A program made the translations under genes and the position numbers. Below are positions 1 through 64,000 of a stretch of 64,000 nt of DNA, one piece after another; within the stretch, counting starts at the first letter, position 1; each line of letters starts with the position of its first letter. Origin of the DNA: Natronospirillum operosum (GTDB lineage Bacteria; Pseudomonadota; Gammaproteobacteria; Pseudomonadales; Natronospirillaceae); NCBI RefSeq assembly GCF_004768465.1, contig NZ_SRMF01000003.1, positions 434,001 through 498,000 on the forward strand. Reading direction: 5' to 3'. The notes below the pieces were generated by a model. That model saw only the letters and a list, made by a program, of their open reading frames with translations, did no database searches and had not been told where the DNA came from.

Positions 1-946
1 CCGGGTCTTCGATATGGAAGCGATACAGGCTCCACTTGCCGAAATGTTCCTGCGGGTCGGCTCCCAGGGACACCCCGTGATAGGGCGTGGAGTGTTCACC
101 GGCCGGGAAGCCCCAGGAGCAGCCGAAATAGTCCTCGGTTCCGGTCCCGTGAATGGAGGGCGGCCAGGCTTCATCATCGATGAAGATCATGTCGTCACCT
201 TCGCCCGGCCAGGTGTACTCCTGATTGGAGGCATTGAAGTTGTCGATGTTCAGTACGCAGCCGACATAGTGGCCGGTGCCCCGAATGTCGAGTACCACGT
301 AGTTTTCCTTGCCGTCGGTGTTCTTGCCGCCCAGATCCCAGGGCGCAGGGTTCTCATAGGGCTGTTCGGTGGGGACGGCCTGCGTGGGGTTTTCGCGGTG
401 CCATACCGCATGAAAGCGGCCAAAATCCTGTGGCAACCCGTCTGCGTAGAGCTCGTAGTCGATGTAGTAGAACAGGTTCTCGATCGGTTCATCGGCCTCG
501 TTGACGATCTGGATGCGCGCACCCTCGCCGAACGGCATGGGCCAGTAGCTGTTGAAGGCAGGGGAAAACGGGCCCTTGGGGCCACGGCGATCACCAAAGG
601 TGCAGTTCATCGGCAGTGACCACCAATGGCGGCCGGTGGCGTGGCCAACGCCGAAGAAGTCACCCAGCGGCACGCGGACCGAAGGCTCGTCGCTGCCGTC
701 CCAGTACATTTCGAACACCAGCTTGCGCAGGTATTGGGCGTCATAGCAGCGCGTGGTGATCCACATGTGCTTGATGCAACCGGCACCGGCAATGTCGGCC
801 ATGACGCAGGTCTCACCTGCGGGAACCGTCTTGAAGTCCCGATTGCCGCCGCTGACGTCGTAGCTGGAAGAACGCTTTGATACCACGCCCCGGCGTACCT
901 GGGGCAGGCCGGCCAGGGGGCTGGTGAACATCTGATTTGGATTCAT
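1..946 (-). CDS. Glycoside hydrolase family 172 (DUF2961) enzyme, 3' end outside window
   Basis: About 315 codons are visible and the frame is open to the left edge, so the C-terminus is missing. The translation has the DUF2961/GH172 hallmarks: GEGDDMIFIDDE near residues 248-259 and GTGTEDYF near 267-274, whose Glu271 lies where a catalytic glutamate is expected in this family. Known GH172 enzymes act on alpha-fructofuranosides, difructose anhydrides and some arabinofuranosides. No signal peptide is visible, so a cytoplasmic enzyme acting on an imported oligosaccharide is likely. The ATG follows AGGAGT. It is the last visible gene of the minus-strand importer operon, 42 bases after the second permease gene. 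The exact substrate is inference. Confidence 0.85.
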   Translation of the reverse strand, partial: MNPNQMFTSPLAGLPQVRRGVVSKRSSSYDVSGGNRDFKTVPAGETCVMADIAGAGCIKHMWITTRCYDAQYLRKLVFEMYWDGSDEPSVRVPLGDFFGVGHATGRHWWSLPMNCTFGDRRGPKGPFSPAFNSYWPMPFGEGARIQIVNEADEPIENLFYYIDYELYADGLPQDFGRFHAVWHRENPTQAVPTEQPYENPAPWDLGGKNTDGKENYVVLDIRGTGHYVGCVLNIDNFNASNQEYTWPGEGDDMIFIDDEAWPPSIHGTGTEDYFGCSWGFPAGEHSTPYHGVSLGADPQEHFGKWSLYRFHIEDP

Positions 947-988
947 AAGAACTCCTGTTGTCTGTTTCTTGTCTTGAAGGTTAAAAAG

Positions 989-1822
989 TCAGCCTTTGAC
1001 AGCACCAAATGTGAGTCCGCCGATAATCTGCTTTTGGAGCAGCAGCGTGATCAGGATGACTGGCAATGAGTACAGGGTGGCCAGGGCTGTCATGGGGCCC
1101 CAGTCAAGGCCGTAGGCCGTTCTGAACTCGGCGATGACAATGGGCGTGGTTTTCGCCTGGTCGGCCGTCAGCAGCAGGGCGAACAGAAACTCGTTCCAGC
1201 TGGCGATAAAGCAGAACAGGGCGGCGATGGCCATGCCGGAACTGACCAGTGGCAGTACCACCAGAAAGAAAGACTGGAAACGGTTGCAGCCATCCATGCG
1301 GGCAGCCTCTTCCAGTTCGCGCGGGATGCTCTCGAAGAAGGCGGACATCAACCAGACGGCGAGCGGCAGCGAGATGGTGGTATGGGCCAGAATCAGGCCC
1401 AGATGGGTGTCCAGCAGTCCGACATCTTTCAGAATGGTGAACAGGGGTACACCCAGAGACACAGTGGGCACCATGCGCGTGATCAGGGCGAACATCATGA
1501 AGTAGATGCTCAGACGTACCCGGAAGAAAGAAGCCCCGTAGGCGGCCGGCACGGCCAGCACCAGGGCCAGGAAGGTTGACGTCAGGGCGACAATGACAGA
1601 GTTGGCAAAGGAGCCGGGTACGGTCGCTGTGCCCAGAATGCGGGTATAGTTTTCCAGCGTGACGGTTTGCGGCCAGAATGAGGGCGGAATCTGCAACACC
1701 TGGGACGCCGGTTTCAGCGACGTGCTGACCAGATAGATATATGGCAGCGCATAGACCACAACAATGGCCAGTGCCGCCAGTGACAAGCCGATCTGGCGCG
1801 AGGAAAAGGCGTTATTTCTCAT
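989..1822 (-). CDS. Sugar ABC transporter permease, MalG/UgpE type
   Basis: 277-residue inner-membrane permease with about six hydrophobic segments and the cytoplasmic EAA loop (ELEEAARMDGCNRFQSF, about residues 187-203) that docks the ATPase. It forms the importer channel with the MalF-type partner just upstream. The open frame extends further upstream, but the ATG at 1822 gives a normal N-terminus and overlaps the partner's stop codon by 11 bases, a common arrangement in these operons. No ATPase gene lies in the visible cluster, so the complex probably borrows a shared MsmX/MsiK-like ATPase. Confidence 0.88.
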   Translation of the reverse strand: MRNNAFSSRQIGLSLAALAIVVVYALPYIYLVSTSLKPASQVLQIPPSFWPQTVTLENYTRILGTATVPGSFANSVIVALTSTFLALVLAVPAAYGASFFRVRLSIYFMMFALITRMVPTVSLGVPLFTILKDVGLLDTHLGLILAHTTISLPLAVWLMSAFFESIPRELEEAARMDGCNRFQSFFLVVLPLVSSGMAIAALFCFIASWNEFLFALLLTADQAKTTPIVIAEFRTAYGLDWGPMTALATLYSLPVILITLLLQKQIIGGLTFGAVKG

Positions 1823-2696
1823 TGTCCGGGCTCCAGATTTTCTTGTAGGCGATGACAGCGATGATGACCATGACAATGGTGAACAGGGTGGCGGAAGCAG
1901 AGGCTTCACCCAGATCGCCGTAACGGACCATGCGCTGGTAGATGTTCATCGAGAGGACTTCCGACTGGAATCGAGGGCCGCCCTGGGTCTGAATCCAGAT
2001 CAGATCGAACGTCTTGGCGGCATCGACACCACGAATGATCAGCACCACGGCAATCACGGGGCGCAGCGTTGGCAGTGTGATATGCCAGAAACGTCGGATG
2101 GCGGAGGCGCCGTCTATCTTGGCCGCTTCGATCTGATCCTGCGGAATGTTCTGCAGGCCGGCGTAGACAATCAGCGCCACAAAGCTGGTGGTGATCCAGA
2201 TGTCCGGCAGGGCCACGGCATAGAGCACGATGGCCGGGTCACTCAGCCAGGCAATGTCTGATGGCGAGTCGATAATGCCGATGGCGGCCAGGAAATTGTT
2301 CACCAGCCCTGTGTTCTGGGCCAGCAGGAAGCGCCACAACAGGCCCGCAACGATGGGTGGAATCATCAGTGGCAGGGTGAAGATGGTGCGGTGCCACTTC
2401 GAGCGGCGGCCCAGAGCACTGAAAATCAGCGCTGCGCCAAAACCGAACAGCATCTCGAAGGACAGGGCAAAGGCGGTATAGCGAAGCGTGCGTCCGGCAC
2501 TCTCCCGCACCCGACTGGATTGCAATACATCAATGTAGTTGCCCAGTCCGATAAACTCCCTGCGGGAAGGGTCGATCAGCGGTACATCGAAGAAGGAGTT
2601 GTAGACGAGCAGCAATACCGGATAGGCCACCAGCAGCAGCAGGAACAGGCAGGCGGGTGCCATCATCAGGTATGCAAAGCGACGCTCAGCTTTCAT
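1812..2696 (-). CDS. Sugar ABC transporter permease, MalF/UgpA type
   Basis: 294-residue membrane protein with six hydrophobic segments and the EAA loop near residues 190-210 (PQDQIEAAKIDGASAIRRF). It pairs with the MalG-type permease downstream to form a carbohydrate importer. GGAG lies 7 bases before the ATG. A strong hairpin separates it from the binding-protein gene upstream, which would let the binding protein be made in excess. Confidence 0.88.
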   Translation of the reverse strand: MKAERRFAYLMMAPACLFLLLLVAYPVLLLVYNSFFDVPLIDPSRREFIGLGNYIDVLQSSRVRESAGRTLRYTAFALSFEMLFGFGAALIFSALGRRSKWHRTIFTLPLMIPPIVAGLLWRFLLAQNTGLVNNFLAAIGIIDSPSDIAWLSDPAIVLYAVALPDIWITTSFVALIVYAGLQNIPQDQIEAAKIDGASAIRRFWHITLPTLRPVIAVVLIIRGVDAAKTFDLIWIQTQGGPRFQSEVLSMNIYQRMVRYGDLGEASASATLFTIVMVIIAVIAYKKIWSPDNEK

Positions 2697-2714
2697 AACA
2701 GGGCTCCGGGTGAG

Positions 2715-2743
2715 GGCCGGGCACCGCTGTGGCGGGCCCGGCC
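2715..2743 (-). terminator. Intercistronic hairpin after the binding-protein gene
   Basis: Perfect 8-bp arms GGCCGGGC (2715-2722) and GCCCGGCC (2736-2743) enclose a second perfect CCGC/GCGG stem (2724-2727, 2732-2735). It lies between the binding-protein stop and the first permease start, with no T-run. The likely role is mRNA stabilisation or partial termination that raises binding-protein output; this is inference. Confidence 0.55.
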
Positions 2744-2754
2744 GGTCAGGTCGG

Positions 2755-4017
2755 TCAGAGGATGTCTTCTACCCAGCGGCGGGCATCAGACAGGATGTCG
2801 GCGGGTGCCCGACGGCATTCCAGAGCTTCCTGAAGGGCCGGCAGGACGGCCTCATCGACGATCTCCTGAAAGTCTTCATGCAGCGGACGACCGCGGGTGG
2901 CATTTGCCCCCAGGGTTTCCATCAGTGGGAAGTAGTGTTCATTGCCCGGCTCGGTGGCATAACGCTCATAGGCGGAGTTGGTCGCCGCCAGGCCGAGAGG
3001 CGAATCGATGCCGAGGTGATTGTTGGCAATTGCGAAGGCGATGAACTCGCGGGCCAGTTCCTTCTGGGCGGAGGTGGAAGGAATGACGTTGTACCAGGGC
3101 CCTGGGATGGCCGCGATACCCGCCTCGCCTGCAATCATGGGTGCAGCGCCGACGTTGCCGGCTACCACCGCATCCTCGGGTATCTGCTTGTAGGCATGGC
3201 CCCAGAAACGCATCATGGCGGTATTGCCCTGATTAAACAGGTTCTGGGCTTCCGCCCAGCCGGTTTCGAGCACCCCGCCGGGGCTGACCTGATATTCACA
3301 ATGCAGGCCGACATAGAACTCCAGCGCGGCGACGTGTTCGTCGTTGTCGATGATGACATTGTTGTCATCATCCAGGATCACACCCGGTGAACCCGCCTGC
3401 AGCACATGTGCCATCCATTCTTCGGAAAAGGCGCCCTTGACGTCGGTACCGTACAAATCGGTGCGGCCGTCACCTGTGGTGTCACGGGTAAAGAACACAG
3501 CCACATCCCGGAACTCGTCCCAGTTGGTGGGTGGTGCCAGGTCGTAGCCGTATTCGTCGCGGAAGGCAGCCTGTTCGGCCGGGTCTTCAAACAGATCCGT
3601 GCGGTAGAACAGGATTTCCGCATTGGCCCAGGCGGGCATGCCGATATAGCGGCCGTCGACCCTGGCATCTTCGACCAGAGCCAGAGGCAGGTCGGCCAGC
3701 ACTTCATCCGTGAACAGGTCGTCGATGGGATCCAGATAGGGTGCGAAATAGGCATTCCAGACGACATCAATGGTCGCCAGATCGAAGTTGGAACGGCCGG
3801 ACGCGATCTCGGTGCTCAGGCGCTCGAAGACGCCAGCATAAGGCACCACAGTGAAGTTGACTTCAACACCTGTTTCGGCAGTGAAGGCATCGGCAATGGC
3901 CTGTTGCTGCATTTCGCCACCGCCTTCGACAAGGATGTTCAGGGTCTGTGCGTGCAGGGACCCGCTCAGCAGGGTGGCTGCGGCCAGCCCCTGCATCAGC
4001 ATTGTTGTTTTTTTCAT
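2755..4017 (-). CDS. Sugar ABC transporter substrate-binding protein
   Basis: 420-residue extracellular solute-binding protein of the family-1 (MalE/UgpB-like) type. It starts with a Sec signal peptide of about 23 residues ending SLHAQ. The mature part opens with the usual LNILVEGGGEMQQQAIADAF strand-helix and later has acidic, aromatic-rich binding segments. It collects a sugar or oligosaccharide in the periplasm for the two permeases. It is first gene of the operon, with GGGAG before the ATG and a LacI-controlled promoter upstream. The neighbouring GH172 and fructokinase suggest a fructoside ligand (inference). Confidence 0.88.
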   Translation of the reverse strand: MKKTTMLMQGLAAATLLSGSLHAQTLNILVEGGGEMQQQAIADAFTAETGVEVNFTVVPYAGVFERLSTEIASGRSNFDLATIDVVWNAYFAPYLDPIDDLFTDEVLADLPLALVEDARVDGRYIGMPAWANAEILFYRTDLFEDPAEQAAFRDEYGYDLAPPTNWDEFRDVAVFFTRDTTGDGRTDLYGTDVKGAFSEEWMAHVLQAGSPGVILDDDNNVIIDNDEHVAALEFYVGLHCEYQVSPGGVLETGWAEAQNLFNQGNTAMMRFWGHAYKQIPEDAVVAGNVGAAPMIAGEAGIAAIPGPWYNVIPSTSAQKELAREFIAFAIANNHLGIDSPLGLAATNSAYERYATEPGNEHYFPLMETLGANATRGRPLHEDFQEIVDEAVLPALQEALECRRAPADILSDARRWVEDIL

Positions 4018-4128
4018 TTCTGTCTCCCGAGTCAGGATGACTCTCCGGTTTCAGTCTTCTGTTTGTGATTGTCTTTTTTCTGGTGTGAATCCGATCACAC
4101 ATGCATGCATTACTGGCGATCCACTGGA

Positions 4129-4158
4129 AGTATAGAAATGAAATGACGACGTCGTCAA
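4129..4158 (-). promoter_or_regulatory. Sigma70-like promoter of the sugar importer operon
   Basis: Read on the minus strand, TTGACG (4153-4158) and TATACT (4129-4134) are separated by 18 bases, close to the sigma70 consensus and about 110 bases ahead of the binding-protein ATG. The -35 box and spacer lie inside the first palindrome, so a bound LacI protein would block RNA polymerase. Confidence 0.6.
4144..4157. promoter_or_regulatory. LacI-family operator 1
   Basis: TGACGACGTCGTCA is a perfect 14-bp palindrome with the central CG typical of LacI-family operators. It overlaps the -35 region of the importer promoter and lies in the divergent region next to the LacI gene. Confidence 0.65.
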
Positions 4159-4165
4159 CAAAAAA

Positions 4166-4179
4166 TGACGACGTCGGCA
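4166..4179. promoter_or_regulatory. LacI-family operator 2
   Basis: TGACGACGTCGGCA differs from operator 1 at one base and lies in a longer A/T-flanked palindrome (4161-4184). Its centre is 22 bp, two helical turns, from operator 1, so two dimers would sit on the same DNA face. Confidence 0.6.
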
Positions 4180-4266
4180 TTTTTACTTTTCGGAGCCTGA
4201 TTTGGGCTATGCGCCTGCGGCACATCAGGTATACTGCGAGCAGAGCACCTGATGTAGAAGACAAAA

Positions 4267-5346
4267 ATGCCAAGTATCAAGGATGTTGCCAGGGTAGCCG
4301 GAGTGTCTGACAAAACGGTCTCCCGAGTGGTCAACCGCGAGCCCAACGTCAAGCCGGAGACCTTCCGTCGTGTAGAGCAGGCCATTCAGGATCTGGGCTA
4401 TGTACCCAATCGAGCGGCTCGGCTGGTGCGGTCCCGCAAGTCACAGGTTCTGGGCATTCTGACCGACCTGGTGTCGGTTACCCCCTACTCCAACGACATT
4501 GTGCGGGGCGCTCAGGCCTGGGCACATGCCAACGGCTATACCGTCATTGTGGTCAACACCAATGGCGATGATGATACAGAGAAGGCTGCCTGGCGCACCT
4601 TCCAGGAGCACAGCATTGAAGGCGTGCTCTATGTCACCATGTACCACCGTCTGATCAACCTGCAGGCTTCGGACTGCCCGTTGCCCACCGTGCTGGTCAA
4701 TTGCCGGAGCACGGCAGACCAGTCGCTGATCTCCGTGACCCCGGATGATTATCGAGGTTCACAGGCACTGACCCGGCATGTGCTGGAACAGGGCCATCGT
4801 CGTATCGGCTATATCCGCCTGAACCCGGTTCTGTTTGGTGCCGAGGAGCGCTACCGGGCCTTTCAGGATGTCGTACGTGAATGGGGCATACCGGACGCAT
4901 CCATTACCACAAAGATCGGGATGTCCGGCGTGGTCGGGCAGGAAATTGATCACAGCTACCAGGTGACACAGAACATGCTGCAGCAGGATGCGCCTCCCAC
5001 AGTCATCATGTGCGGTAACGATGAGATCGCCCTGCAGGCTTATTTGGGTGCCCTGACACTGGGCCACCGTATCCCGGATGATGTGTCCATTGTCGGCCAT
5101 GATGACTTCAAAACGGTATCCAAGGCACTCAAGCCGGCGCTGACCACGGCGGCGCTGCCCTACTATGATCTGGGCTTCCGCGCCAGCGAGGCGCTGTATG
5201 GCGTCATCTCGGGGGAGGGGGCCACAGGCAGTGCCGGGTCGGTCAAGATGGACTGCCCCATGGTCAGGCGGGAGTCGGTCCGACCACTGCCTGATTCTCA
5301 GCGATCACTGGCAGACGCCGGTGGCAACGCTCGCCACAAAGACTGA
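4267..5346 (+). CDS. LacI-family transcriptional repressor
   Basis: 359 residues. The N-terminus (residues 3-50) has the LacI helix-turn-helix and hinge pattern (IKDVARVAGVSDKTVSRVVN, then RAARLVRSRKSQ). A periplasmic-binding-protein-like ligand domain follows, with typical segments such as CGNDEIALQAY and VSIVGHDDF. It most likely represses the divergent importer/GH172 operon through the tandem palindromes and is relieved by a sugar or sugar phosphate. The kinase gene begins 65 bases downstream, so the two are probably co-transcribed. Confidence 0.9.
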   Translation: MPSIKDVARVAGVSDKTVSRVVNREPNVKPETFRRVEQAIQDLGYVPNRAARLVRSRKSQVLGILTDLVSVTPYSNDIVRGAQAWAHANGYTVIVVNTNGDDDTEKAAWRTFQEHSIEGVLYVTMYHRLINLQASDCPLPTVLVNCRSTADQSLISVTPDDYRGSQALTRHVLEQGHRRIGYIRLNPVLFGAEERYRAFQDVVREWGIPDASITTKIGMSGVVGQEIDHSYQVTQNMLQQDAPPTVIMCGNDEIALQAYLGALTLGHRIPDDVSIVGHDDFKTVSKALKPALTTAALPYYDLGFRASEALYGVISGEGATGSAGSVKMDCPMVRRESVRPLPDSQRSLADAGGNARHKD

Positions 5347-5411
5347 ATGACCTGAGGCTGCCCGCCAGCGGTTGGCAGCGCAACCCAGTAACAACCTGAA
5401 CAGGAGTAACC

Positions 5412-6332
5412 ATGATCCTCTGCAGCGGCGAAGCCCTGATTGACATGTTGCCACGCACCACCAGTGACGGAGAGAATGCCTTTGCGCCTCATGCCGGCGG
5501 GGCGGTTTTCAATACCGCAATTGCACTGGGCCGCCTGGGTGTATCGACCGGTTTCTGGTGCGGCCTTTCCCGTGACATGTTCGGGCAGCAGTTGCAGCAG
5601 GCACTCACTGCATCCGGTGTTGATTTCAGTCTCGCACCGATCAGTGACCGCCCCACCACGCTGGCGTTCGTGTCGCTGGTCAGCGGGCAGGCGCAGTATG
5701 CATTTTACGACGAGAACACCGCAGCCCGCGAGGTCACGGTGGATGACCTGCCGACACTGGATAGCCGGGTAGAGGCCCTGTTCTTCGGCGGCATCAGCCT
5801 GGTATCTGAGCCCTGCGGACAGGTACTGGCCGATTTCATGGTGCGCGAGGCACCGCACCGGGTCACCATGCTGGACCCCAACATCCGCACCGGATTCATT
5901 CGTGACGAGGCTGTCTATCGGCAGCGCATCGACACGCTTATTGAGGCCAGCGATATCGTCAAACTGTCCGATGAGGACGCCGACTGGCTGTTCGGCAAGG
6001 CCGATGCGGTCACGCACGGAAGGGCGCTGCTGGAGGCCGGCGTGACCCTGGCCGTCATCACCGAGGGCGCAAAGGGCGCCACGGCATTCACGGCCCGACA
6101 CCAAGTCAGTGTGGCCGCACCGCAGGTGACGGTGGTGGATACTGTCGGCGCGGGCGATACCTTCAATGCCGGGCTGCTGGATGGCCTGAATACGCTGCAG
6201 GCGCTGGACAAGCAACGGCTGGCGGAACTCACTCCGGAGGCGCTGGAGCAGGCGCTGGGCCGGGCGGTGCAGATAGCGGCGGTAACGGTCAGCCGGGCCG
6301 GCGCCAACCCGCCGTGGCAACGGGAACTGTGA
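5412..6332 (+). CDS. PfkB-family sugar kinase, probable fructokinase
   Basis: 306 residues. Motifs include the glycine pair near the N-terminus (HAGGAVFNTAIALGRLG), DPNIRTGF near 155-162 and the PfkB signature DTVGAGDTFNAG at 243-254, with Asp249 as predicted catalytic base. Members closest in pattern phosphorylate fructose, but 2-keto-3-deoxygluconate and other ketoses are possible. AGGAG lies upstream of the ATG. Beside a GH172 enzyme and a LacI regulator, it would phosphorylate the fructose released in the cytoplasm (inference). Confidence 0.82.
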   Translation: MILCSGEALIDMLPRTTSDGENAFAPHAGGAVFNTAIALGRLGVSTGFWCGLSRDMFGQQLQQALTASGVDFSLAPISDRPTTLAFVSLVSGQAQYAFYDENTAAREVTVDDLPTLDSRVEALFFGGISLVSEPCGQVLADFMVREAPHRVTMLDPNIRTGFIRDEAVYRQRIDTLIEASDIVKLSDEDADWLFGKADAVTHGRALLEAGVTLAVITEGAKGATAFTARHQVSVAAPQVTVVDTVGAGDTFNAGLLDGLNTLQALDKQRLAELTPEALEQALGRAVQIAAVTVSRAGANPPWQREL

Positions 6333-6350
6333 CCGGGCAGTGACAGGTCA

Positions 6351-6373
6351 GTCGGGGCCGCTCAGGCCCCGAC
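6351..6373. terminator. Hairpin between convergent genes
   Basis: GTCGGGGCC (6351-6359) and GGCCCCGAC (6365-6373) form a perfect 9-bp stem with a 5-base loop. It lies just past the kinase stop and covers the last codons of the convergent aminotransferase gene, so it may terminate in both directions. No strong T-run is present. Confidence 0.5.
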
Positions 6374-7546
6374 CGCCAGAAAGCCCTTCACCACGGTCGG
6401 GATGGCCGCCTCCGACAGGCCGGCTACATTGACCCGGCCACCGTCCACTACATAGATGCCGTGGTCGGTCTTGAGTCGGGCCAGTTGTTCGGCACTGAGG
6501 CCGGTGACCGAAAACATGCCGCGGTGCTGGCCGAAGTAGTCAAAGCGGTCACTCTGGGCAACTGCCCGGAACTGTTGTACCAGCTCGGCACGCAACTGGT
6601 TGATGCGCTCGTTCATGGCAGTCAGTTCGTCCTGCCAGAGCTGACGCAGCTCGTCGTCGTGCAGGATGCGCGCGACTATGGCGGCGCCATGGTCCGGCGG
6701 CATGGTGTAGGTACCTCGGGCCAGACGCTGAATGTGTGCCTTGGCCTTGGCTGCGGCAGCAGCACTCTCACCGATGACAATGGCGGCGCCGGTGCGCTCC
6801 CGGTAAAGCCCGAAGTTCTTGGAACAGGAAGTGGCAATGACCATTTCCGGTACCGCATCGGCCAGCCGACGCAGGCCGGCGGCATCTTCCTGCAGACCAT
6901 CCCCGAACCCCTGATAGGCAATATCCACAAAGGGCAGAAAGCCGCGCTCGAGCGCCAGCTCGGTAATGCGCTGCCAGCTCGCGGCCGAGATGTCGCCGCC
7001 GGTGGGATTGTGGCAGCAGCCGTGCAGCAGCAGGACATCATCAGGGCCGAGTTGAGCGATCTGCGCCAGCATGGCCTGTTCGTCGACCTGCTTGGTATCG
7101 ACATTGAAGTAGGGGTATTCCCGTACCGCCAGCCCGGCACTTTCCATGACCGGCTTGTGGTTCACATAGCTGGGACGACTGATCCAGACCGTGGCGCTCG
7201 GCCGGGCGGTAGCAATCAGTTCAGCCAGCATGCGCAGGGCGCCGCTGGCACCAGGGGTCTGCACGGCGGCCGCGCGGGCATGACCAGCCGTGCCGGCAAG
7301 CAGCAGGTCCGTCATGGCCTGATTGAAGCGCTCGTCACCGGCCAGGCCGACATAGCTCTTGGTCGGCTGGGTCTCGGCCAGATCCATGGCAGCGCGCCGC
7401 ACTGCCTGCATCACAGGGGTCTCTCCCGCACTGTTGCGATACACACCTATCCCCAGATCAACCTTGTCCGGTCTCTGGTCGGCCCGGAAGGCGACGGTCA
7501 GAGCCAGAATGGGGTCCTGCCCGGGGGCAATCAATTCGTTGAACAT
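6362..7546 (-). CDS. Class I aromatic/aspartate aminotransferase
   Basis: 394-residue PLP-dependent transaminase of the AspC/TyrB group, which moves amino groups between aspartate or aromatic amino acids and 2-oxoglutarate. Visible residues are HNPTGG at 179-184 (Asn180), Asp208 and Tyr211 in DIAYQGFGDG, the PLP lysine Lys243 in SCSKNFGLYRERTG, and a C-terminal arginine region. The open frame runs 47 codons further upstream. The ATG at 7546 starts at the family's usual FNELIAPGQDPI and has GGAG before it. Confidence 0.9.
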   Translation of the reverse strand: MFNELIAPGQDPILALTVAFRADQRPDKVDLGIGVYRNSAGETPVMQAVRRAAMDLAETQPTKSYVGLAGDERFNQAMTDLLLAGTAGHARAAAVQTPGASGALRMLAELIATARPSATVWISRPSYVNHKPVMESAGLAVREYPYFNVDTKQVDEQAMLAQIAQLGPDDVLLLHGCCHNPTGGDISAASWQRITELALERGFLPFVDIAYQGFGDGLQEDAAGLRRLADAVPEMVIATSCSKNFGLYRERTGAAIVIGESAAAAAKAKAHIQRLARGTYTMPPDHGAAIVARILHDDELRQLWQDELTAMNERINQLRAELVQQFRAVAQSDRFDYFGQHRGMFSVTGLSAEQLARLKTDHGIYVVDGGRVNVAGLSEAAIPTVVKGFLAVGA

Positions 7547-7833
7547 GAAGTGCTCCAGCGTTGCATGGCTTTCTGAGGGGCTAAAGATGGCAGCATTGTG
7601 TTCGTTAGGGAAGAGTCTGCGGTTCGCCGGTGCCACCCTGTGCGCAGGGCTCTGGCGTAAACTGTCAACGCATGCTGCCGACAACAAAGCCAGTGATCAG
7701 GCACCGAATGCCCGCTGCAGGCTGCCGTTCCGGCGGATGAGGGTCTAGGCTGAATCCGATCAGGCTGGTAAGCTGAGTATTAATTGACCGCTGTTAGGTT
7801 GGTCTGGGCGATATTGCGGGAAACAATACCATC
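7547..7833. other. Divergent upstream region, no gene seen
   Basis: Spacer of 287 bases between the aminotransferase and the GGDEF gene. It must carry promoters for both, but I see no clear operator or repeat. Confidence 0.5.
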
Positions 7834-9042
7834 ATGAATCAGGACAGCAGCGGGCCAGCCGAACCATCACAGGCAACTGCCTCGGGTGCCGCCTACCGTG
7901 ACTTGATCATACGCACCGCCATGTCCTTTATTGACCTCCCGCTGGAGCGCATGGATGCCGGTATCCAGCAGGCTCTGGCGGATATCGGCGGCTTTTTCGG
8001 TGCCGACCGAGCCTATGTTTTCCAGTATGACTTCGATACACATCTTGCCCGCAATACTCATGAATGGTGTGCCGCTGGCATAACCCCGCACATTGAAGGC
8101 CTGCAGGCACTTGATGTGAGCCACCTTGATGACTGGGTACGGCCTCATCGCAATGGTCAGCCTCTGGTGGTACCTGAGGTTGATGCTCTGGAAGACAGTT
8201 CACTGCGCGATGTTCTCGTTCCACAGGGTATTTGCAGCTTGCTCACTGCGCCCTTGATGGATGGCGAGAACTGTACCGGTTTTGTAGGGCTGGATGCGGT
8301 ACGGGGCCCGCTGACCTATGGTCATGATGAAACCGAAATGCTGCGCCTCTTTGCGCTGCTGCTGGTGAATCTGGACCGGCGCAAGCGGGCAGCGGCTGAA
8401 CTGGCCGCGTCAGCGTATGAAAAGCAGCTGGCCTACCAGGCTCTGGAAAGGAAGACGGAAGAGCTGGCGCGTACCAATGCACAGCTCGAACGGCTGGCTC
8501 ACTATGACAATGTGACCCAGTTGCCCAACCGCAATCTGCTGTCCGACCGTCTGATAGTGAGCATGCGTCAGGCTGACCGTCGCCGCAACGGTCTGGCCAT
8601 AGTCTATCTGGATCTGGATGGTTTCAAGGCCATCAATGACAGCCACGGGCACGATGTCGGTGACCTGATGCTGGCGCAGTTGGCCAGACAGATGAGCGGG
8701 GTTCTGCGTGATGGCGATACTCTGGGCAGGCTGGGCGGCGACGAGTTTGTCGCCGTTCTGATCGATCTGTCCGATGAACAGCTGCTGCAGCCGCTGATGC
8801 TTCGCTTGCTGAATGCCGCCTCCAGACCGATAGAGTTGAACGGGCTGACCCTGCAGGTGTCAGCCAGTGCCGGGGTAGCACTTTACCCGCAGGACAAGTC
8901 GCTGGACGCCGACCAGCTGCTGCGCCAGGCCGACCATGCCATGTACCAGGCCAAGCTGGCGGGCCGCAATCAGTATTGTCTGTTCGACAGCACTCGTGAC
9001 CAGGCCGTGCAGGGGCGGGCTGGCTATTCGGAACCGCAGTGA
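7834..9042 (+). CDS. GAF-GGDEF diguanylate cyclase
   Basis: 402 residues. A GAF-like sensory domain (about 25-180) is followed by a short coiled linker (about 183-222) and a GGDEF domain (about 223-390). The active-site signature GGDEF at 301-305 is intact, so it should make cyclic di-GMP from two GTP. Arg292-x-x-Asp295, five residues before it, matches the product-inhibition I-site. No transmembrane segment is seen, so it is probably a cytoplasmic sensor of an unknown small ligand. It is monocistronic, facing a broken chemoreceptor gene. Confidence 0.9.
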   Translation: MNQDSSGPAEPSQATASGAAYRDLIIRTAMSFIDLPLERMDAGIQQALADIGGFFGADRAYVFQYDFDTHLARNTHEWCAAGITPHIEGLQALDVSHLDDWVRPHRNGQPLVVPEVDALEDSSLRDVLVPQGICSLLTAPLMDGENCTGFVGLDAVRGPLTYGHDETEMLRLFALLLVNLDRRKRAAAELAASAYEKQLAYQALERKTEELARTNAQLERLAHYDNVTQLPNRNLLSDRLIVSMRQADRRRNGLAIVYLDLDGFKAINDSHGHDVGDLMLAQLARQMSGVLRDGDTLGRLGGDEFVAVLIDLSDEQLLQPLMLRLLNAASRPIELNGLTLQVSASAGVALYPQDKSLDADQLLRQADHAMYQAKLAGRNQYCLFDSTRDQAVQGRAGYSEPQ

Positions 9043-9051
9043 CTGCGGTTC
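9031..9051. terminator. Hairpin between convergent genes
   Basis: GAACCGCA (9031-9038) pairs with TGCGGTTC (9044-9051) over a 5-base loop containing the cyclase stop codon. It could end transcription in either direction, but there is no T-run. Confidence 0.4.
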
Positions 9052-9066
9052 CAGCCCGGGACACGC

Positions 9067-9660
9067 CTATATCCTGAACTCACTGACCACATCATGCAGT
9101 TCGGACGCCTGGCGGGCGAGCTCGCGGCTTGAGGCGCTCGTCTGGTCTGCTCCGGAAGCGTTCTGACTGGAGACGTCCCGAATCTTGACCAGGCTGCGGT
9201 CGACATCTCTGGCCACCTGCGCCTGTTGTTCGGAGGCGCTGGCTACGGAAGCATTGCGCTCATTGATCTTGCTCACCAGGTCGGATATTTCCTGCAGTGC
9301 CGAGCTTTCCTTGGTTGATTCGGCCGTTCGATGAGCCAGGGAGCGGGCTTCATCTGCGACCACCGCAAAACCGCGTCCGGACTCTCCGGCCCGTGCGGCT
9401 TCGATGGCGGCGTTCAGTGCCAGCAGGTTGGTCTGCTCGGCAATACCCCGAATGACATCCAGTACTCCGGTAATGTCCTTGACGCGCTCGACCAGTTGGT
9501 TGATTTCCGTTGATGCGGACTGGATTCGACCTGACAGGGTCTCGATAGCCTGCGTCGAGTCGTCGACCTTTTTCGCGCCATGGGTGCGCTGACTTTCATC
9601 TGCCGTGTGGTTGGCGTTGGTCGCGACTTCCTCTATGGCTGTGGTCAACTCATTGACCGC
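9067..9660 (-). pseudogene. Chemoreceptor (MCP) signalling-domain remnant
   Basis: About 198 codons keep the methyl-accepting chemotaxis signalling tip ([20 protein letters not shown], then [12 protein letters not shown]) and a C-terminal helix ending SEFRI. Upstream, MCP similarity stops at about 9660 and no ATG, membrane segments, sensor or HAMP domain exist; the only in-frame start is a TTG inside the helix. A second defect is visible: after RTAESTKES the sequence jumps to [19 protein letters not shown], skipping roughly 35-45 residues of the usual descending helix. It is a doubly deleted chemoreceptor, probably non-functional. Confidence 0.8.
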
Positions 9661-10063
9661 AGTGGGGCCAGACCAATTGCCGGAGTGTCCCGATACTGCA
9701 TCGTATTGGCTACCTGAAGCCGGGCTTTGAAGTGCGATGTCCAGAGGTTCCGAAATAGAGTCGGGTAGCTAGCGGAGCCAGGATACGGTGAGAGTGAGGG
9801 CGGGGACTGATCATACTTCACCTCAAAAGAGGACTGCTTAATGATTGTTTACAGGCAGGTCATAGTCTGTAAATTCTGTTGTCACGAAACTGCGTGATTC
9901 ATTTGGAGGTTCGAGAAGTCCCATTGGATGAGCAGTAGTGTCTGGTAATGCCAGGAACGTGAACAGTCTGGCCTGGATACGTTAAGATGCTGACAGTGCT
10001 GGCTGGCATGTCGCTGTGATTCAGGAATGCCAGGTTCCAATGTGTCCCGTTTCTGGTGATGAC
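9661..10063. other. Non-coding stretch after MCP truncation
   Basis: About 400 bases without a supported gene. The MCP frame continues to a stop near 9769 but without MCP-like sequence, so the missing half was lost rather than frameshifted. I see no insertion sequence or terminal repeat explaining the loss. Confidence 0.5.
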
Positions 10064-10669
10064 ATGCTGCTTTACTATCTCGATCTGGCCGGTGTGGCTG
10101 TTTTTGCTGCCAGCGGCATTCTGGCCACACGAGACCGTGAGCTGGATTGGCTCGGGGCCATCGTGGTGGCCACGCTCACGGCCATCGGTGGCGGTACGCT
10201 GCGGGATCTTCTGCTCGACCGGCACCCGATTTTCTGGGTCGTCGACACCACTTATCTGCTGGTGATCGTGGCATCAGCCGTGGCGACCATGCTGTATCTG
10301 CAATGGCGCCGGGCGCCGGGGTTTGCGTTTCAGGTGGCCGATGCGCTGGGCCTGGCGCTGTTTGCACTGTCTGGGGCCAGTCTGACGCTGGCCGCCGGCT
10401 TCGCGCCATTGATTGCCGTGCTGATGGGCACCATGACCGGTGTCACCGGCGGCATCCTGCGCGATATCATTACCGCCCATGTGCCCCTGATACTGCGTCG
10501 GGAAATCTACGCCACAGCCGCCATCGGCGGTATCTGTGGCTATCTGCTGCTGCTCTGGCTCGGCGTGCCCGAAGAAACGGCCTTTGTGGTCGGCATTGTG
10601 CTGGTGGCCGGGCTGCGGGTGCTGGGTTTCCGCTGGGGGCTGCACCTGCCGACCCTGAAAGGCCGTTGA
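10064..10669 (+). CDS. YadS/TRIC-family membrane protein
   Basis: 201 residues with two repeated UPF0126 units, each of three hydrophobic helices with a glycine-rich GGGTLRD or TGGILRD kink (about residues 43-49 and 126-132). The family is related to TRIC cation channels, and some members are called glycine transporters. The ATG at 10064 gives the usual MLLYYLDLAGVAVFAASG start. In-frame alternatives at 10016 (GTG) and 10040 (ATG) would add non-conserved residues. Substrate unknown. Confidence 0.85.
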   Translation: MLLYYLDLAGVAVFAASGILATRDRELDWLGAIVVATLTAIGGGTLRDLLLDRHPIFWVVDTTYLLVIVASAVATMLYLQWRRAPGFAFQVADALGLALFALSGASLTLAAGFAPLIAVLMGTMTGVTGGILRDIITAHVPLILRREIYATAAIGGICGYLLLLWLGVPEETAFVVGIVLVAGLRVLGFRWGLHLPTLKGR

Positions 10670-10691
10670 CCAGAGCGTTTGGACAGTGTGC

Positions 10692-11156
10692 TCAGAAACG
10701 AAGCCCCACACCCAGATAATTGTGATCTCCCGGGTGCACGCCGGCTTCAAAGAATACCCGTGACCCGCTGACATTGAGGTTCACACCCACCTGGCCGCCC
10801 ATGCCGGATTGCGTGTCGGGCAATATGGAAGAACCGAAACCCAGACCGCCGTAGAGGTCAGTGCTTCTGTTCAGGGGGTAGACCAGCTTGCCGGTGGCCA
10901 GCGCGCTCATCAGGAAGTCGTTGTCGCCGGCACCCATGCCCAGTTGACCCTCAGCCACCAGGCCAAGACCACTGCGGGCAAGACCGCTCAGGTTAAGGGG
11001 AATGCTGAAGGCAAACATGCCACCCAGCCCGTCACTGTAGCTGCCAACCATGGCACTGGTGGAGTTGCCACGGCCATATTGACCATAAGCCAGGCTTTGC
11101 CCGGCCAATAATACCGCCAATAACAATACCAGAATTCCGCTCTGGACCAATCGCAT
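10692..11156 (-). CDS. Small secreted, outer-membrane-like protein
   Basis: About 154 residues. A signal peptide (to about residue 23, LLAGQSLA) precedes a glycine-rich chain of alternating polar and hydrophobic residues that ends VGLRF. A C-terminal phenylalanine is typical of outer-membrane beta-barrels recognised by BamA. The size would suit an eight-stranded barrel. I do not recognise the family. An earlier ATG at 11171 is possible, but TGAGGT is better placed for 11156. Confidence 0.6.
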   Translation of the reverse strand: MRLVQSGILVLLLAVLLAGQSLAYGQYGRGNSTSAMVGSYSDGLGGMFAFSIPLNLSGLARSGLGLVAEGQLGMGAGDNDFLMSALATGKLVYPLNRSTDLYGGLGFGSSILPDTQSGMGGQVGVNLNVSGSRVFFEAGVHPGDHNYLGVGLRF

Positions 11157-11290
11157 TGGGGAGGACCTCATTTACAGTTAATCGAGAGTGAATTGTCTGG
11201 ACTGTCTGGTACGGTGTCAATTGATTCCGCTGTCGGGGCCCAGGAACCGGCGTTTTCCGGGACATCTGACAGAAATAAACAGGAAGTCGG

Positions 11291-12094
11291 TCAGAGGCCT
11301 CCCAGATAGCCCTCCAACTGCACGGCGGAGATTTCACCGGGGTGGATTGCGGTCATCTGTCCGGACGCATCAAAGAACAGGGTAGTGGGCAGCCCGTGCG
11401 CCTCGAAATGTCGGGACAGGAGGGAGGGACCGTCAATCAGCACAGTCTCGAGCCGGCGCTCGTGCTCTTCCAGATACTGGCGAGCCGTGGCCGCGTCCTC
11501 TCCCTGGTTGATATAGACAAAGTGGATGTCGGGCCAGTTATCCTGAGCCCGTTCGAAGGTGGGCATTTCGCGTCGGCAGGGCGGACACCAGGACGCCCAC
11601 AGGTTGATGACGGTGGGCTGGCCGCGCAGGTCCGTCAGCAATACAGGCTCGCTGGCCATGTCGCTGACGCGCAATTCCGGCAGGGGTACCGACCGGGCCT
11701 GCTGAGTATCCAGAAACAGGCTGCCACCCACCCAGACCAGGGTGCCGGCAAGCACGGGGGCCATATGCAACGCCAGCGGCTGGCGCCGACGGCGGCTCCA
11801 CAGCAGTGCCACGCCCAGTGCCACCAGCACTCCAACCGGCCAATGGAACCCGCCTTGCCAGAGGTAGAGGCTGTCCATCGGGTTGCGACTGTAGACCGAC
11901 CAGTGCTCAATCACATGCACCACGCGACCGGCACCAAAACCACTGAGCAGGACCAGCCACAGCCCCGGTGCGCCCAGCAGGCGATAGCGTCTCTCCAGCA
12001 CGAAACTCAGCAACAGGACCGTCATCATGGCCAGCACAAACAGCAGCCGGTCCATGGGAATGAACAGTGGGCCAAGGGTCACGGATTCAGGCAT
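11291..12094 (-). CDS. Membrane-anchored TlpA-like thioredoxin with Lgt-like N-terminus
   Basis: 267 residues. The N-terminal half (about 1-130) has three to four membrane helices resembling a shortened prolipoprotein diacylglyceryl transferase core (GAGRVVHVIEHWSVYS, LWQGGFHWPVG). The C-terminal half is a TlpA/ResA-type thioredoxin domain with active-site WASWCPPC (Cys170, Cys173) and cis-proline in GLPTTLFF. The redox domain should face the periplasm and reduce disulfides. The Lgt-like part lacks most of the enzyme and is probably only an anchor or electron conduit. GGAG precedes the ATG, and the start overlaps the YigZ gene by 8 bases, so the two are co-translated. Confidence 0.8.
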   Translation of the reverse strand: MPESVTLGPLFIPMDRLLFVLAMMTVLLLSFVLERRYRLLGAPGLWLVLLSGFGAGRVVHVIEHWSVYSRNPMDSLYLWQGGFHWPVGVLVALGVALLWSRRRRQPLALHMAPVLAGTLVWVGGSLFLDTQQARSVPLPELRVSDMASEPVLLTDLRGQPTVINLWASWCPPCRREMPTFERAQDNWPDIHFVYINQGEDAATARQYLEEHERRLETVLIDGPSLLSRHFEAHGLPTTLFFDASGQMTAIHPGEISAVQLEGYLGGL

Positions 12095-12710
12095 GATTGT
12101 CTCCAGTGTGGGTAAGGCCGGGGGCGCCAATTTGCTGCAGCAGATCTTCGAGTGCAGGCAAGCGCGCTGCCGGCACCTGCAAGGTGAGTGCGACGGTGGC
12201 GCCGAACTGCCGGTCGGCTATTTCCGCCTGTTCGCTGCTGACCCAGGCTTCGATACGTTCGGCCTGGGCATAGCTGAGCTCCAGCGACACAACCTGCATG
12301 GCCAGAGCCTCTGCGACCGGAGCATCCGCAAGCACCGCATTCGCTGCTTCGGCATAGGCCCGGGCCAGCCCGCCCTTGCCGAGCTTGGTACCGCCGAAAT
12401 AGCGTATCACCACGATACCAGCTTCGCCGATATTCGCATGCAGCAGCACATTGAGCATGGGCTGACCGGCCGTGCCATGGGGCTCACCATCGTCGCTCTG
12501 GCCGATGGCCCGGCTGCTGCCGGGCGGCCCCGCATTGAAGGCCAGACAGTAGTGGCTGGCGCGCGGATATTCGCTCCGGCAGTGGGCGACCAGCGCCTCC
12601 ATGTCCGCCCGTTCACATACCCGATCGAGCACGGCGATAAAGCGGCTCTTGCGAATGATGACTTCCCGGACATGGCGAGCGCCGGGGATGGGGTAGCCGG
12701 AGTCTGACAC
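12087..12710 (-). CDS. yigZ: YigZ/IMPACT-family protein
   Basis: 207 residues. The conserved N-terminal core shows KSRFIA, SHYCLAFN, DDGEPHGTAGQPML and YFGGTKLGKGGLARAY, and a ferredoxin-like C-terminal domain (DUF1949) follows. IMPACT-family proteins are linked to translation or stress control, but the bacterial role is unsettled. The open frame extends over 100 codons upstream without similarity. The GTG at 12710, preceded by AGGAAG, gives the normal length. Confidence 0.88.
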   Translation of the reverse strand: MSDSGYPIPGARHVREVIIRKSRFIAVLDRVCERADMEALVAHCRSEYPRASHYCLAFNAGPPGSSRAIGQSDDGEPHGTAGQPMLNVLLHANIGEAGIVVIRYFGGTKLGKGGLARAYAEAANAVLADAPVAEALAMQVVSLELSYAQAERIEAWVSSEQAEIADRQFGATVALTLQVPAARLPALEDLLQQIGAPGLTHTGDNHA

Positions 12711-12790
12711 GCTGCTTCCTGGTTGCTTCGCTGGCGCAAGCTTATCAGATTTGGACCGGCCAGGACGTGCCAATTGCCAGTGAATGCGCG

Positions 12791-13570
12791 TCAGGGTTGC
12801 GTAGCAACGGTCAATGCTCTGAGGCCCATGGCAACAGCCATTATCAAAAGAAAAATGAACAAGCCCCGACGAAATTGCACTTCGCTCCATTGGCCGCCAA
12901 AGCGGTCGCCGAACTGGAACCCGATGGTCGAAGAAATCACCGCAAGCCCGACATGTACCCACGAGACGGAGACTGGAATAAACAGGGTAATCAGCACAAT
13001 CTGAATGCTTTTCCCTACCGCAAAACACAGATTCAGGGCCAGCATCTGCTGTCGTCTCTTGAGGTTGGAAATGCCGGAGAACAGGAGAATGAAGGGTGCT
13101 CCGACATTCATCAGAGACTCTGTTACTCCCGCCAGGAATCCCAGCGGCTTGCTGCCACGAATGCTTGTGTCCCTGCCAATCCAGCGCAAGTGTCTCAGGG
13201 CAAGCGGAACAAAGGCACTGACCAGCAGCAACATACCGAGCAGGGCATAGTTGGCTCCAACAGGAAGCAGTCCGTAAAGCACCACGCCGGCAAGACTGCC
13301 GATCATGATGCCCGGCAGAAGGCTTCTTGTTACCTGAGACTCCCAGACATAGTGTCGTCGCTGCAGGATATACCGTGTTGCTATGAACCAGAGAGGCACT
13401 GCAGCCAGGATGACCGCAACTCGATAGTCCAGAAACAGCCCGAGCATCGGCGTTGCGATCATGGCGAATCCCATGCCGAAGATGCCCTGAATCAGACCGG
13501 CAATGAACAGTATTGTTAATGAGACCACGACCTGATCGGTGTAGGGCAAGGCGACGGAGAGATCTATCAT
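12791..13570 (-). CDS. TauE/SafE-family permease
   Basis: 259 residues with about eight hydrophobic helices in two repeats, including the early GLIQGIFGMGFAMIATPML motif of the TauE/SafE family. Members export sulfite, sulfoacetate or other organic anions. It is the last gene of the operon with an SsuABC-type importer and an amidase, so it may export an acid or sulfur by-product (inference). The ATG at 13570 has AGGAA upstream; an ATG at 13588 is the alternative. Confidence 0.85.
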   Translation of the reverse strand: MIDLSVALPYTDQVVVSLTILFIAGLIQGIFGMGFAMIATPMLGLFLDYRVAVILAAVPLWFIATRYILQRRHYVWESQVTRSLLPGIMIGSLAGVVLYGLLPVGANYALLGMLLLVSAFVPLALRHLRWIGRDTSIRGSKPLGFLAGVTESLMNVGAPFILLFSGISNLKRRQQMLALNLCFAVGKSIQIVLITLFIPVSVSWVHVGLAVISSTIGFQFGDRFGGQWSEVQFRRGLFIFLLIMAVAMGLRALTVATQP

Positions 13571-13624
13571 GAAGTGTGGTTTCCTCAATATTTCCGCAAG
13601 CGGACTGCAGGCTGGGCTTGCGGA

Positions 13625-14995
13625 TCAGATGGAAATGGCATCAATGCCGGGCTTCAGCTCTACAGCGTCCTGGAATCGTCTGCCGATTGACTGGACTGTG
13701 GCATCGGTGCCCGGAAGGCCGATCAGGGAGATGCCGAATGGAACGCCATCTGGCTTGATGGCCGCTGGAACCGCGACAGCACACAGGTCCAGCGGATTGA
13801 CGAAGTAGGTGTAGTGCCCGATCTTGTGGTTGTTTGTAACGGGATCCTGTTTGATCTCGTCGCAGGTAAAGCTCCGGGCCACGGTAGGCAGCACCAGACA
13901 GTCCATGCCACCGAGTTGTTTATGTGCGCTTGCACGAAGATCCTTCATTCGATAGAGGGCACTGATCAGATCATCGCGTGAATAACCGGCGGCCTTTTGC
14001 AGGGTTGATTTCAGCGCCGGATGCAAAGCTTCATCGCCGGAGGCAAGTACACTCCCATAGTTGAAGTGCCGCTCAGCCAGCAACCCGCTGTCAAAAGGCA
14101 TGCTGCGTGCCGCAGCGAAAACCTGCAGATCAATGGTGTGCCCGGTGCCACCAATGGATTCAAGAGTACTTATGGCCGCAGCAAATGCCTTTTCGGCCTG
14201 CTTGTCACCGAAGAAATCAAGCTGATTCAGATCCGGGGCGCAGAAATTGAACTGATCGCCCCTGGTCAAGGGGTCACTGTGCAAGCGGTTTACGGTACTG
14301 CCTGGGTCCTGCAGCACTGCGTAGATCATTTGTCCTTCGGCGACGGTCTGCGCGAACACCGAAGTCGTATCGAGGAAGCGGCTGTTGTGAACCACGCCAT
14401 TGTCACTCAGTGTGCCCAGTGTTGGCTTGATGCCGACAATATTGTTCATCGCGGCGGGAATGCGGCCAGAGCCGCCTGTGTCCGTGCCAATGGCAAATGT
14501 GACAAGGCCGCGTGCTACTGCGACGCCGGAGCCGGAGCTCGAGCCGCCAGGTATCACTGCGTCCTTGAAGGGGTTCTTGCAGTGAGGTTTTACAACTCTT
14601 GTCCCTGACAAGCCAGTCGCGAACTGATCCAGTGAATTCTTGCCGATGAGAATGGCGCCGGCGTCAATTGCCCTCTGAACCACTTCTGCGTTGTTGTCGG
14701 GCATGCGCTGGAAGGCATCACAACTGCAACTGGTATTGATGCCTGCCGTGTCGATGTTGTCCTTGACGCTGAACGGAATGCCAAACAATGGGAGGTGCGC
14801 TGCGTCGCCATGCTTCTCCAGCTCTGCAGCAGCGGACAGGCACGTTTCTTCATCCAGCAGTGTGGTCCAGATGTACTCGTCGGGACACTGGCGAATAGTG
14901 GCAAAAAGATCCCGGACCATCGCTGTTGGAGAGTAGTCTCCACGTCGATACCGTGCCTTCAGCGCGGTCAGGCTAAGATTCTGGACAATAGACAT
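13625..14995 (-). CDS. Amidase-signature enzyme, allophanate-hydrolase-like
   Basis: 456 residues with a complete amidase Ser-cisSer-Lys triad: Lys78 (FSVKDN), Ser152 (PGGSSSGSG) and Ser176 (GTDTGGSGRIPAA). The stretch after the nucleophile (AMNNIVGIKPTLGTLSDNG) resembles AtzF/DUR1 allophanate hydrolases, but the C-terminal domain of the long forms is absent. It should hydrolyse a carboxamide or ureido bond. With a nitrate/sulfonate-type importer it may release ammonia from an imported amide. GGAG precedes the ATG; a TTG at 15007 is the weaker alternative. Confidence 0.82.
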   Translation of the reverse strand: MSIVQNLSLTALKARYRRGDYSPTAMVRDLFATIRQCPDEYIWTTLLDEETCLSAAAELEKHGDAAHLPLFGIPFSVKDNIDTAGINTSCSCDAFQRMPDNNAEVVQRAIDAGAILIGKNSLDQFATGLSGTRVVKPHCKNPFKDAVIPGGSSSGSGVAVARGLVTFAIGTDTGGSGRIPAAMNNIVGIKPTLGTLSDNGVVHNSRFLDTTSVFAQTVAEGQMIYAVLQDPGSTVNRLHSDPLTRGDQFNFCAPDLNQLDFFGDKQAEKAFAAAISTLESIGGTGHTIDLQVFAAARSMPFDSGLLAERHFNYGSVLASGDEALHPALKSTLQKAAGYSRDDLISALYRMKDLRASAHKQLGGMDCLVLPTVARSFTCDEIKQDPVTNNHKIGHYTYFVNPLDLCAVAVPAAIKPDGVPFGISLIGLPGTDATVQSIGRRFQDAVELKPGIDAISI

Positions 14996-15057
14996 CGCGG
15001 ACTCCAATCATTCTGTCGGTTTCAGGAAACTGTTCCGGCACGCAGCGCTGCAATACC

Positions 15058-15798
15058 TCAGCGTTGGCGCTCCACACGGAATCGGTACTTCATGACCTGT
15101 GGGTTTACGTAGAGGTACTCGAAGTCCACAGGCCGGTTGCTCTGATCAAAAGACAGTCGCTCGACGTGCAACACCGGTGACTCGCCCGGCACTTCGAGCA
15201 GTTTTGCTATAAAAGGTTCGGCGAACTGGGCGTCCAGACTCAGGTCCGCTGCGCCAAGCGGGATGCCAAGTTGGTTTTCCAGCAACGGGAAGATGTCAGC
15301 AGACAGGTCCAGTTTCTCCAGGTCCTTGCCGATGTCTTCCGGGAAATAACTGATGTCGACACTGACCGGGTTGTGGTTCAGGTACCGGACCCGTCGAACT
15401 TCAAAAACCCGAGACAGTGCAGGAATGCCGAGGGCTCGGGATACTGCCTCGGGTGCTGGAAAGTGTCGCGTGTCGACAACCCGTGATGAAGTATCAAACC
15501 CGTTCAATGACATGGCCTCGGCAAAGCCTTCCAGGCGTTGCATGTTCTGAATGGCTTTGGGCCGACTCACGAAATTGCCCTTGCCAGGCAGGCTGAAAAT
15601 GAGGCCTTCCGTACTCAGGTCTCGCAACGCCTGGCGAATGGTAATCCGACTGACGCCATACAGGGCCATCAGCTTGGCTTCTGAGGGCAGGCAGTCATGG
15701 GGCTTGTAGTCCCCGTTGCTGAGCATGCGTCGCAGGTCTTCACGTACCTGTACATAAAGTGGCTGTGGTGAGTTTTCATTAATGGTCGGGTTGTCCAT
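15058..15798 (-). CDS. GntR-family regulator, HutC/UTRA type
   Basis: 246 residues with an N-terminal winged helix (LPSEAKLMALYGVSRITIRQ, about 40-59) and a C-terminal UTRA ligand domain ending in the typical DFEYLYVNPQVMKYRF. It sits inside the operon between the ATPase and amidase genes and so probably senses the transported compound. Its likely operator is the 16-bp palindrome at 18585-18600. GAGG lies before the ATG at 15798. Confidence 0.88.
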   Translation of the reverse strand: MDNPTINENSPQPLYVQVREDLRRMLSNGDYKPHDCLPSEAKLMALYGVSRITIRQALRDLSTEGLIFSLPGKGNFVSRPKAIQNMQRLEGFAEAMSLNGFDTSSRVVDTRHFPAPEAVSRALGIPALSRVFEVRRVRYLNHNPVSVDISYFPEDIGKDLEKLDLSADIFPLLENQLGIPLGAADLSLDAQFAEPFIAKLLEVPGESPVLHVERLSFDQSNRPVDFEYLYVNPQVMKYRFRVERQR

Positions 15799-15829
15799 GG
15801 ACCAGGTTCCTCGGTTGGGCCGGGCGCTT

Positions 15830-16639
15830 TCAGGAAGCGTTCTGAAGCGCAAATGCCTTAGTGGTTTCTTCCCTGATAATGTCGAGACACTGGCGCTTGA
15901 GGTCCAGGAATTCCGGACTCGTCACAATCAGGGCATCACGCGGGCGAGGCAGATCAATCTTGATGTCAGCGATGATGGTTCCCGGGCTGGCGCTCATGAC
16001 CACCACCCTGTCAGACAGGAATACAGCCTCATCAATATCGTGGGTTACAAATACCACGGTCGTCTTGAATTCCTCCCAGATGTTCAGAAGGTTTTCCTGC
16101 ATGATCGCTCGGGTCTGTGCGTCCAGAGCGCCGAAGGGTTCGTCCATCAGGAGGACATTGGGGTAGTTGGCCAGCGCACGGGCAATGCCGACACGCTGCT
16201 GCATCCCCCCGGACAGTTGCCGCGGGTAGTGACTTTCGAATGCGCCCAGTCCGACCAGGTTCAGAAAGGTGCGTGCAACACTATCAGCCTCGCGCTGACC
16301 TGTATTGTTCATCAACGGGCCAAAAGCAACGTTCTGCAGTACGGTTTTCCAGGGCAGCAGTGAGTGTTGCTGGAATACCATGCCCCGATCAGGTCCGGGG
16401 CTTTTTATTGTGCGGCCATCCAGTGTGAGTTCGCCCTGAGTGGGTTGCACAAACCCGGCAATGGCATTCAGCAGGGTCGACTTTCCGCATCCGGAAGGGC
16501 CGAGAATACAGACGAACTCGCCGGGCTGTATGTCGACACTGGCATCATCGACCGCGACATTCCTTTTGCCGACGCTGTCGAAAACAATGGACACACTGTC
16601 CGCCGTGATGTGGCCTTTGGTTTGCAATTTCTCTTTCAT
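15830..16639 (-). CDS. ABC transporter ATP-binding protein, SsuB/TauB type
   Basis: 269-residue ATPase with Walker A GPSGCGKST (about 48-56), signature LSGGMQQR, Walker B VLLMDEPFGALDAQTR and switch histidine THDIDEA. This sequence pattern is that of nitrate/sulfonate/taurine importers. It energises the permease encoded 29 bases upstream. Confidence 0.92.
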   Translation of the reverse strand: MKEKLQTKGHITADSVSIVFDSVGKRNVAVDDASVDIQPGEFVCILGPSGCGKSTLLNAIAGFVQPTQGELTLDGRTIKSPGPDRGMVFQQHSLLPWKTVLQNVAFGPLMNNTGQREADSVARTFLNLVGLGAFESHYPRQLSGGMQQRVGIARALANYPNVLLMDEPFGALDAQTRAIMQENLLNIWEEFKTTVVFVTHDIDEAVFLSDRVVVMSASPGTIIADIKIDLPRPRDALIVTSPEFLDLKRQCLDIIREETTKAFALQNAS

Positions 16640-16668
16640 GAAAAGTTCCCGTGCTTGTTCCGAAACAA

Positions 16669-17442
16669 CTAGGATGCAGACCAGTCGACTCGGCGTGAGA
16701 GGTAGTAGAACAGTCGGTCAGCGATCAGCGAAATCACACCCAGCACAAGCAGACCGGCCATGGCCTGACCAATTTGCATGTTCTGCTGGGAAACATCTAT
16801 GCGATAGAAAATGCCGGAAAATGTGCCTGCAATCTCCGCCGCGACCAGAGTGTAGAACGAGATGCTCACAGCGGTGCGGAGCCCGACGATAATGTAGGGG
16901 ATGGCCCCGGGTAACAGTATATTGGTCAGCATCTTTGATCGTGGTGTGCCCAGGCACTGTGCTACCCGAATATAGAGTGGATCAACCTTGCGCACGCCAT
17001 GATGCGCTGACATCCAGACCACAAAGAACACGCCCCAGAACACCAGGAAGTACTTGCCGGTTTCGGACAGCCCGAACCAGAGGATCACGAGAGGCACGAA
17101 TGCAATCGGCGGAATGGGTCGCAGCAAACCGAAAATGGGAGACAAGAGGTTGGCGGCGAGACGAACGCGCCCGGTCAGAATGCCTACCAGAATACCGATG
17201 ACACTGCCGAAGAAGAAGCCGATGCCGACTCGAGTCAGGCTGACCTGCACATCACCCCAGAACTGTCCCGAGTCGTACCAGCGGCCAAAGGCACTGATGA
17301 CTTCGGTCGGCGGTGGAAACAGCCGGCTGCTGACCACTCCGGAAGCTGACACCCACTGCCATAAAAGCAGGAAGAGAGGAATGGACAACACCTGGGCCAC
17401 TCTGTCTGCATTGATATGATGTAACCAGTATCTGTACCACAT
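16669..17442 (-). CDS. ABC transporter permease, SsuC/TauC type
   Basis: 257 residues with about six membrane helices and the ATPase-docking loop YIRVAQCLGTPRSKMLTNIL. It forms the inner-membrane channel for the NMT1-type binding protein. The ATG at 17442 is preceded by GGAG; a TTG eight codons upstream is less likely. Confidence 0.9.
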   Translation of the reverse strand: MWYRYWLHHINADRVAQVLSIPLFLLLWQWVSASGVVSSRLFPPPTEVISAFGRWYDSGQFWGDVQVSLTRVGIGFFFGSVIGILVGILTGRVRLAANLLSPIFGLLRPIPPIAFVPLVILWFGLSETGKYFLVFWGVFFVVWMSAHHGVRKVDPLYIRVAQCLGTPRSKMLTNILLPGAIPYIIVGLRTAVSISFYTLVAAEIAGTFSGIFYRIDVSQQNMQIGQAMAGLLVLGVISLIADRLFYYLSRRVDWSAS

Positions 17443-17513
17443 AGTGAAAGGGCTCCGTGGCTTCAACGTGCCAGGTTAATGGCCTTGTCTGAATCGCTTG
17501 TCAAAATAAGGAG

Positions 17514-17529
17514 AGGGCTGGGCAACCCT
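17514..17529 (-). terminator. Hairpin between binding-protein and permease genes
   Basis: On the minus strand AGGGTT, a short loop and AGCCCT form a stem with one G-T type mismatch. T-rich sequence follows (CTCCTTATTTTG). It probably attenuates read-through so that the binding protein is made in excess. Confidence 0.4.
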
Positions 17530-17566
17530 TCTTTTCAAGGTTCACTTTGCTCTGCGTTGGTGCGCA

Positions 17567-18553
17567 TCAGTCCAAGCTGATCTGGACCCGGTCCGGAGCA
17601 ATTGCTTCCAGAGTCTGCGGGAAAATGTAAGCACTCCAGTCAGGAAGTTCAGCCGGACCTGCGTGGTTGCCTGAATCAATGCGCCATTGGGCGTGGGCAT
17701 TCAGGACATCCAGCGTTCTCTGGTCGAGAACGACCTGGTAGACATAGTCATCCCAGGTGGCAGCAAGATCTTCCTCCGGCATGGAGGCGGCTTCCGCGAT
17801 GATCGCAATGGCAGATTGTGGATTGTCGAGAATGTAGGCTTCGGCCTCCAGCAATGCGGTCATGAAGCGCTCGAGTACTTCCGGACTGTCGTTCATGTAG
17901 CTCTGCATGGTGATGATGTTGAAGGTTTCAGCATAAATGCCGCGGGTATCGATCAGGCTGACCGAATCACCGAGAGCACTTTGGGCGTTGGCAACATGAG
18001 GCTCCCAGGTATTGAAGGCGTCGATACTGCCGGACGACATTGCCGGTGCCATCTCCTGTGGGCGAAGATTGATCATGGTGACGTCTTCCCTGGTCAGGCC
18101 AGCCGCTTCAAGCAATTTGATTGAATAGACTTCACCCCCTGTACCGGCGGTATAGCCAATTCGCTTGCCAGCAAGATCTTCAATGCTGTTGATGCCCGAG
18201 TCGGTCGCTGTCAGTGTTTTCAGGTCCGAATATTGAGTTCTTGCCAGGAAGGCTATTGGAGTGTCTGACATGGCAGATGCCGTCGTCGGTGCTTCTGCGG
18301 TGGTGGCAATATGCGCACCTCCCCCAATAACAGCTTCCAGTGCCGCGCGGCCGGATGTGAAGCCCAATACTTCAACGTCCAGCCCCTGTTCATCAAAGTA
18401 CCCGTTGGCTTTTGCCACCATGGTTACCCCTGAAATGGGTGATGCATTCTGTGCCAGACGAATGGTGTCTGCCCAGGCACTTGCGGCAAGCATCATGGAT
18501 GTGGCCATTCCAAGCAGGATGGCCCTGGTTTGTTTTGCCCTGTGCGTGTTCAT
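17567..18553 (-). CDS. NMT1/SsuA-type ABC substrate-binding protein
   Basis: 328 residues with a signal peptide ending ASAWA near residue 28. The mature protein begins DTIRLAQNASPISGV and has the NMT1/THI5-like layout: LGFTSGRAALEAVIGGGAHI, LAGKRIGYTAGTGGE and SSGSIDAFNTWEPHVANAQS. It resembles binding proteins for aliphatic sulfonates, taurine, nitrate or pyrimidine precursors. The ligand here is unknown. It is the first gene of the minus-strand operon, with GAGG before the ATG and a 16-bp palindrome just upstream. Confidence 0.85.
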   Translation of the reverse strand: MNTHRAKQTRAILLGMATSMMLAASAWADTIRLAQNASPISGVTMVAKANGYFDEQGLDVEVLGFTSGRAALEAVIGGGAHIATTAEAPTTASAMSDTPIAFLARTQYSDLKTLTATDSGINSIEDLAGKRIGYTAGTGGEVYSIKLLEAAGLTREDVTMINLRPQEMAPAMSSGSIDAFNTWEPHVANAQSALGDSVSLIDTRGIYAETFNIITMQSYMNDSPEVLERFMTALLEAEAYILDNPQSAIAIIAEAASMPEEDLAATWDDYVYQVVLDQRTLDVLNAHAQWRIDSGNHAGPAELPDWSAYIFPQTLEAIAPDRVQISLD

Positions 18554-18584
18554 CGTGTTGCCTCGTGGTTGTTCAAGTGGCATA

Positions 18585-18600
18585 ACTTGTTATAACAAGT
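18585..18600. promoter_or_regulatory. Probable GntR/HutC-type operator
   Basis: ACTTGTTATAACAAGT is a perfect 16-bp palindrome 32 bases before the binding-protein start. It has the form of HutC-subfamily operators (T-rich arms around a central TA). The regulator encoded at 15058-15798 is the natural candidate to bind it. Confidence 0.6.
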
Positions 18601-18779
18601 CATGCCATGTTATGCATGCAGTATGCCAAGGCGGCAAGAGGCTGAAATACGGGCTTTCCGGGGGAGGTAATATCAAGAAGGAGGCTGTGGTATGCCCCAG
18701 GTCAGTGCAGGGTGCACCTGAAGAATGCAAGTAGATGGACTGGTTCTGCAAGCTCTATTCCACTCGCCAGTCACTGGTA

Positions 18780-19022
18780 TCAAGCATCCACGTTATTGGG
18801 TGTCCCGGCCCGAGTCGGTTCCGGGTGAGCGCGCAACTCTTCCAGAGAGGGGCAGTCATGCCAGCTTCCAGGCAAAGCCCGCACGGTATCGGGCCATTGA
18901 TCCACCAGCTTCTCCCGAATCACGTTGGTTACCCATTTGCTTTTGGACAGTTTCATGACCTTGGAGTTGGCAATCATCTTCTGTTCGGTTTCGCTGTCCA
19001 GATAAATCGTGACCTGCCCCAT
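18780..19022 (-). CDS. Orphan CopG/ribbon-helix-helix antitoxin-like protein
   Basis: 80 residues. The N-terminus MGQVTIYLDSETEQKMI followed by KSKWVTNVIREKL is a ribbon-helix-helix DNA-binding fold. The tail (WPDTVRALPGSWHDCPSLEEL) resembles antitoxins that pair with PIN-domain toxins. AGGAGA precedes the ATG. The expected toxin should follow downstream, but nothing PIN-like lies between 18600 and 18780. It is therefore an orphan, probably left by a lost toxin-antitoxin pair. Confidence 0.65.
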   Translation of the reverse strand: MGQVTIYLDSETEQKMIANSKVMKLSKSKWVTNVIREKLVDQWPDTVRALPGSWHDCPSLEELRAHPEPTRAGTPNNVDA

Positions 19023-19154
19023 GGTTTGTTCTCCTGCCAAGTCTATGTGGAATTATATGTTGTCGGCTTGGGCTGTTCATTCGTGCACAGTTTGGGTGGG
19101 CCGCAGTCCCGGTCTGTTCAGAGCAGTCATTATTCGTTGACCATGAATTTCCTG

Positions 19155-19191
19155 ATGAAACTTTATCTTGGACAAGGCAATTAAGTTTCAT
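19155..19191. promoter_or_regulatory. Inverted repeat upstream of RpiR gene
   Basis: ATGAAACTT (19155-19163) and AAGTTTCAT (19183-19191) are perfect 9-bp arms 19 bases apart, directly ahead of the RpiR-family gene. ATGAAA...TTTCAT arms recur before the peptide-binding-protein gene, so this is a candidate RpiR operator. Confidence 0.4.
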
Positions 19192-19224
19192 TTATGATTC
19201 CAAAAAAGCCACGGAAATCAGACC

Positions 19225-20082
19225 ATGAGTCAGGAAGACAGCCTCGATCAGATCATCATGCGGCACTATGACCGACTGCCCCGCGCCGAGCGCCAACTTG
19301 CGGATGTCGTACTGGGGAAGGCCGGTAACCTTCATGAATACAAGGCTCATGAGCTGGCGCAGGAGGCGCAGGTCTCCAAGGCCACGGCAGCCAGGTTCTT
19401 CAGTCGTCTGGGATACAGCAGCTTTCGTGTTGCCAAGCACAGGTCCATGCACCAAGAGTTTCGGATAGCGCCTGCCAGTGCGAAGTTCGACGCGCTGGCG
19501 AACAAGGTTCCGCACGCGCATGATCTGCATCTGTCTACCGACATTCAGAATCTGCGCCATACCTTTGAAACCCTGCCCCAGGAGCGGGTGACCGACTGTA
19601 TCAATGCGCTTTCCGGGGCTGAGAAGCTGTGGGTGGTCGGGTTCGAGGATGACTTTGCGCTGGCGCACTATGCGCGGGCCCTGCTGATCAGAGTAAAGCC
19701 CGACGTTCGCTTTCTGCCGCTGAGCGGCTTCTCGGTGCCGGAAGAGTTCGCCTCGATAACGCCACGTGACGTCATTCTGGGCTTTGGTATTCGCCGACGC
19801 ACCTCGTCGCTGCGCCGCATACTGGGCTCCGGCTGTGATGCCGGAGCGCAGGTGTATCTGGTCTGTGGTGAACACACCGAGGAGCAGGGTGCCATTACCT
19901 ACCTTCACTGTCGCACCCGAGGCGCTTCATTGTTTGATTCCATGACCGCCCCGGTCAGTCTGGTCAGCCATATGTGTTCTGCGGTCGCGGCCAATCTGGG
20001 CGAGCCGGCGATCGAGCGAATGCACCGGATCGAATCTCTGCACTCGGTCTGGAACAGTGAAGATGAGCGGCGCACCAAATGA
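19225..20082 (+). CDS. MurR/RpiR-family transcriptional regulator
   Basis: 285 residues. The N-terminal RpiR helix-turn-helix domain spans about 1-80 (LPRAERQLADVVL, HELAQEAQVSKATAARFFSR). A SIS domain follows (about 125-260: LWVVGFEDDFALAHYARALL). SIS domains usually bind sugar phosphates, but RpiR members also control amino-acid and peptide loci. Its position before the peptide importer and racemase-like enzyme suggests local control. Confidence 0.88.
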   Translation: MSQEDSLDQIIMRHYDRLPRAERQLADVVLGKAGNLHEYKAHELAQEAQVSKATAARFFSRLGYSSFRVAKHRSMHQEFRIAPASAKFDALANKVPHAHDLHLSTDIQNLRHTFETLPQERVTDCINALSGAEKLWVVGFEDDFALAHYARALLIRVKPDVRFLPLSGFSVPEEFASITPRDVILGFGIRRRTSSLRRILGSGCDAGAQVYLVCGEHTEEQGAITYLHCRTRGASLFDSMTAPVSLVSHMCSAVAANLGEPAIERMHRIESLHSVWNSEDERRTK

Positions 20083-20133
20083 TCACACGAGTGAACCGTT
20101 TGGGTGCGCAGTGGTGTTAAGCATGATGCTAAA

Positions 20134-20172
20134 ATGAAAAAATTGGATACAAGGGGTTGATTTAAATTTCAT
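20134..20172. promoter_or_regulatory. Second ATGAAA/TTTCAT repeat, before peptide-binding-protein gene
   Basis: ATGAAA (20134-20139) and TTTCAT (20167-20172) lie in an A/T-rich stretch before the binding-protein gene. The right arm context (ATTTAAATTTCATAAATG) matches 14 of 18 bases of the one before the RpiR gene. Spacing differs, so it is only a candidate site. Confidence 0.3.
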
Positions 20173-20258
20173 AAATGTGTCTAAAAAGGATTATTTGATA
20201 CCTTGGCACCGTGATTGCTCTGGCAACTATGCATTATTGCAAATCAGGAGCAATCAAC

Positions 20259-21827
20259 ATGAAATTCTCAGTGCGCCCGGTCCGGGCCGCCCAATGGCTT
20301 TTGCCATCCGCAGCATGTCTTTTGCTTGCTGCGCCTTACGCGCTGTCCGATGACACCCTGGTGTGGGCGCGCTATGGGGATATCGACACACTTGATCCGC
20401 ACGGAGCCACTTCAACCCTGTCCATGCAGGTCTGGCATCAGATCTACGACACGCTGCTGGCGCGCGACAGCGACGGGCAGCCGGTACCGAACATGGCCGA
20501 ATCCTGGGCGGTCAGTGACGACGGTTTGATGGTGAGCTTCAACCTGCATGACGACATCCTCTGTCATGACGGCAGTGCGTTTGATGCCGAGGATGTTGTT
20601 TACACCTGGGAGAGAGCCTTCAGTGACAGTCGACCAAGCAACACCCAGTCGGCCTGGGGCCCGGTGACGCACATCGATACACCCGACTCCACTACCGCCG
20701 TTTTCCATTTTTCCGAACCCTTTGCCGCCTTTGTCCCCTTCATGGCGGACCCGTTCGCCAGCATGCTGTGCCGTGGCAATGAAGACGAAGCCGGTTTCGG
20801 CACCTCTGCCGCCATAGGCACCGGCCCCTGGGTGTTCGAGAGTTGGCGCTCCGGTGATCGCATTCTGCTGTCCAGCAATCCGGACTATATCAATCGCGGC
20901 CGACTGGCAGACAACCCCGGCAGCCCCTACATGGCAGAACTGGAGATTCGCGTGTTGCGTGAGGGTCAGTCTCGCCTGGCCGCGCTCCGGTCCGGTGAAG
21001 TCCATATCGCCGAGCCGCCTATCGAGGCCGTCAGCAATATACAGTCCGACGCTGAGTTGGATCTCTATATCGCTGACAACACCGGCCAGAATGTGTTCAT
21101 AGAGTTCGCCATCTCACGGGCGCCCTTTGATGATGTCAGGGCGCGCCGCGCCGTGGCCTATGCCATAGACCCGGATGTGGCCCTGCAACTGGCGTTTGGT
21201 GATCTGGTCAACAGAGAGTGGTGTACCGTGGCCCAGGGTGTGGCGGGCAATGATCAGGATTTCTGTCGCAGTATCGGCTACGAGCATGATCCTGAGCAGG
21301 CCAGAGCCTTGCTGGCAGAGCTCGGCCATGACATGAACAACCCGCTGGAAGTGAAGTTCATGACCTGGACCGGCGGCAACCGTCAGCGCGTTCTGCAGGT
21401 GTTCCAGAACCAGCTTCGCCAGGTGGGCATCAATGCCAGTCTCGAGGTGATGGACATCGGGTCGCTGAATGCTCAGGTACAGACCGAGAACCTCACCACC
21501 AGCGGCCGTGGCAGCATGGACATGATGGGCTGGTCCTGGTACGACCCGGATATCCTGCATCAGCTGTGGCACTCGCCTGGCGCCTATCAGGGCTACAACT
21601 CCGCCGAACTGGACGAGATGTTGCACCAGACTCGTGTGCTGTCCGATGAGGCAGAGCGTCTTGCCATGGTACAGAACGTGCAGCAGTACCTGATCGAGAA
21701 CGCCGTTCACATTCCCCTCTACACGCCGGGCTGGGAATGGCTGTATGCAGCGCGCTCCAATATTGATGGGTTCATTGTCGGCCCGTTCAACCAACCCGAT
21801 CTGATCGGGGTGCGTCTGAACGACTAG
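20259..21827 (+). CDS. Peptide ABC transporter substrate-binding protein (DppA/OppA type)
   Basis: 522 residues with a signal peptide (to about residue 29, APYALS) and the SBP_bac_5 fold: WARYGDIDTLDPHGATSTLS at the mature start, ESWAVSDDGLMVSFNLHDDI, and a C-terminal NAVHIPLYTPGWEWLYA. It captures peptides or similar solutes in the periplasm. An in-frame upstream start lacks a ribosome site; AGGAG is well placed for 20259. It is the first gene of a six-gene operon ending at 27573. Confidence 0.9.
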   Translation: MKFSVRPVRAAQWLLPSAACLLLAAPYALSDDTLVWARYGDIDTLDPHGATSTLSMQVWHQIYDTLLARDSDGQPVPNMAESWAVSDDGLMVSFNLHDDILCHDGSAFDAEDVVYTWERAFSDSRPSNTQSAWGPVTHIDTPDSTTAVFHFSEPFAAFVPFMADPFASMLCRGNEDEAGFGTSAAIGTGPWVFESWRSGDRILLSSNPDYINRGRLADNPGSPYMAELEIRVLREGQSRLAALRSGEVHIAEPPIEAVSNIQSDAELDLYIADNTGQNVFIEFAISRAPFDDVRARRAVAYAIDPDVALQLAFGDLVNREWCTVAQGVAGNDQDFCRSIGYEHDPEQARALLAELGHDMNNPLEVKFMTWTGGNRQRVLQVFQNQLRQVGINASLEVMDIGSLNAQVQTENLTTSGRGSMDMMGWSWYDPDILHQLWHSPGAYQGYNSAELDEMLHQTRVLSDEAERLAMVQNVQQYLIENAVHIPLYTPGWEWLYAARSNIDGFIVGPFNQPDLIGVRLND

Positions 21828-21900
21828 TCAGTGCCATTGAGCGCAGGGCCGCATGCAAGCAGTGCGGCCTTTCATTCGTGCCATCAGACGGGAGCCTGCC

Positions 21901-22833
21901 ATGCAATCATTCCTGCTTCGACGCTTCGGTGTTGCCTTGCTCACGGTGTGGGTCACGACAATCGCCGTTGCCTTGCTGACACGTCTTGTCCCCGGTGACC
22001 CCATTGAAATCATGTTCGCCCAGTCTGCCGGCGCCACGCGCGAGCAGATGCTGGCCATGCAGGCCAGGCTGGGACTGGATCGCAATGTGGTTGCGCAGTA
22101 TTTCCTCTATCTGGGGAATCTCCTGCAGGGCGACTTCGGCCGCACCATTCAAGGCGGGCAGCCAGTATTGCCACTGATCATGCAGCGCCTGCCCAACACG
22201 CTGTGGCTGGCTTCCACGGCTCTGGTGATCGCCAGCATTGCAGGCGTCACGCTGGGTTTTTTTGCGGCCTACAAGAAAGGCACCTGGGTGGAGCATGTGC
22301 TGATGACCAGCACGGTGATGGGCATTTCCATTCCGCCGTTCTGGCTGGGTCTGATTCTGCTGATGGTTTTCGGCATGCAACTGGGCTGGTTCCCGGTAGC
22401 CGGTGCGGGCTGGCATGCTCTGGTGTTGCCGGCCGTGACTCTGGCTGCGACCAATGCGGCCATCATCGGGCGGCTGACCCGGTCCTCCATGCTGGAGGTG
22501 TTTGAACAGGAGTTCATGCGCACCGCCTGGTCCAAGGGCCTGCCGAAAACCACGGTGCTGAGCCGGCATGCCCTGCGGGCTGGCCTGGTGCCTGTGGTCT
22601 CGGCCATGGGGGTGCAGTTTGCCTACATGATGGGTGGTGCCATCGTGGTGGAGTACATTTTCAGTTGGAACGGCATGGGTACCCTGGCCGTCGACGCCAT
22701 ACTGCGGCGCGACTACCCGCTGATTCAGGGCTTCATTCTGGTTTTCTCGGTTGTCGTTGTCTGCATTTCGCTGCTGCTCGATGTCATCTATGCCGCCCTT
22801 GATCCGCGCATCAGGCAGGGAGGCGACAGTTGA
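21901..22833 (+). CDS. Peptide ABC transporter permease (DppB type)
   Basis: 310 residues. The conserved N-terminus reads MQSFLLRRFGVALLTVWVTT, then LTRLVPGDPIEIMF, and six helices follow with the docking loop FMRTAWSKGLPKTTVLSRHALR. It forms the channel with the DppC-type partner. GGGAG precedes the ATG at 21901. Confidence 0.92.
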   Translation: MQSFLLRRFGVALLTVWVTTIAVALLTRLVPGDPIEIMFAQSAGATREQMLAMQARLGLDRNVVAQYFLYLGNLLQGDFGRTIQGGQPVLPLIMQRLPNTLWLASTALVIASIAGVTLGFFAAYKKGTWVEHVLMTSTVMGISIPPFWLGLILLMVFGMQLGWFPVAGAGWHALVLPAVTLAATNAAIIGRLTRSSMLEVFEQEFMRTAWSKGLPKTTVLSRHALRAGLVPVVSAMGVQFAYMMGGAIVVEYIFSWNGMGTLAVDAILRRDYPLIQGFILVFSVVVVCISLLLDVIYAALDPRIRQGGDS

Positions 22834-23714
22834 TGACGCATTTTCCCCTGACTTCGACCCTGAAATCATCCCCCGGCACCCTGGGGCGTTCTGTTCTGGT
22901 TGCCATCTATCGAAAGCCCACCGTCTTTCTGGGCGCGCTGCTGATACTGGCGGCACTCGCCGCCGCGCTCTTTGCTCCGTATCTGGCGCCCTATGACCCG
23001 GAGGCCTTTGCAGTCGGTCCGGTGCTGTCGGCACCGCAACCGGGCTACTGGTTCGGCACCGATGAGTTCGGGCGGGACATGGTCAGCCGCATCATCTGGG
23101 GCGCGCGCGAAACGCTGCTGGTTGGCTTGCTGGCGGTGTCCATCTCGCTGGGCTTCGGGCTGACTTTTGGGCTGCTGGCGGCCTACCTCGGCGGCTGGAT
23201 AGAAAAGCTCTTCATGCGCATGCTGGATGTCCTGTTCTCGTTCACCGAGATTCTGATCGCACTCGCCTGTGTGGCCATTCTGGGGCCCAGCCTGATCAAT
23301 GCCACCATTGCGGTCGGCATTGCAGGTATCCCGGTATACGGGCGCATGACCTACAGCCTGGTTTTGGTAGAGCGCAACAAGCCCTATATAGAATCATGCC
23401 GGGCCATGGGGGCCGGGCATGTTCGTATCATTCTGCGCCACCTGATACCCAATATTACGCCGTCGCTGATTGTGGTCGGCACCATCGGCATATCCACCGC
23501 CATCCTGGCCGCTTCCGGTCTGAGCTTCCTCGGTCTGGGGGCACAGCCACCGTCTTCGGAGTGGGGGGCTGTGCTGGCCGGTGCGCGTGACTATTTCAGC
23601 ACCGCGCCCTGGTTGCTGCTCTTTCCCGGGCTGGCCATCACCCTGGTTGTGCTGGGCTTCAATCTGCTGGGGGACGGTGTCCGCCAGATGCTTGACCCCA
23701 AACAAAACAAATGA
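22833..23714 (+). CDS. Peptide ABC transporter permease (DppC type)
   Basis: 293 residues with the DppC N-terminal extension, YWFGTDEFGRDMVSRIIWGAR, and the docking loop YIESCRAMGAGHVRIILRHLIPN. The ATG overlaps the DppB stop by one base (TGATG), giving coupled translation. Confidence 0.92.
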   Translation: MTHFPLTSTLKSSPGTLGRSVLVAIYRKPTVFLGALLILAALAAALFAPYLAPYDPEAFAVGPVLSAPQPGYWFGTDEFGRDMVSRIIWGARETLLVGLLAVSISLGFGLTFGLLAAYLGGWIEKLFMRMLDVLFSFTEILIALACVAILGPSLINATIAVGIAGIPVYGRMTYSLVLVERNKPYIESCRAMGAGHVRIILRHLIPNITPSLIVVGTIGISTAILAASGLSFLGLGAQPPSSEWGAVLAGARDYFSTAPWLLLFPGLAITLVVLGFNLLGDGVRQMLDPKQNK

Positions 23715-23721
23715 GGTGCCC

Positions 23722-25527
23722 ATGAAACATCAGTTCTCAACATCCGGGATCAAGGCGCCGATGATCAGCTGTTCCGGTCTGCATATCGGGTTTCCCACAG
23801 AGCACACGGCAAACAACGTGGTCAGGGATCTGTCCTTCACCATCGACCGCAAGGAGATCGTCAGCATAGTGGGTGAGTCCGGCTCCGGTAAGAGCTTGAC
23901 TTCACTGGCGCTGCTGGGGCTGTTGCCGCAACAGGCGCGTGCAAGCGCCGATTGCCTCAGGTTTCACGACCGGGATCTGCTGGGTCAGAGCTATCGTGAC
24001 TGGCAGGGCATTCGTGGCAAGCGCATCAGCATGATTTTTCAGGAGCCCATGACCTCGCTCAACCCGGTGCTGACCATCGGCCGGCAAATGGTCGAGGCAC
24101 TGGAATGGCATGAAGGCCTCAACCGCAAGGACGCCACCCGCAAGGTGCTCGATATTCTGGATCAGGTGAGAATTCCTGCTGCCTCCAAACGGATCAAACA
24201 GTATCCGCATGAACTGTCCGGTGGCATGCGCCAGCGTGTGATGATCGCCCAGGCGCTGACCTGCGGGCCGGAACTGCTGATTGCGGATGAGCCCACCACG
24301 GCTCTGGATGTGACGGTTCAATCACAGATTCTGGGGTTGCTGGAGCAACTGCGGGCGGATCTGGATATGGGCATTCTGCTGATCACCCACGACATGGGTG
24401 TGGTGGCAGAAACGGCGGACAAGGTCGTGGTCATGAATGCAGGCGACCACGTGGAAACCGGAACGGTCGAACAGATATTTGCTCACCCCGAGAATGCCTA
24501 CACGAAAAGATTGCTGGCGTCGGTACCCCGGCTTGGGTCCGGCGTGGTGCCGAACAGCGCCCGTCCGGAGACCTCACCGCAGAAGGACGCCCCACTGCTT
24601 GAGGTAGAGCATCTGCAGGTCCGGTTTGATCAGCGCGCCGGCTGGGGGCGCAAGGCAAGGCGGCGCGTGCATGCGGTGGAGGATGTCAGCTTCAGGTTGG
24701 GGCGCGGAGAAACCCTGGCGCTGGTGGGGGAAAGCGGCAGTGGCAAGTCCACCCTGGCCAGGGCAATTCTCAGCCTGATCAAGCCGGACGGCGGCACGGT
24801 CCGCCTCAAGGGCAGGGACATCACCGGCCTGAACGCGCGTCTGATGCTGAAGCATCGGCGGGTGGCCCAGATGATCTTTCAGGACCCGTACGCGACGCTG
24901 GACCCGCGCATGCGAGTCGGTGATCAGGTGGCGGAACCCATTGTTCTGCACGGTCTGGCGCGCGGCAAGGCTGTTGCCCGGCGGGTGCAGGAACTGTTCG
25001 AACTGGTCGGTCTGGATCCGGCCTGGGCACGGCGCCATCCGCACGAGTTCTCGGGCGGGCAAAGGCAGAGAATCTGCATCGCCAGGGCGCTGGCCGTGGA
25101 GCCGGAACTGATCATTGCCGACGAGGCGGTATCGGCGCTGGATGTGACGGTGCAGGCGGTGATACTGGATCTGCTGAAGGACATTCAGCAGAAAACCGGC
25201 ATCTCCTATCTGTTCATTACCCATGACCTGGCAGTGGTGGAGCAGATCAGTCATCGCGTTGCCGTGATGTATCTGGGTCGCCTGGTTGAGCTCGGCAGCA
25301 CGCAGTCTGTGCTGCGCTCGCCGAGTCATCGTTATACCCGCTCCCTGCTGCAGGCGGTTCCGGTTGCTGACCCGACGCGGCGCCCGCAACGCGTGCAGGA
25401 TACCAGTGATATACCCAGCCCCATCCATGATGCCGACTGGCAGCCACCGGCCTGGCCGATGCGTCAGTTGCAGCCCGACCACTGGGTTGCAGAAGGGGAC
25501 CCTCTGCACGAAGTGGTCGGCTCATGA
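23722..25527 (+). CDS. Fused dual peptide ABC transporter ATPase (DppD-DppF type)
   Basis: 601 residues carrying two complete ATPase domains. The first has Walker A GESGSGKS (51-58), LSGGMRQR near 166 and ADEPTTALD. The second has Walker A near 335-342, FSGGQRQR near 444 and [13 protein letters not shown]. Each ends in the oligopeptide-type tail ([30 protein letters not shown]). Fusing both into one chain is seen in GsiA-type transporters. It drives the two permeases just upstream. Confidence 0.92.
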
Positions 25528-26456
25528 CCATCGGCATCGCCGCCGTCGGGCCGGACGCCGGGGCTGCCATTCTGGAAGGCCTGGCCGCAGCGGAGACCAT
25601 CGGCGAGGGCGCACTGGGTGGTTTCGTGAGCTTTGCCGCCGTATCGGCCGTGACCGGGCGGGTGCACCGTCACGGAGTGCAGCGACAGGGTTCAGTCTCC
25701 CTGCTGCATGTGGCACAGGGCGATCCGGCAGGCCTGCAGGCTGACCGGGCGGCCCTGATGTCCAGCGGCCCGGACCGACCGGAGCCGTTGGCACAGTTCG
25801 TGTCCGCGAACGCGCACGGCTGCCTGGTGACCGGACATCGCTTTCCCAATACCGCACGCGGTGAAGGTGATCCGGCGAATGCCCAGGTATTGCGCCTGCT
25901 GAGTGAGGGCCAGAGCGCCGAGCTGGCGGTGAAGACATTCACCCGCAGCAATCCCATGGCCGATGCCGGCTTTATCGCCGTTGACGCCCGGGGCGAGCTG
26001 TTCATCGGCAACTGCGCGCGCGTGGAGCAGCGCCGTGATCTGGGGCAGGCGCTGGCTTCTGCCCCGGGCGGGCTGCAGGTGGCGGTGACTCACAACGCCA
26101 TCTGGCCCACCCTCGGGCTGGCTGAACTGGTGGCCCAGATTGTATTGCGCAAGATGCAGACGCCGCCCTCGCTGCGCACCATCAGGGTGGCTGCGGGTAC
26201 GCCCGTTCGATACGGCCATGAAGATGCCGTGTTCCTGACTGCCGCAGGCGACAGTGTCAGTTGCATTCAGACCTGTGATGCCAGCCTGCTGACACAAGCG
26301 ATGGACGGCGCGGCCATCTATGCCAACGCCCCGGTCTATATCGGCACCCGATGCGTGGGGCAGGTGTTTGATGAACCCTACACCCGTGTATCGGGCAGCC
26401 GCATCAACAGTCTGGACGGGGCCGACACACTGAATATTCGCTATCAGGTGCTCTGA
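25524..26456 (+). CDS. Conserved-looking protein of unknown function in peptide operon
   Basis: 310 residues, not recognised. The ATG overlaps the ATPase stop by 4 bases, so it is translationally coupled to the transporter. It is cytoplasmic by appearance, with no signal peptide or membrane helix. The glycine/alanine-rich start (GIAAVGPDAGAAILEGLAAA, then GGFVSFAAV) slightly resembles the start of self-processed Ntn-type hydrolases such as DUF1028, which is weak evidence. Context suggests a role in processing an imported peptide-like compound together with the racemase-like enzyme that follows. Confidence 0.75.
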   Translation: MTIGIAAVGPDAGAAILEGLAAAETIGEGALGGFVSFAAVSAVTGRVHRHGVQRQGSVSLLHVAQGDPAGLQADRAALMSSGPDRPEPLAQFVSANAHGCLVTGHRFPNTARGEGDPANAQVLRLLSEGQSAELAVKTFTRSNPMADAGFIAVDARGELFIGNCARVEQRRDLGQALASAPGGLQVAVTHNAIWPTLGLAELVAQIVLRKMQTPPSLRTIRVAAGTPVRYGHEDAVFLTAAGDSVSCIQTCDASLLTQAMDGAAIYANAPVYIGTRCVGQVFDEPYTRVSGSRINSLDGADTLNIRYQVL

Positions 26457-26484
26457 ATCACCACCGTAACCAGGGAGTCTGAGC

Positions 26485-27573
26485 GTGATTATCGATCAAA
26501 TTGATGTGTACCACCTGCGCATGCCCATGGTAGCGCCGTGGGTGACCGCCTTTGGCACCCAGACCGCCATCGACAGCGTCATGGTGCGGATGCAGTCGCA
26601 GGGCCTCGTGGGATGGGGCGAGAGCGCGCCCTATGAACGGCCGGAGTTTTCGCCGGAATGGGCCGAAGGCGCCGCCGGCCTGCTTCGGGCTCAGTTGGCT
26701 CCAGCGCTGACGGGCGAGGACATCACCAGCGGGAATGACCTGCAGGCCCGTCTGCAGCACTTCAAGGGCAACTATTTCGCCAAGGCCGCGCTGGACAATG
26801 CCTGGTGGGACCTGGCTGCAAAGCAGGTCGGGCAACCCTTGTGGCAGTGGCTCGGCGGGCGCGAACAGTCGGTCGCGGTCGGCGCCGATATCCCGGTGCT
26901 GGCCGATACCAATGCCCTGTTGGCTGCGGTAGATAGTGCCGTGCAGGCCGGGTTCGAACGCGTCAAACTCAAGTTTCGTCGAGACTCGGGTATAGAGCGT
27001 TTGCTCAAGGTGCGCGAAACCTTCCCGGACCTGATCTTCCATGTGGACTGCAACAGCGGGTTCACACTGGCTGATCTGCCTCTGTTTCAGCAACTGGACA
27101 GCCTGAATCTGGCCATGATCGAACAGCCGCTGGCATTCGATGATCTGGTCGACCACGCCCGCCTGCAGGAGCGGCTGACCACACCCCTTTGTCTCGATGA
27201 GAGCCTGGTCAGCCCGCGCAGTGCCAGCCAGGCCATAGCACTGGGTGCCTGCGGCTGGTTCAATCTGAAGCCAGGCAGAGTGGGCGGGCTGACCAATGCC
27301 CTCGCCATATATGAACTGGCACAGGCCGCCAATATACCCTGCTGGGTCGGCGGCATGCTGGAATCCGCTGTCGGCCAGGGTACCGCCCTGGCGCTGGCTG
27401 CGAGCCGAGAGATGTCGTACCCGGCCGACATTTTCCCCAGCGACAGGCTGTATGCCAATGATCTGGCCAGCCCGAGTATCACCCTGTCAGGCCGGGCGCG
27501 GATTGACGCACCACTGGCGCCCGGGCATGGTTTTACTCCGTTGCCTGAACAACTGGCAAGGTGCAAAGTCTAG
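26485..27573 (+). CDS. Enolase-superfamily enzyme, N-succinylamino-acid racemase/OSBS-like
   Basis: 362 residues with all catalytic features of the muconate-lactonising subgroup: Lys161-x-Lys163 (KLK), metal ligands Asp188, Glu213 and Asp238 (HVDCNSGF, MIEQPL, CLDES), Lys262 (NLKPGRVGG) and the GGMLES motif near 289-294. The pattern and numbering match N-succinylamino-acid racemases and o-succinylbenzoate synthases closely. In an operon with a peptide importer and no menaquinone genes, racemisation of an N-acyl amino acid or peptide is more likely. The TAG stop is part of a CTAG that became the junction of the downstream MITE. Confidence 0.85.
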   Translation: MIIDQIDVYHLRMPMVAPWVTAFGTQTAIDSVMVRMQSQGLVGWGESAPYERPEFSPEWAEGAAGLLRAQLAPALTGEDITSGNDLQARLQHFKGNYFAKAALDNAWWDLAAKQVGQPLWQWLGGREQSVAVGADIPVLADTNALLAAVDSAVQAGFERVKLKFRRDSGIERLLKVRETFPDLIFHVDCNSGFTLADLPLFQQLDSLNLAMIEQPLAFDDLVDHARLQERLTTPLCLDESLVSPRSASQAIALGACGWFNLKPGRVGGLTNALAIYELAQAANIPCWVGGMLESAVGQGTALALAASREMSYPADIFPSDRLYANDLASPSITLSGRARIDAPLAPGHGFTPLPEQLARCKV

Positions 27574-27840
27574 TGTCCTGTCTGGTTAATTCGGCGACTC
27601 TCTGCGTGCGGTCTGCGGTCTCTGGCCAAGGCGACATCTCGCCGGCGTGGTGGGCCCACTTCAAGGGATGTCAACACAGGCCAGGGGCCGCAGAGGCACG
27701 ACCTCCGGGAGCCCCTGAAGCGCTCTGATAGCGGCGTTGCGATGTTTCGATTTGGAGCCACCAGACCTTCAACATCGCGCCTTGCTCTCAGAGCGCTCAG
27801 TGGCTCAGAGCAGTGTCGAATTAACCAGACAGGACACTAG
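27570..27840. mobile_element. IS630/Tc1-type MITE of about 270 bp
   Basis: Perfect 24-bp terminal inverted repeats at 27570-27593 and 27817-27840, reading CTAGTGTCCTGTCTGG inward from each end. The inner unit is flanked by TA on both sides within CTAG, which is the TA target duplication and preferred CTAG target of IS630-family elements. The interior codes for no recognisable transposase, so it would need an enzyme supplied elsewhere. Both convergent genes end in a TAG formed from the element's flanking CTAG. Confidence 0.8.
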
Positions 27841-28667
27841 CCCTTCACCGCGCCGCCGAGCATTGAACGGCTGATCTGTCGATACATCACCAGACCCAGC
27901 AGCGTGGGGGGCAATGCGGCAATGATGATGATGGCTGCTGCCATACCCCATTGTATGCCGCCGCCCCCGGACGAGAAGAAGAACGAGGCGCCTACCGTCA
28001 TGGGTACGGCATCCCGGGTGGTCAGCATCAGCCCGAACAGGAATTCGTTCCAGGCGGTAATGAAACCGAATATAAAGGTGACGACAACGGCTGGGCGGCA
28101 TACCGGCAGTACAACTCTCGACAGTATGATCCACAAAGAAGCGCCCTCTATTTTGGCCGCCTCGTCCAGTTCCTCGGGTACATCATGGATGCCATTGACC
28201 AGAATCAACAGTGTCAGCGGCAGGTTGATCACCGCCAGGATGAGGCCCAGGCCCAGCCTGGTGTCCAGCAGCCCCATGAACTGATACATCAGATACAGGG
28301 GAATGGAAAAAATGATCAGTGGCAGGGCGCGCAGGTTGATGACCAGCGGAAACAGGATGTTTGACCCGTAATTGCGTCGCGCAATGGCGTAGGCTATCGG
28401 AAAACAGATAATGATCGGCAGAATTGTACCTATCATCGCGGCCACCAGACTGTTCTGCAGGTAGCCGTAGATATTCAGTCGGTCGGTGACAGTCAGCACC
28501 TGAATAAAATTGTCCAGCGTGGGTTGCTGTATCGACAGCCCTGCATTGGCATTGACCTCCGCCCGGGATTTCAGCGACGTGACCACAGTGCTGATAATCG
28601 GAAAGTTGAGTATGAAAGCAGCCAGCAGGAAGACCAGCCAGCGCAGAGAATGCATCAACAAGGCCAT
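27837..28667 (-). CDS. Sugar ABC transporter permease, MalG type
   Basis: 276 residues with six hydrophobic helices and the docking loop ELDEAAKIEGASLWIILSRV. The start overlaps the MalF-type gene's stop by one base (TAATG). It ends SMLGGAVKG, the family's usual C-terminus, and its TAG stop lies at the right end of the MITE. No ATPase gene is present in this cluster either. Confidence 0.88.
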   Translation of the reverse strand: MALLMHSLRWLVFLLAAFILNFPIISTVVTSLKSRAEVNANAGLSIQQPTLDNFIQVLTVTDRLNIYGYLQNSLVAAMIGTILPIIICFPIAYAIARRNYGSNILFPLVINLRALPLIIFSIPLYLMYQFMGLLDTRLGLGLILAVINLPLTLLILVNGIHDVPEELDEAAKIEGASLWIILSRVVLPVCRPAVVVTFIFGFITAWNEFLFGLMLTTRDAVPMTVGASFFFSSGGGGIQWGMAAAIIIIAALPPTLLGLVMYRQISRSMLGGAVKG

Positions 28668-29539
28668 TAGCGCTTACCTCGGCGTAATACTCGAATAGCG
28701 ATGAATAGAACCAGAAAGGACACCACGAACAGCACTACTGACGCTGCCAGTGCCTTGCCGATGTCGCCGGCTCGGAAAAAGGTCTGATAGATGTAGATGG
28801 ACAACGATGTTGTGGAGCCGCCGGCACCGGCGCCAGTGAGTACAAAGATGTTGTCGAAAATTCGAAACCCGTCTATGAAACGGATAAAAAACGCGACCGC
28901 GACAGTGGGCAATATCAGGGGCAGCTCGATGTACCACAACAGCTGGTGTGGCCTGGCGCCGTCGACGGTGGCAGCTTCCTTTATCTCCGGGTTGATGGCG
29001 TTGTAGGCCATATAGCAAAGGAGCAGAACAAAGGGGGTCCACTGCAGAGTCTCAATGACAAAAACCGTCGTGAAGACATTGCTGGCACTGAGGAATGCGG
29101 GGCTGTCACCGAACCACTTGAAAAGATAGTGTGGCAGCGGACCGACAAACTCGTGCAGTACCAGCCGGTACATCAGGCCCATCATCGCCGGCGCCACCAT
29201 CATTGGCATCATCAGTATTGCCAGCAGCCATGGGCGTTGTCGCAACAGGGGCGACAGGAATATCGCCAGAAACAGGCCGAGTCCGCATTCCGCCAACGCA
29301 GTCAGGGTGGCGAACTTGAGAGAAAATCGGGTGGCCTGCCAGAACATCGGGTCATTGAATACAGCCTGGTAATTCTGCAAACCCTGAAATTCAGGCGTCC
29401 GTATGTTGGAGAACCCGACGGCTGAAAAGCTGTAGATAATGTTCAGTAGACTGGGAAACCCCAGCAGCAATAGCAGAAACACTATCATGGGTGCTGCCAG
29501 TATCGGGTTCTCGTATTGTGAACCTATGCGAGTATTCAC
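28667..29539 (-). CDS. Sugar ABC transporter permease, MalF type
   Basis: 290 residues with six helices and the docking loop INPEIKEAATVDGARPHQLL. The GTG at 29539 has AGGAAG seven bases upstream and gives a normal short N-terminus. An ATG at 29593 would add 18 residues and come too close to the upstream stop. It pairs with the MalG-type protein downstream. Confidence 0.82.
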   Translation of the reverse strand: MNTRIGSQYENPILAAPMIVFLLLLLGFPSLLNIIYSFSAVGFSNIRTPEFQGLQNYQAVFNDPMFWQATRFSLKFATLTALAECGLGLFLAIFLSPLLRQRPWLLAILMMPMMVAPAMMGLMYRLVLHEFVGPLPHYLFKWFGDSPAFLSASNVFTTVFVIETLQWTPFVLLLCYMAYNAINPEIKEAATVDGARPHQLLWYIELPLILPTVAVAFFIRFIDGFRIFDNIFVLTGAGAGGSTTSLSIYIYQTFFRAGDIGKALAASVVLFVVSFLVLFIAIRVLRRGKR

Positions 29540-29614
29540 TGACTGACTTCCTGCTGACAGTTGGAAGGAATCAATGCAGATGCCTTGCGGCATCTGCACG
29601 GGTTGGACCAGAAC

Positions 29615-30940
29615 TTATTCGAGTAGATCGGCCATGGCCCTTTCAACGTTTCTCAGTGCTTCATCCAGTGTCTGGGTGCCCGCCCAGTAGCCGGTGAATG
29701 CCTGTGCCTGCGCTTCATATACCGAGAGTGCGCTGGCCGATGTGCCGCCGTTCATCACGAAGCCGTAACTGGAAGCAAACTCACCCAGTTGGACCAGATC
29801 TGGACGATCATCTGCCACCCGCGCCAAGGCATTCCCGGTCAGTCCGGGGGCGCCGCTGTTGCGTGCATAGATCACGGCGGCATCTTCAGTTGACAGCCAC
29901 TCCAGAAACTTGCGTGCACCCTCCGGATTGCGAGCATTTTCATTCAGACCCAGGCCGAGACCATGGATGTGGGTAAAGCGGCCTTCGGGACCTGCGGGCG
30001 GAGCGACCACGGCTACATTTTCAGCGTGCATGGCATTGTCGGGGTCCATCAATTCGCCAGCGGCGCCATTCCACTGCAACATGACGGCCACCTGACCTGA
30101 GTTGTAGGCAGCGTTCGCTTCCGGAAACTCATAGGAAAGACTGTCACGCGGCGTGGCACCTGCGTCCAGCAGCATCTTGTAGCGTTCCAGCGGCAGCCGA
30201 TAAGCGTCACTGTCAACGGTGATGGTGCCATCGGCATCCATCCAGTCGGCACCATACGCGCGCGGGTAGGAATGAAATACCATCATGTTGAACAGAAGGT
30301 TCTGCATCTGCAGCACCGTGCCATACCGGACCGGACTGTCTCGATTGACCGCCTGAGTAAAATACAGGGAAGTGACCACATAGTCGTCCCAGGTCCAGTC
30401 GTCGGGGTGCTTCGGGGCCATGGCCTGGCCCAGATACTCTTCAGCGATTGCACTGTAACGAGCGTGTGCTGACTCGTCTTCCAGCAAGGCATCAATCAGA
30501 TCCGTGCGGTAGTACATAAAGTGAGCCGACAGGTCCAGTGGCACACCATACTGCTCACCTTCAAACTGCATGGTCTCCAGTACAGTGTCACCAAACACAT
30601 CAGCTGCGCCCGGGTCGAGTTCGATGGGTTCCATGAAGGGTGCATAGCGCCCAATGGAGTAGGTAGCCAACAGGTTGGCGTCGAAGGCATCCGTGCCAGC
30701 GGCCATATCGGCTTGCAGTTTGTCGAAGAATCCATCGCGGTTGAAGAACAGCAGGCTTACCTGCTCGTCAGCGGCCGTGTCCGGCAGGGCATTGTAGGCC
30801 TGAGCAGCCGCTCGCAGTGCAGTCTCTTCAGGACCGCCGGGCCACCCCAGTACCGTTACTTCCGCGTGCGCATATCCTGCCAGCGCAGTCGCTATTGCGA
30901 CGCCGGCAGCCAGTTTTCTGAAACGTTGTGTCCCGTTCAT
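29615..30940 (-). CDS. Sugar ABC transporter substrate-binding protein
   Basis: 441 residues with a signal peptide ending AGYAHA near residue 26. The mature chain EVTVLGWPGGPEETALRAAA and MLQWNGAAGELMDPDNA follow the family-1 sugar-binding pattern. AGAGAGG precedes the ATG. It is encoded between nanK and the permeases, so the ligand may be N-acetylmannosamine, sialic acid or another amino sugar (inference). Confidence 0.87.
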   Translation of the reverse strand: MNGTQRFRKLAAGVAIATALAGYAHAEVTVLGWPGGPEETALRAAAQAYNALPDTAADEQVSLLFFNRDGFFDKLQADMAAGTDAFDANLLATYSIGRYAPFMEPIELDPGAADVFGDTVLETMQFEGEQYGVPLDLSAHFMYYRTDLIDALLEDESAHARYSAIAEEYLGQAMAPKHPDDWTWDDYVVTSLYFTQAVNRDSPVRYGTVLQMQNLLFNMMVFHSYPRAYGADWMDADGTITVDSDAYRLPLERYKMLLDAGATPRDSLSYEFPEANAAYNSGQVAVMLQWNGAAGELMDPDNAMHAENVAVVAPPAGPEGRFTHIHGLGLGLNENARNPEGARKFLEWLSTEDAAVIYARNSGAPGLTGNALARVADDRPDLVQLGEFASSYGFVMNGGTSASALSVYEAQAQAFTGYWAGTQTLDEALRNVERAMADLLE

Positions 30941-30962
30941 GATAGAGCCTCTCTTTGTGTTG

Positions 30963-31808
30963 TCATTGGTCTACAGATGACCAGTCGGCGGCACCAAGCA
31001 CACCGGCTTCATCACCCAATTGCGCCCTCGCAAGGGATGGCGCAAACCTTGGGGCGTCAGCATGCGCGCGCACCCGGTCAAGAAAGCCGGGTGCCAGGCC
31101 TATGCCACCGCCAAGCAAAATCAGATCAGGGTCAAATGCATGCTGGATGTTGCCGCACAGCATCGCCACGCGACGTGCGGAGGTGTCGATCAGTGACTCT
31201 GCCCAGGCGGCGCCAGCGGCCGCCGCTGTGAATACAGACCTGGCGTCATGCTCTCGCCCTGTTGCCGCGGCTGCTGCCTGTGCAAACCAACGCCCCGATA
31301 CGCTGTCTTCAAAACGTGTACCGGCCATGTCCCTCCACTGGCCAAAATGACCGGCAATACCCGTTTGCCCCTGACGCAAGCTGCCATTCAGAACCATGCC
31401 GCCGCCCACACCGGTAGACACCGTGATAAACACGAGGTCTCTGTGCTGACCTGCGCCGAACCGGTATTCAGCCCAGGCTGCGGCCTGCGCATCGTTCAGC
31501 GCCAGCGCCGGACACTGCAAACGCTGGTGCAGAGCTTGCTGGAGAGGGAAGTCGTTCTTTATGGCAAGAGTTCTGGGGTTCAGGGTGGTCCACTTGCCGG
31601 CAGTCACAATGCCTGTAACGGCTGCGGCCACACGCTGGTACTGCCCGGCCCAGGGTCTGGACAGACTGTACGCATGCTCTATCCAGCTCTGCGGATCGGC
31701 ACTGGGCTCAGTGGACATGACTTGCCGCGCCAGCACTGTGCTGCCTTGAACCAGTGCGACAAGTATCTTGGTACCGCCAATATCAATGGCCAAACAGGTA
31801 TCGGTCAC
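30963..31808 (-). CDS. nanK: ROK-family kinase, probable N-acetylmannosamine kinase
   Basis: 281 residues. The N-terminal phosphate loop [12 protein letters not shown] (9-20), [16 protein letters not shown] and [14 protein letters not shown] are ROK/NanK patterns. Phosphorylation of N-acetylmannosamine would feed NanE, encoded immediately upstream with a GTGA overlap. One oddity: the family's zinc-binding CxCGxxGC cluster is missing. GH is followed directly by [20 protein letters not shown] with no cysteine. It starts at GTG. Confidence 0.78.
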
Positions 31809-32488
31809 AAGGCTTTACCCCCGGAGAATCGGGCGTCTGCTATTTGGTCAGCAAACCATCGGGTGATGTGTTCAGGGCGTGTAATGGCAGAGCCGACGAC
31901 GACTGCCTGTGCACCGGCAGCTATGGCCTGGGCCGCTTGGGCAGGACTGTGGTAGCGCCCTTCGGCAATCAGGAACCGACCGCAGTTGCGCAGTTCGCGC
32001 AGCAGATCCAGGTCCGGCCCTTCAGCAACGCTGTTCCCCGTGTACCCGGACAGGGTTGTGCCCACGATATCGCAGCCCAGAGCGGCTGCTGCCAGACCAT
32101 CGGCAGGGTTGGAACAGTCTGCCATGGCCAGTTTGCCGTGCCTCCGAACGCGCGCCAGCAGCGCGCTCACAGGTACAGGTCGGGGCCGATCCGTTGCATC
32201 AAAGGCGACGATATCCGCCCCGGCCGCAACCAGGGCGTCAACGTCTTCCTCGAAGGGCGTAATGCGAACAGGAAAGTCATCCAGGTCATGTTTTATCAGA
32301 CCGATGATGGGGACATCGGTTACGGCCCGCACCGCAGCCAGGTTGTCCAGACCCTCGATGCGCAGGGCTCTGGCGCCGCCGGCCAAGGCGGCAAGAGAAA
32401 GTGCAGCGACTACCTCGGGGTGGTCGAGTGGTCCGTTCTGGACAGGCTGACAGGAAACGATCAGTTGATGGCGCAAATGCTCAAGCAC
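31805..32488 (-). CDS. nanE: N-acylglucosamine-6-phosphate 2-epimerase
   Basis: 227-residue TIM barrel with NanE landmarks: [14 protein letters not shown] at the start, [50 protein letters not shown] and a C-terminal [13 protein letters not shown]. It converts N-acetylmannosamine 6-phosphate to N-acetylglucosamine 6-phosphate. It starts at GTG (32488) and is the first gene of the operon. The sialate lyase nanA and nagA/nagB are not in the window. Confidence 0.88.
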
Positions 32489-32521
32489 GAGAAAATCCCA
32501 ACCATTGAGAATACCACTACA

Positions 32522-32566
32522 ATACCAGTAAATTTAAAGTGGTCAACTGGTATCTTACTGGTCTAT
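32522..32566. promoter_or_regulatory. ACCAGT operator cluster before nanE
   Basis: ATACCAGT (32522-32529) and ACTGGTAT (32546-32553) form a perfect inverted repeat 16 bases apart. TTACTGGTCTAT (32555-32566) adds another half-site. The 14-mer at 32540-32553 recurs at 34640-34653 in opposite orientation. The GntR gene alongside is the likely source of the regulator. Confidence 0.55.
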
Positions 32567-33312
32567 CTCTGGAGTTGGGTCAGAAACTCGTAACTGTCGC
32601 CGTTGTAGCGGGTCTGGGTGAATTCAACGGCACGCCCGTCCTGAAGGAAGCAGCAACGCTCCATGATCAGCAGCGGGGTCCCGGGTTCACAGCCCAGGAG
32701 TTGGGCGTCCTCCTTGCCCATTATGCTGGCGCGCAAGCGCTGCAATCCCTTCAGCGGGTGCATACCCAGGGCATCCAGTGCGTCATAGAGCGAGTCCTTG
32801 ACCAGGTCGGGCGAGGGCAATATGGCCTGTGGTACGGCTGCTCTTTCGATGGCCAGCGGCTTGCCGTCGGCTGTGCGCAGGCGCTCCATTCGGACTACAT
32901 GCTCGCTGAGGGTAAGGTTCAGGGCCATGGCTTCCGAGGAGGATGGCGTCACGATTTTTTTTGACAGCCAAATGGCGCCTGGTTCCTGGCCCCGAGCCCT
33001 GGTGTCTTCCGAAAATCCGGTGAGGTTGGATATGGACTTCTCATAGCGCGGGGCCACCATGGTTTTTGAGCCATGGCGCCGAACCAGAAGGCCCTCGCTG
33101 ACCAGTTCATCGATAGCCCGACGCAATGTTACGCGCGACACCGAAAGGTCCCTGGACAAGTCTCGCTCACTGGGCAGGAAGCTGCCGCGCGGCAAGACGC
33201 CCTCTGCCACACTCTCTTGAAAAGCAACCACAAGCTGGTGATAAAGCGGTTGCTCAGAGGGTGTTGAGGTCAGTTTGTTGGTAATAAATGCACTCAGTGT
33301 CTGCGCGGTCAA
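32563..33312 (-). CDS. GntR-family regulator, HutC/UTRA type
   Basis: 249 residues with a winged helix at about 48-75 (LPSERDLSRDLSVSRVTLRR) and a UTRA ligand domain with the EFTQTRYNGDSYEF C-terminal pattern. No ATG exists at the N-terminus; a TTG at 33312 with GGAG about 8 bases upstream is the only credible start. It lies directly upstream of nanE and probably senses an amino-sugar phosphate. Confidence 0.85.
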   Translation of the reverse strand: MTAQTLSAFITNKLTSTPSEQPLYHQLVVAFQESVAEGVLPRGSFLPSERDLSRDLSVSRVTLRRAIDELVSEGLLVRRHGSKTMVAPRYEKSISNLTGFSEDTRARGQEPGAIWLSKKIVTPSSSEAMALNLTLSEHVVRMERLRTADGKPLAIERAAVPQAILPSPDLVKDSLYDALDALGMHPLKGLQRLRASIMGKEDAQLLGCEPGTPLLIMERCCFLQDGRAVEFTQTRYNGDSYEFLTQLQR

Positions 33313-33350
33313 CGGGCCACTCCACGCCTGTTATATTGAGAGGCAAATGT

Positions 33351-33367
33351 ATACCAGTAACAGACCA
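33351..33367. promoter_or_regulatory. ACCAGT-type site before the GntR gene
   Basis: ATACCAGTAACAGACCA shares ATACCAGT and GACCA with the sites before nanE and at 34640. It lies about 40 bases upstream of the regulator start, consistent with autoregulation. Confidence 0.4.
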
Positions 33368-33463
33368 ATAGCCAGACTGGGGGCTGGAGATTTGGAGCTG
33401 GTGTAATCAGGGCGGACTGACTATAATTTAACCGGTTTAGCTCTCCCGGAGTCCGAAGCGCTC

Positions 33464-34255
33464 ATGAATATCCAATCTCCCGTCACCATCGGGTCCAGTA
33501 CCGGCAGTAACTTTACTGATCTGGTCCGGCAGGGCAGCTCCGGCCAGCGCATCAACAGTGCGGCGGATGATGCGGCCGGGCTGGCCATTACCAGTCGCCT
33601 GACCACTCGTGTTGAAGGGACCTCGGTTGCCGAGCGCAACATTGGTGATGGGCTCAGCCTGCTGCAGACCCGGTCGGGGCTGGCTTCCACCGTTACCGAG
33701 CAGGTGCAGCGCATGCGGGAAATCAGTGTGCAGGCCGGTAACGGCATTTACAGCGCGCAGGATCGCGAGGCCCTGAATCGTGAATTCATGGCGTTGCGCG
33801 ATACCGTTGGCCAGACTCTGGACGATGCACAGTTCAACGGACGCCCCTTGTTCGCTGGCGGCACCGTGCCCCTGCAGACCGGCCCCGACGCTGGTCAGAT
33901 TACCGAACTGGCGGACAATGACCTGCCGGCCAGGCTCGAAGCCTCCGGCTTCACCGAGCTGTCCCTTGCCAGCCCCACTGCGGACACCCTGGGCACGCTG
34001 GATGAAGCCCTGTCCCTGCTTGCTGAAAGTCAGGTTGCCGATGGCGCCTCTGCCAACCGGTTGCTCAGCCAGGCCGATGCGCTGGCGCAGAGCCGGATTG
34101 ATGCTGCCCAGACCAGAAGCCGCATCGCCGACAAGGACTTTGCCGAACTCGCCTCCGAGCTGGCCCAGACCGATGTGCGCGACCGCGCGCGGGTGCTGAT
34201 GCAAAGCCAGGCCAATGCCAAGGGTGAGGATGTGTTGCGGCTGCTGACAGGCTGA
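33464..34255 (+). CDS. Short flagellin-like protein
   Basis: 263 residues. It keeps flagellin D0/D1 sequence at both ends: SSGQRINSAADDAAGLAITS and MREISVQAGNG in the N-terminal half, and SRIADKDFAELASELAQTD plus SQANAKGEDVLRLL at the C-terminus. The first 15-20 residues differ from ordinary flagellins and the central variable domain is absent. No other flagellar gene is nearby. It could be a minor filament subunit or a diverged orphan. The upstream CGGAG is farther than ideal. Confidence 0.75.
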   Translation: MNIQSPVTIGSSTGSNFTDLVRQGSSGQRINSAADDAAGLAITSRLTTRVEGTSVAERNIGDGLSLLQTRSGLASTVTEQVQRMREISVQAGNGIYSAQDREALNREFMALRDTVGQTLDDAQFNGRPLFAGGTVPLQTGPDAGQITELADNDLPARLEASGFTELSLASPTADTLGTLDEALSLLAESQVADGASANRLLSQADALAQSRIDAAQTRSRIADKDFAELASELAQTDVRDRARVLMQSQANAKGEDVLRLLTG

Positions 34256-34724
34256 ACGCTGCTTCCACCCTCTTGCACGTCGAGACCCCCTCGAAAAGCT
34301 TTGCTGAACTGCCCTGAGCCTGTCCGTTCCGGCCGCCCTGACTGTGTGCCTTGCTTGCGGCTGGATAAGATTCGGCGTGCGATCATTCCTGCCCACTCCG
34401 CTGCCCGCTTCCACAGCCTGCTTCGATCAGTCGTCAGAAGGACTGTTTTGTTATAAGTAACCATATGGTTATAAATGCTTGTAATTGGAAGCCTCCGGGC
34501 GACCCGGCGAGCGCCCTCCCTGCGGTTCCGACAACAACCTGATTTTGCTGGAGAAAATCTGTATTTACGTTTATTTTCCCGCATAAGATGCAATTCTTTG
34601 CATTCTCTCCAATTCTGATTCTGACCATGCCGACTCTGAATACCAGTTGACCAGGCGCGGAATACGTTGCTAGTCTGCAAGTAACTAGACAGTTATTAAT
34701 ATAAAAACAATGCAGAGCCCGGTT
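34256..34724. other. Intergenic region ahead of sugar-acid cluster
   Basis: About 470 bases without a supported gene. It holds the 14-mer at 34640-34653 and an imperfect repeat AGTAACT/AGTTATT at 34680-34697, close to the first gene of the cluster. I see no insertion sequence. Confidence 0.5.
34640..34653 (+). promoter_or_regulatory. Candidate GntR operator upstream of isomerase gene
   Basis: ATACCAGTTGACCA is identical to the reverse complement of 32540-32553 in the nanE promoter region. It lies 72 bases before the first gene of the sugar-acid cluster. This suggests both clusters share the HutC-type regulator. Confidence 0.5.
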
Positions 34725-35549
34725 ATGAAGATATCGTTGTGTAACGAGGTCCTGTCACACCTGACCTTCGAGGAACAATGTGCCTACTGCGCCAGCCTCG
34801 GATACGACGGCCTGGAGGTGGCGCCCTATACCCTGGCAGCGGACCCCTCGGTGCTGACGGAAAAGGATCTGGCGAACTACCGGCAGATGGCCAGTGATCA
34901 GGGACTGCGAATTACCGGCCTGCACTGGTTGCTGCTTGCACCGGAGGGCCTGTCCATCGTTGACCCTGATCCCGGTGTGCGCAGCCGGACACTGGACATG
35001 GCCGCTCGTCTGGCAGACATGTGCGCCGCCCTGGGCGGGGACGTACTGGTACATGGTTCGCCGCGTCAGCGGCTGCTCGGGGATGACCCGGAGGCTGACC
35101 GTGCACGGGCGGAAGAATACTTCGCTGTTGCCGGCAATCTGGCCGCAAAGGCCGGGCTGATCTATTGTGTCGAGCCGCTCTCCCGCAAAGAAACCAACTA
35201 CATTAATACGGTGGCGGAAGGCGCGGAACTGGTCCGGTCGATCAATCAGCCTGGCCTGAAGACAATGCTGGATACCTCGGCCGCTGCCCAGACCGAAGAG
35301 CTCTCGGTTGCCGAGGTGTTGCAGCAGTGGCTGCCGACCGGCCTACTGGGCCATATTCAGATCAACGACCGCAATCGGCGTGCTCCAGGGCAGGGTGACG
35401 ACCGTTTTCGGCCCATCCTCGGTGCTCTGTTGCAGTACGGCTGGTCACAGCCGGTATCGGTTGAGCCCTTTGTCTATGCGCCGGACGGTGCCGCCACGGC
35501 AGCGCGCGCCATCGGCTATCTGCAGGGCATTCTGGAGGGTCTGGAATGA
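34725..35549 (+). CDS. Sugar phosphate isomerase/epimerase-like TIM-barrel protein
   Basis: 274 residues of the AP-endonuclease-2-like TIM-barrel family (hydroxypyruvate isomerase, tagatose epimerase relatives). The start MKISLCNEVL, GYDGLEVAPYTL, Glu in YCVEPLSRKETNYIN and HIQINDRN are metal-site and barrel motifs. The ATG at 34725 matches the family start; another at 34710 is possible, and neither has a strong ribosome site. It overlaps the next gene by 4 bases. Substrate unknown. Confidence 0.8.
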   Translation: MKISLCNEVLSHLTFEEQCAYCASLGYDGLEVAPYTLAADPSVLTEKDLANYRQMASDQGLRITGLHWLLLAPEGLSIVDPDPGVRSRTLDMAARLADMCAALGGDVLVHGSPRQRLLGDDPEADRARAEEYFAVAGNLAAKAGLIYCVEPLSRKETNYINTVAEGAELVRSINQPGLKTMLDTSAAAQTEELSVAEVLQQWLPTGLLGHIQINDRNRRAPGQGDDRFRPILGALLQYGWSQPVSVEPFVYAPDGAATAARAIGYLQGILEGLE

Positions 35550-36940
35550 GTGCGCACAAACTCCAGATCGTTGCCGCACAGGCGTTCGAGCGCGATACCC
35601 CCTTCCGGATGCCGTTCCGTTTCGGTGTCATGACGCTGCGCGCGGCGCCACAGGCGTTCATGTCGGTGCAGGTTCGTGACCAGGCAACAGGACGCGAAGC
35701 TGTGGGCCAGAGCGCCGAGCTGATGGTGCCCAAGTGGTTCGACAAGCGGCCGGAGCTCTCGCCTGACGATACCGTGGACCAACTGCGCCGTTCGGTGACC
35801 AGCGCTGTGAAGCTGTCGCTTGACCAGCCGGCGCTGACCGCTGTCGAGCACGCCTGGCAACTGGATGCCAGACAGGCCGGGGCGCTGCCGGATGAGAACG
35901 GCCTGGTGCGGGGCTTTGGTCCGGCCCTGATGGCCAAGGCCATGCTGGACGCACTGGGTCAGCTGCAGACCCTGTCGTTCCATGATGTGGTGCGCAGCAA
36001 TGCCATGGGTCTGACTGCGGACCACCTGCCACCCGACCTGGATGGCCTGGACATGGCGCACTTTCTGGCGCAGCTGCAGCCGCAGGCCAGCATCTCGTTT
36101 CGACACACTGTGGGTCTGCTCGACCCGTTGACCGAGCAGGATCTGGAACAGCCGCTCAATGATGGCCTGCCCGAGAGCCTGGACCAGGTCATACGGACCT
36201 ATGCGCCGCAATATTTCAAGATCAAGGTCAGCGGTGACATGGACGCCGACATCAGGCGACTCGTTGCCATTGCCGATGTATTGCAAATGATGCCGGGCTA
36301 CCGCATCACCCTGGATGGCAATGAGCAGTACAGCTCGCCGGAAGAATTCACGCGCCTGCTGGATGAACTCGACCGCCGCCCGGAACTGGCGCGCCTGCGG
36401 GAAGCCATTCTGTTCATTGAACAGCCGATCCACCGCGACCGCGCCCTGCAACAGCCGCTGGGCGCGCTGGCCCAGCGAGTACCCCTGCTGATTGATGAAA
36501 GCGATGCCGATCTGGACAGCTTCCTGCGCGGCAGGGACTGCGGCTATCTGGGCGTTTCTTCCAAGGCCTGCAAGGGGCTATATCGCTCATTGCTCAACAA
36601 GGCCCGCACGCTGCACTGGCGAGGTGGCGACTATTTCATGTCAGCGGAAGATCTGACCACCCAGGCGGGCCTGGGCGTGCAGCAGGACCTGGCCCTGGCC
36701 TCCCTGCTGGGCCTGACTCATGTGGAGCGCAATGGCCACCACTTCGTGCAGGGGATGCAAGGTGCCGGTGCGCAGGAGATGGATGCATTTGCCCGCCAGC
36801 ACCCTGGCCTGTATCGACGTGATGAACATGGACTTTTTCTGCGCATTGAAGGCGGAACACTGGACCTGAGTTCTCTCGACAAGCCCGGGTTCGCCTCGGG
36901 GGTTGCCCTGGACCGGTGCAGCCTGCGCCCCCTGACCTGA
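35546..36940 (+). CDS. Unusual long enolase-superfamily protein
   Basis: 464 residues, longer than ordinary mandelate-racemase-type enzymes. The C-terminal barrel has catalytic Lys225-x-Lys227 (FKIKVSG), metal ligands Asp257 (LDGNEQY), Glu292 (FIEQPI) and Asp317/Glu318 (IDESDAD), and a lysine on the opposite face (SSKACKG, Lys340). The residues are therefore complete. The N-terminal capping part is diverged and enlarged. It should act on a carboxylate by alpha-proton abstraction, perhaps a sugar acid. ATGA overlap couples it to the isomerase gene. Confidence 0.78.
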   Translation: MSAHKLQIVAAQAFERDTPFRMPFRFGVMTLRAAPQAFMSVQVRDQATGREAVGQSAELMVPKWFDKRPELSPDDTVDQLRRSVTSAVKLSLDQPALTAVEHAWQLDARQAGALPDENGLVRGFGPALMAKAMLDALGQLQTLSFHDVVRSNAMGLTADHLPPDLDGLDMAHFLAQLQPQASISFRHTVGLLDPLTEQDLEQPLNDGLPESLDQVIRTYAPQYFKIKVSGDMDADIRRLVAIADVLQMMPGYRITLDGNEQYSSPEEFTRLLDELDRRPELARLREAILFIEQPIHRDRALQQPLGALAQRVPLLIDESDADLDSFLRGRDCGYLGVSSKACKGLYRSLLNKARTLHWRGGDYFMSAEDLTTQAGLGVQQDLALASLLGLTHVERNGHHFVQGMQGAGAQEMDAFARQHPGLYRRDEHGLFLRIEGGTLDLSSLDKPGFASGVALDRCSLRPLT

Positions 36941-36968
36941 CTAGTACCGACAAGAAAGAGGAAGCAAC

Positions 36969-38120
36969 ATGGCAACGCAAACACTAGGCATCATCATGAA
37001 CGGCGTTACTGGCCGCATGGGCATGAACCAGCACCTGATCCGGTCTATTCTGGCCATTCGTGATCAGGGCGGCGTGACGCTGTCCAACGGTGACCGGGTG
37101 ATGCCGGACCCCATTCTGGTCGGCAGAAACGCAGACAAGATTGAACGCCTGGCGCGCAAGCACAAGGTGGAGCGCTGGACCACCGATCTCGACGGTGCTC
37201 TGAAAAACCCGGATGACCGCATCTTCTTCGATGCCGCCTCGACTCAGCTGCGGTGCGGCCTGCTGAAAAAGGCCATTGCCGCCGGCAAGCATGTCTATTG
37301 CGAAAAGCCCATTGCGGAGAACCTGCAAGATGCCCTGAACATCGCCGAGACGGCCGAGCAGGCCGGGGTCAAGAATGGCGCCGTGCAGGACAAGCTCTGG
37401 CTGCCGGGCCTGCTGCGCCTGCAGGAACTGAACGATGCCAATTTCTTCGGACGCATTCTCAGTGTGAACATCGATTTCGGCTACTGGGTATTCGAAGGCG
37501 ACTGGGTGCCGGCCCAGCGCCCCTCCTGGAACTACCGCAAGGAAGACGGCGGCGGCATGATTCTGGACATGATGTGCCACTGGCGCTATGTCATCGACAA
37601 CCTGTTCGGTGAGCCGACGGCTCTGACCTGTCTCGCCAAGACCCATATCCCCGAACGCTGGGATGAACAGGGCAACAAATACAAGGCCACGGCGGACGAC
37701 GCCTGTTATGCCACGGTCGAGCTCGACAACGGAGCCGTGGTGCATATCAAGTCCAGTTGGGATACCCGGGTACGCCGGGATGACCTGGTCACCTTTCATG
37801 TCGACGGCACGCACGGCTCTGCGGTGGCCGGCCTGACCGAATGTCATATCCAGTCACGCGAGGCCACGCCGAAGCCAGTCTGGAACCCGGACCAGGAACA
37901 GACCATGGACTTCTTCAGCGACTGGCAGAAGGTGCCGGAACGAGGACCACGTGAGAATGCGTTCAAACACCAGTGGGAATTGTTCATTCGCCATGTGGTT
38001 GAGGACGCGCCCTATACCTGGACGCTGCGAGACGCCGCCAAAGGGGTTCAGTTTGCCGAACTGGCGCTGAAAAGTTCCGACGAACGGCGCTGGCTCGACG
38101 TGCCGGCGCTGGGGGTGTGA
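36969..38120 (+). CDS. Gfo/Idh/MocA-family oxidoreductase
   Basis: 383 residues. An N-terminal Rossmann-type NAD(P) domain ([16 protein letters not shown], an unusual variant of the glycine motif) leads to the family's [18 protein letters not shown] near 110-127. The C-terminal part has [20 protein letters not shown], with the catalytic-region histidine. It probably oxidises or reduces a hydroxyl of a sugar or sugar acid. GAGGAAG precedes the ATG. Confidence 0.85.
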
Positions 38121-38121
38121 G

Positions 38122-39288
38122 ATGAGCCAGCTCATACTTCCCGACAGCCGGGGCAGGTTGGCCCCCTATACCCCGGGCGCGCCGTTGAGTTATGACGCCA
38201 CACCGCGTGGTGACCGCTCGCGCATCGCCTATGCCGCCGCGCACGTAGTGGCGGATCCGCTGGCGGACAACGACCCCTGGCTGAGCACGGCGGTCGACTG
38301 GGAGCGCACCATCGAGTATCGACGTCACCTGTGGCGTCATGGCTTCGGTGTTGCCGAGGCCATGGACACCGCCCAGCGCGGCATGGGGCTGGACTGGCCC
38401 ACCAGCCTGGAACTGATTGAGCGGTCGCTGGCGGCGGCACGGGATTTTCCCGGCGCCGTGATGGCATCCGGCTGTGGCACCGATCATGTGGCGCCGGAAG
38501 ACTGCCACTCCATAGACGATGTGATTCAGGCCTACGAGACGCAGATGGCGGCCATTGAAAAACTCGGCAGCCGGCTGATTCTGATGGCCAGCCGCGCCCT
38601 GGCGGCCCGGGCCAGATCACCCGATGACTATGTCCGGGTCTACAACCATATTCTGGGTCAGGCCCGTGAGCCGGTCATCCTGCACTGGCTGGGGGACATG
38701 TTTGACCCGGCGTTGCAAGGCTACTGGGGCCATGATGACCCGGACGCGGCGATGGATGTCTGCCTCGGCATCATCAATGACAATGCGGCCAAGGTCGACG
38801 GCATCAAGATCTCTCTGCTGAGTGCGGAGAAGGAAATCGCCATGCGCCGTCGACTGCCGGCGAGCATCAAGATGTACACCGGTGATGACTTCAACTACCC
38901 GGAGCTGATTGCCGGTGATGACGAGGGCTTCAGCCATGCCCTGCTGGGCATATTCGATGCCATCGCACCGGCGGCGAGCGCGGCCCTGAACGCGCTTGAT
39001 GCGGGTGACAACACGGCCTATCAGGACATCTTTGCCCCCACCGTGCCGCTGGCACGGCACATCTTCAAGGCACCGACCCGGTTCTACAAGACGGGCGTGG
39101 TGTTCATGGCCTACCTGAACGGCCATCAGGACCACTTCACCATGGTCGCCGGCCAGGAAAGCACCCGTTCGACCCTGCATCTGGCCGAGCTGTTCCGGCT
39201 CGCGGATCAGGCCGGCTTGCTGCAGAGCCCGGATATGGCAGTGCAGCGGATGCAGCAGGTGATGGCAGTGAGGGGGGTCGCACAATGA
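38122..39288 (+). CDS. DUF993 protein, dihydrodipicolinate-synthase-like barrel
   Basis: 388 residues. The pattern matches DUF993, a family distantly related to class I DHDPS/aldolase barrels: HGFGVAEAMDTAQRGMGLDW, SGCGTDHV, VILHWLGDMFDPALQGYWG and DGIKISLLSAEKE, with a lysine where Schiff-base aldolases carry theirs. No function is established that I know of. An aldol or retro-aldol step on the product of the neighbouring dehydrogenase is a reasonable guess. It follows the dehydrogenase stop by one base. Confidence 0.8.
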   Translation: MSQLILPDSRGRLAPYTPGAPLSYDATPRGDRSRIAYAAAHVVADPLADNDPWLSTAVDWERTIEYRRHLWRHGFGVAEAMDTAQRGMGLDWPTSLELIERSLAAARDFPGAVMASGCGTDHVAPEDCHSIDDVIQAYETQMAAIEKLGSRLILMASRALAARARSPDDYVRVYNHILGQAREPVILHWLGDMFDPALQGYWGHDDPDAAMDVCLGIINDNAAKVDGIKISLLSAEKEIAMRRRLPASIKMYTGDDFNYPELIAGDDEGFSHALLGIFDAIAPAASAALNALDAGDNTAYQDIFAPTVPLARHIFKAPTRFYKTGVVFMAYLNGHQDHFTMVAGQESTRSTLHLAELFRLADQAGLLQSPDMAVQRMQQVMAVRGVAQ

Positions 39289-40124
39289 AGGCACAACCAT
39301 TGACCGATTTTCAACGGCTGTCCATCAACGACGCCACCACCAAGATTCAGCTCACGCTGGAGGAGGAGATCCGCCTCTATGCCGAGATGGGCATTCAGGG
39401 CATCTCTATCTGGCGCGACAAGCTGGCCCAGTGTGGCGTGGACCGGGCGGCGAAGCTGCTGGACGAGTACCGGATGACCGTCACCGGGCTGTGTCGTGGT
39501 GGCATGTTCCCGGCCGCAACCGCGCAGGGCCGGCAGGAAGCCATCGAGGACAATCGACGCGCCATCGAGGAGGCCGCGGCCATCAAGGCCCAGTGCCTGG
39601 TGCTGGTGGTCGGTGGCATGCCGGAAGGCTCAAAGGACATCGCCGGGGCGCGCCAGATGGTGCTGGATGGGCTGCACAGCATCATCGAGTACGCCCGTTC
39701 ATTGCAGGTGCCGCTGGCCATTGAGCCGCTGCACCCAATGTATGCCGCCGACCGGGCCTGCGTGAACACCATGGCGCAGGCCAATGACCTCTGTGATGAG
39801 GTAGGTGAGGGCATCGGCATCGCACTGGATGTCTACCACGTGTGGTGGGACCCGGACCTCAGGCACCAGATACAGCGTGCCGGAAAGGCGCGGCTGCTGG
39901 GCTTCCACATCTGTGACTGGCTGGTACCCACGCAGGACATGCTGCTGGATCGCGGCATGATGGGAGACGGTGTCATCGATATTCCACAGATACGGGGCTG
40001 GGTAGAAGCCGAGGGCTACACAGGTTTCCATGAAGTGGAAATATTCTCCGCAGAGAACTGGTGGCAGAAGCCAGCAGAAGAAGTACTGACGGTGTGCAAG
40101 GAGCGCTATCTCAAGGTGGTGTAG
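39285..40124 (+). CDS. Sugar phosphate isomerase/epimerase-like TIM-barrel protein
   Basis: 279 residues, second member of this fold in the operon. Motifs: LYAEMGIQGISIWRDKL, LVLVVGGMPEGSKDI, AIEPLHPMYAADRA with the metal-binding Glu-Pro, ALDVYHVWWDPDL, FHICDWLVPTQDML and GFHEVEIFSAENWW. Metal-binding His and Glu residues appear intact. ATGA overlap with the DUF993 gene couples translation. Confidence 0.82.
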   Translation: MKAQPLTDFQRLSINDATTKIQLTLEEEIRLYAEMGIQGISIWRDKLAQCGVDRAAKLLDEYRMTVTGLCRGGMFPAATAQGRQEAIEDNRRAIEEAAAIKAQCLVLVVGGMPEGSKDIAGARQMVLDGLHSIIEYARSLQVPLAIEPLHPMYAADRACVNTMAQANDLCDEVGEGIGIALDVYHVWWDPDLRHQIQRAGKARLLGFHICDWLVPTQDMLLDRGMMGDGVIDIPQIRGWVEAEGYTGFHEVEIFSAENWWQKPAEEVLTVCKERYLKVV

Positions 40125-40160
40125 GGCCGCCCTGAGATAACGCGGCGTCGCTCATTTGGA

Positions 40161-40172
40161 GTTGGCGCCAAC
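40161..40172. promoter_or_regulatory. Palindrome upstream of TctC gene
   Basis: GTTGGCGCCAAC is a perfect 12-bp palindrome 100 bases before the TctC start and could be an operator for the TetR-family protein encoded at 43508. No second copy was found, so support is weak. Confidence 0.25.
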
Positions 40173-40271
40173 ATCAACCCGCAAGAGGCGCTCATTGGGA
40201 ACCCGTTTCCTACTGAGCAACCGAAATGAGGCTACGATATGAGTAGCCCGAAAACAAGAATGGAGACGACA

Positions 40272-41297
40272 ATGACATTTATAAAGAAAAGTCTCACGGC
40301 CATGGCGGCTGTTGCTGCAATGGGTTCCGGGCAAGCCATTGCCGAATGGGAACCCTCAAACACCATCAACGTCATCATCCCCTGGGGGGCCGGGGGCTCG
40401 ACAGACCAGGTCACCAGAGCCGTTATTCCGATCCTGGAAGAGGCGCTGAACAATAATGTGGTGCCGGTGAACCAGCCGGGTGCCTCCGGGGCAACCGGGA
40501 CACGCGGTGTACTGGACGGCGACCCCAACGGCTACACCTGGACGGCCAATGCTATCGCCAACAATGCCACCTATGCGGTGACCGGGCTGATTGAAGACAC
40601 CAGCATCGATGACTGGCACATCTATATTTCTGTGGCTCATGCGCCTGTCGTCAGTGTGCCTTCAAACAGTGAGTTTGAAGACTTCGGGCAGCTGCTTGAA
40701 GCCTTTCAGGAACGGGGTGACAGCATCTCGGTCGCTACCGCCGGCATCACGTCGTCCGGTGGTACTGCCATAGCGTCGGTAGCTGACGCCGGTGGCTTCG
40801 ACTACAACATGATCACCTATGATGGCGGCAACCCGGCCATTACGGCAGCAGCTCGTGGCGAGGCCATGGTGACCACCCAGTTGGCTGCCGAGCAGGCCGA
40901 GATGATCCGCGGTGATCGCCTGCGGCCGCTTGCGGTGCTGAGCGAGGAGCCGCTGGAGATGGAAGGTGCCGGCACTATTCCTTCGATTACCGAATGGCTG
41001 CCAGACATGGAAATCACACCGGACTATTTCGGCATCATGATTCCCAAGGGCGTGCCCGATGAGGTGATCTCCACCATGGACCGTATCTGGGAAGACTATG
41101 TCATGACGTCAGACTCGCTGCGTGAGTATGCGCAGAGCCAGGGTGCGGTATTTGACCCGTCCTTTGGTGAAGAAGCCCGGTCACGGGCGATGCCAACGGT
41201 CATTCATGAAGCCTGTGCTTACGTTCAGCGCGGTGAAGCAGAGATTGACCCCATCGACATTGGTATTGACTGCGATACCCGCTCGGAAGTTCGCTGA
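40272..41297 (+). CDS. Tripartite tricarboxylate transporter binding protein (TctC type)
   Basis: 341 residues with a signal peptide (to about residue 24, GQAIAE) and the TctC/Bug pattern: INVIIPWGAGGSTDQVTRA, PGASGATGTRGVLDGDPNGYT and YDGGNPAITAAARGEA. It captures a carboxylate in the periplasm. GGAG lies well before the ATG at 40272, so upstream ATGs are unlikely. Given the cluster, a sugar acid is the likely ligand. Confidence 0.9.
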   Translation: MTFIKKSLTAMAAVAAMGSGQAIAEWEPSNTINVIIPWGAGGSTDQVTRAVIPILEEALNNNVVPVNQPGASGATGTRGVLDGDPNGYTWTANAIANNATYAVTGLIEDTSIDDWHIYISVAHAPVVSVPSNSEFEDFGQLLEAFQERGDSISVATAGITSSGGTAIASVADAGGFDYNMITYDGGNPAITAAARGEAMVTTQLAAEQAEMIRGDRLRPLAVLSEEPLEMEGAGTIPSITEWLPDMEITPDYFGIMIPKGVPDEVISTMDRIWEDYVMTSDSLREYAQSQGAVFDPSFGEEARSRAMPTVIHEACAYVQRGEAEIDPIDIGIDCDTRSEVR

Positions 41298-41393
41298 TCA
41301 TTTGATGTAGCAGAGAGGCGGGTTGGTGTGGACATCTGCACTGACCTGCCTCGTTTCCGACTGCCAACTTTTGCTGCCAACGAGGTGTGCCCA

Positions 41394-41915
41394 ATGTCTG
41401 AACAGAACAGTCGCTTGAACAAGGCGGATCTTTGGACAGGGTTGGTCTTTCTGGTTTTCGGACTTGTCGTTTTCCATGCGTCCTGGGATATGCCCCGACT
41501 GGAGAACAGAGGCGTCAGCTTCTATGCCATCCCCGGCCTGGTACCCATGGCGCTCGGCGCCGGTCTGGCCCTGTGCGGTTTTCTGTTGGCTGTGCGCGCC
41601 TTGCGTCTGGGTGCCATGCAGAAACTGCCTGCCGGTCAGGACTTCAAGGCGCTGTTGCTGGATTTTGAATCAGTACGGGTACTGGCTCTGACCGCCCTGA
41701 TTCTGACCTATACCCTGATTCTGATTGGCTGGCTGCCCTACTGGCTGGCCACTGCCCTGTTCGTGCTGGCCACCATTGTGGTGTTCGAGCACGTGCTGAA
41801 AGACGACCCCATCCCGCTGAAGCGCAGCCTGTTCTGGGCCGTGGTGCAGGCGCTGATCGTGGCCGTAGTTGTTTCCCTGATTTTTGAACGCGGCTTCCTG
41901 GTCCGGCTGCCGTAA
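41394..41915 (+). CDS. Tripartite tricarboxylate transporter small membrane subunit (TctB type)
   Basis: 173 residues with four hydrophobic helices, the size and layout of TctB. GAGGTG precedes the ATG at 41394. It lies between TctC and TctA genes. Confidence 0.88.
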   Translation: MSEQNSRLNKADLWTGLVFLVFGLVVFHASWDMPRLENRGVSFYAIPGLVPMALGAGLALCGFLLAVRALRLGAMQKLPAGQDFKALLLDFESVRVLALTALILTYTLILIGWLPYWLATALFVLATIVVFEHVLKDDPIPLKRSLFWAVVQALIVAVVVSLIFERGFLVRLP

Positions 41916-41939
41916 CTGTTGCATTGAGAGGTTGTCATT

Positions 41940-43478
41940 ATGTTCGCATTTGAAGGCCTGGGCATGCTGGGGGATGGCATTGCCCATTTCCTGAACCCGA
42001 TCAGCCTGTTCAATGTTGCCTGGGCCACATTGCTGGGCATCATGATAGGGATGATGCCAGGACTCACCGCCACCATGGGGGTGGCCCTGCTGGTCACCCT
42101 GACCTATGGCATGCCGGGTGATCAGGCCATACTGACCTTGCTGTGCATGTATGTGGGTGCTATCTACGGGGGCAGCCGCAGTGCCATCCTGCTGAATATC
42201 CCGGGCACCCCGGCCAGTGCGGCAACCAGCCTGGACGGCTTTGTGCTGGCCAGGCAGGGCAAGGCCGGTTATGCGATGGGGCTGGCCACCACCAGCTCTG
42301 CCATCGGTACCGTTGTCGGCATCATCTGCCTGGCCATCTTCTCGCCCCTGCTGGCCGAGCTGGCGTTTGACTTCGGCAGCTACGAGTTCTTCTGGCTGGC
42401 CACTTTCGGGGTGGTCATTTCAGGTCGCCTGACCTCGCCGGATGATCCGCTGAAAGGTTACATGGCGGGCATGCTTGGCCTGCTGGTGGCCATGGTAGGC
42501 ATGGAAAGCCTGCATGGGTTCCATCGCTTTACCTTCGGCGTACCGCAGCTTTCCGATGGGGTCGATATCATCCCCGCCATGGTCGGAGCCTTCGGGTTGG
42601 CGGAGATTCTCACCGTGATGCGCCGCCGCCTGGATACCAAGGTGCTGGTTTCGAATGATCGTGTGGTTCCCTATTTCCGTGATGTATGGCGCTATCGGCG
42701 CACCTCGGTCAGGTCCGGCATCATCGGCACCATGGTGGGCATTATTCCCGGGGTGGGCGAAGATATCGGCAGTTGGTCTTCCTATGCCGCCGCCAGACGC
42801 GCCAGCAAGGAGAAGGAGAAATTCGGCAAGGGGTCCTATGAAGGCCTGACTGCTGCCGAAACCGGCAACAGCGCTGCCGTGCCCGGCGCCCTCATTCCGG
42901 TGCTGACGCTGGCGATTCCGGGTTCCACTGCCGCAGCGGTGCTGATCGCCGCGATGTATATTCACGACATACGGCCCGGCCCCATGCTGATGATAGAGAA
43001 CCCCGGCTTTCTCTATCAGGTGGTGGCTATTCTGCTGTTCACCACCGTGGCCATCACGATTTACGGCCTGTCCATGACCAAGGTGCTGGTACGGGTGCTC
43101 GCCATTCCCAGAGAAAAGCTCATGCCGGTGGTGTATGTTCTGTGTGTGATAGGCCCGTTTGCCATCTATCAGCGCATGTTTGATGTTTATGTCATGCTGT
43201 TTTTCGGCATTGCGGGTTTCATACTGCGCGAACTGAAGTTCCCGATGGCGCCCATTGTGCTGGGCATTATTCTGGGCACGTTGCTGGACCAGAACCTGCG
43301 ACGCGGCCTGATGCTGACCGGTGGTGACCCGTCGCCATTCTTTACCCGTCCCATCAGTATGATAATATGCGTGCTCACCGTTTCCGCGATTCTATTGAGC
43401 ATTCCCGGCGTCACGCGCATAGCCAAACGGGCTCTCCAGGCTGCAATGGCGGCGCTCAGACCGGCTCGGTCAAAATGA
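41940..43478 (+). CDS. Tripartite tricarboxylate transporter large membrane subunit (TctA type)
   Basis: 512 residues with about twelve helices. Conserved TctA stretches include GIMIGMMPGLTATMGVALL, YGGSRSAILLNIPGTPASAA, GIIPGVGEDIGSWSSY and AIPGSTAAAVLIAAMYIHDI. It is the Na+- or H+-coupled permease for the TctC-bound acid. Confidence 0.93.
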   Translation: MFAFEGLGMLGDGIAHFLNPISLFNVAWATLLGIMIGMMPGLTATMGVALLVTLTYGMPGDQAILTLLCMYVGAIYGGSRSAILLNIPGTPASAATSLDGFVLARQGKAGYAMGLATTSSAIGTVVGIICLAIFSPLLAELAFDFGSYEFFWLATFGVVISGRLTSPDDPLKGYMAGMLGLLVAMVGMESLHGFHRFTFGVPQLSDGVDIIPAMVGAFGLAEILTVMRRRLDTKVLVSNDRVVPYFRDVWRYRRTSVRSGIIGTMVGIIPGVGEDIGSWSSYAAARRASKEKEKFGKGSYEGLTAAETGNSAAVPGALIPVLTLAIPGSTAAAVLIAAMYIHDIRPGPMLMIENPGFLYQVVAILLFTTVAITIYGLSMTKVLVRVLAIPREKLMPVVYVLCVIGPFAIYQRMFDVYVMLFFGIAGFILRELKFPMAPIVLGIILGTLLDQNLRRGLMLTGGDPSPFFTRPISMIICVLTVSAILLSIPGVTRIAKRALQAAMAALRPARSK

Positions 43479-43507
43479 CAGGCGTAGTAGATAAAAGGAG
43501 TTCCGGA

Positions 43508-44140
43508 ATGGTGCGCAAACGTAATCCCGATTTGACCAAACGGGAGATTCTTGCGGCCGCCCACAAGGAATTTTGTGAGCGCGGTTTTGACGGCGCCAGG
43601 GTGGATCGTATTGCCGCCAGTGCCGGGGCCAACAAGCGCCTGCTGTACCATTATTTCGGTAACAAGGAAGACCTCTACCGCCAGGTGCTGTCTGATGCCT
43701 ACCGGACCATCCGTGCCGGCGAGCGGGAACTGAGCCTGGATCAGTTCCCGCCCGAGGAAGCCATGGACCGGCTGGTGCGCTTCACCTTCCGGCACTTCCA
43801 GCAGAACCCCTGGTTTATCCGTTTGCTGACCACGGAAAACATGCACCACGCGCGTATTCTGAAAACCCTGCCGGAAATAAAGGATTTGCACTCGCCGCTG
43901 GTCGCCCAGATCCGCACCCTGATTGAGCGCGGAGCGCGGGCAGGTGTGTTTCGCAAGGATGTGGACCCGGTTCAGCTCTATATCTCGATTGCGGCCCTGG
44001 GTTATTTCTACCTGTCCAATATCTATACCCTGTCGACTATTTTCGACACCGACCTGTCTCACATCACGCTGATTCAGGAACGCGAAGCCCATGCGGTCGC
44101 CATGGTCCTGGACTATCTGCGCACCCATACGGATACCTGA
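43508..44140 (+). CDS. TetR-family transcriptional regulator
   Basis: 210 residues with an N-terminal helix-turn-helix (KREILAAAHKEFCERGFDGA, then IAASAGANKRLLYHYFGNKE) and an all-helical ligand domain. The ATG at 43508 has GGAG at good distance; an earlier ATG at 43475 overlaps the TctA stop and is the alternative. It probably controls the transporter and glycerate-kinase genes. Confidence 0.88.
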   Translation: MVRKRNPDLTKREILAAAHKEFCERGFDGARVDRIAASAGANKRLLYHYFGNKEDLYRQVLSDAYRTIRAGERELSLDQFPPEEAMDRLVRFTFRHFQQNPWFIRLLTTENMHHARILKTLPEIKDLHSPLVAQIRTLIERGARAGVFRKDVDPVQLYISIAALGYFYLSNIYTLSTIFDTDLSHITLIQEREAHAVAMVLDYLRTHTDT

Positions 44141-45288
44141 TGAAAATTGTCATCAGCCCGGATTCGTTCAAGGAATCGCTTTCTGCCATGGAAGTTGCCA
44201 TGGCAATCCGGTCCGGCTTTCAAAAAGCCTGGCCGAACGCCGAGTATTGTCTGCTGCCGGTCGCTGACGGCGGCGAAGGCACGGTGCAGACACTGGTCGA
44301 TGCGCTGGGTGGGTATCAACTGAGTGTTCCGGTAACCGGCCCCTGCGGGTCGCCGGTGGAAGCCGCCTTCGGGCTGGTCGAAGAGGGCCGGACGGCAGTC
44401 ATTGAGATGGCGGCGGCTTCCGGGCTGGAGATGACCCCCATTGCGCACCGAGACGCGGGCACGACCACCAGTTTCGGCACCGGGGAACTGATCAGGGCCG
44501 CTCTGGATCAGGGGGTGAGCCGCATCATCCTGGGGCTGGGCGGGTCTGCCACCAACGATGGCGGTGCCGGCATGCTGCAGGCCCTGGGTTGTGATCTCAG
44601 TGACAGCGCCGGCGCGCCGATTGGCCCCGGCGCACGGGGTCTGGGTGACCTGAGCAATATGGGGCTGTCTGCTCTTGATCCGCGACTGCAAGGCGTTCGT
44701 TTTGACGTGGCCTGCGATGTCACCAATCCTTTGGTCGGTCCGCAGGGCGCCACCGCAGTATTCGGACCGCAGAAAGGCGTCACGGCGGCCGATATTCCCC
44801 GGTTTGACGGTCACCTGCGCCACTTCGGAATGCTGCTGGAACAGGTCACTGGCCATGCAGTGCTGGACGCCCCCGGTGCCGGCGCCGCCGGCGGCATGGG
44901 GGCCGCCCTGCTGGCCGTGGTTGGGGCTTCGCTGCAGCCCGGTATCGACATCGTGACCCAGGCCCTGAGGCTGCCGGAGCTGATTCGGCAGGCCGATCTC
45001 GTCATCACCGGTGAAGGGCGCATGGACAGCCAGTCGATTCAGGGCAAGGCGCCGATTGGTGTCGCCCGGCTGGCACAACAAGCCGGGGTGCCGGTCATCG
45101 GTATTGCCGGGGCGCTGGCCGACGACACCACAGTGCTCACTAGCAACGGCTTCGACGCCGTGTTTGCCTGTACACAAAGACCCATGCCTTTGGCGGAAGC
45201 ACTGACTGATGCGAGCCAGCGGCTGGAGTCTGTGGCGGGCAATATTGCCTTCACGCTGCGCGTCAGGATGCCCCAGTCCAAGGCGTAA
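44140..45288 (+). CDS. Glycerate kinase
   Basis: 382 residues of the GlxK/GarK glycerate-kinase family: KIVISPDSFKESLSAMEVA at the start, LLPVADGGEGTVQTL, LGLGGSATNDGGAGMLQALG, and LVITGEGRMDSQSIQGKAPIGVA near the C-terminus. It phosphorylates glycerate to feed glycolysis, which gives the cluster a plausible end point. The start overlaps the TetR stop by one base. Confidence 0.92.
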   Translation: MKIVISPDSFKESLSAMEVAMAIRSGFQKAWPNAEYCLLPVADGGEGTVQTLVDALGGYQLSVPVTGPCGSPVEAAFGLVEEGRTAVIEMAAASGLEMTPIAHRDAGTTTSFGTGELIRAALDQGVSRIILGLGGSATNDGGAGMLQALGCDLSDSAGAPIGPGARGLGDLSNMGLSALDPRLQGVRFDVACDVTNPLVGPQGATAVFGPQKGVTAADIPRFDGHLRHFGMLLEQVTGHAVLDAPGAGAAGGMGAALLAVVGASLQPGIDIVTQALRLPELIRQADLVITGEGRMDSQSIQGKAPIGVARLAQQAGVPVIGIAGALADDTTVLTSNGFDAVFACTQRPMPLAEALTDASQRLESVAGNIAFTLRVRMPQSKA

Positions 45289-45595
45289 TTCCGCCCTTTC
45301 TTCGCTCCTCCTCCCCCCACACAGGGGCTGTAACACCAATTTCACGAATCTGCACTCAAGCTGTCATCAATGTTTGTGAACCTGCTGGCACCGCTGGCGT
45401 TGAGTGCTGGCACCGTGCAGGCCCAGACCACAGTTTCCTGGTGCCATTACTGCATTCCGGGCGCAAGATCACTGACTACTCCCCGATGGTCGCAATGGTG
45501 GGGTCAGGCGGGGCCAGCATCCCATGACTTTTGTCACTATGGCTGCCGTCGGATCCGCCGCATTCTTGTGCAGATATCAAGCAGGGAATCGAGTC
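45289..45595. other. Intergenic stretch with possible gene remnant
   Basis: About 307 bases. An ATG at 45370 begins a signal-peptide-like sequence (MFVNLLAPLALSAGTVQAQ) that soon becomes unlike a protein and runs into the next gene in another frame. It may be the 5' scrap of a lost secreted-protein gene. I see no terminator. Confidence 0.35.
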
Positions 45596-46798
45596 ATGCA
45601 AAGCAATCGGATCGAGACGCTGGACCGGGTTCGTGGAGTGGCTCTGCTGGGCATTCTGGTGATGAATATCCAGGCATTCTCCATGCCCGGGGTGGCTTAT
45701 CTCAACCCCCATCTTTTCGGCAGCATGGAAGGTGCCGACGGGCTGGTGTGGCTTTTGAGCCACGTCTTTGCCGACAGCAAGTTCATTGCGCTGTTCTCGA
45801 TTCTGTTCGGCGCCGGGGTGGCGCTGATGGCTGAAAAGGCACGTGCCGCCGGGCATTCGGCGGCCGCCCTGCATTACCGCCGCACGCTGGTGCTGGGTGT
45901 CATCGGGGCCGCGCACGGGTTTTTGGTCTGGTACGGCGATATCCTGTTCGTCTATGCCTTGTGCGCGCTGCTGGTCTATCTGTTCTTGCGCTTAAGGCCG
46001 CGCACGCTGTTGATTGTCGGTGGCCTGGTCTATCTGCTCCCGGTAGCGCTGGGGATATTCAATTACGCCACCTTCGAATATTGGCCAGAAGCCGCCCGGG
46101 AAGGCATTAGCATGACGATATGGTCGCCGGACTCGCCGTGGACGGAAGCCCAGTTGGCGGCCTATGTCGGAACCTGGTCGGAACAGCAGGCCCAGCGCTT
46201 TGAGGATTTCACTCTGTATCTGGTCAACGTTTTGCCCTGGCAGATGTTCTGGCAGGCTGGCGGTCTGATGCTGATCGGCATGGCGCTCTACCGCACCGGC
46301 GTACTTTCCGGGCTCAAATCCACCAGGTTTTACGGTAGGCTGGCCGTGGCCGGTCTGGCACTGGGGTTGCCGCTCATCATCCTGGGGGTGCAGCAGCGCG
46401 AGGCGGCCGACTGGGCGTTTGCCTGGACTTATTTCGTCGGCGGCCAGTTCAACTATATTGCCGCGCCGCTGGTTGCCCTGGCCTACATGAGTTTGGTGGT
46501 GCTGGCCTGCAAGTTGCTGCGCCCGGGTTTGCTGGGCCGGGCGCTGGAAGCCGTGGGTCGCACGGCCCTTTCCAATTACCTTTTGCAGTCGGTGATCTGC
46601 ACCGCGCTTTTCTACGGCTTCGGCCTCGGTCTTTTCGGCCAGGTCCCTCGGACCGGGCAACTCGGCGTGGTGATATTGATCTGGGGCTTCCAATTGGCTC
46701 TGTCGACCTGGTGGGTGCAGCGCTTTCACTACGGCCCGGTGGAATGGCTCTGGCGGGCCGCTGCGCGCCTGCAACGGCCGCCCATGCGCAAGCATTGA
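45596..46798 (+). CDS. DUF418 family membrane protein
   Basis: 400 residues with about ten hydrophobic helices. The N-terminus RIETLDRVRGVALLGILVMN and FSILFGAGVALMAEKA are typical of DUF418 (YeiB-like), and the C-terminal part has AVGRTALSNYLLQSVICTALF. It is thought to be an acyltransferase-3-like integral membrane family, function not established. The ATG at 45596 gives the conserved start; an upstream frame from 45524 has no similarity. Confidence 0.85.
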   Translation: MQSNRIETLDRVRGVALLGILVMNIQAFSMPGVAYLNPHLFGSMEGADGLVWLLSHVFADSKFIALFSILFGAGVALMAEKARAAGHSAAALHYRRTLVLGVIGAAHGFLVWYGDILFVYALCALLVYLFLRLRPRTLLIVGGLVYLLPVALGIFNYATFEYWPEAAREGISMTIWSPDSPWTEAQLAAYVGTWSEQQAQRFEDFTLYLVNVLPWQMFWQAGGLMLIGMALYRTGVLSGLKSTRFYGRLAVAGLALGLPLIILGVQQREAADWAFAWTYFVGGQFNYIAAPLVALAYMSLVVLACKLLRPGLLGRALEAVGRTALSNYLLQSVICTALFYGFGLGLFGQVPRTGQLGVVILIWGFQLALSTWWVQRFHYGPVEWLWRAAARLQRPPMRKH

Positions 46799-46919
46799 AG
46801 TGTCCTCCTCGGTTTGGCTGACATCAATGCCCACCCGCTTTGCATGACCCTGATTCCTGCTTGCCTGTCACAACCCTGATCCTGCACCATTGGGCCAGTG
46901 ATCGGTTCCCGGTAGCAGA

Positions 46920-47300
46920 ATGCAATCAATGACCTTGACCAAACGCCAGTCGAAACAGCTTGAACGCCAGCTCGTGGCCGCACTGACGGAGGCCTGCGAG
47001 ACGGCCAAGGCCGAAGTCCCCGGCTTCATCTGGTTGACGCACGACACCGGAGGTGAGGACTTCCCGGCCGGCCTGCGGGTGACCTGGATCTTCGACAGCC
47101 AGGACTCATTGGACAACGCACTGGCTGGCGGCCAAGGCGAACGCATGCGAGCACTGACCCAGGCCGCGCTGGCAGAAGCCGACATTGAAGTGCCGGACCT
47201 TACCGCCTGCGTGCAGTTTGACAATGAAGAAGCCTGCGCCCGGGCCCAGGCGGGCAACTGGCAGGCACGGCTTGCGCAACTGAGAAGGAGTCGGCACTGA
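46920..47300 (+). CDS. Small hypothetical protein
   Basis: 126 residues, cytoplasmic, with an N-terminal helix rich in charged residues (LTKRQSKQLERQLVAALTEA) and VTWIFDSQDSLDNALAGGQG further on. I do not recognise a named family. ATGs at 46920 and 46929 are both possible. It lies 1 base upstream of the DUF1289 gene, so they are probably co-transcribed. Confidence 0.6.
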   Translation: MQSMTLTKRQSKQLERQLVAALTEACETAKAEVPGFIWLTHDTGGEDFPAGLRVTWIFDSQDSLDNALAGGQGERMRALTQAALAEADIEVPDLTACVQFDNEEACARAQAGNWQARLAQLRRSRH

Positions 47301-47301
47301 T

Positions 47302-47490
47302 ATGGCGAAGGCTGTTGAAAGCCCCTGTGTTGACGTCTGCCAGTTGTCCGGGGATGTCTGTATCGGCTGCGGGCGCACCACGGTGGAAATCCGGCAGTGG
47401 CAACGCATGAAGCGACCGGAAAAAATGGCTGCGGTGCGCAATGCCGCCCTGCGCCTCAAAAAACGGAAGAAATCCGTTACTGATTGTTGA
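47302..47490 (+). CDS. DUF1289 small cysteine-rich protein
   Basis: 62 residues. SPCVDVCQLSGDVCIGCGRT followed by EIRQWQRM is the DUF1289 pattern, with four cysteines that could bind a metal or iron-sulfur cluster. AAGGAGT lies upstream. Function unknown. Confidence 0.85.
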   Translation: MAKAVESPCVDVCQLSGDVCIGCGRTTVEIRQWQRMKRPEKMAAVRNAALRLKKRKKSVTDC

Positions 47491-47638
47491 TGCGGAGCTG
47501 CAGCTAGCCCGCGTCAGTGAGGGTCAGGCCATGCAATGGTGGCTTCAGAGCCTGGGTGCCACCATCCGTGTGGAGTCAACGGCCCACTGGCGGGACACCT
47601 TGTCGGATCAGGCGCGCCAATTGGTTGATGCCCTCTCA

Positions 47639-48040
47639 CTACCATATGGACTTTACATGTTTGTAGGCTCGTATCTTGTTGTCTGCAGTGGCCAGGGGGG
47701 CGTTCATGTGTCGGGCCAGTGCCACGATCATTCTGTCCGCAGGGTCTTTGTGAAATGCACCTGGTAGTCGGGTCGATTCCACGCCTACCTCATTGTCTAT
47801 TGGTACAAATCGAACACCCTCAATCGCGGCCACGGTGTCGAGCCAGTCGTCGACAGACATGGTCAGAGTCAGCCGGTCAGCCCTGACCAGCATGGCTATT
47901 TCCCAGGCCGAAATGGCGGAAACCAGAACCAGGCCCTCTTCAGAGACGCGTTCATCTTCAATGGCATTTTTTGCATTCAGGGAGAGCTGGCCACTACCAT
48001 TGACCCACCACACGAGCACATGGGTGTCCAAAACGATCAA
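47639..48040 (-). CDS. PIN-domain toxin (VapC type)
   Basis: 133 residues. LDTHVLVWWVNG at the start and KDPADRMIVALARHMNAPLATADNKIRAY near the end contain the acidic residues of a PIN ribonuclease (Asp in LDTH, Glu in SAWEIA, Asp in DPADR, Asp in TADNKI). It should cleave RNA when free of its antitoxin. The best start is a TTG at 48040 overlapping the antitoxin's TGA stop (TTGA), with GGGAGG upstream. Confidence 0.85.
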   Translation of the reverse strand: MIVLDTHVLVWWVNGSGQLSLNAKNAIEDERVSEEGLVLVSAISAWEIAMLVRADRLTLTMSVDDWLDTVAAIEGVRFVPIDNEVGVESTRLPGAFHKDPADRMIVALARHMNAPLATADNKIRAYKHVKSIW

Positions 48041-48273
48041 GACACCGCCTCCCAATCGTCCTCTGCCACAGGATCTGTTGGCGCATTAAAGTCAACCACG
48101 CTTCCCTTCAGCGTCTCCAGGGGTGACCGCCGATCAGATCGATAGCGGCGAATTTCGACCGTTGGCTGGCCGCGATCGGTGATCACAACGGATTCTCCGG
48201 ACGTCTCGACCCGGCGCATATATTCGAGGGCCATGGCCTTGAATCGCGACTTTGACACGTGTTCTTGCTTCAT
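48037..48273 (-). CDS. Phd/YefM-family antitoxin
   Basis: About 78 residues. KSRFKAMALEYMRRVETSGESVVITDRGQPTVEIRRY-type sequence (only short parts quoted: VITDRGQPTVEI) matches Phd/YefM antitoxins that bind DNA with the N-terminal half and mask the toxin with the tail. It overlaps the toxin start by 4 bases. The ATG at 48273 gives the usual length; one at 48303 is possible. Confidence 0.82.
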   Translation of the reverse strand: MKQEHVSKSRFKAMALEYMRRVETSGESVVITDRGQPTVEIRRYRSDRRSPLETLKGSVVDFNAPTDPVAEDDWEAVS

Positions 48274-48655
48274 TTTCAAACCATAGTCACTGGGTATAGT
48301 CATCTAGCCTACGCCCTGATCATGGCTGCTGCAACTGCCTCCATGGTCAGGCGCCCCAGCTCCGGGTTCTTTGGAACCATTCTCTGGGCACGAACAGCTG
48401 CGCAGGGCATGGTGATCGCCAAGAGTCTGCAGAGCTGCACCAAGGCCTTGCCGCCGACAGCCAAGTTGACGCCGACTGCACTCAGGTCTGGCTTTATGAC
48501 CTAACAGAGTCAGATTGTGACACCAGGGATGGTGAAGTAGATGAACTGTCAGAGCCTCAAAGAACGTCAGAGAAAGGAACGGGACCAGCATTGGAAAGCA
48601 CTGGACTGAGGTGTGTTATTCCGCTGTGAAGGTGTGAATTGATCGCTTGATGTCA
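48274..48655. other. Spacer between toxin-antitoxin pair and DUF2075 gene
   Basis: About 380 bases with small open frames on both strands, none with recognisable protein sequence or a ribosome site. No tRNA or direct repeat marking an insertion was seen. Confidence 0.45.
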
Positions 48656-50842
48656 TTACTCCAGCAAGCTCAAGAATTCACCCACAACGCGGAAGTGAAC
48701 ATCCGCATCATCTGATACTTCGATCGTATTGAACTCGGCGCTGAAAGATCGTGGTTTGAGCAAAATCCTCTGGTGCTGCCAGCCCGTCTCGTCCTCGATT
48801 TTTGTACTTACATATTCCTTGACGGTATAGCGGGAGCCGCTGTCTGCATCAATGGTGTCACTGAATTCCACCAGCACAATCTTGCCGTTGCGACTGCCGC
48901 CGCGCTCTTTCCTGAACAGGCAGAGCGCGCCATTGGGAATGATACGATTCATCGACTCGCCAACAACTCTGCAGGCAAAGTAATCTTCGGTCAGTCGCGT
49001 GCCCGGAGGCACTGCAGCCCAGTCTTCCTGGTTCACTTGCTGAAGTTCACCGAATGAACCAGCAGCGGCCTGAATGTTATAAACAGGCACAGCGTTGACG
49101 TAAGGCTCCAGCTTCTCGACTTTCGAGGATTTAGTGTCGGCATCGTTGATGTGCGTGGGAATGTGCCGCTTCAGGTAGTCACGGAGGTTGCTGTCACAGG
49201 CATAAACAAACGTACCGTGTATGCCGCGCAGCATGATGGTTTTGTAGATGTTCAGAATGTATTGCTTCAGTTCTGCAGGGGCTCTGATGCTCTGTTTGCC
49301 GTTGCGGTCGAAATACTTGTCCTGATCAATGATGATTTCATCGTGCTCACGGTCGTAGCGGATCTCCTCGCCGAAAATGATGCCGGCGTAGTTGAGGTCG
49401 TATCCCTGAGTGGTATGAATGCATCCGACTTCGTTCTCAGCCCCTGTTGTGTTGATCCAGTCCGCAGTAGTTCTGTTCCAACGCAGCTTCTTATCGCCGA
49501 TTTCTATGTCAAAGAGCGTGTCATCGTTCTTTGATATCCAGGGCCAGGCAAAGCCGGCAATCAATCGGGACAGACCATGCTGACGCTCTCTTTCATTAAT
49601 ATGATCAGCCATGTCCTGAATGTTGTCGAAGATCTCAAATTCGTACTTTTTTGACCTGAATTGCTGGCCGGGCTCAAGCTGCTGGTGCAGCAGGTCATCA
49701 ACAAACTTCGTATAGGCGTTGCCGGCGCGGACACGGAACTGGGAAAGCAGTGTCTGGACCTGAGTGGACTCTGCCGCTTTCAAGTGACTGAAGTCGCTGG
49801 GATTTGCATCGGACGGCTTTATGGACTGGTTTTCATCATAGAAGAACACGGCCTTGTCAGACTGAAACAGCACCCAGTCCAGCTCGCTGCAGCTGTGCTT
49901 GTCGAGTTGCAGTTTTCCGCAGACCTTGTCGAAGGTGCCGTAGTAAGCCCCCAGATTGGTCCGTTTGCGCAGGCGGTGAGACTCGTCGACCAACACAATG
50001 TCATATTTCTTGTTGGCCAGCTCTGCGGGGCCAATAACCATGTTTGCACTGAGGCCTGCTATGTTCCGGAACGCTTTTTTCAGTGTTTGTCGGAATGAGG
50101 ACATGGGCACTACCAGCGCCATATCGGGCTTGGGATATTTCTCTTTGAGTTGTTTCAGCAGGTCGCGCAACTCGGCCTCTTCATCGGAGAAATCTCTCAG
50201 ATCGAGTTCTTCTGTATCGCTGTTCAGCAGTTTGAACAGGAAAATGGCCAGCACTGACTTGCCGGTGCCCGCACCACCCTCGACTATCAGGTTTTGGCAG
50301 TCGTCACTCAGCAAGGTATACATGATGCCCAGAAGTCCCTGTCGTTGATCGAAAGAGAGCGATTTGTAGGGTGAGTACTTGAACACATCGGAGTTGTCGA
50401 TGGAGTCCAGCGAGTGGATGGTAACGCCCGCACCCCGGAGCTTGTCCCAGGTTTCCCGGAAAATATCAGCATAGAGTTCGTCTTTCTGATAATAGTTGTG
50501 ATCGACAAGGCCCAGATTGCCGTTTAGAAGCTGGTAATTGCCATCCGCCCCCATGTACTTGATCAGCGTGGATTCAATATCGAGCGTAGCCGACTTGTTG
50601 AAGCGTTCGCTGCTGATCAAATGCGCAACGGTCAGACTCTGCTTCTTGTCGTTTTTCAGGTGCGTTCTGAGACGAGTCAGCGTATCGGTGGTTTCTCCAA
50701 TGTAGGCACGCTTGCTGGCATCGTCACTCAGAATGTAGACCAGCGGCCATTGGTTGCTGGCGTAGTGGTCGTCACTGATCAAGTCCAGCGATTGCCGGGA
50801 GAAGGGGTAGCGACGGACTTCAACATGACGCTGCTCAGTCAT
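48656..50842 (-). CDS. GIY-YIG nuclease - DUF2075 (Schlafen-like) helicase - S24/LexA-type peptidase fusion
   Basis: 728 residues, three domains. Residues 33-110 are a GIY-YIG nuclease: VYI (35-37), YIG (47-49), Arg57, Glu90 and Asn107 are all present. Residues 160-560 are a DUF2075 helicase: Walker A GGAGTGKS (189-196), Walker B IVLVDESHR (282-290), FFYDENQS, QFRVRAG, IHTTQGYDLNYAG (475-487) and LRGIHGTFVYACD (538-550). Residues 586-728 are an S24 peptidase like UmuD/LexA: possible cleavage site Ala594-Gly595, nucleophile Ser630 (VVGESM) and Lys675 (YTVKEY). It overlaps the MazG-like gene by ATGA. The design suggests a phage- or DNA-damage-responsive defence effector (inference). Confidence 0.85.
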   Translation of the reverse strand: MTEQRHVEVRRYPFSRQSLDLISDDHYASNQWPLVYILSDDASKRAYIGETTDTLTRLRTHLKNDKKQSLTVAHLISSERFNKSATLDIESTLIKYMGADGNYQLLNGNLGLVDHNYYQKDELYADIFRETWDKLRGAGVTIHSLDSIDNSDVFKYSPYKSLSFDQRQGLLGIMYTLLSDDCQNLIVEGGAGTGKSVLAIFLFKLLNSDTEELDLRDFSDEEAELRDLLKQLKEKYPKPDMALVVPMSSFRQTLKKAFRNIAGLSANMVIGPAELANKKYDIVLVDESHRLRKRTNLGAYYGTFDKVCGKLQLDKHSCSELDWVLFQSDKAVFFYDENQSIKPSDANPSDFSHLKAAESTQVQTLLSQFRVRAGNAYTKFVDDLLHQQLEPGQQFRSKKYEFEIFDNIQDMADHINERERQHGLSRLIAGFAWPWISKNDDTLFDIEIGDKKLRWNRTTADWINTTGAENEVGCIHTTQGYDLNYAGIIFGEEIRYDREHDEIIIDQDKYFDRNGKQSIRAPAELKQYILNIYKTIMLRGIHGTFVYACDSNLRDYLKRHIPTHINDADTKSSKVEKLEPYVNAVPVYNIQAAAGSFGELQQVNQEDWAAVPPGTRLTEDYFACRVVGESMNRIIPNGALCLFRKERGGSRNGKIVLVEFSDTIDADSGSRYTVKEYVSTKIEDETGWQHQRILLKPRSFSAEFNTIEVSDDADVHFRVVGEFLSLLE

Positions 50843-51159
50843 AGCTCGTTGTATTTCCTGGAGGTACCTCTGGCCTTGTCGACAGGGTACTTTTTGGCGT
50901 TCTTTCCGATCTTGTCGAGGACAATTTCGCGGACGTCGAAATCGTAAGCGTCGGCCAGCAACAATGCGAAGGCAAAGACGTCAGCCAGCTCTTCTTTCAC
51001 CTTTTCCCTATCAGCTTCTTCCGGCGCTTTCCAGAGGAAGGCTTCAAGCAACTCGCCGCTCTCGATACTGAGCGCCAGAGCGAGATCCTTGGGGTTGTGG
51101 AACTGCTGCCAGTCCCGTTCGTCGCGGAACTGTTTCAACTGGTCTATGAGTTCATCCAT
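50839..51159 (-). CDS. MazG-like nucleotide pyrophosphohydrolase
   Basis: 106 residues of the all-helical NTP-pyrophosphatase fold, with the metal motif Glu36-x-x-Glu39 (ESGELLEAF) and Glu57-x-x-Asp60 (KEELADV). Such enzymes convert (d)NTPs to monophosphates and pyrophosphate. Its stop overlaps the start of the DUF2075 fusion gene by 4 bases, so the two are made together. The ATG at 51159 fits the family; earlier ATGs at 51201 or 51213 are possible. It may deplete or sanitise nucleotides during infection. Confidence 0.85.
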   Translation of the reverse strand: MDELIDQLKQFRDERDWQQFHNPKDLALALSIESGELLEAFLWKAPEEADREKVKEELADVFAFALLLADAYDFDVREIVLDKIGKNAKKYPVDKARGTSRKYNEL

Positions 51160-51395
51160 AATCTGCACTGCACCGGAATTGCTGCATGTTAATTCAGTCA
51201 TACTAACCGGCATAAATTCCTGGCACTAGCCTCGAAGGTAGTTTGGCTAGCAAGGAGCCTGTTGGCAGCGCCAAGCAGGTAGGTGGACAAGAGCCATTGC
51301 TGTAGCATTGAATAATGGGTAGTCACCAACGCGTTAAGGGAATCACAGCTTTGTGCAGCGGCAGTATGACATTGAAACCAGAGCAGGGAGGTTGA

Positions 51396-52403
51396 ATGGC
51401 GAGTTCAAGTCCCATTCTCATTTACGAGGGCGAAGACAGCACAGTTGAGGTTCGGCTGGACAAGGCTCAGGAGACTGTCTGGCTAACTCAGTCTCAAATG
51501 GCGGAGCTGTTTAACGTCAAGCCTCAAAACATCACCATGCACCTGAAAAACGTCTATCAGGAAGGTGAGCTGACAGAGGAATCAACTTGTAAGGATTTCT
51601 TACAAGTTCAGTTTGAGGGTGAGCGCGAGGTCAGGCGCAAGCGCAAGCACTATAGTTTGGACGCCGTAATCTCGGTTGGATATCGAGTCAGTTCCGCTCG
51701 GGCGACCCGGTTTAGGATCTGGGCCACTCGCGTGCTTCGTGAGCACCTGACCCAAGGCTGGACCATCAACCGTGAACGCTTCGAAACCAATGCCCGTGAA
51801 CTGGAAGCTGCGTTGGCGCTTGTTCGAAAAGCCGCACAAAGTCCCGAACTGGATACCACCAGTGGTCGAGGGTTGGTGGACATCGTCAGCCGCTATGCCC
51901 AGACCTTTTTGCTGCTGCAGCGCTACGACGAGGGGCTACTGACCGATCCGCAGGCACAGGCAGGTGGCAGCCTGCCCTCGCTGGCTGAAGCGCGGGCGGC
52001 GCTGGACAACCTCAAGGCTGAACTGGTGGCACGGGGTGAGGCGACAGACCTGTTTGCGCGAGACCGAGGTGAAGGTCTGGCCTCATTGCTGGGCAATCTT
52101 GACCAGAGTGTGTTTGGTGAGCCGGCGTACCCCAGTGTAGAGGCGAAGGCTGCGCATCTGTTGTACTTTGTGATCAAGAATCATCCGTTCTCTGATGGGA
52201 ACAAGCGCAGCGCGGCCTTCCTGTTCGTGGACTTTCTCCATCGCAATGGTCGCTTGCTGAATGAATCAGGTGAGCCGGTGATCAATGATGTTGGTCTGGC
52301 TGCTTTGACACTGCTGGTGGCCGAGTCAGACCCGTCCAACAAGGACACCATGATCCGGCTGGTTATGAACATGCTTGCGAACGGCAGCGAACCTGAAGGG
52401 TGA
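51396..52403 (+). CDS. RhuM-Fic fusion protein
   Basis: 335 residues. The N-terminal RhuM domain has VWLTQSQMAELFNVKPQNIT and YSLDAVISVGYRVSSARATR (about 28-110). The C-terminal Fic/Doc domain has the intact motif HPFSDGNKR at 263-271, whose His263 would drive transfer of AMP or phosphate to a target protein. Such fusions occur in mobile and defence loci. It is transcribed away from the MazG/DUF2075 operon across a 236-base spacer. Confidence 0.85.
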   Translation: MASSSPILIYEGEDSTVEVRLDKAQETVWLTQSQMAELFNVKPQNITMHLKNVYQEGELTEESTCKDFLQVQFEGEREVRRKRKHYSLDAVISVGYRVSSARATRFRIWATRVLREHLTQGWTINRERFETNARELEAALALVRKAAQSPELDTTSGRGLVDIVSRYAQTFLLLQRYDEGLLTDPQAQAGGSLPSLAEARAALDNLKAELVARGEATDLFARDRGEGLASLLGNLDQSVFGEPAYPSVEAKAAHLLYFVIKNHPFSDGNKRSAAFLFVDFLHRNGRLLNESGEPVINDVGLAALTLLVAESDPSNKDTMIRLVMNMLANGSEPEG

Positions 52404-52474
52404 AGCCACAGAAATAGTGCACGAACCAGGCCGCATTGATTAACCTCCATTTTTCGAAGCAGGGCAGTCCCTGA

Positions 52475-52650
52475 TCAGCACCGCTCCCGAATCCACTCCC
52501 GCAAGGCCCGGATCTTCTCCAGTTCGAACTTGTGTTCCGGGATCGCCATGTAGTAGCTGCCGGTGCCTGTCATGGGTGCATCCCAGGGAATCACCAGCTT
52601 GCCTTCGTCCAGTTCTTCCTGCGCGAGGAAATCCGGCACCAGGGCGAGGT
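52475..52650 (-). pseudogene. LysR-type regulator C-terminal fragment
   Basis: About 58 codons match the end of the LysR ligand domain (LALVPDFLAQEELDEGKLVIPW, in part; then YYMAIPEHKFELEKIRALREW). The rest of the gene is missing: similarity stops near 52650, where the opposite strand becomes RhuM-like. A rearrangement has joined the two fragments. Confidence 0.7.
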
Positions 52651-52969
52651 CCGGCTGGACAGGGACCAAGAGACCCTCTGGCTGACTTTGCGACAGCTAG
52701 TGGAACTGTTCGGTCGGGACAAGTCAGTTATTTCACGTCACTTGAAAAACAATTTTCGGGAATGGGAATTGGACCAGGAGGTAGTTGTTGCAAAAAATGC
52801 ACAGCCTGCAGCTTATGGCAAGATCTATCAGATCGACCACTTTAATCTGGATGTGATCATATCAGTGGGATACCGCGTGAATTGTGCGAGGGCTACTCGC
52901 TTTCAACAATGGGCCATCCGCTTTGTCCAGACTATCTTGCTGCTGCGACGCTATGATGAGGGACCCTGA
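52644..52969 (+). pseudogene. Degenerate second RhuM copy
   Basis: Aligns with the RhuM-Fic protein at 51396: EVRLDRDQETLWLT, ISRHLKN and VIISVGYRVNCARATRFQQWA. Then about 60 residues are missing and the match resumes at QTILLLRRYDEG before a stop. The true start and whole Fic domain are gone. It is a partly deleted paralogue, not a working gene. Confidence 0.75.
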
Positions 52970-53580
52970 CTGTTCCCCTGTTTTTCCGATGGCCTGTGCA
53001 ACTCAAAAACCTTTTCCACCGCGGTGTAGTCGCGATAGCCACAGCGCGCGAGCAGGTTTGCCCCGGCTGTATTGAACCGGCCTTCTGCAAGCAGGTCGTC
53101 ACGGATGTGAATGGCAAGTACCTGTCCGATGACCATGTATCGTTGGGTAAGCTTGCCGTCCACACCCTGCAACTGGGTGCAATGCACCACGCGACACTCC
53201 ATGGAGGCCGGGGCCTGTGCGACACGCCTGGGGGCCACCAGGCTGCAGGGCAGTGAGTCGAGGTTGGCCAGCTTGAATTCGTCTATCTCTGGTGCGACGC
53301 CCTGTGAGGTGGTATTCATCTCATGCAGCAGATCGATACTGGCCACATTGTAGACAAATTCGCCGGACGTCTTGGCATTGGCCACCGAGTCTTTCAGGCC
53401 CTCGCTGGAGAAACCGATCATGTGGGGGTTGCTGGATACGGCACCGAAGAAACTGTAAGGGGCCAGATTGTGCACGCCGTGGACATCCACCGTTGAAATC
53501 CAGCCGATTGGTCGGGGTGCCAATATGGCTTTGAAGGGGTCATGAGGCAGCCCATGCCCTTCGGACATCTTATAGAACAT
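52951..53580 (-). CDS. Flavin reductase-like (FMN-binding split barrel) protein
   Basis: 209 residues with the flavin-reductase fold: HDPFKAILAPRPIGWISTVD, NLAPYSFFGAVSSNPHMIGF and EFVYNVASIDLLHEMN. It binds FMN and may supply reduced flavin to a monooxygenase or act as an oxidoreductase in the catabolic operon. AAGGAA precedes the ATG. The 3' end overlaps the RhuM remnant by 19 bases, perhaps altering the last residues. Confidence 0.85.
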   Translation of the reverse strand: MFYKMSEGHGLPHDPFKAILAPRPIGWISTVDVHGVHNLAPYSFFGAVSSNPHMIGFSSEGLKDSVANAKTSGEFVYNVASIDLLHEMNTTSQGVAPEIDEFKLANLDSLPCSLVAPRRVAQAPASMECRVVHCTQLQGVDGKLTQRYMVIGQVLAIHIRDDLLAEGRFNTAGANLLARCGYRDYTAVEKVFELHRPSEKQGNSQGPSS

Positions 53581-54790
53581 GCTGTGTTTCCTTGTCGGTG
53601 CGGCGAATGATGATATAGAAGGCGGCCATGGCGATCAGCAGCAAGACCCCACTGAACAGGAAAGCCGAGACCAGTCCGAATGCCTGGGCGACCAGGCCAA
53701 ACATCAGCGGGCTCAGCATCTGGGCCGTTCTGTTGACCAACAGGCGCCAGCCCATCAGCTTTCCATGGTCCGGGCCTTTCACCCAGTCCACCATCAACAT
53801 GATGCTGATCGGCAGGTTGAGCCCGACCGCAGCCCCCATCACCAGCATCAATGCAAGTCCGGTCAATGGGCTGGTCGCGGACAGCGGCATGATCAGAATG
53901 CACAGTGACGAGATTGCGCCGGCCAGCAGCAACAGGGGCATCAGTCCGAGCAATCGAGTCAGCCAGGGAATCATGACGCGCACCGTCATTCCGGCAAACC
54001 CATAGGCGGCCAAGCTGAAACCGATCCATTGGCTTGAATAGCCGCTGTGCTGGAAATAAAGCGGCACGAAACTGAAATAAAGCCCCTGGATAAACATGAT
54101 GATGAAGGTGATGATCAGCCCTGCCTGAACGGCCCGAATATCCAGCAGCAGGCGGCTGCCGCTGATCAACTGGGACCAGGGTCCTTCAGAGGACGTCGTA
54201 TGCAGGGGTTCAGGTTTGCGCTGGTTGCGGCCGAGCAGGATGAGTGCGACCAGCCCCAGGGCAGACCAGATGGCGGAGAAACTGAACGCATTTCTGTAGC
54301 CTGTCAGGGGGTCCGAGCTGGCGCCGAGTATCAGGGTCCCCAGCAGGGGGCCAACCATGGTGCCGGCGGCGACCCACATGGCATATCTCTTGATGGATCG
54401 GTTGCGGGTGTCTCTGTCCCCGCCGGCCACCAGTACCTGGAAGCCGGTGACCAGTATGGTGGTGCTGATGCCGTAGAAGATCTGCGACAGACCCAGGATC
54501 CAGTAGCTCGGATTGACCACCACCATCAGGAGCAAGGCGGCAATCATGCCGATCATGCCAATGCTCAGTACCTGGAATACGCCCGTGCGATCGATAAGGT
54601 AACCCGCAGGCAATGAGATAGCGATTGCAGCGGCACCGCGGAGCATTACAAGAAAACCGATATCGGCGCTGGTGCCCCCCAGTGCGCTGACGTAAAGCGT
54701 GAAGAAAGGGTTCAGATAGCCCATGAAAAGAAACAGCAGCAGTCCGCCGACAATACCGGCATTGGTCAGCAGTCGCTGTCCGGCCGCCAT
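53570..54790 (-). CDS. Major facilitator superfamily transporter
   Basis: 406 residues with twelve hydrophobic helices, GYLIDRTGVFQVLSIG after helix 2 and a mid-protein loop between helices 6 and 7. Probably imports or exports the pathway's substrate. The ATG at 54790 has GGAG upstream. It overlaps the flavin-reductase start by 11 bases. Confidence 0.85.
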   Translation of the reverse strand: MAAGQRLLTNAGIVGGLLLFLFMGYLNPFFTLYVSALGGTSADIGFLVMLRGAAAIAISLPAGYLIDRTGVFQVLSIGMIGMIAALLLMVVVNPSYWILGLSQIFYGISTTILVTGFQVLVAGGDRDTRNRSIKRYAMWVAAGTMVGPLLGTLILGASSDPLTGYRNAFSFSAIWSALGLVALILLGRNQRKPEPLHTTSSEGPWSQLISGSRLLLDIRAVQAGLIITFIIMFIQGLYFSFVPLYFQHSGYSSQWIGFSLAAYGFAGMTVRVMIPWLTRLLGLMPLLLLAGAISSLCILIMPLSATSPLTGLALMLVMGAAVGLNLPISIMLMVDWVKGPDHGKLMGWRLLVNRTAQMLSPLMFGLVAQAFGLVSAFLFSGVLLLIAMAAFYIIIRRTDKETQHVL

Positions 54791-54812
54791 CAAGGACTCC
54801 GATAGGCGCTGA

Positions 54813-55232
54813 TCACGCGGCAAATACCCGCTGCGAGGTGCGCTTGAAGATGCGCCAGCAGCCGTCTTCGTATACGAACGTGTCGTGATAATCGAGTATG
54901 GACACAGGGGGCCCCAGTTGCGCAGGCTGCCCGGCATCCGAAGCTTCACCCTTGAAGGTGATCAGGGTGCAGATCGCCTGGATTGTATCAGGGGCCGACA
55001 ACTCGCAAACCAGGTTGCTGGTCACATGCCGGGTCAGGACCTCCGGGTCGCGGGTTGCCAGGGCCTTGGCGATGGCGCTGCGGCCCTGCAGCACCTGGCC
55101 TTTCCAGGTCCAGGTGCCCTGCTCCGAGAATTGTGCGGCTGCGAGCTCCGGGTTGTGGGTGTCCAGCGCACGGGCAACCTTGAATAGCGCCATCTGGCAT
55201 TCTGTATAGTCACTCGTCTGTACATGTGTCAT
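54813..55232 (-). CDS. NTF2/SnoaL-like protein
   Basis: 139 residues of the cone-shaped NTF2-like fold (TECQMALFKVARALDTHNPE, RHVTSNLVCEL, DYHDTFVYEDGCWRIFKR). Members include small isomerases, dehydratases and ring-hydroxylase beta subunits. The start overlaps the FAH gene stop by ATGA. Confidence 0.82.
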   Translation of the reverse strand: MTHVQTSDYTECQMALFKVARALDTHNPELAAAQFSEQGTWTWKGQVLQGRSAIAKALATRDPEVLTRHVTSNLVCELSAPDTIQAICTLITFKGEASDAGQPAQLGPPVSILDYHDTFVYEDGCWRIFKRTSQRVFAA

Positions 55233-56071
55233 GCGTCTATCCTGTTGGCCAAGGTGCCCAGTCCGTCTACAGTCACAGAGATGTCGTCACCGATCTTGAG
55301 CCATAGAGGTGGGTTTCGGCTCTGTCCGACGCCATCCGGTGTTCCCGTGGCTATGATGTCGCCGGGTTGCAGCGTGATCATTGTTGATACAAAGGAGATC
55401 AATTGCGCCACGGAGAAAATCATGTCGCGGGTATTGGCCTGTTGCACGACCCGGCCGTTCAGGCGGGTGGTGAGCGTCAGGGCCTGGACATCCGGGACAT
55501 GCGATGCGGGCATGATGGCGGGGCCCAGGGCGCCCGAGTGCTCGAAATTTTTGCCCAGTGTGGTGGTTATTTTCTGCCAGTCTCGTACCGAGCCATCCAT
55601 GAAGCAGGTATACCCGAAGACATGCGCCAGCGCTTCCTCTTCCGGAATGTGCCGCCCGGACCTGCCGATCACCACGGCTAGTTCGCCCTCGTAGTCGAAG
55701 TGTTCACTGACAGTGGGGGCAATGATCGACTGATCGTGTCCTACGAGAGAGTTCTGGAGTCGGACAAAAATACGTGGCGCGGAAGGCGCTTCCTTGCCGC
55801 TTTCTCGAGCGTGATCGGAGTAGTTCAGACCGGTGCAGTACATGGCTCCGAAGTCCGGTATGACCGGCTGAAGTTGTACCTCATCCAACCGCAGGGTCGG
55901 TGTTGAATCGAGGTTCAAACGGTTTGGGCTGGCAAGCTCGCCGGAGGCGATGGCCTTCTTGAGTGTTGGTGCCACAAGTCCGAGCTGAGTGCTTGAAACT
56001 ATGTCGTTGGAGTCGGTAACGACGCCCCAGCACGGTGTTTGATCTGAATCCAGGTATGAAACATAACGCAT
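55229..56071 (-). CDS. Fumarylacetoacetate-hydrolase-family protein
   Basis: 280 residues. The FAH core shows YCTGLNYSDHARESG, KNFEHSGALGPAIM and the metal-binding FDYEGELAVVIGR. C-terminal SFVSTMITLQPGDIIATGTP is the usual signature. Such enzymes cleave C-C bonds of acylpyruvates or decarboxylate/isomerise ring-cleavage products. It starts 12 bases after the GntR gene and likely forms one operon with it. Confidence 0.88.
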   Translation of the reverse strand: MRYVSYLDSDQTPCWGVVTDSNDIVSSTQLGLVAPTLKKAIASGELASPNRLNLDSTPTLRLDEVQLQPVIPDFGAMYCTGLNYSDHARESGKEAPSAPRIFVRLQNSLVGHDQSIIAPTVSEHFDYEGELAVVIGRSGRHIPEEEALAHVFGYTCFMDGSVRDWQKITTTLGKNFEHSGALGPAIMPASHVPDVQALTLTTRLNGRVVQQANTRDMIFSVAQLISFVSTMITLQPGDIIATGTPDGVGQSRNPPLWLKIGDDISVTVDGLGTLANRIDA

Positions 56072-56083
56072 TGAACTTGGCTC

Positions 56084-56848
56084 TCAGATGGAATTCCGCG
56101 ACGAATCCGGTCGGAAATTCAGGGTGGTGTTTTCACGCAGAATCAGGTCTACCGACAGTTGGAAACGCTCTGGGTGGTAGCGAATTTCTACGAACTGCAC
56201 AGGTTTGTCATCGCGTGTGAGATAGATCCGGTCTGCCTTTATCACGGGTGTGCCATCCGCCACGCCCAGCAGGTCGGAGTAGGGTTTTTGTACCGCAGTC
56301 GCACACAGGGTCTGCGCGGCATGGTCCAGCTTGATGCCGAGGCGTTGACTGAGGGCATGAAAAGTAGGGACGCCAGCATTGAAGTCATGGGCAGTTATGC
56401 GAGCTTGAGCCGTGTCGGGTGTGTACGAGTCCGAAACAGTGATGACCTCACCGTTCCGTTTGACGGCGCTTCGGATGTGCCGCACGTCTTGACCAGTACT
56501 GAGATCGAGGTGTTTTGCGATGGGTTCGCTGGCGGGTATCGCTCTGTCGCAGACAATGTCATAGGTGTGGGACTGAATCTCGTCCAGATACCCAATCAGG
56601 TTGAAAGTGCGGTTGGAGCTGTTGTCGCTGCGAGTGACAAAGGTACCGACCCCGCGCTTTCGAAACAGCAGGCCCCTGTCCACCAGCTTGGCAATGGCCG
56701 CGCGGATTGTTATGCGGCTGACACCATATTCGGCACAAAGCTGCTTCTCGCTGGGCAGCATGTCATCGCCCGACAGTTCCACCGTAATTCTGCGCAGCAA
56801 GTCTTCCATCACCTGATGGTGAAGACTTTTGCCACTTTGGGTGACCAT
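56084..56848 (-). CDS. GntR-family regulator, HutC/UTRA type
   Basis: 254 residues with a winged helix (MLPSEKQLCAEYGVSRITIR, near 30-50) and a UTRA ligand domain (QFVEIRYHPERFQLSVDLIL at the end). It divergently faces the TauD-like gene and heads the FAH operon, so it probably represses both through the inverted repeat at 56922-56944. The ATG at 56848 is preferred to a TTG at 56860. Confidence 0.88.
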   Translation of the reverse strand: MVTQSGKSLHHQVMEDLLRRITVELSGDDMLPSEKQLCAEYGVSRITIRAAIAKLVDRGLLFRKRGVGTFVTRSDNSSNRTFNLIGYLDEIQSHTYDIVCDRAIPASEPIAKHLDLSTGQDVRHIRSAVKRNGEVITVSDSYTPDTAQARITAHDFNAGVPTFHALSQRLGIKLDHAAQTLCATAVQKPYSDLLGVADGTPVIKADRIYLTRDDKPVQFVEIRYHPERFQLSVDLILRENTTLNFRPDSSRNSI

Positions 56849-56921
56849 ATAATGATCCAATTCTCACCCCTTCACTGATGATGGCCGTGTTGCAAGGCCG
56901 CAATTTGCGGGAATGTTTTAA

Positions 56922-56944
56922 ATGTTATGACAACATGATAACAT
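56922..56944. promoter_or_regulatory. Inverted repeat in divergent region, probable GntR operator
   Basis: ATGTTAT (56922-56928) and ATAACAT (56938-56944) are perfect arms 9 bases apart, with a nested AACAT in between. The layout fits HutC-type sites and lies between the GntR and dioxygenase genes. Confidence 0.5.
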
Positions 56945-56984
56945 AATCAACCATCATTCGATCAAAACCCCTTGGAGGTGTGTT

Positions 56985-57887
56985 ATGGGTCTTGAAATCA
57001 AACCGACAGGCCAGAGTGTTGGCGCTGTAGTTAACGGCCTGGACCTGTCAAAAGAACTGTCAGTGGAAACCTTCAAGGTTCTGGTTCAGGCACTTGGCGA
57101 GCATGGTTACCTGTCCTTTCCACACCAAAGTCTGGGGCCGGCGGAGTTGAAACGGTTTTCCGGAATGTTTGGCGGACTGCAGACGTCGGTAAGTGGTACC
57201 TACAATGACCCAGTCCACCCTGAAGTCATGACGCTGTCGAACATGAAGAAGAATGGCGTGCCACTGGGTCTTTCCGATGCAGGGCAGGACTGGCACACCG
57301 ATATGTCCTACAACCGGATGATCGGTTTTGCAAACGTGCTGCACGCTCTGCATGTACCCAAGCGCAATGGCGTACCCTTGGGTGATACGGGCTTTGCCAA
57401 CATGCATTTTGCCTATGAGGGTCTGCCGGAGGAGTTGAAGTCTGATCTGGCAGGTATGACAGTTACCCACGACTTCAACAAGTTCTGGTCGAAAATGGTG
57501 ACCAGTGGATCCGGCAGAGCGCCGTTGACAGCCGAGCAGAAGGCAAAACGGCCACCGTCGGTGCATCCGATTTTTATGGAGCATCCGATTACCGGACGCA
57601 AGGTGCTCTATGCCAACCCGGGGTACGCCATTCGAATCAATGAGTTGCCGGAAGTCGAAAGTGACCGAATTCTTGCGTTCCTCTTCGAGCACCAACTGAA
57701 AGATGACTACACCACCTTTTACCACTGGGCAGAGGGAGATGTGCTGATATGGGACAACATTGGCACTTTGCACAAGGCCGTTGCGGACTATGGCCCTGAT
57801 GAGGCCCGAATGATGATCCGCTGCCAGGTAATGGCTGACCAGGTATTCGAACCGGGCTTTCCAGGCAAAATAAGCGCATCTGCTTGA
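56985..57887 (+). CDS. TauD/TfdA-family 2-oxoglutarate-dependent dioxygenase
   Basis: 300 residues. The iron triad is visible as His104-x-Asp106 (DWHTDMSY) and His263 (GTLHKAVADYG), with an arginine (about 275-279) to hold 2-oxoglutarate. It would hydroxylate a carboxylate, sulfonate or amine substrate. GGAGG precedes the ATG. It is divergent from the GntR/FAH operon and upstream of a nitroreductase, so it probably starts the breakdown pathway. Confidence 0.9.
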   Translation: MGLEIKPTGQSVGAVVNGLDLSKELSVETFKVLVQALGEHGYLSFPHQSLGPAELKRFSGMFGGLQTSVSGTYNDPVHPEVMTLSNMKKNGVPLGLSDAGQDWHTDMSYNRMIGFANVLHALHVPKRNGVPLGDTGFANMHFAYEGLPEELKSDLAGMTVTHDFNKFWSKMVTSGSGRAPLTAEQKAKRPPSVHPIFMEHPITGRKVLYANPGYAIRINELPEVESDRILAFLFEHQLKDDYTTFYHWAEGDVLIWDNIGTLHKAVADYGPDEARMMIRCQVMADQVFEPGFPGKISASA

Positions 57888-57916
57888 GCCGCTTCGTCAG
57901 CTTGAGTCCGAAGGCT

Positions 57917-57938
57917 GCCCGGAGCTGAAACTCCGGGC
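57917..57938 (+). terminator. Hairpin after the dioxygenase gene
   Basis: GCCCGGAG (57917-57924) and CTCCGGGC (57931-57938) form a perfect 8-bp stem with a 6-base loop between the dioxygenase and nitroreductase genes. No T-run follows, so it may only attenuate transcription or protect mRNA. Confidence 0.45.
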
Positions 57939-57964
57939 TCGAATTACTTAGAGGAATAGTGTGT

Positions 57965-58786
57965 ATGAACATGTACGACCGTGATGCATTGGTACGTGAG
58001 CGCTATGGCGAGGCGTCAGTCGAAGCTAATCTCTCTGCTGTGCTGGATCCCCTGTTCTTGCAGCACCGCTCCGTTAGAGCCTATCGTGACACGCCACTGC
58101 CTGAGGGTACTATTGAGTCTCTGGTGGCGGCCGCACAGTCGGCCTCGACATCCTCCAACCTGCAGGCCTGGAGCGTGGTTTCCGTGGAAAGCGCGGAGAC
58201 CAGAAGCCGGTTGTCCGAACTTGCGGGGGGACAGAAGCATGTGGCGTCCGCGCCGGTGCAACTGGTCTGGTTGGCTGACCTGTCGCGCCTTCATCAGGCG
58301 GCTGCTGATCAGGGAATCAGTGCAGAGGGTGTGGATTATCTGGAGGTATTCCTGGTATCCGTCATTGATGCTGCCATTGCCGCGCAAAGTGCCGCTCTTG
58401 CGGCTGAATCGCTCGACTTGGGTTTGGTCTACATTGGCGGACTGCGGAATCATCCGGAAGAAGTGGCTGAGCTTCTTGGTTTGCCGGATCGGTGCTTTGC
58501 GGTTTTTGGTATGTGTATCGGGTACCCGGACGAAACCAAACCGGCACATATCAAGCCCCGCCTGCCTCAGGCAGCCGTCTGGCACAGGGAAAAATATGAC
58601 GCCGCCGGGTTGGCTGAACATGTGGAGGCCTATGACCTGGAATCGCTGCGGTTCTATCAATCTCAGAATATGGACCGCAAGCAGTGGTCAATTCACTCTG
58701 GCAACCGAGTCAGGGGGCCGGAGTCGCTCAATGGCCGTGACCGGCTTGCAGAGGCCCTGAACAGGCTCGGTTTTCCGCTGCGCTGA
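57965..58786 (+). CDS. Nitroreductase-family (NfsA-like) oxidoreductase
   Basis: 273 residues with the FMN-binding pattern HRSVRAYRDTPLPEG near 36-50, AAQSASTSSNLQAWS and SLDLGLVYIGGLRNHPEEVAELLGLP-type sequence (VYIGGLRNHP quoted). NfsA-type reductases use NADPH to reduce nitro groups, quinones or other acceptors. The ATG at 57965 is 9 bases from GAGGA; a GTG at 57959 is too close. Confidence 0.87.
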   Translation: MNMYDRDALVRERYGEASVEANLSAVLDPLFLQHRSVRAYRDTPLPEGTIESLVAAAQSASTSSNLQAWSVVSVESAETRSRLSELAGGQKHVASAPVQLVWLADLSRLHQAAADQGISAEGVDYLEVFLVSVIDAAIAAQSAALAAESLDLGLVYIGGLRNHPEEVAELLGLPDRCFAVFGMCIGYPDETKPAHIKPRLPQAAVWHREKYDAAGLAEHVEAYDLESLRFYQSQNMDRKQWSIHSGNRVRGPESLNGRDRLAEALNRLGFPLR

Positions 58787-58802
58787 CCCGTTATTCCTGC
58801 AA

Positions 58803-58831
58803 CGCCGGCATCCGCTGTTACGGAGCCGGCG
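58803..58831. terminator. Strong hairpin between convergent genes
   Basis: Arms CGCCGGC (58803-58809) and GCCGGCG (58825-58831) continue into TCCG/CGGA (58811-58814, 58821-58824), with a 6-base loop and one bulged A. It lies between the nitroreductase stop and the convergent TctA gene and covers the latter's stop codon. It probably terminates both transcripts. Confidence 0.55.
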
Positions 58832-60338
58832 CTTCCTTCAGCCGCTTTCGGCGCGCCGAGAGATAGAAGGAAGTCGCAAGAATGGCTACGGCGAGCCCCA
58901 GAAAACTGCCACTGATCGGGTGTGTCACAAAGGTTGAAAGATCTCCGCGTGAATACAACATGGCTCTGCGAAAGTTTTCTTCCATCAGAGGCCCCAGTAC
59001 AAAGCCGAGCAACAAAGGGGGCAGAGTGAAGTTCAAGCGCAGCAGCGCGTAGCCTGCCAGCCCAAACAGGATGACCAGCCAGAGATCTATGGTGCTGTTG
59101 GACACACTGTAGGTGCCCAGACAGATGAACATGAGGATTCCGGGGTAAAGGTACTGGTACGGAGTTCGCAGCAGATTCACCCAGAGACCGATCATGGGAA
59201 TGTTGATAAGCAAGAGCAGCAAGTTGCCTATCCAAAAGCTCATGATAAGACCCCAGAACAAGTCTGGAGAATTGGACATCAGACTCGGCCCAGGCGATAT
59301 GCCATGGATCATCAGCACGCCCAGCATCATGGCCATACTCGCTGTGCCGGGAATGCCAAGAGCCATCGTCGGAATAAACGCAGTTTGGTCTGCGGCGTTA
59401 TTGGCCGACTCCGGGCTGGCCAGCCCCTCAATAGCCCCATGTCCGAAGCGTTCAGGTGTTTTCGATATCTTTTTCTCAGTGGCGTAGGCCACAAATGACG
59501 CTATGGTCCCCCCTGAGCCCGGCAGTGCGCCGAAGAACGATCCGATGCCGGCGCCGCGAAACAGAGGCTTGACCGATTGACGGCACTCGGTGAGCGTCGG
59601 AAGCATGGATCGAATAGTGATTTTCTGGATATTCGAAACCTTGCTTTCAGCTGAACGGATACTGCCGATGATCTGGGAAACGCCGAATAGTCCCATCGCC
59701 AGTGCGACGATGCTGATCCCATCGTACAGAGTAGGCGACGAGAATGTGAAGCGCCCTGCACCGGTGTAGATATCAAGCCCAACCAGCCCGACGATGATAC
59801 CCACCAGAATCATTGCCAGACCCTTTAGTGGCGATTCGTTTGACATGGTCGCTGCCACAATCAACCCCAGAGCCATTAGCGAGAAGTACTCGGTAGGGCC
59901 GAACTGCAATGCGACTGATACGATCATGGGTGAAAACAGCATCATGAGCAGGATGCCTACTGTGGCACCGACAAATGAAGCGATTGTGGTGATCAGGAGG
60001 GCGACACCTGCGCGCCCCTGACTGGCCATAGGATGGCCGTCAATACAGGCTACCGCTGCAGAGGGTGTCCCAGGCAGATTCAGTAGAATTGAGGTCGTAG
60101 AGCCACCGTAGGTGGTGCCGTAGTAGATACCGGCTAACATGACCAGTGCAGCTGTCGGGCTAAGGTAAAAAGTCAGAGGAAATAGCAGAGACATTGCTGC
60201 CAGCGTGCCAATGCCTGGAATCACTCCGGCCAGCGTGCCCAGAAAGACACCGAGCGCACAATAGAAAAGGTGTTCTGGCGTTAGCGCGGTGGCCAGCCCA
60301 AGTGCGACGTTGTCGCCCAGAATGCTGAAAAATTCCAT
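58818..60338 (-). CDS. Tripartite tricarboxylate transporter large membrane subunit (TctA type)
   Basis: 506 residues, about twelve helices, with LAGVIPGIGTLAAMSLLFPL, YGGSTTSILLNLPGTPSAAV, GALPGSGGTIASFVAYATEK and LGIPGTASMAMMLGVLMIHG. The ATG at 60338 overlaps the TctB stop by one base. It moves the acid captured by its TctC partner. Confidence 0.92.
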   Translation of the reverse strand: MEFFSILGDNVALGLATALTPEHLFYCALGVFLGTLAGVIPGIGTLAAMSLLFPLTFYLSPTAALVMLAGIYYGTTYGGSTTSILLNLPGTPSAAVACIDGHPMASQGRAGVALLITTIASFVGATVGILLMMLFSPMIVSVALQFGPTEYFSLMALGLIVAATMSNESPLKGLAMILVGIIVGLVGLDIYTGAGRFTFSSPTLYDGISIVALAMGLFGVSQIIGSIRSAESKVSNIQKITIRSMLPTLTECRQSVKPLFRGAGIGSFFGALPGSGGTIASFVAYATEKKISKTPERFGHGAIEGLASPESANNAADQTAFIPTMALGIPGTASMAMMLGVLMIHGISPGPSLMSNSPDLFWGLIMSFWIGNLLLLLINIPMIGLWVNLLRTPYQYLYPGILMFICLGTYSVSNSTIDLWLVILFGLAGYALLRLNFTLPPLLLGFVLGPLMEENFRRAMLYSRGDLSTFVTHPISGSFLGLAVAILATSFYLSARRKRLKEAPAP

Positions 60339-60787
60339 TAGAAAGGCCATCTCCACAGTCGAATTGGCATGTTGAACCCCTGCAGAAAAATTGCCCATGC
60401 GAGGACACACAAGATGACGCTGATCAGGAGGCTGACACGCCAATTGAGTTTCTGACTGGCAAAACTACTCAGCAGGGTAAGTACAAAAATGGCGGGGACA
60501 AGCCCGAACCGATCGATGGTCAGTGCGAAACCCGCAAGGCCGGCAATAACGGCCAGAGCCGAGCGCAGTTCGAAGGTTGGTAGTCGGTCGGAGCTTTTCA
60601 GAGCGCCCAGCGCAATAAATACACCGATGAAAAAAAGCAGCAGTCCGATGGCCGCCGGGAAGAAGCCGGGTCCCATTTGTCGAACAGTGCCGATTGGCAG
60701 TTCTATCCAGGCATAACCGGTCGTGGCCGCACCAAGAAGTGTGAGCACAAGACCACCGGTGAAATCGGACTGGTTGATGGACCGCAT
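60338..60787 (-). CDS. Tripartite tricarboxylate transporter small membrane subunit (TctB type)
   Basis: 149 residues with four hydrophobic helices and the TctB-like start SINQSDFTGGLVLTLLGAAT and GTVRQMGPGFFPAAIGLLLF. AGGGG precedes the ATG. It lies 88 bases after the TctC gene and overlaps TctA by one base. Confidence 0.88.
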   Translation of the reverse strand: MRSINQSDFTGGLVLTLLGAATTGYAWIELPIGTVRQMGPGFFPAAIGLLLFFIGVFIALGALKSSDRLPTFELRSALAVIAGLAGFALTIDRFGLVPAIFVLTLLSSFASQKLNWRVSLLISVILCVLAWAIFLQGFNMPIRLWRWPF

Positions 60788-60875
60788 GGACGAACCCCTG
60801 TCTGAAGAATAGAGGGTCGAGGCCGGCTGCCGAAAGGCAGAGGCCCCGATTTACGTCAATGAAGAATGATGGGCT

Positions 60876-61877
60876 TTACAAGGATATGCCAACTTCTTCG
60901 ATGATAGCTTCGTATCTTTCCGCTTCGTTGCGCAGGAACTCGGTCATTTCTGACGGCGAGGTAATGTGCAATTCAAGGCCTGTCTCAAGGACCTGTTCCA
61001 CCAGTTCGTCAGTTGCTGCCTGGCTCAGAGCCGAGTTCAGTTGATCAATGATGGACTCCGGTGTGTCTCTGGGGGCGTAGAACGCCTGATATGAGACCGC
61101 TGCATACTCAGGGTAGCCTGCTTCAGCTACTGTGGGAACATCAGGATAAGCTTGAGTTCGTTCCGGACCGGTTGTAGCAAGCAGCTTGAGCTGGCCAGAT
61201 TCAAGGTAGTCACCTGCACCCAACAAAGAGGTAATCATGATGTCCGCACGGCCCGCAACAAGGTCTGTCATGGCCGGACCTGCTCCAGTATAGGGAATGT
61301 GCGTGATGTCGATATCTGCAGCAGCGTTGAGCATTTCGCCAGCAATGTGCTGCAAGGAAGCGTTACCGGAGGACGCAAAGTTGACATCACCAGGGTTTGC
61401 CCGAGCGTGTTCTACCAGTTCTTCAATGGTGTCAACGCCAAGACTGGGATGCGCCAGCACGCCAAGGGATTGAGTTGCCGCGATCCCGACATGAGAAAGG
61501 TCCGTCAGCGGATCGTAGTCGTCATAGTCGCGCAGAATCTGATTCAGCAGTGTGGCGTTGGTGCCATACAGCAATGTCTGACCATTTGGCTCAGCATTGA
61601 TGACATGGGTAGTGCCTATGATAGTGCTGCCACCGGGTCGGTTTTCGACGACGACAGAGTGTCCCAATGCTTCCGAGAATGGTCCCTGCAGGGTACGAGC
61701 CATCAGGTCTGTACTGCCGCCGGGAGCGTAGGCAACGTTGATTGACACTGGGCCGTCAGGAATTGAGTCCTGAGCAAGTGCAATTGTTGATGTGACCGAG
61801 GCAAAGCCAAAGGCCATGGTGGAGATAACTTTCCAGAGGCTTCCATTCCCTTTTGGATAGCTGTGATTGTTTTTCAT
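60876..61877 (-). CDS. Tripartite tricarboxylate transporter binding protein (TctC type)
   Basis: 333 residues with a signal peptide to about residue 35 (STIALAQ) and TctC/Bug sequence: VSINVAYAPGGSTDLMARTL, NRPGGSTIIGTTHVINAEPN, IPYTGAGPAMTDLVAGRADI and PDVPTVAEAGYPEYAA. The start at 61877 is uncertain; ATGs at 61889 and 61898 are in frame. It is the first gene of a TctCBA operon and divergent from the 2-hydroxy-acid dehydrogenase gene. Confidence 0.9.
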   Translation of the reverse strand: MKNNHSYPKGNGSLWKVISTMAFGFASVTSTIALAQDSIPDGPVSINVAYAPGGSTDLMARTLQGPFSEALGHSVVVENRPGGSTIIGTTHVINAEPNGQTLLYGTNATLLNQILRDYDDYDPLTDLSHVGIAATQSLGVLAHPSLGVDTIEELVEHARANPGDVNFASSGNASLQHIAGEMLNAAADIDITHIPYTGAGPAMTDLVAGRADIMITSLLGAGDYLESGQLKLLATTGPERTQAYPDVPTVAEAGYPEYAAVSYQAFYAPRDTPESIIDQLNSALSQAATDELVEQVLETGLELHITSPSEMTEFLRNEAERYEAIIEEVGISL

Positions 61878-61938
61878 GGGAATCACCATTTTATGCAAAA
61901 ATTTATGTTTTCTTTTATACTGAGAAAAGTTGATTATT

Positions 61939-61966
61939 CCTCAGTTGTGATAAATACTAGCTGAGG
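61939..61966. promoter_or_regulatory. Inverted repeat between TctC and dehydrogenase genes
   Basis: CCTCAG (61939-61944) and CTGAGG (61961-61966) flank a 16-base A/T-rich spacer in the divergent region. It could bind the IclR-type regulator encoded downstream, but the arms are short. Confidence 0.3.
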
Positions 61967-62037
61967 GATGCGGCTGACGCAACAAGAGAATGCAGTCCTG
62001 GGTGGTGACGCCCGGGCGAATTATCGAGGATGGCTTA

Positions 62038-63216
62038 ATGTACAATGTCGAGGACTATCGGCTGGCGGCTAAACGACGCTTGCCCAAGGGCTTGTTTGAA
62101 TTCGTAGACAGGGGAACTGAGGATGAGGTGGCGCTGGGCAGTAACGCTCAGGCTCTGCGAGACATCAAGCTGGTTCCCCGCACCTTGGTGGATGTTTCGA
62201 AACGCTCTACCAGGGTTTCTCTGTTTGACCGAGAACTTGCCGCACCGATCGCAATTGCTCCGACAGGTGCAGCGGGACTGATGGCCTATCAAGGCGAGCT
62301 TGCACTGGCTCGCGCGGCAGCCAAAGTAGGTCTGCCGCAAACACTGGCCACCGGTTCTTTGACCGCCATGGAAACCATTGCGGAGGTGGAGAACTCCAAC
62401 AAATGGTTCCAGCTTTATATTTGGCCAGACAAGAAAGCGTCACAGGATTTGGTCAGTCGAGCTGAGGCCGCTGGGTTCCAGGGGCTGGTCGTTACAGTCG
62501 ATGTCCCTGTGCCTTCCAACCGGGAATACAACTTCCGTAATGGTTTCACCCTGCCGTTTCGACTGACTCATCGGAATGTTATTGACTGTGTCAGTCATCC
62601 GCGCTGGCTGGCCGGCGTCATCGGGCGCTACGCGATGTCAACCGGATTGCCCAGATATGAGAATATGCCAGAGGAGTTCAGGACCCGGTTCACCTCTGCT
62701 CCCATGGGCCGCGCCATGCCGAAATCGGACTGTATTACCTGGGAAGACTTGCAAGAGTTGCGCAAACTCTGGAAAGGTCCGTTGATGATAAAGGGTATCT
62801 TGAGACCCGAAGACGCAGAAAGGGCGATTGCTTGCGGTGTTGACGGCATTATTGTAAGTAACCATGGCGGGCGTATGCTAGATTCTGCGATTGCACCCAT
62901 TCATGCGCTACCCGCCATCGCCGAACAGGTTGCTGGCAGGGTGCCGGTGCTTTTGGACAGTGGCATTCGTCGCGGCAGTGACATCGTAAAAGCGCTGGCT
63001 TTGGGTGCGACGACAGTACTCGTTGGTCGAGCTCCCTTGTATGGCCTGACCGTTGACGGAGAAAAAGGTGCACAGCGTGTTCTGGAAATACTCATTGATG
63101 AAGTTCGGCGTGTCATCGGGCTGATTGGATGTCCGGATATCCGTGATCTGAATGCTTCTTTTGTTTCACTTCCCGCGAATTGGCCTCAGAGCCCGTTGGC
63201 GGAACCAAAGAATTGA
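62038..63216 (+). CDS. FMN-dependent alpha-hydroxy-acid dehydrogenase
   Basis: 392 residues of the lactate-dehydrogenase/glycolate-oxidase/mandelate-dehydrogenase family. It shows APIAIAPTGAAGLMAYQGEL near 80, WFQLYIWPDKKASQDL, LVVTVDVPVPSNREYNFRNG, the catalytic-His signature VSNHGGRMLDSA and LLDSGIRRGSDIVKALALGA. It oxidises a 2-hydroxy acid to a 2-oxo acid with FMN. GAGG precedes the ATG. Near the TctCBA operon, the imported acid may be its substrate. Confidence 0.92.
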   Translation: MYNVEDYRLAAKRRLPKGLFEFVDRGTEDEVALGSNAQALRDIKLVPRTLVDVSKRSTRVSLFDRELAAPIAIAPTGAAGLMAYQGELALARAAAKVGLPQTLATGSLTAMETIAEVENSNKWFQLYIWPDKKASQDLVSRAEAAGFQGLVVTVDVPVPSNREYNFRNGFTLPFRLTHRNVIDCVSHPRWLAGVIGRYAMSTGLPRYENMPEEFRTRFTSAPMGRAMPKSDCITWEDLQELRKLWKGPLMIKGILRPEDAERAIACGVDGIIVSNHGGRMLDSAIAPIHALPAIAEQVAGRVPVLLDSGIRRGSDIVKALALGATTVLVGRAPLYGLTVDGEKGAQRVLEILIDEVRRVIGLIGCPDIRDLNASFVSLPANWPQSPLAEPKN

Positions 63217-63236
63217 CGTAACTGATTGATAGAATT

Positions 63237-64000
63237 ATGACCAAGAAGAACCTGTCAGTACCGGAAAATCTGGTGAATCATGTGTCTCACGCCGAGACAG
63301 ACAGAAAACCGCGTTTCGAGACCAGTATCCAGAAAGCACTGTCGATACTGAAGCTGCTTTCTCCTGCGAAGCCGAGAATAAAAGCCGAAGATGTGACTGA
63401 AAGTCTGCGTTGCTCACCCGCGACTGCTTACCGTTACATTGAAGCATTAACCGATATCGGACTCCTGTCTACCATCGGGGGAGGCTACTACGGCGTCGGC
63501 CCCAGAGTGGTCGAACTGGACAGAACACTGCAACTGTCGGATCCCTTGATTCACGTTGGACAGAAGGTGATGCGTAAAAAGGCGGAGGAAGTACCCAACT
63601 CGGTACTTCGACTCTGTGGCTTGTTTGAAGGTCGCGTAATTTGCCTGCACTCAGAGGGTCCAGAATACATTCGCTCGGGAGAGGATCAAATCAGCCTTGT
63701 GCACGGGCGAGGAGTTACCGTGCCACTTTTCCGCAATGCCGCCAGCCTCTCCATTCTTGCATTTCTACCTCTGCAACGGGCACAGAATCTCTATCTGGAA
63801 AATGCACCCGCGATACAGGAAGCTGGCTTGGGGAGTACCTGGAAAGAATTCTGGGCTTATCTGACAATGCTGAAACAGCGCGGTTACGTGTACACCGCAG
63901 GTCGCAACAATCCCGAACTTGCTGCTGTGTCTGTACCGATAGGGCCGGCTCAGGGTGGCCAGATTTTCGGCAGTCTGACTCGAGTCTACGCTCACGACTG
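63237..64000 (+). CDS. IclR-family regulator, 3' end outside window
   Basis: 254 codons visible and open to the right edge. The N-terminal winged helix reads SIQKALSILKLLSPAKPRIK and SPATAYRYIEALTDIGLLST (near 35-85). A partial IclR ligand domain follows. IclR proteins control aromatic and hydroxy-acid catabolism, so control of the dehydrogenase and TctCBA genes is likely. The start has only a weak ribosome site. Confidence 0.85.
   Translation, partial: MTKKNLSVPENLVNHVSHAETDRKPRFETSIQKALSILKLLSPAKPRIKAEDVTESLRCSPATAYRYIEALTDIGLLSTIGGGYYGVGPRVVELDRTLQLSDPLIHVGQKVMRKKAEEVPNSVLRLCGLFEGRVICLHSEGPEYIRSGEDQISLVHGRGVTVPLFRNAASLSILAFLPLQRAQNLYLENAPAIQEAGLGSTWKEFWAYLTMLKQRGYVYTAGRNNPELAAVSVPIGPAQGGQIFGSLTRVYAHD

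Follow-up and report, generated by a model that had tools for sequence, protein, structure and literature searches.

A putative IS630-type mini-element at the overlapping stop codons of two convergent genes of Natronospirillum operosum, and the conserved hairpin in its interior

The analysed window, a stretch of 64,000 nucleotides of the Natronospirillum operosum genome (contig NZ_SRMF01000003.1, positions 434,001 to 498,000), contains two genes that converge on a short repeated element. The gene on the forward strand (positions 26485-27573, stop TAG at 27571-27573) codes for an MR_MLE enolase-superfamily enzyme of the o-succinylbenzoate synthase/racemase type. The reverse strand carries a gene for a MalG-type ABC permease (BPD_transp_1; 27837-28667), whose TAG stop is read as CTA at 27837-27839. 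The intervening putative IS630-type mini-element (MITE; GTGTCC...GGACAC, 27573-27837, no strand assigned) contains no transposase gene. Its left terminal inverted repeat GTGTCCTGTCTGGTTAATTCG (27573-27593, forward) and right one CGAATTAACCAGACAGGACAC (27817-27837, reverse) are identical in 21 of 21 positions, and arms extended to 40 nt are 83% complementary. The 17-bp end motif, with up to three mismatches allowed, has an expected count of 0.13 in the window; its two exact matches are the element's own ends. The sole listed open reading frame (at least 60 aa) starting within the element is 63 aa long, lies on the reverse strand and runs out at the left junction. Folded as RNA, the element is more stable than its shuffles by 11.3 standard deviations and consists of a stem formed by the ends and two hairpins.

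Inspection of the junctions gives the letters C27570 T27571 A27572 / G27573...C27837 / T27838 A27839 G27840. The left TA copy of the putative target duplication (27571-27572) provides the first two bases of the forward stop, which is completed by the first G of the element; the reverse stop is formed by the last C of the element (C27837) and the right TA copy (27838-27839). Since G is the first and C the last letter of the element, insertion into CTAG recreates CTAG at both junctions and both TAG stops are kept. When the flanks are joined, AAAGTCTAGCCC is obtained, in which a single CTAG holds both stops in overlap; the predicted element-free junction contains GTCTAGCCC, with a predicted gene overlap of 4 bp. 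The initial annotation had placed a MITE exactly at the shared stop of the two genes, both ending in TAG taken from a CTAG at the element ends, and both statements agree with the junction letters and the joined flanks. The 270 bp given there include CTAG at both ends; the exact element is 265 bp long, accompanied by a 2-bp TA duplication.

Alignments with homologues show that neither reading frame was cut by the insertion. Plasmid-borne homologues of the permease (65-67% identity) remain aligned with it up to residue 276 of 276, and enzyme homologues of 55-58% identity run just 3 and 5 residues beyond the end of the enzyme. Because homologues end at the same place, or 3 and 5 residues past it, neither gene is truncated, in line with the earlier claim that both retain an intact stop. 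It had also been proposed that one CTAG once supplied both stops. The joined flanks fit this proposal; an empty orthologous site was sought through homologues of the forward gene in the host's family and among plasmids, and none was found, because the host's family lacks the convergent enzyme/permease pair; nor was the pair found among the plasmids searched. Within that family the only close match to the enzyme is in the host itself, the others being distant, and the nearest plasmid homologues of the enzyme have other neighbour genes.

Other copies with the same terminal repeats, for which the initial annotation had advised a search, were found in the host, in its sister genome (G001) and in many genera. 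Further copies in the host genome are 99% and 94% identical, a truncated one is 95% identical, and there are many fragments. In the sister genome about 30 end matches were detected, many of them coinciding exactly with the ends of contigs, where repeats are expected because they break assemblies. Contigs of about 85,000 species were scanned with TAGTGTCCNGNNTGGTTAATTC as query, TA being demanded at one end, and at least 119 stretches were retrieved. The listed ones come mostly from Marinobacter, Natronospirillum and Tamilnaduibacter, accompanied by Alcaligenaceae, Deltaproteobacteria, Woeseiaceae, Thermoanaerobaculia and others. Paired ends among the listed matches enclose mainly two sizes, 263-265 bp and 159-161 bp. 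No match of the whole element was found among plasmids or viral contigs.

Several individual copies deserve mention. The 99% copy in the host (L002, contig C1:559821-560089) abuts with its right end a further partial end CTAGTGTCCTGTCGGGG, which suggests nested insertion at a regenerated CTAG. Four loci of the sister genome (L078, L082, L084 and L087) are minimal 27-bp pieces GTGTCCCGAGTGGTTAATTCGGGACAC flanked by TA on at least one side; they resemble products of one shared internal deletion, located at a short TCG repeat, or else a self-moving miniature. Four others (L080, L083, L088 and L090) are contig ends that share the outer 20 bp and continue into a different interior (TCGTATATTTTTGC...), perhaps the ends of an unassembled longer element. 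A search of the sister genome for an autonomous element with ends TCGTATATTTTTGC yielded just contig ends.

The interior of the element consists of two inverted copies of an 80-nt hairpin, the first on the reverse strand (27613-27693) and the second on the forward strand (27718-27800); the short form of about 160 bp has one. In 12 elements of about 160 bp, originating from several phyla, 24 of 47 pairs have changed on both sides. In the same alignment 91.7% of cells pair, versus 36-38% when the structure is slid, and the covariation score was reached by no shuffle. Among 19 elements of about 265 bp, 39 of 105 pairs covary. Matches of model R1 were judged by E-value and covariation was recounted on 98 matches, the outer stem of the model being imperfect because MAFFT misaligned stems of unequal length. 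These 98 modules hardly differ in the internal loop GTTG/CGCCTT (T.G in 98/98, G-C in 96/98, CGCCTTG nearly invariant), and outer stem pairs show two-sided changes in as many as 65 sequences. The hairpin evolves under constraint on both base pairing and loop sequence. The module covariance model detected it in 97 of 274 gammaproteobacterial genomes, about a third (E <= 1e-3; matches per genome are often at least the number listed), and in 73 of 249 genomes sampled across the phylum (E <= 1e-5), where matches outside the class belong mostly to one family. The window element has no match in Rfam 15 at E up to 1, and six related loci returned only an unrelated tRNA at the gathering score. A search of the open literature, outside ISfinder and subscription journals, for the loop sequence or for mini-elements combining one interior with different ends gave nothing relevant.

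Both arms of an imperfect palindrome can come to match through template switching, and the covariation might in principle have arisen by such switching or by palindrome-templated repair, not by selection for a functional fold. This origin seems unlikely, since in the 98 modules the internal loop is unpaired and nearly invariant while the stems vary freely, and since the inverted modules are kept about 105 nt apart, with clustered lengths, under different ends. Even less probable, in our opinion, is that the double hairpin was kept as a bidirectional terminator for the convergent pair, which would make the insertion useful, beyond harmless. Such a role would suit the very stable fold and the several related copies that lie between convergent genes; however, the element also occurs between divergent and co-directed genes, its fold is conserved at unrelated sites and under unrelated ends, and no T run after a short hairpin is visible in it on inspection. 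The likeliest interpretation, we infer, is that the hairpin acts in cis as a fold recognised by protein and is common to mini-elements with different ends.

The variety of these ends can be seen around the module matches, examples being GGAAGGTCTGCACG, GGCCTGTTAACACT, GTGTACTGCTTCAC, TATACCCGTCACGG and TACTAAGACAAACG. The module is carried by mini-elements at loci L287-L381, from many proteobacteria. Among 71 elements about 20 end groups were distinguished, an approximate number because one automatic group merges two visibly different end types. Named plasmid examples are those of Pseudomonas aeruginosa PA83, Azotobacter chroococcum and Halomonas sp. PA16-9. Across different ends, total lengths cluster at 160-167 and 263-274 bp, and end type GGGGCGTTCTCAAT is present with both sizes (167 and 272). 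In two-module elements the modules have opposite orientation and are spaced by about 105 nt. One group carries ends whose first 10 bases, GGAAGGTCTG, are those of the IS5-type MITEPsy1 of Pseudomonas syringae (PMC3189936), and L288 displays a 4-bp TTAG duplication; taken together, these two features suggest that at least two transposase families would be involved. The host itself contains a second double-hairpin element (L366, contig C7, 51700-52900) with ends CTAGTGTCCCTTAACAGAAGTTCGT, 269 bp long and with CTAG at both ends. Judged by eye, a reading frame upstream of L366 appears to enter that element via CTA (Leu) and to end inside.

Transposases associated with ends of the window element were found outside the host. 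A 30-base end query matched Rhodococcus plasmids in three records. In two of them, annotated IS630 family transposases are bounded by such ends; the transposase in the third, unannotated there, is 96% identical to one of the other two. These Rhodococcus elements are about 1.15 kb long, have the structure CTA/GTGTCCCGAGTCGTTAATTCGTT.../TAG, code for proteins with DDE_3 and HTH domains and have ends (GTGTCCCGAGTCGTTAATTCG) nearly identical to those of our element, as expected of an IS630-derived MITE. Using a profile of the Rhodococcus transposases, we detected transposase fragments adjoining CTA/GTGTCCCGACTGGTTAATTAGC in Marinobacter gelidimuriae, a genome that also carries the 263-bp mini-element (L193). 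The same profile detected an intact relative, its ends being GTGTCCTGAGTTA, in a metagenome-assembled genome of Pseudomonadales. Neither DDE_3 nor the transposase profile had any match in the host (32-contig assembly) or in the sister genome. The full IS630 element with matching ends that the initial annotation had called for is thus present in Rhodococcus and was not found in the host. Shared ends, TA duplication, small size and absence of a transposase gene are all as in IS630-derived MITEs; a further feature, an autonomous partner in the same genome, was not found and is not essential to this class. Very probably, as its ends and target indicate, we are dealing with an IS630-type mini-element, its driver having been lost or residing elsewhere.

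The flanks of related copies were compared in 64 non-redundant copies among the matches listed. TA is present on both sides in 39 of them and missing from one side in the other 25, a count biased by the scan's demand for TA at one end; 87 of 128 flanks read CTA inward, the preceding C not having been demanded. At two sites other than CTAG (L135 and L178), a 2-bp duplication of TA fits and a 4-bp one does not, and the terminal G...C belongs to the element. CTAG preference of IS630 and TA duplication by the related ISY100 are established (PMC2170065), and the earlier assignment to the IS630 type, with preference for CTAG and duplicated TA, is borne out by the flank counts and by the family of the transposases. 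An IS5-type element proper TGTCC...GGACA with a 4-bp duplication of CTAG (YTAR) would be indistinguishable from it at CTAG, a target that IS5-type mini-elements use too (MITEPsy1, PMC3189936), but this is scarcely credible given that L135 and L178 duplicate TA alone and that the transposases found with these ends are of the IS630 family with DDE_3. Membership in IS5-family MITEs, which duplicate 4 bp of YTAR, was accordingly rejected on duplication length at these two loci.

Most flanks without TA differ by single transitions, CTAG to CCAG or CTGG, as would fit an accelerated loss of CTAG, for instance through very-short-patch repair. One flank is CCAG or CTGG in all five copies noted as examples (L168, L169, L187, L216 and L229 (Marinobacter xestospongiae)), and the element is nearly unchanged.

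The initial annotation regarded a palindromic stop as a harmless landing site. To compare stops with other targets, the joined site was rebuilt for 59 related copies and classed by a codon-usage ORF caller, with 261 other CTAG sites of the same loci as background. The TAG of the site serves as a gene stop in 22 of the 59 (37%), 5 sites lie inside genes and 32 are intergenic; the background comprises 36 stops (14%), 130 sites inside genes and 95 between genes. The difference is significant for stops versus all sites (p = 1e-4) and for sites inside versus not inside genes (p = 6e-10). When stops are compared with intergenic sites alone, p is 0.08 (0.03-0.11 over three stringencies), and any extra preference for stops over intergenic CTAG is at most weak. 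With intragenic insertions missing, stops and intergenic sites remain; the excess at stops comes mainly from loss of insertions inside genes. Insertions at stops are indeed many, although their excess over intergenic CTAG is weak, and the harmless-landing principle itself is not new, having been published for TnRErm46 (PMC6794481). Two stops are served at once only at the window site among the 59.

With high confidence, the locus as a whole is best explained by insertion of a non-autonomous IS630-family mini-element, with a hairpin core as its interior, into overlapping stops. An IS630 relative, now absent from the host genome, would have supplied transposase in trans. After binding the 21-bp ends, this transposase would have excised the element and linked it to the TA within a CTAG, duplicating that TA; these steps are proposed from the known chemistry of the IS630 family. 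The target CTAG would have been the overlapping stop pair of the two convergent genes. Loss of copies inside genes leaves related elements at stops and between genes, as the site statistics show. The hairpin would be a cis-acting part of the mini-element, recognised by a protein as folded single strand or as transcript. More tentatively, with chances slightly below even, we suggest that the double hairpin may be an exchangeable functional core, present once in elements of about 160 bp and as an inverted pair in those of about 265-275 bp, under ends of unrelated transposase families (IS630-like and IS5-like); the core might account for the success of these mini-transposons across proteobacteria through an undescribed recognition of folded DNA or RNA.

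Individual features of the element are known from other systems. RUP of Streptococcus pneumoniae, mobilised by IS630-Spn1 (PMC2229807), is likewise short and non-coding, with IS630-type ends, TA target and a stable fold, and is driven in trans. In contrast to our element, it is 107 bp long, differs in sequence, has no reported double hairpin core and has its partner insertion sequence in the same genome. TnRErm46 of Rhodococcus equi (PMC6794481) also uses a CTAG target, and the regenerated TAG is the stop of the target gene, which stays uninterrupted; this large resistance transposon, however, encodes its transposase itself and has different ends, and one gene's stop is concerned where the window element occupies two overlapping ones. 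MITEPsy1 (PMC3189936) is a mini-element targeting CTAG or YTAA, but it is of IS5 type, 100 nt long, with a 4-bp duplication, and too short for the double-hairpin core. IS630 and ISY100 (PMC2170065) correspond in transposase family, TA duplication and, for IS630, CTAG preference; unlike the window element, which encodes no transposase, they are autonomous.

The insertion is ordinary in kind, a new member of the IS630-type mini-elements at an unusually neat site. It illustrates cleanly that a transposon whose ends are G...C and whose target is CTAG can enter overlapping stops at the cost of neither gene. The unexpected part is the covarying hairpin core, common to mini-elements with different ends and absent from Rfam. 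If this core is a swappable functional part, many bacterial mini-transposons would be built on a common chassis instead of being derived by random deletion from single insertion sequences, and the question of what recognises the hairpin would become testable.
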